A stretch of DNA of 22,999 nt. It comes from a virus. Each line of letters starts with the position of its first letter. The first letter of the stretch is position 1. A model generated the notes under the pieces. That model saw nothing but the letters and a program-made list of their open reading frames with translations. It did not search any database and was not told the origin of the DNA. Location: the IMG/VR virus record IMGVR_UViG_3300046003_004157, positions 1-22,999 of that record; one strand, written 5' to 3'. The position numbers were made by a program, and so were the translations under genes. This document shows positions 1 through 22,999 of the stretch, in pieces.

Positions 1-30
1 CGAGCGCAGTGTGTCGCGCCAGCCGCTCAT
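1..30 (-). CDS. 5' end of next late gene (partial)
   Basis: Only ten codons are in the window, reading MSGWRDTLRS on the minus strand, and the gene runs off the left edge. Its ATG shares one base with the stop codon of the upstream gene (TGATG), the same junction used at gpW-portal and portal-protease, so it is probably translated by coupling. By position after the FI-like gene it should be a head-tail connector or early tail gene, but ten residues cannot identify it. Confidence 0.5.
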   Translation of the reverse strand, partial: MSGWRDTLRS

Positions 31-407
31 CAGTCGATGGTCTGACCGTTGCCGGCGGCTTCCAGCGCAGCAGCGTCGGCGGCGGCAGCGGCTTCCAGCG
101 CAGCAGCGTCGTCGGCAGCCTGAGCGGCGGCGTCGGCTTCGGCCTGGGCCTTTTCACGGGCTTCGCGCTTCTTGCGTTCGGTCGCGGTTTCCGGCTTCGG
201 GGCCGGAGCGGGAGCCGGTTCCGGGCGGATGCCCTTCGCGAGGCCGAACAGAGCGCGTTCGGCAGGGGTCGGCTCACGGATGGCACTGAGGGCCTTCAGT
301 TCATCGAACTGCTTCTCCGAGGCGCACTCGAAGACTTCCTTGGGCGATTGCGTGACGACCTCGTCGCCGCGCTTCAGTTGGATTTCGTGCAGAGCATAGG
401 CGAGCAT
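30..407 (-). CDS. FI-position head accessory protein, unknown
   Basis: A 125-residue protein directly downstream of the major capsid gene, in the place of lambda FI, which assists DNA packaging. The N-terminal half (about residues 1-60) looks globular. From about residue 60 it becomes Pro-Ala-rich, then a charged Glu/Lys/Arg helix, then an Ala-rich tail carrying an 11-residue repeat (DAAALEAA core). The tail repeat is encoded by a perfect 24-bp direct repeat. The ATG has a good ribosome site, AAGGA seven bases upstream. I see no catalytic motif. A role equivalent to FI is inferred only from gene order and from the low-complexity charged composition. Confidence 0.75.
   Translation of the reverse strand: MLAYALHEIQLKRGDEVVTQSPKEVFECASEKQFDELKALSAIREPTPAERALFGLAKGIRPEPAPAPAPKPETATERKKREAREKAQAEADAAAQAADDAAALEAAAAADAAALEAAGNGQTID
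55..111. repeat. 24-bp direct repeat, 33-bp period
   Basis: The same 24 bases occur at 55-78 and 88-111. The 33-bp period equals 11 codons, so the copies produce the 11-residue Ala-rich repeat at the C terminus of the FI-position protein without changing frame. This is consistent with slippage expansion of the tail. Confidence 0.8.
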
Positions 408-435
408 TTGCTTTTCCTTCGCGGTTCAGAAGGGC

Positions 436-461
436 AGGGGCGGCACCGAAGCACCGCCCCT
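436..461 (-). terminator. UUCG-capped hairpin after capsid gene
   Basis: In the minus-strand transcript, arms AGGGGCGGTGC and GTGCCGCCCCT form an 11-bp stem with two wobble pairs, closed by the very stable C(UUCG)G tetraloop. GAAGG/CCTTC (429-433 and 462-466) can extend it across a two-base bulge. It lies just after the capsid stop codon and before the ribosome site of the next gene. There is no U-tract, so it is more likely a partial terminator or a 3'-end stabiliser of the capsid message than a full terminator. Confidence 0.5.
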
Positions 462-468
462 CCTTCGA

Positions 469-1554
469 TTAGTCGACAGCCTGAACGATCTTCAGGGTGG
501 CGTCGGGGTTGACCGGGACCATGAGCGGCGCCGACTTGTGCGAGATACGCTGCACAGTGACGTCGCCGACCTGCTCCGGGTAGTTCTTGGCGAACACGTC
601 GATCGCCTCGTACCGGGCGTCCTGATCGACGATCCGACCGAAGCACCGGAAGCCCTGGACGTCTTCGGGGCTCGCGGTGAACACGACCTCCTTGGCACCC
701 AGATAACGCTCAGAGGCGCCCGAGACCGGGTCGATGTAGGTCTCGTTGTTGACCCACAGTTCGATCTTCTGACCGGAGCGACCGCCGACCGACAGCTCGC
801 CGACCTTGAAGATCTTGCCGGACGAGAGACTCCGGTCGATCGTGTGGGCCGGGTCACGGATGTCGTTGTCCATGTGCGCCAGGATCGAGGCATCCTCACG
901 CAGGACCGACCAGACCGAGCCGCCCATGGTGATGCGGGTCGGCACGCCGCCGAACTCGGCGTCGACCATCTTGTCCAGTTGGGTCTGGATGACGTCGAGC
1001 GCCTTGATGCCCGCGTCGCCGATGCGCGTGCCGTCCGTCAGGGTGACCGTATGACCGGCGGCGCGACCGAAGTCGACCAGGGTCGTCGGGTAGTCCTTGC
1101 CGGTCAGCGTGACCTTGCCGTCGATGATCGCACGAGCGGCCAGCCAGTCGAAGCGCAGGTCGATGGCGCGACGGTGGGCGGCCGCGATGGCGACCTTCAG
1201 CAGCTCGAGACGTTGCATCGGGCTGAGGTTCGACTCTTCCAGCATGGACTGGTCGATGCCGGCCTGCTTGATGAGAGGCTTCAGCGGGTCAACCGCGTCA
1301 TCCATCTTGATGTAGGCCGGCTTGACGCGGAACGTCCGGACGCTGTCGTCGTAGGCCGAGGCACCACGGGCGAGCGGCAGCGCGAACGCGGCCAGCTTGC
1401 GGCTCGGAACCGGCAGCTTCTCGAAGTCGATGTATTCATCGGTCGAGTTGATCTGCTGGGTGAACCACGGCGTCCAGTAGATCGGAGCCGGGCGGGTGGC
1501 GCGGAACACGCCGAGCGAGCGCCGGGTGTCCCACAGTTCATAGGGGTTCGCCAT
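469..1554 (-). CDS. E: Major capsid protein, lambda gpE family
   Basis: A 361-residue protein matching the phage major capsid protein E family in length, N-terminal pattern and position. It builds the icosahedral head shell. Visible family features include an N-terminal arm with YIDFEKLP, the stretch TFRVKPAYIK, and a C-terminal section rich in beta strands. It directly follows the decoration protein gene, as E follows D in lambda. The ATG is preceded by the strong site AAGGAAGGAA, also found before the decoration gene, as expected for two of the most abundant virion proteins. A stable UUCG hairpin follows the stop codon. The family assignment is from recognition, not from a search, but context makes it secure. 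Confidence 0.9.
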   Translation of the reverse strand: MANPYELWDTRRSLGVFRATRPAPIYWTPWFTQQINSTDEYIDFEKLPVPSRKLAAFALPLARGASAYDDSVRTFRVKPAYIKMDDAVDPLKPLIKQAGIDQSMLEESNLSPMQRLELLKVAIAAAHRRAIDLRFDWLAARAIIDGKVTLTGKDYPTTLVDFGRAAGHTVTLTDGTRIGDAGIKALDVIQTQLDKMVDAEFGGVPTRITMGGSVWSVLREDASILAHMDNDIRDPAHTIDRSLSSGKIFKVGELSVGGRSGQKIELWVNNETYIDPVSGASERYLGAKEVVFTASPEDVQGFRCFGRIVDQDARYEAIDVFAKNYPEQVGDVTVQRISHKSAPLMVPVNPDATLKIVQAVD

Positions 1555-1569
1555 CGTGCGATTCCTTCC

Positions 1570-2355
1570 TTAGTCGCGCGCGGCGACGATGATGTTGGTG
1601 GGGGTCGGAGCGCCGAAGAAGGCCGCGGCCTTCTGTGCGTCCGTGGTGAAGGACTCGTGCCAGACCAGGGCGTCCGAGTTGAAGTTGCCCTGGTAGAAGC
1701 ACTGGCCGTTGGCCTCGCCCGAGGCACCGAGCGTGGCAGCGTGGGCCAGCACGAAGCGGGCCTTGACGCCGCCGGTGTTCAGGCCGCCGGTCAGGGTGAC
1801 CGCGGCGAACGAGGCACCGGTGCCCGACTCGGTCGTCGCGATGGCGTTGCCGGCGGTGCCGACCTCGTGCGCGATGAGACCGATGACGGCCGAGGCGTTC
1901 AGGCGGGCGGACACTTCCTGGTGCGGAACGGTGTCCGTGCCGTAGGTGGTGCCTTCACCGGCGGCGCCGTTGATGGCAGCCATCAGGTTGTTCGCCGTCG
2001 CGGCGGCCGAAGCGCCGATCAGGATCTCGTCGGCCGCATCCGGCGCCGCGACCAGGGTGTAGGTGCGCGTGCCGATGGTGACCGTGTCGGCGGCCGTGCC
2101 GACGCCGGAGAAGGTGATCGCGCCGGTGGCGCGCACGCCCTCGCCGCCGCCTTCGGTGGCCATGGCGAGCTTGTTGTTGGCGTCGAGGCCCAGCACCGAG
2201 AACTGAGCGAACGAAGTGCTCGCGGGCATCGGGAAGCCATAGGCCGGGGCCAGTTGCGGATGGTTGCCCGCCAGCAGGAAGCCCTGCAGGTAGGTGTCCA
2301 TTTCCTCGAACGACGCGCGACCGGGGTCGGCGTAGGGGATGGTGACGTTAGCCAT
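1570..2355 (-). CDS. D: Head decoration protein gpD with inserted domain
   Basis: Lambda gpD, which stabilises the expanded head as surface trimers, is about 110 residues; this protein is 261. Residues 1-74 (VTIPYADPGRASFEE, later FSVLGLDANNKLA) and about 197-261 (ARFVLAHAATLGASGEA, ending NIIVAARD) form a standard gpD sequence. Between them, about residues 75-196, sits an extra Gly/Thr/Ala-rich block with the pattern TGAITFSGVGTAADTVTIG, a TYTLV strand, NNLMAAIN and AGNAIATTE. I recognise this block as a domain common in phage virion proteins. It probably projects from the capsid surface. The start has AAGGAA eight bases upstream. Confidence 0.88.
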   Translation of the reverse strand: MANVTIPYADPGRASFEEMDTYLQGFLLAGNHPQLAPAYGFPMPASTSFAQFSVLGLDANNKLAMATEGGGEGVRATGAITFSGVGTAADTVTIGTRTYTLVAAPDAADEILIGASAAATANNLMAAINGAAGEGTTYGTDTVPHQEVSARLNASAVIGLIAHEVGTAGNAIATTESGTGASFAAVTLTGGLNTGGVKARFVLAHAATLGASGEANGQCFYQGNFNSDALVWHESFTTDAQKAAAFFGAPTPTNIIVAARD

Positions 2356-2371
2356 GTTTCAGGTTCCTTCC

Positions 2372-2812
2372 TTACTTGGCCGCCGGGGCGACGCCGCCCA
2401 GGCCGAAGCTGCGAGCGAGAGCGATGGGGTCCGGCGCGTCGGCGTCGGCGTTTCCACCCTCGGCTTGGATGCCGGGCTGCTTCGTGCCGTCCATGGCCGC
2501 CTCGAGCATTCCGGCGGGGGCGCCGGCGGTCGGGGTGGGTTCGGCGGGCGCGGCCGCAGCGGCCGGCGCGGTTTCCTCGGCCAGGTCGGCGAGGAACGCG
2601 GAGGCGGCGTCGACGTCCATGTCCGAGCGCAGGGCGCAGGACAGAGCCGCCTTCGGACGCTTCTTGCCCTCGTCGGACGCCAGGATCGCCGTGACGCGGG
2701 TGCGTTCGGCGGTGGCGCCTTCGGTGCGACCGGCGTTCACGCCTTCGGCACGGGCTTCAGTTCGAGCCGCCGTGAGGGCAGCTTCATGGTCGGCCTGGGA
2801 GATGTCGGCCAT
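2372..2812 (-). CDS. Nested scaffold protein (Nu3-like) from internal start
   Basis: An in-frame ATG at codon 298 of the protease gene has its own strong ribosome site, AAGGA with a seven-base spacer, and would give a 146-residue protein. Its first part (about residues 1-45) is charged and helical with repeated AR.E and GR.EG motifs; the middle is compact, then a Pro/Ala linker, then a short hydrophobic tail. In lambda the scaffold Nu3 is made the same way, from a start inside gene C. The internal ribosome site is seen; the scaffold role is inferred from position and family knowledge. Confidence 0.65.
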   Translation of the reverse strand: MADISQADHEAALTAARTEARAEGVNAGRTEGATAERTRVTAILASDEGKKRPKAALSCALRSDMDVDAASAFLADLAEETAPAAAAAPAEPTPTAGAPAGMLEAAMDGTKQPGIQAEGGNADADAPDPIALARSFGLGGVAPAAK

Positions 2813-3703
2813 CTGTTCATCCTTTTCTTCAGGGTTGAGGCTGGCCGAGAAGTCAGCCAGGGCGTCGTCAAGCGCGCCGATCTTGTCGGCGAGCCCGTTC
2901 GACAGGGCGTCAGCGGCGCCGAACGTCAGGGCTTCGGTGTCCCGAACCGCCTGCTCGTCGAGGCCGCGATTCCGCGCCACGGAGGACACGAAAACGGAAT
3001 AGAGATCGTCGATGCGCGCCTGGATGCGCTTCTTCACCGCTGCCGGGAGCGCCTCGTAGGGATTGCCGTCGACCTTGTGCGCGCCGGCGTAGATGAAGGT
3101 CACCTTCGCGCCGAGCTGCTCCATGCGGCCGGACATATCGACGTGCGAGGTGACGACGCCGATCGAACCGACACCGCCGGTGCGGGTGACCACGATCTCA
3201 TCGGCGACGCTGATCGTCGCATAGGCCGCGGAGTAGGCGGCCTCGCTGGCGAACCCGCGAACCGGCTTCGTGCCGCGCATGGCGAACATCTTGTCGGCCA
3301 TCTCGAAACAGCCGGCGACCATGCCGCCCGGGCTGTCGACGACGAGCGCGATGCCGCGCACATTCTGATCGCCCATGCCGCGCTGGAAGGCACGCCAGAT
3401 GTAGTCGTAGCCGGTCGCCCAGCCGCCAAGCGCATAGGGGAAGTCGTGCAGCAGGACGCCCTTGACCGGGATCTGCAGCACGCCGTCGCGAATGACGTAG
3501 GGTCGGAGGTATGCCTTGAACGAGCCAGGCTCACCCCACCAGCCGTCCTCGTCGCCGTTGAGCGATTCCTTGGCGGCGGCCGCTTGCGCCTCGACCCGCG
3601 AAAGTTCGGCCGATGCACCGTGGATGCACGACTCGAACCACGCCGAACGCTCGGCGGCGACGAGCGTGGGCTCATCCTGGAAGCGAGCGAGAAGGGTGTT
3701 CAT
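2372..3703 (-). CDS. C: Head maturation protease, gpC-like (S49/SppA family)
   Basis: A 443-residue serine protease that processes head proteins and probably itself. The S49 domain covers about residues 75-290: VVDSPGG at 122-127, the likely catalytic Ser158 in AYSAAY before the ADEIV stretch, GGVGSIG at 176-182, and the likely general-base Lys210 in GAHKVDG. Residues from 298 on are charged, helical and Ala-rich, like a scaffold domain, and include an internal start (see nested entry). The ATG shares a base with the portal stop codon (TGATG). Gene order between portal and decoration protein matches lambda C. Confidence 0.9.
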   Translation of the reverse strand: MNTLLARFQDEPTLVAAERSAWFESCIHGASAELSRVEAQAAAAKESLNGDEDGWWGEPGSFKAYLRPYVIRDGVLQIPVKGVLLHDFPYALGGWATGYDYIWRAFQRGMGDQNVRGIALVVDSPGGMVAGCFEMADKMFAMRGTKPVRGFASEAAYSAAYATISVADEIVVTRTGGVGSIGVVTSHVDMSGRMEQLGAKVTFIYAGAHKVDGNPYEALPAAVKKRIQARIDDLYSVFVSSVARNRGLDEQAVRDTEALTFGAADALSNGLADKIGALDDALADFSASLNPEEKDEQMADISQADHEAALTAARTEARAEGVNAGRTEGATAERTRVTAILASDEGKKRPKAALSCALRSDMDVDAASAFLADLAEETAPAAAAAPAEPTPTAGAPAGMLEAAMDGTKQPGIQAEGGNADADAPDPIALARSFGLGGVAPAAK

Positions 3704-5421
3704 CAGACAGTCTCCTGCGTGCGGGCGTCGGACTGCGCGTCATCGGCCGTTGCGGCGGCCTTGGATTCGACCTTGAAACCGCCGGGGACCACGACCGCCT
3801 CGAGGGCGCGCTCGCGGGCGATCTGCTTCAGTTCCTTGCGCCAGTCGCCGCCGTGGATCTTCGCGATGACGCGCTCGCGGGTCGTGAAGCCGCCGGCGTG
3901 CAGGCGGGCGTAGGCGTCGCCTTCCTTGAGCGGGTCGATCATGCCCTGGCCGGCGCCGATCCACTCGCACGCGCTGTAGGCGTCGGCGTTCAGGCCGTCG
4001 TAGAAGTTCGGGATGTTGCGGCGCTTCAGGCATTCCAGTTGGCCGTAGTTCACGGCCTCCTCGAGCCAGAGGCGGTAGACGAACGACGCCGTGGTGTCGG
4101 CGGCGATCTTCTTGCGCGACTGCATGAACTTCCACGTCTCGCCCATGGCGGCGCGGGCCGACGAGTAGTTCGTCTGGCTGTAGTCCTTGGAGAGCTGCTC
4201 GTAGGAAACGCCGAGCGCCGCCGCGATGTGGCGCAGCAGGGACTGCTCGAACTTGTCGCCCATCGGGCCGGTGTTGCCCGGCGTCTGCAGCTTCAGGCGC
4301 GTGCCGGGCATGAAGACCGGAACCTTGACGCCGTCGTGATAGAGGTTCTGCGAGCCGCCGGAATACTGGTCGATGTTGTTCAGGTAGGCGAGCAGGGCCT
4401 TCGACGCGTTGTCCAGGTTCTCGTCGCCGCCGTCGCCGCCCATCATGGTGAGGACTTCGGCGCTCGGTAGGTCGGACTCGATGGAGGCCGCGTAGGTCGC
4501 GGCGACCACGGCGCGCTGAAGTTCCACCTTCCGGTGGCCCTTCGTCATCTGCATTTCCATGAGCGCGGCGACCATGGAGCTGATGCCCCGCGTCTGGTCC
4601 GGGCGCATCTGCTCATAGATGTGCAGGATCATCTGCCGGCCCCACCGATTGCGGGGCGGGACACGCGTCCATTTCAGGCGATCGGTGTTCAGCGTCGGAG
4701 AGTAGACGTCCCCGGGGTGGGCGTTGCGGATGTGATAGCCGATCGGGGCACCCCAGCGATCGCGCTCGATGCCGCCGCGGATGTCCTTGTCCCACTGACG
4801 TTCCCACGGCGTCGACAGGCGGTCCGTGTCGATCATCTGAATCGCGGTACGGAACGGCCGGCCGTCGCGCGGCATCCATTCGGCGGAGGCGAGGATCTCG
4901 CCGCCGGCCGTGTAGACGCCCACGGCCAGGCGGACGAGGGCGGTCAGGGTCTTGGTGCGCTGCGCGTCGAACCAGTGGTTCGGGCTCTCGGCGGCGAGCG
5001 TGAACTTGGTCTCGACTTCTTCCTGGAACTCGCGTTCCCAGACCTCGTCGTCGGAGCCGAACAGCACCTTGGTTTCGGGCTTCGCGTTCAGCAGGAACAG
5101 CGAACCGACGATGTTGTCCTTGTGGATCGTCGCGCCGCCGCCGACGTATGCGTCGTTCCGCAGAATGTCGCGGCTGCGGGCGTCGAGGATGTCCTTCTCG
5201 GGCAGGATGTCGCCATCGGCCGAGTTCATCGGCGGCTGCCACAGGGCGAGCTGGTCGAACCGCTTCGCGCCTTCGTGCGCGCCGCCGGTCATTGCGTAAC
5301 CGGGCGTCCCCCCGACCGCGACCGCCGACACGGCCGAGGGGAGCCCTGCATCGGTCGTCGCCACAGAGGGGGGCGCTACGGAACCGAGCAGAGCGGCGAT
5401 GTCGGCGGGAACGGCCGTCAT
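3703..5421 (-). CDS. B: Portal protein, lambda gpB family
   Basis: A 572-residue portal protein forming the dodecameric vertex through which DNA is packaged and ejected. Family hallmarks include ARSRDILRNDAYVGGGATIHKDNIVG near residues 80-110 (quoted pieces are within one stretch), DTDRLSTPW near 200, HIYEQMRPDQTRGIS near 265-280, and SYEQLSKDYSQTNYSSARAA near 405-425. The last roughly 40 residues are charged and disordered-looking. Its ATG overlaps the gpW stop by one base and its stop overlaps the protease start by one base, placing it in a tightly coupled operon. Confidence 0.93.
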   Translation of the reverse strand: MTAVPADIAALLGSVAPPSVATTDAGLPSAVSAVAVGGTPGYAMTGGAHEGAKRFDQLALWQPPMNSADGDILPEKDILDARSRDILRNDAYVGGGATIHKDNIVGSLFLLNAKPETKVLFGSDDEVWEREFQEEVETKFTLAAESPNHWFDAQRTKTLTALVRLAVGVYTAGGEILASAEWMPRDGRPFRTAIQMIDTDRLSTPWERQWDKDIRGGIERDRWGAPIGYHIRNAHPGDVYSPTLNTDRLKWTRVPPRNRWGRQMILHIYEQMRPDQTRGISSMVAALMEMQMTKGHRKVELQRAVVAATYAASIESDLPSAEVLTMMGGDGGDENLDNASKALLAYLNNIDQYSGGSQNLYHDGVKVPVFMPGTRLKLQTPGNTGPMGDKFEQSLLRHIAAALGVSYEQLSKDYSQTNYSSARAAMGETWKFMQSRKKIAADTTASFVYRLWLEEAVNYGQLECLKRRNIPNFYDGLNADAYSACEWIGAGQGMIDPLKEGDAYARLHAGGFTTRERVIAKIHGGDWRKELKQIARERALEAVVVPGGFKVESKAAATADDAQSDARTQETV

Positions 5422-5654
5422 CAGAAGTTGAACAGCAGACGCAGAGGCTTGGAGACGCGGCTGGTGCCGGCGATCTCTGCCTTCAGGTCGTTGATGTAGC
5501 GGAGCAGATCCTTGACCGTGTTCGAGCGGTAGGTGACCTCATCGCCGTTGGCGTCGCGGACACGGACAATCGCCTTCCCCAGTTGCAGGGAATGCAGCGC
5601 GGCCTCGGCTTCGACCAGTCGTTCGGCGGCAGTCGCCAATAGCCTTCGCCCCAA
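5421..5654 (-). CDS. W: Head-tail joining protein gpW-like
   Basis: A protein of up to 77 residues resembling lambda gpW (68 residues), which is added to the filled head before the tail connector. Shared features are an N-terminal helix ending in EAALHSLQLGK, a beta hairpin VRVRDANGDEVTY, a second helix VKDLLRYINDL and a hydrophobic C terminus (LLFNF). The start is uncertain: the longest form uses TTG at 5654, which lacks a clear ribosome site, and another TTG at 5639 is possible. It is the first gene after a probable internal promoter in the terL-gpW gap. Confidence 0.82.
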   Translation of the reverse strand: MGRRLLATAAERLVEAEAALHSLQLGKAIVRVRDANGDEVTYRSNTVKDLLRYINDLKAEIAGTSRVSKPLRLLFNF

Positions 5655-5677
5655 GGGAGGAATGAAGGCTCACAAAT

Positions 5678-5731
5678 ACACGGAAACTGTGATGATAGTC
5701 AAGGAACGCTTGTTTTTCAAGACGTTCTTGA
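5678..5731. promoter_or_regulatory. Triple operator array between terL and gpW
   Basis: Three 15-bp sites of the TCAAG-N5-CTTGA type: 5717-5731 TCAAGACGTTCTTGA (perfect arms, extendable to an 8-bp palindrome TTTCAAGA/TCTTGAAA), 5699-5713 TCAAGGAACGCTTGT, and 5678-5692 ACACGGAAACTGTGA (weaker). Starts are 18 and 21 bp apart. They cover the -35, spacer and -10 of the internal promoter, so a bound repressor would block it. Confidence 0.55.
5692..5720 (-). promoter_or_regulatory. Internal late promoter upstream of gpW
   Basis: On the minus strand TTGAAA (5720-5715) and TATCAT (5697-5692) are separated by exactly 17 bases, a good sigma70-type promoter reading into gpW and the head genes. The -35 box lies inside one 15-bp operator-like palindrome, the spacer holds another, and the -10 abuts a third. 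Promoter activity is inferred. Confidence 0.6.
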
Positions 5732-5736
5732 AACTG

Positions 5737-7899
5737 TCAGGTCAACTTCGCCCCAAGCGCCGCGAACGAAAGCCCCGGGGCCTTCTTCACGGGACCCTCC
5801 GCTCCGCGCGGGTCGAAGACGAGGTCATTCCTCTCCCACGGCGCGGCCCATCCCGGACACCCGGCACCCATCCAGTCGATCCGGTCATAGCGGATGACCG
5901 CGAGCGGTGCTCGAGTCGACACGTCGTCCGGACGCAGGGCCATCCCAAGCGCATAGACGAGCAAGTCCCAGTCCTCGTTTCGGCGGTTGAACGGGTTCAC
6001 CCAGCCCTTCTCGGTGCGGATCTCGGTCGTGACCTGCGTGAAGAAGAAGTCCGGCGTCCACGCCGGGTAGCGGATCATTCCGCCGCCCACGTCTTCCTCG
6101 GCTTCGGCCACGCGCCGGCCGAGCATATTCGACACCTGGTCCTTCAACTGGTTCACGTTCAGCCGGACCACAGGCACGTCGCCGCGGGCGGTCGACATCT
6201 TGTCCCGCCGGTTGGAGTCCGGCCAGGTCACCACGGCGCGCGGCGCGTTCATCGAGCCGTCGCCCTTCAGCAGCAGGAACCTGCGATGCAGTCCAACCGG
6301 GAGGCCGTCGCCCTCGCGGGCATCCCGCAGCCGTCGCCAGAACGCATACGCCTGGTGCGTCACGCCCTCGCGGCCGCCTGAGTCGCAGCCGGTGGCCTTG
6401 ATCGACATCCGCCGGCCGCTGCCGTCGGCGAGCGGGTAGGATTTCTGCATGACCTCTTCGACCAGCATATCCCAGTCCTCGCCGTAGGAGGCAGGGTCGA
6501 GGGGGAGGGGATCATCGGCGCCGTCCAGTCGGCGGGACTTCCGGATCTTGAAGCCATCGACGCGCACCATGTCGCCGCCCTCGGCGAAGCCGACGATCAT
6601 CACGACGAACGCTCGCGCCTGAACGTCGATCACCGCCTCGAGGAACCGGACACCCTCGGGGACCAGCGGCTCGGCTGGCCGTCCGTCGTCGCGACCGTCT
6701 CCCCAGTCCTCGACCTTGGCCTTGAGGTCTTCGGGCAGGCGCTCAGAGACGCGCGCCTTCGGGGTGTAGGGGTCGCCCTGGTCGGTGTTGACGGTCTTCC
6801 GCAGCGGCTCCTCGTCGCCGGTCGCCTCGTAGGCGGCCACGGCGCGCAGGTTTTCCAGCACGATGCTCTGCCAGGTCTGGAAGCCGGCCGCCGGTCCCTT
6901 GAGCCAGAACGACGCGATGTCCGACCGCGCGGCCTTCATGCCCGGTCGCTCGACGATCTCGCCGCGCTCGGGCAGCCAGATCATGCCGTCCTTCACCCAG
7001 CGGCCGCCCAGGTTCATCTCCTCCTTCTGGCCGGGCTCCAACACGCAGCCGTTGTTCGGACAGACCAGCGTGACCTGCTCGGCGGCCTCCATGGGGTCGT
7101 CGCACTTCGGCCAGTGCAGCAGCTTGAACGATGGCTCGAACGCCTCGTGGCAATGCGGGCACTGCCAGTACCAGCGTCGGCGGTCGCCGCGGTTGTAGAG
7201 TTCGAGGATACCCTTCGTCGGCGGGGCTTCGTGGGGCGTCTTGGCGATCCACTTCGGGTTCTCGACCTCGCGGCCGGGCGAGGACTCGGCCACGGTCATA
7301 CCGAACCGCTTGAACGTCGTCGTCCGCTTCCGGCCCAGGTCGAACGCGTTGCCTTCGCCTTCGATGGAGTCCGGCATCCGGTCGTAGTCCATCAGCCAGA
7401 CGAAGCGGCGCGTCTTGCCGGACAGGTTTTTCACGGTCGGCCAGGTGATTTCCAGCCGCATCCCGTGGATGTATTCCTTGTCGAAAGTGTTGTCGTTTTG
7501 CCGGCCCGGGCGCAGCATCGCGCTGATTTCGGGGCTGTTGCGGTGGAACTTCTCGAGGTCGTCCTTCGACCATTCCCGCGCGGTGTGCTGCGCCATGTGG
7601 ACGAGCATCATGTCGGTCGGGTCGACCTTCACGGTGTGGGCGGTCCAGTTCAGGAACTTCTGGCTTTTGCCCGTCCGCGCCGGCCCGACGTCGATGACGG
7701 CGGTGTAGTCGAGGCTGGTATAGGTGTCCTGAATCTCGACGTTGTAGGGCGTCTTCTCAGGTGACCAGGGGCCGATGTGCGCGCCCGGCTGCCGGATGAT
7801 GACGTACTTCTGCGCCGCCTCGGTGACGCTCATGTAGTCGATCGGTCGGAGGCCATCGAACACCGACGCCGCCATTGTCTCCAAGGACTCGAACGGCAT
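5737..7899 (-). CDS. A: Terminase large subunit, GpA family
   Basis: A 720-residue packaging motor: an ATPase that translocates DNA into the prohead plus an endonuclease that cuts concatemers. Walker A is GPARTGKS at 72-79; the Walker B-like strand FVWLMDYD ends at Asp171-Asp173. A zinc-ribbon-like set follows: C247, C250 (CPHC) and C280, C285 (CPNNGC). The C-terminal nuclease half has the acidic strand EAVIDVQARAFVVMIVGF and TGCDSGG. Length and motif order fit the lambda GpA family. The start overlaps the stop of the small subunit gene by one base. Confidence 0.95.
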   Translation of the reverse strand: MPFESLETMAASVFDGLRPIDYMSVTEAAQKYVIIRQPGAHIGPWSPEKTPYNVEIQDTYTSLDYTAVIDVGPARTGKSQKFLNWTAHTVKVDPTDMMLVHMAQHTAREWSKDDLEKFHRNSPEISAMLRPGRQNDNTFDKEYIHGMRLEITWPTVKNLSGKTRRFVWLMDYDRMPDSIEGEGNAFDLGRKRTTTFKRFGMTVAESSPGREVENPKWIAKTPHEAPPTKGILELYNRGDRRRWYWQCPHCHEAFEPSFKLLHWPKCDDPMEAAEQVTLVCPNNGCVLEPGQKEEMNLGGRWVKDGMIWLPERGEIVERPGMKAARSDIASFWLKGPAAGFQTWQSIVLENLRAVAAYEATGDEEPLRKTVNTDQGDPYTPKARVSERLPEDLKAKVEDWGDGRDDGRPAEPLVPEGVRFLEAVIDVQARAFVVMIVGFAEGGDMVRVDGFKIRKSRRLDGADDPLPLDPASYGEDWDMLVEEVMQKSYPLADGSGRRMSIKATGCDSGGREGVTHQAYAFWRRLRDAREGDGLPVGLHRRFLLLKGDGSMNAPRAVVTWPDSNRRDKMSTARGDVPVVRLNVNQLKDQVSNMLGRRVAEAEEDVGGGMIRYPAWTPDFFFTQVTTEIRTEKGWVNPFNRRNEDWDLLVYALGMALRPDDVSTRAPLAVIRYDRIDWMGAGCPGWAAPWERNDLVFDPRGAEGPVKKAPGLSFAALGAKLT

Positions 7900-8585
7900 C
7901 AGTCCCCCGGCGTCGCGTCACCGCGGCGGGTGAGTTTGGGGTTCTCGGCGATCTCGCGGTCGATGCCCTCGGCCACGCTGGCGGAGCGGCGGTGCTTCCG
8001 GGCTTCGTCCACGAGGCCCTGGATCGAGTTCAGCAGTTCGTTCACCTGCCGGCGCAGGGCTCCGTAGTTCTCATCGCTCAGGTTCGCCTTGTCCGGCAGA
8101 TCCTCGATCCACAGGAGGGTCGAGTCGCGGATGAGCATCACGATGCGGCCGAAGATGGCCTGCACGTCGGCGGTGTGCCAGTAGTCGCCGGCCTCTTCCA
8201 TGACGCGGCTACGGGTGCGGATCGCCTCCCAGAACGCCTTCATGATGATCGGCGGCATGGTGGTGGTCGACAGCGACGAGAACCAGGTCTCGAGGTCGAT
8301 CTTCGGGTCCACGATGTAGGCGCACGCTTCCTTGAAGTCGTAGAGGGGGGCGCCCTTGCCGCGGCCGTGCGTTCCGCGGCCGACGACCGGGCAGTTCTTC
8401 AGCTTCTTGTGCAGCCGGCGGGGCTCGATGCCGAAGACCGTACCGAGGAAGGTCACGCCGACCGGCCGCAGGAATGCGCTCTCGTCCGGCATTCCGCCGT
8501 CGAGCAAGGTTTGCACGTCGGCGTCGTATGGTTCCACTTCACGCGACTCAGGTCGTCCGAGCAGCAGATCATCCAGGTCTGTCAC
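7899..8585 (-). CDS. Terminase small subunit, DUF1441-like (Nu1 role)
   Basis: A 228-residue protein directly upstream of the large terminase gene. Residues about 35-95 look like a DNA-binding winged-helix region (GTVFGIEPRRLHKKLKNCPV, then ALYDFKEACAYIV-like residues), followed by helices suitable for oligomerisation. This fits small terminases of the DUF1441 type, which recognise the packaging site and recruit the large subunit. Its ATG overlaps the stop of the AlpA-like gene (ATGA), so the two are coupled. The DUF1441 label is from memory of the pattern; the small-terminase role rests mainly on position. Confidence 0.75.
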   Translation of the reverse strand: MTDLDDLLLGRPESREVEPYDADVQTLLDGGMPDESAFLRPVGVTFLGTVFGIEPRRLHKKLKNCPVVGRGTHGRGKGAPLYDFKEACAYIVDPKIDLETWFSSLSTTTMPPIIMKAFWEAIRTRSRVMEEAGDYWHTADVQAIFGRIVMLIRDSTLLWIEDLPDKANLSDENYGALRRQVNELLNSIQGLVDEARKHRRSASVAEGIDREIAENPKLTRRGDATPGD

Positions 8586-8809
8586 GCAGCGGCCTCGATG
8601 GATCGCATCCAGTCGTCGACTTCGGCCAGGTTCCAGACGACCTTTCGGACGCTGATCGTGCGTGGCCGGGGGAAGGTGTTGTCCGACATTCGCCGATAGA
8701 TTTCGCTGCGCGACAGGCCGGTGCGCTGCTCAACGGCGGGTCGGCGCAGCCAGATCACGGGCGGCGGCGGCAGTCCGAGGAGTTCTGCCAGGTCGGGGGC
8801 GAGAGACAT
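8582..8809 (-). CDS. AlpA-like HTH regulator or excisionase
   Basis: A 75-residue MerR/AlpA-type DNA-binding protein. Typical features are WLRRPAVEQRTGLSRSEIYRRMS (recognition helix around residues 30-41), FPRPRTIS and a C-terminal VVWNLAEVDDWM helix. AlpA-like proteins act as transcription activators of integrase or as excisionases. I chose the ATG at 8809 because the domain begins immediately after it; longer readings run through the integrase gene in another frame. It is unusual that it heads the packaging operon, with ATGA overlap to the small terminase gene, while the integrase gene ends about 120 bp upstream. Confidence 0.85.
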   Translation of the reverse strand: MSLAPDLAELLGLPPPPVIWLRRPAVEQRTGLSRSEIYRRMSDNTFPRPRTISVRKVVWNLAEVDDWMRSIEAAA

Positions 8810-8844
8810 ACGGGGAGCATCCGGGAACAATGACTTGAACGGAT

Positions 8845-8873
8845 AAACCCGTTTTCCGTGACAATCAACCCGG
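8845..8873 (-). promoter_or_regulatory. Possible promoter for alpA-terminase operon
   Basis: On the minus strand TTGATT, a 17-base spacer and TATCCG lie upstream of the AlpA-like gene. A weak relative of the phage operator (ACCCGTTTTCCGTGA, 8847-8861) sits between and over the two boxes. The boxes are only moderate matches, so this is tentative. Confidence 0.3.
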
Positions 8874-8889
8874 AATATGAGGCCAGCAG

Positions 8890-8930
8890 AGTTACCGAGT
8901 TTAGCTCGGTGGAGGGTAAACTCGGTAACT
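8890..8930. terminator. 14-bp inverted repeat at integrase 3' end
   Basis: AGTTACCGAGTTTA (8890-8903) and its exact reverse complement TAAACTCGGTAACT (8917-8930) are separated by 13 bases and directly abut the integrase stop codon at 8931-8933. A smaller alternative stem, ACCGAG/CTCGGT, lies inside. In the integrase transcript this would be a strong hairpin just after the stop. There is no U-run. It could end integrase transcription, shield the transcript end, or bind a protein such as the neighbouring AlpA-like regulator. Confidence 0.55.
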
Positions 8931-10112
8931 TCACCCCAACAGTCGCCCGATTTCCAACTGCCCGTCGAGGAAGTTCGACCACCAGTCCAGCATCCGCCGC
9001 CGGCCTTCCAGATATTCGGCGGCGTTGTAGGCGGAACGGACCTCGTCGTCGTCCGCGTGCGCGAGCTGGCGCTCAATCCAGTCCTGATGCCACAGGCCGG
9101 ACTCGTTGGCGTAGGTCGAGGCGGTGCCTCGCAGGCCGTGGACCGTGGCGCGTGATCGGTAACCCATCCGGTACATCGCATAGATCAGGGTGTTTTCTGA
9201 CATCGGACGACCGTTCAGGCCCGGGGCGAGCAGGGGCCCAGGCCCGGAGAGTTCCGACAGCCGGGTGACGATGGCCTGTGCCTGGGGCGACAGGGGAATC
9301 AGGTGGTCCCGGCTCATCTTCATCCGGGCGGCAGGAATGCGCCAAAGGTCGCCGTCGAACTCAGCCTTCTCGGCCAAGCGGATCTCCTTGGTCCGCGTCC
9401 AGGTTCGCAGGAGCAGTTCCATTGCGAGGCGGGTCGTCTCCTCGCCGTCGTATGTCTCAAGGCGCAGGAGGAACGCGGGCATCTCCGCGATCGGCAGCTT
9501 GGTGAAGTGTCGGCTTCGGATCGACGGCTTCAGCGCGGGGGCCAGATGGGCTGTCGGGTCATGTTCGGCGCGGCCGGTGGCGATGGCGTATTTGAAGACC
9601 GCGCTCACAGACTGCTTGATCCGCTTCGCCATCTCGATTGCGCCGCGGCCCTCGACCTTCCGCAGCATTGTCAGGATCTCGGTCGGCTTGATCTGGCGAA
9701 TCATCAGGCCGCCAATCTCCGGCAGCACGTCGTCCTCGAGCCGGGACCAGACGCGGGCGGAATAGGCAGGGACGATGCCGGTCTCATAGACGGCGAACCA
9801 CTCCTTCGCGATGACCCGGAAACTGTCCGCGGGGTCGCCCGGCCCCAGGTGGAGACGCTTGGCTGCTGACGGGTCGACGCCGGCGGCCAGGTGGCGCTTT
9901 GCCTCGGCGCGGTGATCGCGTGCCTCCGCCAGTTTGACGGCGGGAAACTGGCCGATCGCCAAGGTCTTCTGCTTGCCGCCGAACGCGTAGTTCATGCGCC
10001 ACAGTCGCGAGCCAGTCGTGCTGACGAGCAGATAAAGCCCCTCACCGTCGGCCAGTTTGTAGGGTTTCGCCTTCGCCTTCGCATTTCGGACGGCAGCGTC
10101 ACTGAGAGGCAT
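8931..10112 (-). CDS. int: Tyrosine integrase, P4 type with DUF4102 arm domain
   Basis: A 393-residue site-specific recombinase. Residues about 1-90 form the P4-integrase N-terminal arm-binding domain (LSDAAVRNAKAKAKPYKLAD, LYLLVSTTGSRLWR); about 95-190 is the core-binding SAM-like domain; the catalytic domain follows. Catalytic residues are Arg240 (TRTKEI), Lys265, His325 and Arg328 (HGLRGT), His352 (LAH) and the nucleophile Tyr367 (AAEYLEGRRR). All are present, so it should be active. The ATG at 10112 lies just downstream of GATACC repeats that may be its own binding sites. Phage genes lie on both sides, so this is not an obvious prophage end. Confidence 0.95.
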   Translation of the reverse strand: MPLSDAAVRNAKAKAKPYKLADGEGLYLLVSTTGSRLWRMNYAFGGKQKTLAIGQFPAVKLAEARDHRAEAKRHLAAGVDPSAAKRLHLGPGDPADSFRVIAKEWFAVYETGIVPAYSARVWSRLEDDVLPEIGGLMIRQIKPTEILTMLRKVEGRGAIEMAKRIKQSVSAVFKYAIATGRAEHDPTAHLAPALKPSIRSRHFTKLPIAEMPAFLLRLETYDGEETTRLAMELLLRTWTRTKEIRLAEKAEFDGDLWRIPAARMKMSRDHLIPLSPQAQAIVTRLSELSGPGPLLAPGLNGRPMSENTLIYAMYRMGYRSRATVHGLRGTASTYANESGLWHQDWIERQLAHADDDEVRSAYNAAEYLEGRRRMLDWWSNFLDGQLEIGRLLG

Positions 10113-10403
10113 CGACTATGGTATCCAAATTTCGATACCATGAATAATACCATGGTCAGACAGGAAGCAAGGGGAACTGCCGGGAACAACCGGGAGCACC
10201 AAATCCCGCCAACGCGGCCTTTGCGGGACATCATGGGCATATCGGAGAAGAACCGGAGTAGGCGCGGAGGCTCCTTGTGACCTTTGAAATCGTTGAGTTT
10301 TATTCCAACGATACCACGATGGATACCAACATTGAACAGGAAGTAGCGGGCTTTTTGGGGAACAATAGGGTACGATGCGACCCTACGTTTTGGAGGTCCC
10401 CTG
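10113..10403. promoter_or_regulatory. att-like repeat region between int and moron
   Basis: A 291-bp gap between two divergent genes. Next to int there is an inverted repeat ATGGTATC (10118-10125) / GATACCAT (10134-10141), then a second ATACCATG (10147-10154) within the palindrome ACCATGGT (10149-10156). About 175 bp away GATACCA recurs at 10310-10316 and 10322-10328. In both clusters the direct copies are 12 bp apart. This fits integrase arm-type sites flanking an attP core and/or int autoregulation. I could not identify the core: no tRNA fragment is convincing. The promoter for the plus-strand gene must also lie here. Confidence 0.45.
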
Positions 10404-10868
10404 ATGCTCGTCACTGCGTTTGCCGCCCTTCTCATTGGCCCCGGGTCATGGCTCATCACCGACGAACGCTCCGCACTCGACGGCGTCCGCTCCTACATGG
10501 CCGGCGTCGAGTCGAGCGAACCGCTGCGAAACACGGCGGGCTTGCCTGAGACTGCGCTGCTGTCGCTGAACTGCGTGAACGGTCGCCGGACCGTCGGCAT
10601 CATCTGGCCGGCATACCTCGGCACGGATGATGCCCGCGTGCGGTGGAAGTTCGACGGCGGAGAGATCCAGCAGCGATCGCTCGGGGTCCTCCGCGGCGGA
10701 AAATCGGTGGTCTTCGGCGGCCGGGATGCCGAGCGGTTCCTCGACCAGGTCGCGGGCGCGCAGACCCTGGTGGTCGAGGTGACCGGCTACAGCGGCCAGC
10801 AGGAGGCCACCTTCAGCGTGGCCGGCGGGGGCGAAGTCGCCGCGGCGGTGCGGTCAGCCTGCCCCTAG
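10404..10868 (+). CDS. Exported TagO/VasI-like protein (probable moron)
   Basis: One of only two plus-strand genes, 154 residues. Residues 1-15 are hydrophobic (MLVTAFAALLIGPGS) like a signal peptide, and two cysteines (57 and 153) could form a periplasmic disulphide. The body alternates short strands: LLSLNCVNG, VGIIWP, RVRWKFDGG, SVVFGG, then FLDQVAGAQTLVVEVTGY and ATFSVAGG. This order resembles proteins related to the type VI accessory TagO/VasI; I judge this by pattern only. GGAGG sits seven bases before the ATG. It converges on and overlaps the 3' end of the SLOG gene by 15 bp. Its orientation against the operons suggests a gene expressed in the lysogen. Confidence 0.7.
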   Translation: MLVTAFAALLIGPGSWLITDERSALDGVRSYMAGVESSEPLRNTAGLPETALLSLNCVNGRRTVGIIWPAYLGTDDARVRWKFDGGEIQQRSLGVLRGGKSVVFGGRDAERFLDQVAGAQTLVVEVTGYSGQQEATFSVAGGGEVAAAVRSACP

Positions 10869-11354
10869 CAGGGCGCGGACGTCATCCGGCAGCGACCAGC
10901 GGGCCCATAGATTTTCCACCGGGACGCCCCGCTTCCGGGCGTATTCGACGCAGTTGAACGTGCCGCCCCATGAACCGTCATGCAAGGCCACGACCGCTTC
11001 CGCTTGATCGACCATCCATTCGTTCCGGAACTGCATCGCGCGGGCACCGGGAAACGCGCTGACGACCTCGACGTCTTCAGCCATGGTCAGCAGCCACCGG
11101 TACAGTTTCTGGGCCTCGGGCGGCCACCGGCTTTCCTGACCCTCGAATGGGACCGCGGCGACGAAGGGAATGTCGAGCGCGACGCAGGCCCCGGCGACTG
11201 CCTGGTCCCAGCCTAGCGCCATGCCGACGATCATGCGGGAGGGCCGGACTCGGTTCAGATACTCGGTTGCGAGGCCGCCGAGCGCCAGGCGAGCCATATT
11301 GGTGTGGCCGCCGAGTTTGTCAGGGCGGTGTCCGGTGGCGGCGATGACGGTCAT
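10854..11354 (-). CDS. SLOG-fold protein (DUF1273/YpsA-like)
   Basis: A 166-residue Rossmann-like protein. Key features are TGHRP at 7-11, the glycine-rich GMALGWDQAVA at 44-54, a basic RNEWMVDQAEAVVAL helix-strand at 110-124, and DGSWGGTFN at 126-134. This is the pattern of the DprA/YpsA/SLOG group, which binds nucleotides or nucleotide-derived ligands and occurs in phages and defence loci with mostly unknown roles. The start is the ATG overlapping the cytosine methyltransferase stop (ATGA); longer readings into that gene are rejected. Co-translation with the methyltransferase suggests a linked task such as counter-defence, which is inference. Confidence 0.82.
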   Translation of the reverse strand: MTVIAATGHRPDKLGGHTNMARLALGGLATEYLNRVRPSRMIVGMALGWDQAVAGACVALDIPFVAAVPFEGQESRWPPEAQKLYRWLLTMAEDVEVVSAFPGARAMQFRNEWMVDQAEAVVALHDGSWGGTFNCVEYARKRGVPVENLWARWSLPDDVRALLGAG

Positions 11355-13435
11355 GCGGCCAGGGCGAACAGCATCGCCGCGGCTAGATTGTCGTTGGCGG
11401 GCGAGAGATCCTCGGTCACCAGCAACTCCTGTGCGGCCAACCAGGTCGCGATACGCACCATCACCCATCGGGCGTGATTCACGGCCCAAGAGTTGCCGAG
11501 CTGCTTGTACTGCGGCCCGTCGGCGGCGATCTTGCCCTTCGGGCCTACGGGAACGGCGCACCAGTCGTCAGGGAAGCCTTGGAGGCGATGGCATTCCGTC
11601 GGCATCAGGCGGCGAACTGCCATGGTGCCGGTGGCAAGAACACCGTGCCCGTTGTCCTTCGCGCCGAGCGGTAGGGAGGAAGACGAGGTGATGGGGTCTT
11701 GGCGGGTGTTGAGCGCCAGGGTGATCGGTTGACCGCGACCGGTTCCGTCTTCACTGGCGTCGAAGCCCTCGGCCTTGAGGGTGTGCGTCACCGGCTCGGT
11801 GACGCACACGGCGATCTGGCCGCCCGCGTTCGCGTGAGACCCGGAGTGACCCATTGCCCGCATGGTGGGGCTGACGTCCTCGGTCGCGTCGCCGCCGTAG
11901 TCCTTGCAGGAGAAGGCGATGGCCGGAACGTGCGCCCCAGCAGCGAGCGGGTGACCCGTGTCACCCGCTTTCGGGCTGCTGTAGTTCCCCGGGCTTGTGA
12001 GTTGGGTCGTGTCGAAGGGGATGGGCTCTGCGTAGGCCACCATCCCCGGACCTGCTGCCTGTAACGTGTCGGCAGGATCACCCGGCTGCCCGACGCCGAA
12101 CGACGGGTTTCGCAGACGGACACGCCCCTCGGCGTCGGGCGACGGCGTCACTGCTTCCCCGCTCCGCAGCACATTTGGATTCAGAGGAATCGGAGCCAGC
12201 ACATACGGGTCGCTCCCGCCGCCGGCCGCCGCGCGCAGGGCGTAGGCTGTATCGTCACCGAGTTCGGCAGTCGCGCCACCCTCGCGCCCGCGGAGGGCGA
12301 CAGAGACGACCTGAACAATGAAGTCGCCGCCCTGATTTCCGCCCACTGGGCCTGCGCCCATCAGCGGCTGAGTGACTTCGACTTTCCTCGCCTTGTAGTC
12401 CTTGCCGCTATTCATCGGCATGATCGAGTAGAGCTCGGCCTCGACCGGCTGCAGCACGGCCGGGAACCGGTTCTTCTCGGGCATAGTCTGCCCTTTGTGG
12501 AGCACCGCGTCGAGCGTCTGGCTGACGGGCGACCCGTCCCACCATGTCGGGTCTAGCCCAGGAGTGCCATCAGGTCGGGGTCGGTTGGATGGGACAACGT
12601 GTCCGCCGATGGCGCCGTCGGTGCCTGGGAAACCGCTGCCTGTAGGGCGAGCATCAAGGGTTCCGGCAACCGCTTCCCCCGCTTCTCGGCTCGGCGGAGA
12701 ATCCCTTCGCACGCCGTCGAACTCAAGAAGTATTGCGGCGGGATCGAACCCCTCTCGAGCACTTGCGACAACGAACACACGACGGCGTCGTTGGGCCAGG
12801 CCGAAATATTCGGCGTTTCCGATCCGCCACGCGACTGCTCTTTGGGGTCCAAGCACAACACCAGAGTCCGTCCACCGAGGCCCTGATGGCTCAAGCGGCA
12901 CATCTTCGCCGGCGAGCGCAGCAAGGAAGCAACCGAAGGCATTGGATTTGTCACTGAGGACTCCCGGGACGTTCTCCCAGACAACGATTGTCGGGTCCTC
13001 GCCGCGGGCAGCACGAACCTCGTCGATCGCGTCAGCGAGATCCACGAATGAAAGGGTGAGTTGGCCGCGAGCGTCGTTCAAACCTTCTCGGCGACCGGCG
13101 ACGGAGAACGCCTGGCAGGGGGTTCCGCCGCAGAGCATGGGTGGAGCCGGAACCTGTCCCGCGCGCACGAGCGCCGGCAGCACGGTCATGTCGCCGTAGT
13201 TGGCGACCTTGTTGCCCCACGACAGGCGAGAGATCGCCTTCTCGCTGCCCGGCAGCGGGTGGAGCGGGGCGGTCGCGCCGAGACGGTAGGCCAGAACCTG
13301 CGACGCGGCGACATCGACTTCGGCGAGCCAGGCGGCGTGCGCGCCAAGCGGCGCGGCAGCAACCGAGGCGGCTTCAATGCCGCTGCAGATCGACCCAAAG
13401 GTGAAGCCTTCGGGAAACTGAATGGCGTGGAACAA
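11351..13435 (-). CDS. dcm: C5-cytosine DNA methyltransferase, long repeat-rich TRD
   Basis: A 694-residue methyltransferase, much longer than the usual 330-450. Motif I is FGSICSGIEAAS at 13-24; motif IV GGTPCQAFS has the catalytic Cys107; motif VI is ENV at 154-156; motif VIII is QRRRRVF at 215-221. Motifs IX (RLMPTECHRLQGFP) and X (QYKQLGNSW, 642-650) resume only after about 350 residues. That gap, the target-recognition region, holds about nine degenerate units of the type xTLxA...G plus a hydrophobic strand. No restriction enzyme is nearby, so it is probably an anti-restriction enzyme. The start is TTG with GGAG eight bases upstream. Confidence 0.9.
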   Translation of the reverse strand: MFHAIQFPEGFTFGSICSGIEAASVAAAPLGAHAAWLAEVDVAASQVLAYRLGATAPLHPLPGSEKAISRLSWGNKVANYGDMTVLPALVRAGQVPAPPMLCGGTPCQAFSVAGRREGLNDARGQLTLSFVDLADAIDEVRAARGEDPTIVVWENVPGVLSDKSNAFGCFLAALAGEDVPLEPSGPRWTDSGVVLGPQRAVAWRIGNAEYFGLAQRRRRVFVVASAREGFDPAAILLEFDGVRRDSPPSREAGEAVAGTLDARPTGSGFPGTDGAIGGHVVPSNRPRPDGTPGLDPTWWDGSPVSQTLDAVLHKGQTMPEKNRFPAVLQPVEAELYSIMPMNSGKDYKARKVEVTQPLMGAGPVGGNQGGDFIVQVVSVALRGREGGATAELGDDTAYALRAAAGGGSDPYVLAPIPLNPNVLRSGEAVTPSPDAEGRVRLRNPSFGVGQPGDPADTLQAAGPGMVAYAEPIPFDTTQLTSPGNYSSPKAGDTGHPLAAGAHVPAIAFSCKDYGGDATEDVSPTMRAMGHSGSHANAGGQIAVCVTEPVTHTLKAEGFDASEDGTGRGQPITLALNTRQDPITSSSSLPLGAKDNGHGVLATGTMAVRRLMPTECHRLQGFPDDWCAVPVGPKGKIAADGPQYKQLGNSWAVNHARWVMVRIATWLAAQELLVTEDLSPANDNLAAAMLFALAA

Positions 13436-13458
13436 CGGTGGGACTCCAGCGGAGCCTC

Positions 13459-13486
13459 ACCCTATCACGGTTTCCGAGCATTTCAA
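13459..13486 (-). promoter_or_regulatory. Probable promoter of the dcm-SLOG operon
   Basis: On the minus strand TTGAAA (13486-13481), 16 bases, TAGGGT (13464-13459), in the 65-bp gap between the HTH gene and dcm. As at the terL-gpW promoter, the TTGAAA is formed by the CTTGA arm of an operator site. The -10 is a weak match. Confidence 0.4.
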
Positions 13487-13497
13487 GGGAAACGTGA
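13465..13497. promoter_or_regulatory. Operator pair upstream of dcm
   Basis: Two 15-bp sites with starts 18 bp apart: TCAAGGGAAACGTGA (13483-13497) and the weaker TCACGGTTTCCGAGC (13465-13479). The first is the reverse complement, with one mismatch, of a site at 22636-22650 upstream of the early region. They overlap the probable dcm promoter, so methyltransferase expression is probably controlled by the phage repressor. Confidence 0.55.
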
Positions 13498-13500
13498 CGA

Positions 13501-14310
13501 TCAGAGTCGTTTGGCGAACGTCTCCACCCGGCGCCAAGCGTGACTCTCGGTGCGATAATCTGCGTCGATTGTCACGCTGATCGCCGACTTTCCGGGCTTC
13601 CCGTGCTCGGCGAGGCCCTCGCTATCCAGCTCGACGATGTCGAAGCAGAGGGGCGAGGTCTGAATCACGCCCAGGACGATCGTGTTGCCGCCCATGGAAA
13701 CCGGCAGCGAGAACCGGGTCCCTTGGTCAGTTTGTTCCCCGAGCGCGACGTGGATCGCGTACTGAGCGCCGCGGATGATGGCGAACAGATCGACGTGTTC
13801 GCTCTCAGCCTTCACGTCTCCATCTTCCGGGAACGCAGGGCTCCCGCCGTGCAGTTGGATGAGGCCAGCAACGACGTTCACAGCACCGCTGGCCCGACCG
13901 TTGCGGATTGCGTTTCGGCTGGTTTCAGCCACGGCTGACTTGCCCAGCGAAAGCCAGGCCACGTCGACCTGAAGGATCTCGGCGAGGGTGTCCATGCGCT
14001 CCGCCCGAGGCTTGTTCTCGCCGGCGAAATACTTTCGCACCATCTCCTTGCTGACGACCATGTTGCGCTTGGCGAACTCCTCAGCGAACCAGCCAAGTCG
14101 CCCGTAGTTGGACGGCGGGACGGTCGCGTTGGTGTTGGCCACGGCATTCAACCTGGCCGCAAACTCCGGATGGAGGATTTGCGTGCCGGCGCTCCTCGGA
14201 GACTCGCTAATGGTCGGCATGAAAGATCGCCCTTCTGGCGGGGCAGACTGGAACCCGCCCTCGCACCCCGCACCATCGAAGGATTCACGGTCGTCGGCAA
14301 GTTGAAACAC
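13501..14310 (-). CDS. HTH transcription regulator, probable phage repressor
   Basis: A protein of 269 residues from GTG at 14310, chosen because AGAAGGAG stands seven bases before it; an ATG at 14220 (239 residues) is also possible. After a variable N terminus comes a Cro/CI-type HTH region (WFAEEFAKRNMVVSKEMVRKY, then GENKPRAERMDTLAEIL and VDVAWLSLG). The C-terminal half is a beta-rich domain that I do not recognise. It lacks the Ser-Lys peptidase motifs of LexA/CI-type S24 repressors, so induction would not be by RecA-stimulated self-cleavage. It has operator pairs on both sides, supporting autoregulation. It reads in the same direction as the early genes, unlike the usual divergent cI layout. 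Confidence 0.7.
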   Translation of the reverse strand: MFQLADDRESFDGAGCEGGFQSAPPEGRSFMPTISESPRSAGTQILHPEFAARLNAVANTNATVPPSNYGRLGWFAEEFAKRNMVVSKEMVRKYFAGENKPRAERMDTLAEILQVDVAWLSLGKSAVAETSRNAIRNGRASGAVNVVAGLIQLHGGSPAFPEDGDVKAESEHVDLFAIIRGAQYAIHVALGEQTDQGTRFSLPVSMGGNTIVLGVIQTSPLCFDIVELDSEGLAEHGKPGKSAISVTIDADYRTESHAWRRVETFAKRL

Positions 14311-14364
14311 GATTTGGCTCCTTCTCTCTATGCAAGGCACAACGCGGGAAACACTCCCGCAGTT

Positions 14365-14397
14365 TCATGTCTTCCTTGAAAATCTAGGGAAACTTGA
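14365..14397. promoter_or_regulatory. Operator pair upstream of the HTH regulator
   Basis: TCATGTCTTCCTTGA (14365-14379) and TCTAGGGAAACTTGA (14383-14397), both TC.AG-N5-CTTGA class palindromes with starts 18 bp apart, in the 165-bp gap between the VRR-NUC gene and the regulator. They probably mediate autoregulation. I could not settle the promoter boxes here. A small hairpin GCGGGA/TCCCGC lies just downstream at 14345-14360. Confidence 0.5.
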
Positions 14398-14459
14398 CCC
14401 GGTCGGAAAGGGTGATTCGCCCCGCAGGCGAGTGGAATCTGACAACTGTTTGATTTCTA

Positions 14460-14479
14460 ATGAAACAAAATCGTTTCAT
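14460..14479 (-). terminator. Inverted repeat at end of replication operon
   Basis: ATGAAAC (14460-14466) and GTTTCAT (14473-14479) form a 7-bp stem with a 6-base loop spanning the stop codon of the VRR-NUC gene, in an unusually AT-rich patch. It is a weak candidate terminator separating replication genes from the regulator. Confidence 0.3.
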
Positions 14480-14868
14480 AGGCCGGCCAGTAGGCCCTCA
14501 ATCGCCTCGTTTTCTGAACCTGCGAGCACATACAGGCCTCCGGACTTGACCCATTGCCGCTCGAAAGCGATCTGTTCGGGCTCTTGCCGGCCGCTCCGAG
14601 CCTTGGATTCCACCGCGACCGGGCGACCCTGAATGGCGCCGATGATGTCGGCCGACCCGACCAGGCCGAAGCTGACCGGCCGGGCGTTCGCCAGGATCAC
14701 CATTCCGGGCTGAACGGTCACCGTGCCGCCGACGCGCGCCTGGACGCGCCCGCCCTGCCATGCCTGTCCCGTGTTATTTCGCCAGACCAGGGCGTCCGGG
14801 AGCGATGAGACCGCGACCAGTGTCGCGTTCATAATGGCCTTCTCAGACCGGACGTTGCGCGCACTCAT
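14476..14868 (-). CDS. VRR-NUC domain nuclease
   Basis: A 130-residue protein that is almost only a VRR-NUC (PD-(D/E)XK) domain, related to the nuclease domain of FAN1 and stand-alone phage Holliday-junction-type nucleases. Visible catalytic residues are Glu9 in the first helix (RSEKAIMNA), Asp74 in GSADIIG, Glu87 and Lys89 in VESKA, and a following Gln-rich helix QEPEQIAFERQW. It probably resolves branched replication or recombination intermediates. Its ATG overlaps the helicase stop (ATGA), matching the common phage pairing of VRR-NUC with an SF2 helicase. Confidence 0.88.
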   Translation of the reverse strand: MSARNVRSEKAIMNATLVAVSSLPDALVWRNNTGQAWQGGRVQARVGGTVTVQPGMVILANARPVSFGLVGSADIIGAIQGRPVAVESKARSGRQEPEQIAFERQWVKSGGLYVLAGSENEAIEGLLAGL

Positions 14869-16430
14869 CGGCGGAACCTGCTGTAGGAGGTCCGCATCGC
14901 CATCTTCATCTGTGACCAGCGGACCGGTTTATCGTAGCCGCGCGCCCGGGCGAGGTTCTCGAAGTCCTCGCAACTGGTGCAGGCGTCCTCTTCTGCCTTC
15001 CGGGCGACCTTCCGGGCGCGGGTAGCCGCCGCTTTCTCCAGGGCGAGGCGCTCCTTCTCCGCGGCGCGCTCTTCGGCCTGTCGGCGTTTCATAGCCTCGC
15101 GTTCCAGCTTTTCGAGTTCTCCCTCGCGCTGCTTGATCTCTCGTGACGTCGCCGGCTTCTCGACGCCGCAGCCGGGGCAGGCCGGCAGGACTGAGGGATA
15201 CGCGCGGAAGCACTCCGGGCATTGGTGGATCGGCTCGGCGTCGTCCAGGGCGACGCGGACGCGCGGTGCCCGGCCCTCGAGCGTCCATTCGCGAGGATCG
15301 TCCGGCAGGCCATGGGTGAAAGCGTTGCCGGCATGGTCGCAGATAATCGCCCGCTTCTTGCCGGGTGCCGTCCGGAGCGCGCGGCCACACTGCTGCATGA
15401 ACAGGCTCAGGGACTTCGTGGGGCGCGCGAGGCCGCAGTAGACGATGCCCGGGACATCGTAACCTTCGCCGAACAGGTCGACGTTGGTCATGATGTCGAT
15501 CGCGCCTGACCGGAAGTCTGCGTCAATCCTGGCGCGCTCCCGGTCAGGCGTGGACCCATCGACGTGCTCGGCCCGAATGCCGGCCGCGCGGAACGCCTCG
15601 GCGATGTTTCGGCTGTGCTCGCGCGATGCGGCAAACACGATGCCGCGCTGCCCGGCGGCGAGACGCAGGTAGTGTTGCACGATGTCGCCGACCAATTCCG
15701 GCCGGTCCATCACGGCCTCGACCTCCGCCTTGTTGAAGTCTCCGGCCACGGTGTGGACGCCGCTCAGGTCCGGCCTCGACGGGGCGAAATAGTCGTAGGG
15801 ACTCAGGAAGCCTCGCTCGATCAGCTCCGCGACCGAAGGGCCGATCACCATGGCGTCGAAGTGATCGCCCAAGCCGCGGCCATCCAGTCGCTCGGGTGCG
15901 GCCGTGAGGCCGAGGATGTACGCGTCCGGATAAGCCTCCATGACGCGGGCCCATGTGGCGGCCGTTGCGTGCTGCGCTTCGTCCACGATGCCGAGGTCCG
16001 GCGGCAGTACCAGGTGCAGACGGTTCGCGAGCGTCTGCACGCCAGCGAGGATCATGTCGGCGGTGAGGTCGAGGGGTCGACCGGCGGCGATGAAACCGTG
16101 TGTGAGGCCCATGGCGTTGAAGGAGTCGCTGGTCTGGTCGAGCAGTTCCTTGCGATGAACGACGAACTGACCGGTGAACCCACTGCCGACGGCCGACAAC
16201 AGCGCCTGACCGGCGGTGAGGGTCTTCCCGCCGCCGGTCGGCAGGACGATCAGCACCCGCCGATAGCCCTGACGCATCAGGGCGGCGGCGCGCTGCAGCA
16301 GATCGAGCTGATAGTCCCGCAGGACCACTTCGGACAGCAGCGCGTCACGGATGGGGACCGGCAGGTGCAGATATTCGGGGATCTCGGTGGCCAGAGCGTA
16401 GAGGAGGCCCTGGCGGTGCGTCAGGGTCAC
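14865..16430 (-). CDS. SF2 DEAD/DEAH-type helicase with zinc ribbon
   Basis: About 521 residues from GTG at 16430, chosen because it makes a 4-base GTGA overlap with the polymerase stop and has GGGGA eight bases upstream; GTG at 16445 would add five residues. Motifs: Q-like LRDYQLDLL, Walker A PTGGGKT (about 64-70), DEAQH (about 150-154), TAAPERLDG, and motif VI QQCGRALR (about 346-353). Next comes a CPEC-x10-CPGC zinc ribbon (about 404-421) and a charged coiled coil (about 430-480). It probably unwinds or remodels DNA at phage forks with the neighbouring polymerase and VRR-NUC. Confidence 0.9.
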   Translation of the reverse strand: MTLTHRQGLLYALATEIPEYLHLPVPIRDALLSEVVLRDYQLDLLQRAAALMRQGYRRVLIVLPTGGGKTLTAGQALLSAVGSGFTGQFVVHRKELLDQTSDSFNAMGLTHGFIAAGRPLDLTADMILAGVQTLANRLHLVLPPDLGIVDEAQHATAATWARVMEAYPDAYILGLTAAPERLDGRGLGDHFDAMVIGPSVAELIERGFLSPYDYFAPSRPDLSGVHTVAGDFNKAEVEAVMDRPELVGDIVQHYLRLAAGQRGIVFAASREHSRNIAEAFRAAGIRAEHVDGSTPDRERARIDADFRSGAIDIMTNVDLFGEGYDVPGIVYCGLARPTKSLSLFMQQCGRALRTAPGKKRAIICDHAGNAFTHGLPDDPREWTLEGRAPRVRVALDDAEPIHQCPECFRAYPSVLPACPGCGVEKPATSREIKQREGELEKLEREAMKRRQAEERAAEKERLALEKAAATRARKVARKAEEDACTSCEDFENLARARGYDKPVRWSQMKMAMRTSYSRFRR

Positions 16431-18445
16431 GCCGCCAGTCCCCACAGCAGCAGCGCCGGCATGGTGTTCGCCTTCGTCAGCCGCACCTTCATCGGCTCGG
16501 GAGGCCGCTCGGTGAAGCCGAGCGCCATCAGGATGTCGCGGGTCTCGGCGATGTAGCGATCGTAGTCGATGTCGTCGGGCAGTTCGTCCGGCAGCGTCAT
16601 GCAGGGGGCGGCGCCATCTGTCGTGCCGACCTTCGCGTAGGTCCCCTTTCCGTTCGGCTTGGCCTTCAGGATTTCATCGCCGTCGGTCGCCCAGTAATAT
16701 CGGACCGTCTTACCGAGGTACTTCCCCCGCCAGGTTCCGCCGCCGTCGACCTTCACCACTCGCACGAACTGCTTGATGTCGGTGCAGCCGTAAATCGTCT
16801 CCTCGATCGGCGTGCCGTCCTTAATCAGAGCCAGCGCGGCGTCGGAGCAGATCGTGGAGGTCGGGTTCTTCATAAGCATCTTGCGCTCATCCCGGTCGCT
16901 CGGGTTTTTCGCCCAAGGATTCGCGTACCATCCGATGCGCTTATGTCCGCCGTCGGCTTTCACAGCCATGTAGTTGTTGACGTTAGCGTTGTAGATCGCG
17001 GAATATTCGGCGAACTCCAAACCGAAACCCGTTACGGCTTCCCAGTCGTTTGTAATATCGGCAAGGGCAGACGGCAGCAGCCGGTCTTTGAACTCACCTT
17101 CCTTGCCGACTCCTTCAAACATCTCGCGAGGACAGCGGAAAAGCACGCCGTCTGTATTGCCGCTTATGACCTGGACCCCGGCAGCTTCGGCCTTCTCGAT
17201 CAGCATCAACAGCGTTAGTTGACCTGTGAGCGTCACCGAAATAAGCAAATGCGGAGCGTACAAGATGCTGTAGCGCGATCCGAGTTTGCCGTAGACACCG
17301 TTTAGGGCAATCTTCATGCCCTTATCTTTGACCTTGTCCTTGTTTTTCTTCGCGAGGACGCGCTCGTCCTTGATTTTCTGATAAATCGGCAGAAAATGGT
17401 GACCGATGGACTTCGGAAACAGGCCGAGCGCCATGATTATGCTCGGGTACTGGCTCGTCACGTCGGCATCAACAAGGACATAGTCCTCATCGCTGCGAGC
17501 CACGCGGCTTTTCTCCGTCGAATGTAGTCCGCCCGTCCCCATCGAATATACGGTGCTGCCGATGGTGACTTCGATTTCCTTGAGCCAGGTCGGAGTCACT
17601 GTCTTGCCGTCAGCGCCCACTACAAACTCGACACCGCGAATACGCTCTAAGATCTCCTGCAGTGCGGGCGTGTCGAACTTCATAAAGGCCGGCACTGGAT
17701 AGTGAAACGTCGTGCCGGGCGGCGTTTCGACCTTCTTCAGTTTGGTTTTTGTAATCTGCTCGACGCGCTTCCGGACGATCGTTTCGCCGATTTGGCTGTC
17801 AGACTTCGAGCGGAAGTCCTCGTCGTATTCCTTGCCGAGCGCGACGCGCAGTTCGAGCGGCTCCTTGAGCGCCACGAACAGGTTCTCGGTCGCATCGAGG
17901 TCCGAGGTCAGGCAATAGTCGATGGTCGCGTCCATCTGCTCATCAGTCAGACGAGCTTCGGGGTCGAACGGCAGATCCTGCATTCTTTTCCCGTGCAGGC
18001 GGCCGTTCAGTGTCTTCAGGCTGGTGAAGACCGCGCCGCCGGACTCGCCGGGCTTCGTCTGCTGACCGTTTGGCTGCGGCTCCTTGAGGTCGATCGTGTC
18101 GCACCGTCGGGGGATCACCACGTCGAGGAACCTAGCGACCTCCCAGTGCGGCATTTTGCTGGTTATGATGGCGTCCGACTTCGACTTGATATTGCGAAGA
18201 ATGGTTGCTTGCGGCACTTTTTGGCGTGACAGGTCGATGGCGTACCAGATCAACGGAATGTCGTAGCCGTCGCTGTTGTAGCCGACGATGGTGTTGGCCA
18301 GCAGGATGCGACGCACGCGCTCGTGGTCCCACCCGTCGGTGCGACGGGAGAGCTCGAAACCGATCCGCAGGCCGTCCGTCTGCCGCTTGAAGCCGACATA
18401 GAAGAACTCGTGCGCGACCTCGATGTCCGCGAAGACGACGCTCAT
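16427..18445 (-). CDS. B-family DNA polymerase with 3'-5' exonuclease
   Basis: A 672-residue replicative polymerase. The proofreading domain has DIE (Asp7, Glu9), YNSDGYD (Asn57, Asp62) and YCLTSD (Tyr177, Asp182). The polymerase domain has GTGGLHS (303-309), motif A DVTSQYPS from Asp328, motif B KIALNGVYG (378-386) and motif C GNTDG with Asp432. In motif C the usual first Asp of DTD is Asn430. Motifs A and B are only about 40 residues apart, so the TPR2 insertion of protein-primed phi29-type enzymes is absent. Hand counts of two 60-base blocks near 17.3 kb give 45-48% GC, below the flanks. Both ends overlap neighbours by 4 bases. Confidence 0.88.
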   Translation of the reverse strand: MSVVFADIEVAHEFFYVGFKRQTDGLRIGFELSRRTDGWDHERVRRILLANTIVGYNSDGYDIPLIWYAIDLSRQKVPQATILRNIKSKSDAIITSKMPHWEVARFLDVVIPRRCDTIDLKEPQPNGQQTKPGESGGAVFTSLKTLNGRLHGKRMQDLPFDPEARLTDEQMDATIDYCLTSDLDATENLFVALKEPLELRVALGKEYDEDFRSKSDSQIGETIVRKRVEQITKTKLKKVETPPGTTFHYPVPAFMKFDTPALQEILERIRGVEFVVGADGKTVTPTWLKEIEVTIGSTVYSMGTGGLHSTEKSRVARSDEDYVLVDADVTSQYPSIIMALGLFPKSIGHHFLPIYQKIKDERVLAKKNKDKVKDKGMKIALNGVYGKLGSRYSILYAPHLLISVTLTGQLTLLMLIEKAEAAGVQVISGNTDGVLFRCPREMFEGVGKEGEFKDRLLPSALADITNDWEAVTGFGLEFAEYSAIYNANVNNYMAVKADGGHKRIGWYANPWAKNPSDRDERKMLMKNPTSTICSDAALALIKDGTPIEETIYGCTDIKQFVRVVKVDGGGTWRGKYLGKTVRYYWATDGDEILKAKPNGKGTYAKVGTTDGAAPCMTLPDELPDDIDYDRYIAETRDILMALGFTERPPEPMKVRLTKANTMPALLLWGLAA

Positions 18446-19422
18446 GCGACGAGGGCCCAGAGGTCTACAGCAGCCATGACCGTCCGCGGCCGCGCGGCGA
18501 CAATGCGTGCCTCAGCGATCGCCGCGTAGTCCTCATTGAGTTCGCAACCAATCCAGTTGCGACCGTGCTGCTCGGCGACGAGGCCGGTTGTCCCCGCGCC
18601 GAAGAAGGGGTCGAGGACGGTGCCGCCGACGGGGCAACCGGCGAGAATGCAGGGCTCAATCAGGCCGGGCGGATAGGTGGCGAAGTGGGCTTCCTTGAAG
18701 GGCTTAGTCGCCACAGACCAAACGGAGCGTCGGTTGCGGGTTTCTGGCGCTCCGTCCCTCCGAATCGTCTCGGCATATCGACCATTGAAACCGGCGTGGC
18801 GGCGGCTATGCCCGCGTTGCTTGTCGTTTGCAGGATTGTCGGTCCACTGCGCTTTTCGGGAGACAGCGTCTTCCTTCACAGCCTCCGAATCGTAGAAGTA
18901 GCGCGGCGTTTTGGTCAGCATGAAGATGTATTCGTGAGCCTTCGTGCAGCGATCGCGCACGGACTCCGGCATCGGGTTTGGCTTGTGCCAGATGATGTCC
19001 TGCCGCAGATACCAGCCCGCCTCCTGAAGCGCGAAGGCTACTCGCCACGGAATACCGATCAGGTCTTTGGGCTTCAGGCCGTAATCTGATGCGCGCTGTC
19101 CTCGTCCGCTGACCGCCTGCGCCGCACCGTGTTTCGGACCACCCTTGGTCTGCTCGACCTGATAGGTCCGATTCGCAGCATACGAATCCCCAAGGTTCAA
19201 CCACAGCGTCCCGTCGTCCCGAAGCACACGCCAGACCTCGTCGAAGACCTCAACCATTGCGGCGACGAACTCGGCAGGCGTCGGCTCAAGGCCAATCTGT
19301 CCCTCGTGCCCGTAATCGCGCAGCCCGAAGTACGGCGGCGAGGTCACGACGCAGTCGACGCTCTGATCGGGCAGCGAGCGCAGGGATTCCCGGCAGTCGC
19401 CAATAAGCAGGCTACCTGTCAC
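18442..19422 (-). CDS. Beta-class DNA methyltransferase, SPPY type
   Basis: A 326-residue amino-methyltransferase. The catalytic motif IV, TSPPY (27-31, followed by FGLRDYG), comes first and the AdoMet-binding motif I DPFFGAGTTG (271-280) comes near the C terminus, which defines the beta class. SPPY rather than DPPY or NPPY is typical of N4-cytosine enzymes, so N4-methylcytosine is the likelier product, but N6-adenine cannot be excluded. No restriction partner is nearby, so protection from host restriction or an epigenetic role is likely. The start is GTG at 19422, four bases after the stop of the upstream gene; its stop overlaps the polymerase ATG (ATGA). Confidence 0.9.
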   Translation of the reverse strand: MTGSLLIGDCRESLRSLPDQSVDCVVTSPPYFGLRDYGHEGQIGLEPTPAEFVAAMVEVFDEVWRVLRDDGTLWLNLGDSYAANRTYQVEQTKGGPKHGAAQAVSGRGQRASDYGLKPKDLIGIPWRVAFALQEAGWYLRQDIIWHKPNPMPESVRDRCTKAHEYIFMLTKTPRYFYDSEAVKEDAVSRKAQWTDNPANDKQRGHSRRHAGFNGRYAETIRRDGAPETRNRRSVWSVATKPFKEAHFATYPPGLIEPCILAGCPVGGTVLDPFFGAGTTGLVAEQHGRNWIGCELNEDYAAIAEARIVAARPRTVMAAVDLWALVA

Positions 19423-19426
19423 TGGA

Positions 19427-19792
19427 TCAGTACCGCCCCTTGACCAGCAGCGGCAGCCCCGACTTGTCGCGGCGATAGGCGACGAAGGCGTCCGACGACG
19501 CCTCGCGCTTCAGGCGCTGCTCCTCCTGCCACGCGGGATCTGCCGCGCGGGCGGCGCAGACTTCGGGTGGGTCCTGGAACGGATTGACACGCGCCTGCTG
19601 CGCGATCATGGCGGCGCGTTCAGCGCGGGCGATGTCGCCGGCAGCGATGCGCTCGGCCTCCGTCATCGGGACGTAGGGTTCGGTCTCGGGTTCGAGCACG
19701 GGCTCGGCAAAAAACTGCCGCATGGCCTCCGTGCCATCGAGGTCATCGGGCCGCTTGAACAGGCTTCGGAGCCAGATAGTTATTGATTTCAT
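19427..19792 (-). CDS. Unknown small charged protein
   Basis: A 121-residue protein that I do not recognise. It has a short basic amphipathic N terminus (IWLRSLFKRP), an acidic Glu/Pro section around residues 28-45, then a charged helical region with many Ala, Arg and Glu. No catalytic motif or membrane segment is evident. GGAG stands nine bases before its ATG, and the base of a long inverted repeat touches that ribosome site, so translation may be structure-controlled. It is co-transcribed with the downstream methyltransferase (4-bp gap). Confidence 0.75.
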   Translation of the reverse strand: MKSITIWLRSLFKRPDDLDGTEAMRQFFAEPVLEPETEPYVPMTEAERIAAGDIARAERAAMIAQQARVNPFQDPPEVCAARAADPAWQEEQRLKREASSDAFVAYRRDKSGLPLLVKGRY

Positions 19793-19803
19793 GGGTGTCC
19801 ACT

Positions 19804-19907
19804 CCGGGCGTTCGGGTGGACTGCCGCGCCGCAGACTCAGTCCGCGTTGGCGCCACCCGACCGAGTTCGCCCGACCAGGGTGCGCGGCAGTCCGCCGGAA
19901 CGCCCGG
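19804..19907 (-). promoter_or_regulatory. 26-bp inverted repeat leader with competing fold
   Basis: The 142-bp gap between the SSB-like gene and the small gene contains arms at 19804-19829 and 19882-19907 that are reverse complements with 2 mismatches in 26. A rival fold pairs 19812-19819 with 19853-19860 (8 bp) and 19805-19810 with 19868-19873 (6 bp), using the same left arm. In the minus-strand transcript the structure ends at the ribosome site of the next gene. This suggests an attenuator-like or translational switch, or an origin-like structure; function is unproven. Confidence 0.5.
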
Positions 19908-19934
19908 CCGCCGAAGCAGCCGAGCGCGTGGGCG

Positions 19935-20651
19935 TCAGAGCAGGTCGGTCAGGTCGCCGCCGCCGGCCGCGCCGGGGCCGTCCATGCCGTCGTCATCGAA
20001 ATCGTCCAGGTCATCGACGTCCGACTCATCCAGGTGATAGCCACCGGCCATTGCCTCGCCTTCCTGGTAGGACCGGATGAGTTCGCAGGTCGAGAAAACG
20101 CCAGGCGAGCCCTTTTCCGTGCCGTAGAACGACACGATCACGTCGGCGTAGCTGCCGCCGTAGAACACTTCGCCGATGTCGCCCAGGGTGATGTGACGCA
20201 CCTGCCCCTTCCAGTTGGCAGGGACGACTTGCCCCGCCAGGACGCAAAGATGCTTCAGGCGATCGAGGAGTTTCGGACGCTTCTTTCCGCCGTCGGGTCC
20301 GGAGGTGCTGAGACCCTTGTTGCCCTCATAGCCGGCGTAAACCTTGCCTTCCTTGTTCTTCCACTTGGACCCGTCGCGGAAGCAGATCCGCTTCGGCGCG
20401 TCCTCGGCGATCTGCTTGAACCGTTCAGGGTCCTTCCACTGCTTGTCGCAGGCCGCCCTGATCGCGGCCATGATCTTCGCGTTGTTCTCGGCGAACGTCG
20501 GAGACGAGGCCTCATTGATGATGTTCAGGTGGTGGGTTTTCTTGTCGGGATTGTCCTCCGACTTGGCGCGGGCTTCCACCAGTGCATCGGTAAACGACAA
20601 CCGGACGCGTTTCAGCGTCACGGTCCGGGCATCTTTGGGCTTCTCGGTCAT
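19935..20651 (-). CDS. DUF2815 single-strand DNA-binding protein (Enc34 type)
   Basis: A 238-residue protein with the DUF2815 pattern: TVTLKRVRLSFTDAL at the N terminus, THHLNIINEAS, ICFRDGSKW, AGYEGNKGLST, and a C-terminal YGGSYADVIVSFYGTEKGSPGVF. The family includes the Enc34 phage ssDNA-binding protein with an OB-type fold. The last 30 residues are very acidic (DVDDLDDFDDDG), like the protein-docking tail of SSBs. It coats single-stranded DNA during replication or recombination. It lies 30 bp after the DUF2800 nuclease gene, the usual pairing. Confidence 0.88.
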   Translation of the reverse strand: MTEKPKDARTVTLKRVRLSFTDALVEARAKSEDNPDKKTHHLNIINEASSPTFAENNAKIMAAIRAACDKQWKDPERFKQIAEDAPKRICFRDGSKWKNKEGKVYAGYEGNKGLSTSGPDGGKKRPKLLDRLKHLCVLAGQVVPANWKGQVRHITLGDIGEVFYGGSYADVIVSFYGTEKGSPGVFSTCELIRSYQEGEAMAGGYHLDESDVDDLDDFDDDGMDGPGAAGGGDLTDLL

Positions 20652-20681
20652 ATCAGTCTCGCAGTTTCAGGTTTCAGGGCT

Positions 20682-21902
20682 TCAGAGCAGATCGTCGAGG
20701 AGGGCGATCTCTTCGTGGACGTCCGTGATGGCCGGCCGCGGGTCGTGGACCGAAACCAGCGTGGGCTTGCCGGGCTTGCGGTCGATCAGATGCTGCAACG
20801 CCTCCCAGGCGGCCGGATTTCCCGGCTTCCGCTTGGTCGGTGCGAGCAGTTTTTGGGCGTCGGGGATGCCGATGGGGCCGCTCTTGAGGCCCTTCGCTCC
20901 GAGGGCTTCCTCGAGCAGCGCGGCCGCGGCCTTTTCGTCGGTGTAGAATCGGTCGCCGAGCTTGCCGTCGACCACTTTCGAGCCCGGGTCGGGGTTTCCA
21001 GCGATGCCGGCCTCGATGGAGTGGGAAACGATCCTGTCGAGCCATTCTTTTGCCTGCGGCGCGTGGCGGGCGATGAAATATCGGCGGGTCGGATCGATCA
21101 GCGCGGGGTCGGGGAACGCCGGCTCGTCGTCGAGGTCGTCCAGGGCGAGGATTTCACCCTCGAACAGCTCGTCGTAGAACTGGTTGTAGGCGGCACAGCC
21201 CTCGGGCAGATCCTTGACGGGGCAGTATTTGCAGCCGCCCTTGGTCACCTGGAACTGTGGGTCGGGCCCGTCGATCGCGGCCACGGCCGGCTTCAGGACA
21301 TCCTGACCCCACTGCAGCAGTTCATCGACGCTGCATGACCATGGTTTCAGGCCGCCGGCGCGCGGCTGGTCGATGACCAGGGTCACCTCATCGACAGCAC
21401 CCTCGAGGTCGAAGTTGTCGATCACGCCGAGCGCGTAAATCTTGAGCTGCGGGGACCACGGTTCGACCCACTCGAAGCCGAACTTCAGGTCGTCGATGAT
21501 CGCGCGACGGAGGGCGCGCTGAATGATCGCGGTGTCCAGCGTCCCGTAGTTGCCGGGCATCCAGCGGTCGAGGTTGACGCGATGCTCGACGATCATGTCG
21601 CCGGGCTGTTCCCGGAGCCAGTCGATGCCGAGCTGCAGGAACTCCGCGGTCTCCTCGGTGCAGGTGTAATCGGCGCCGTTGATCGTCAGGACGCTGCCGA
21701 TGAAGTCGTATGCGTCGACCCCGAGCGTCAGCGCGTCGCCGCGGACCTGGTGCGCCGCCGTGCCCTCATCCGCCGGGATCGAAGACGAGCGCGGGTCGAT
21801 GCGCCCTTCGGCGATCAGGCGCTCAATCAGACGCACCGACGCGTGGCAGTAGAGCCACCGAGGGGACGCTGACGGGCTGAGGCGGGCGTGGGTTGAGGAC
21901 AT
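20682..21902 (-). CDS. DUF2800 RecB/Cas4-like nuclease with Fe-S cysteines
   Basis: A 406-residue DUF2800 protein. It begins HARLSPSASPRWLYCHASV, typical of the family. PD-(D/E)XK nuclease residues are visible: His51 (GTAAHQ), Asp123 (YGTLDTA), Asp138 and Lys140 (IDDLK), and the RecB-type QxxxY at Gln152-Tyr156. Four cysteines (19, 224, 227, 236) have the Cas4/AddB iron-sulphur arrangement, one N-terminal and three C-terminal. It is probably an exonuclease supplying single strands for the adjacent SSB in recombination-linked replication. The ATG has only a modest GGAA ribosome site. A structured 160-bp leader lies upstream. Confidence 0.88.
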   Translation of the reverse strand: MSSTHARLSPSASPRWLYCHASVRLIERLIAEGRIDPRSSSIPADEGTAAHQVRGDALTLGVDAYDFIGSVLTINGADYTCTEETAEFLQLGIDWLREQPGDMIVEHRVNLDRWMPGNYGTLDTAIIQRALRRAIIDDLKFGFEWVEPWSPQLKIYALGVIDNFDLEGAVDEVTLVIDQPRAGGLKPWSCSVDELLQWGQDVLKPAVAAIDGPDPQFQVTKGGCKYCPVKDLPEGCAAYNQFYDELFEGEILALDDLDDEPAFPDPALIDPTRRYFIARHAPQAKEWLDRIVSHSIEAGIAGNPDPGSKVVDGKLGDRFYTDEKAAAALLEEALGAKGLKSGPIGIPDAQKLLAPTKRKPGNPAAWEALQHLIDRKPGKPTLVSVHDPRPAITDVHEEIALLDDLL

Positions 21903-21925
21903 CAGGTTCCATGAGGCGTTCGGTA

Positions 21926-22032
21926 GGACCGGCGGCCCGTCGCCACCCTCTTCAGGCAGCTATGGGAGCCCTGTGCGGAGCAGATTTCGGGGCGCACACC
22001 CGCTTATCCGCCGGTCCAACGGAGCGCCCCGA
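21926..22032 (-). promoter_or_regulatory. Crossing inverted repeats, possible pseudoknot leader
   Basis: The 160-bp gap upstream of the DUF2800 gene has two perfect inverted repeats that cross: GGACCGGCGG (21926-21935) with CCGCCGGTCC (22008-22017), and TCGGGGCGC (21987-21995) with GCGCCCCGA (22024-22032). Crossing arms can form a pseudoknot or two alternative states. A small CCCC-GCAA-GGGG hairpin (22033-22044, GNRA loop in the minus-strand RNA) adjoins. Function is unknown; a structured 5' leader or intergenic terminator is possible. Confidence 0.45.
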
Positions 22033-22062
22033 CCCCTTGCGGGGCCGAGGGTCCGTGTCAGA

Positions 22063-22554
22063 TCAGAGCGTTTCTTCGACCGGCTCGGCGGGGCAGAGGT
22101 CGCCGTTCTCCAGGTCCTTCTTCAGCGTGTTGATGAACGCCTGACGCTTGTCGTCCGGCACGGTGGCCGCGCCGCCGGTGGCGCCGACCCTGCCGAACAG
22201 GTCCTGCACGCGAGCCACGCGGGCGGCGCGCTCTTCAGCCCGGTCGGTGCCGCCGACGAACTCGGCGATGGCCTTGTTCAGCGGGTCGTTCAGGTCCGGC
22301 TGCGGCTTCGCGGCGGCGGCCGGCGCGGTGGTTTCGGCGGCGGGGGTCTCAGCTTCGGCGGCGGCTTCGGCGGCCGGGGCCTCGTCGGCCTTCTTCGTGC
22401 GGGTCGAGGGCTTCGGCGCCGAGGCGGCAGCGGCGGCGGCCAGCACGCGTTCGCGGCCGCCGGCGGCCTCGACCAGCAGGCGGCTGTTTTCGGTGACGGC
22501 GGCGGTGTTCGCGGCGAGGGCAGCGATCAGGGACTGGGCGACGGCGGCTTCCAT
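22063..22554 (-). CDS. Unknown Ala-rich early protein
   Basis: A 163-residue protein from the ATG at 22554, which has GGAG eight bases upstream; a longer reading lacks a ribosome site and runs into the operator region. The first part (about 1-38) looks helical (VAQSLIAALAANTAAVTENSR), the middle (about 40-95) is Ala/Pro/Glu-rich and probably disordered, and the C-terminal 65 residues (DPLNKAIAEFVGG to EETL) look compact. I do not recognise the family. As the first gene of the leftward early region behind an operator pair, it may be an early regulatory or accessory protein. Confidence 0.75.
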   Translation of the reverse strand: MEAAVAQSLIAALAANTAAVTENSRLLVEAAGGRERVLAAAAAASAPKPSTRTKKADEAPAAEAAAEAETPAAETTAPAAAAKPQPDLNDPLNKAIAEFVGGTDRAEERAARVARVQDLFGRVGATGGAATVPDDKRQAFINTLKKDLENGDLCPAEPVEETL

Positions 22555-22589
22555 GGGATTCTCCGGTGGGTGGTGGGGTGGTGAGCCGC

Positions 22590-22618
22590 AGAGAACCACC
22601 AACGCCGGAAACTTTCAA
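22590..22618 (-). promoter_or_regulatory. Possible leftward early promoter
   Basis: On the minus strand TTGAAA (22618-22613), 17 bases and TTCTCT (22595-22590) stand upstream of the Ala-rich gene. The -35 again comes from an operator arm, as at the other two phage promoters, but the -10 is poor, so this is tentative. Confidence 0.3.
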
Positions 22619-22650
22619 GGGGTCCGGGAAAATAATCACGGTTCCCTTGA
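22615..22650. promoter_or_regulatory. Operator pair at the early divergent region
   Basis: TCACGGTTCCCTTGA (22636-22650) is the reverse complement, with one mismatch, of the dcm operator TCAAGGGAAACGTGA. A weaker site TCAAGGGGTCCGGGA lies at 22615-22629; starts are 21 bp apart, a spacing also seen in the terL-gpW array. They lie between the leftward early genes and the rightward partial gene and could control both. Confidence 0.55.
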
Positions 22651-22708
22651 TTTTAGTCCGGGCATCAGGTTACGGTGACTCAACAACACCCCTCCCAAGG
22701 ACCGCTCC

Positions 22709-22999
22709 ATGACGAACGCCGCAGCCGGTCGACCCTCGGAAACACAGCACTCCACGGCAGGCCGCCCTGCGAAGGACGGCCGCAAATACTACGAGGGTAA
22801 GCTGTATCCCCTGCTCGCCGACCGCCTTCCTCACCATGTCAACGCCAGCGGTCGTCTGGACGTCGCCAGCCTCGCCGATGCCCTCGCTGTGAGCGGCCAG
22901 ACGCTCTATTTCAGCATGGCGGAGGACCGGCTCACGCCGCGGATCGCCAAGCTGATCGTCGGCGAGTCGCGAGACAAGCTGTCGCCCCAGGATCTCGCA
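22709..22999 (+). CDS. Partial plus-strand gene, possible small DNA-binding protein
   Basis: Ninety-seven codons to the window edge, no stop. AAGGA stands seven bases before the ATG. The N terminus has two GRP motifs separated by ten residues and a basic DGRK, reminiscent of AT-hook-like minor-groove contacts. Then follow YYEGKLYPLLADRL and LDVASLADALAVSGQTLYF, the latter compatible with a helix-turn-helix. It is divergent from the early region across an operator pair, where a cro-like or antirepressor gene would be expected. I do not recognise the family. Confidence 0.65.
   Translation, partial: MTNAAAGRPSETQHSTAGRPAKDGRKYYEGKLYPLLADRLPHHVNASGRLDVASLADALAVSGQTLYFSMAEDRLTPRIAKLIVGESRDKLSPQDLA

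Follow-up and report, generated by a model that had tools for sequence, protein, structure and literature searches.

In phage lambda, an HTH repressor binds the tandem palindromic operators OR and OL, which lie over a promoter. These operators occur only at the early/immunity region, and the late genes are driven by one antiterminated promoter. In Cluster A mycobacteriophages such as L5, one repressor has more than 20 sites across the genome, which lie at promoters or in the short spaces between genes (PMC9283540), and up to about 30 operator/stoperator sites are known in this group (PMC6550527). The c1 repressor of phage P1 has 22 operators dispersed over the genome (PMC8546580), and the SPbeta master repressor MrpR recognises SPBRE, a 15-bp repeated intergenic element (PMC10516654).

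The DNA analysed here (the window) is the whole of IMG/VR record IMGVR_UViG_3300046003_004157, a linear sequence of 22999 bases. Its TerL, gpW, portal and the order repressor-integrase-TerS-TerL are those of a Casjensviridae-type temperate phage, and on these genes we identify it as a fragment of such a siphophage. The minus strand holds the packaging genes (AlpA-like, TerS, TerL, gpW, portal, protease and capsid) and most replication genes. TerL identity is 62% to one IMG/VR relative and about 49-54% to RcRios (Rhodobacter), RHph_X2_30 (Rhizobium) and pCB2051-A (Loktanella), which are Casjensviridae by the classification in their own records. Gene order around the repressor, terminase and gpW is the same in AH2, the RcD-cluster Rhodobacter phages and RHph_X2_30. 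A scan of genome contigs for relatives gave only distant ones, enteric and other. A lone plus-strand gene of PHROG 1848 (unknown function, 10404-10868) lies beside the integrase gene among minus-strand genes, and multiple GGTATC/GATACC inverted repeats at 10108-10328, also adjoining the integrase gene, are possibly integrase arm sites or attP. The genes bordering the gap under study are as follows.

5737..7899, minus strand: terL, GpA-type terminase large subunit, upstream of the gap (Pfam GpA_ATPase 2e-65, GpA_nuclease 1e-54)
5640..5736, minus strand: terL-gpW gap (97 bp if gpW starts at TTG 5639, 82 bp if at TTG 5654)
5421..5639, minus strand: gpW head-tail joining protein, the ORF reaching TTG 5654 (Pfam gpW 9e-11; PHROG head-tail adaptor Ad1)

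The length of the gap is 82 or 97 bp because gpW may start at TTG 5654 or at TTG 5639 behind GGGGCGAAGG; the gene finder supports 5639, which is the more likely start. In two relatives (L005 and L006), tblastn places gpW not beside terL but about 2 kb further downstream, with other sequence intervening. An earlier note on this DNA had described the gap as the only sizeable one in the packaging block and as the place of the best promoter match of the window, and both descriptions hold: the next largest gap, which follows the capsid gene, has 61 bp, and TTGAAA-N17-TATCAT (minus strand, 5720-5692, 10/12) is the sole site scoring at least 9/12 in the whole window. The elements of the gap, in the direction of transcription, are listed below.

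5717..5731, minus strand: candidate operator O1, TCAAGAACGTCTTGA, a perfect palindrome overlapping the -35 (member of the de novo motif)
5715..5720, minus strand: -35-like TTGAAA (consensus match)
5699..5713, minus strand: candidate operator O2, ACAAGCGTTCCTTGA, a perfect palindrome within the promoter spacer, 18 bp from O1 (member of the de novo motif)
5692..5697, minus strand: -10-like TATCAT (consensus match; shuffle P = 0.007)
5678..5692, minus strand: O3, TCACAGTTTCCGTGT, a weaker operator-like site at the -10/start region (rank 14 of 22985 with the leave-gap-out motif)
5641..5670, minus strand: RNA hairpin AGCCTTC...GAAGGCT, base-paired with the likely ribosome-binding site of gpW (z = -2.8 for the fold of 5600-5750)

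O1 and O2 are 15-bp palindromes of the TCAAGN5CTTGA type with centres 18 bp apart, and their perfect CAAGN5CTTG cores (5700-5712 and 5718-5730) form a pair that is far from chance. Allowing at most one mismatch, CAAGN5CTTG, a motif with few sites that was first noticed from the gap itself, has 19 matches in the window against 6.25 expected, and no shuffle reached 19. When the motif was trained on four window sites outside the gap, the gap sites ranked 5, 12 and 14 of 22985, and with a motif built from the non-gap sites of other phages alone, O1 was the top match in the window. O3 was absent from the de novo palindrome set of the window. Of the three operator-like sites that the earlier note had placed over the promoter, two are therefore perfect palindromes and the third is weaker. 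No close DNA relative was found for the gap itself. A LexA-like GTTCN7GTTC reading, made by eye only, was rejected, its spacing being one off. The stable hairpin and the likely TTG start make translational control of gpW possible.

The same type of site recurs at other regulatory gaps of the window, namely within the early divergent region, ahead of the repressor gene and in the gap between repressor and methyltransferase.

22636..22650, minus strand: candidate operator TCAAGGGAACCGTGA, early divergent region (motif scan; de novo set)
22615..22629, minus strand: probable partner operator TCCCGGACCCCTTGA, 21 bp from TCAAGGGAACCGTGA (leave-gap-out scan; de novo set)
14383..14397, minus strand: candidate operator TCAAGTTTCCCTAGA, upstream of the repressor (motif scan; de novo set)
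14365..14379, minus strand: candidate operator TCAAGGAAGACATGA, upstream of the repressor, 18 bp from its partner TCAAGTTTCCCTAGA (motif scan; de novo set)
13501..14220, minus strand: HTH_3 repressor (Pfam HTH_3 4e-05), homologue of AH2 gp70 'repressor' and of the RcD-cluster immunity repressors
13483..13497, minus strand: candidate operator TCACGTTTCCCTTGA, repressor-methyltransferase gap, its TTGA starting a TTGAAA (motif match; de novo set)
13465..13479, minus strand: probable partner operator GCTCGGAAACCGTGA, 18 bp from TCACGTTTCCCTTGA (rank 9, leave-gap-out scan)

The de novo set of the window (TCAAGN5CTTGA) has 8 sites, one of them doubtful, and within this 23-kb fragment sites are found at four gaps only. 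Because the sites are so few, the split-half test for the window was not significant, one half recovering 0 of the sites of the other.

The structure model places an HTH domain at the N-terminus of the repressor, which in its N-terminal HTH_3 domain resembles CI-like phage repressors. Pfam gives HTH_3 only and no S24 peptidase domain was found at the C-terminus, where LexA/CI-type self-cleaving repressors carry one; the best PDB matches to the C-terminal fold are weak and are to nuclease folds of the PD-(D/E)XK type, among them an Hjc-like Holliday-junction resolvase (E about 2e-3). A search of solved structures with the repressor sequence gave no match. Since the predicted C-terminal domain is not S24-like, induction of this phage may proceed without self-cleavage of the repressor. 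Phages of the RcD cluster form apparent lysogens that are immune to superinfection (PMC8601537).

Relatives were then compared after they had been oriented, their genes called with a small home-made codon-usage gene finder and their non-coding DNA searched de novo for 15-bp palindromes, with a laxer seed for RcRios, G005 and the phages without repressor. Together with the window, 11 repressor-bearing relatives have 7-22 dispersed palindromes per genome or part genome, mainly intergenic, the sites being picked within non-coding DNA as defined by that gene finder; shuffled non-coding DNA gave near zero. The counts, some of them from part genomes, are 19 in G002, 11 in G003, 22 in G006, 18 in RHph_X2_30, 7 in AH2, 20 in PS6, 10 in N133, 17 in DSS3-P1, 11 in SS2019XI, 20 in AchV4 and 19 in RcRios (TCACATCWGATGTGA). 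At the same threshold, matches over whole sequences are mostly non-coding (for example 19/24 and 22/25), and non-coding DNA makes up 11-19%. For the larger sets, split-half hold-outs also land in non-coding DNA (p 1e-4 to 1e-8). The consensus is phage-specific, with half-sites such as TCAAC, TCAAG and TCACA, and one palindrome family is common to phages of Klebsiella, Marinobacter, Achromobacter and Rhizobium. By eye, the recognition helix of the repressor varies with the half-site, SHEAVRKWFAG accompanying TCAAC and TSETVRKWNNG accompanying TCACA. Nine further loci were fetched by their repressors; five have a TCA-type set of their own and three others gave nothing above noise. Twelve relatives by TerL, mostly of lambda type, gave nothing or A/T-rich words.

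A single palindrome frame for all phages was tried and abandoned, as it fails for G001 and G005. In G001, whose repressor is diverged, a different word, TGTCCCATTTAA, is dispersed, with 13/14 near copies non-coding, an exact copy in the terL-gpW gap, and occurrences at L098 4017 and further sites. In G005 the de novo searches found no palindrome and only a hint of a repeated word.

No comparable set was found in Chi, JS26 and Loktanella pCB2051-A, which have no such repressor and gave 5-9 sites of other kinds. Four things can be read directly from sequence: the window has the sites, they recur at its repressor gene and in its early region, relatives have counterparts of them, and these three phages lack them. 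Because of this recurrence, because the motif changes from phage to phage and because the three repressor-less relatives are without such a set, the gap sites have the appearance of operators for the HTH repressor that the phage itself encodes. Another phage DNA-binding protein, either the AlpA-like one or the Cro-like one encoded next to the primase, could bind them instead: pCB2051-A (L069, L126) has five palindromes GCAATANNNTATTGC, one of them close to the early divergent region, and the window encodes, at 22709+, a distant homologue of the RcRios HTH protein. The TCAxx arrays, however, are found in the repressor-bearing phages and not in the three without repressor, and we regard a second protein as improbable.

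The palindromes adjoin the terminase genes, as a packaging (cos/pac) site might, and a site for a host regulator was considered together with this reading. Sites that also flank the repressor and early genes argue against both. The ends of RcD-cluster phages are cos ends with 12-base overhangs (PMC8601537), and the RcRios record ends about 24 kb away from the gap; from such record ends a packaging site was rejected for the Rhodobacter phages. A host factor does not fit, because the words differ between phages and one family spans phages of several hosts. Taken as one explanation, a packaging or host site is very unlikely.

We next asked how the terL-gpW gap fares in relatives. When motifs were retrained without gap sites in ten phages, nine gaps reached P <= 0.016 against dinucleotide-shuffled gaps, and that of Klebsiella phage N133 only P = 0.05. 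Over the whole test the Fisher value is 2e-17, but its independence is limited by kinship among the phages and by our own choice of site sets. By inspection, RcCWillis and L093 also have sites in the gap. In AchV4, DSS3-P1 and G002, which have the repressor, the gap is very short and no site was found in it. Aligned across relatives, the gap does not vary freely, in line with the regulatory role proposed by the earlier note: in RcRios, RcCWillis and the IMG locus L093, a block of operator plus TATCTAT, GAACGTGTATCTAT, is near-invariant while the flanking columns diverge, and an operator joined to a -10 box fits this conservation.

The earlier note had proposed a simple repressor-controlled late promoter for the head genes, with no wider array. 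The overlapping operators and the promoter match do stand where such a switch would need them, but the same sites occur at further gaps of the window, and in relatives they are dispersed, some lying upstream of the capsid, decoration, tail-tube and lysis genes. The idea of a single special switch separating head genes from terminase thus does not hold, since the gap site is one of many, and we give the simple late promoter hardly any weight. Judged from these comparisons, the gap is one recurrent position of an operator array. Of the proposed control by the lysogeny repressor, the repressor-type sites are borne out by sequence and the lone-switch role is not.

Promoter consensus alone was rejected as evidence, as the number of matches in the window is at chance level (1 found against about 1.2-1.3 expected per half window) and the gaps of most relatives do not outscore their shuffles; the window and AH2 belong to a promoter-bearing minority. 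A 10/12 match within the terL-gpW gap specifically has a shuffle P of 0.007, which makes a sigma70 promoter plausible there. Among 150 within-operon sites, 20 have a sigma70-like promoter of at least 9/12, where 6.3 would be expected. For 48 of the 150, the next start codon is within 25 bp, which leaves no room for a promoter that begins in the operator. These two fractions make it likely that some sites are promoter operators and others roadblocks. A pure, stoperator-like roadblock, in which the repressor does no more than halt polymerase arriving from upstream and the promoter match is a by-product of the TTGA at the operator's end, would accord with the many sites close to start codons, with the majority of within-operon sites that have no such promoter and with the relatives' poor scores. 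It sits badly with the score in the window gap, the enrichment of promoters at operators overall and the TATCTAT conserved beside the operator in the Rhodobacter clade, and we consider it unlikely.

We therefore favour the mixed array, and find it fairly probable that the gap is an operator station of the lysogeny repressor, one of a genome-wide palindromic set typical of temperate Casjensviridae, which silences the head genes. Close pairs of sites favour a centre spacing of 18-20 bp (11 of the 25 pairs less than 70 bp apart), which suggests that dimers bind on the same side of the DNA. In the lysogenic state, O1 and O2, separated by about two turns of the helix, and possibly also O3 would be occupied by repressor dimers; these would cover a sigma70-type promoter and block polymerase arriving from terL, so that gpW and the portal, protease and capsid genes would be off. 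Induction would free the sites, and the local promoter would then contribute to head-gene transcription. Repressor binding, cooperative pairing, promoter activity and roadblocking are the parts of this explanation that we infer. The array probably keeps even virion genes silent in the lysogen, which would change the view, taken from lambda, that in such phages these genes are shut off by indirect means only. Some Casjensviridae have been put forward for therapy, and several carry a repressor; a readable operator array would reveal which of them are temperate and predict immunity groups from sequence, and it would offer a Gram-negative system for testing repressor roadblocking inside operons.

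A search of the open-access literature, subscription papers being outside its reach, did not find dispersed operators described in Casjensviridae, and the accessible parts of the AH2 and RcD papers mention no operator array, although AH2, the RcD-cluster phages and RHph_X2_30 have a homologous repressor. As in lambda OR/OL, tandem palindromic operators lie over a promoter match and the repressor is an HTH protein; unlike the lambda operators, the sites are not confined to the early/immunity region but reach the terL-gpW gap and, in relatives, are dispersed. With SPbeta the system shares 15-bp intergenic sites, although MrpR is of the tyrosine-recombinase type and its sites, upstream of genes, are described as promoter regions, unlike those here. 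With P1 c1 it shares many dispersed sites, those of P1 being 17-bp and asymmetric. As with the Cluster A stoperators, sites in the relatives are many, dispersed and mainly intergenic, within-operon ones included, and the motifs of related phages differ along with the repressor. In Cluster A, however, each site is an asymmetric 13-bp sequence that points in the direction of transcription, and the repressor is a monomeric two-domain protein, whereas the sites here are 15-bp palindromes in a different phage family. We tentatively propose, as an idea with somewhat less than even prospects, that Casjensviridae prophages are silenced by a genome-wide palindromic array whose sites work at promoters and, within early and late operons, also halt elongation; such a system would resemble the stoperators but have evolved independently of the mycobacteriophage one.
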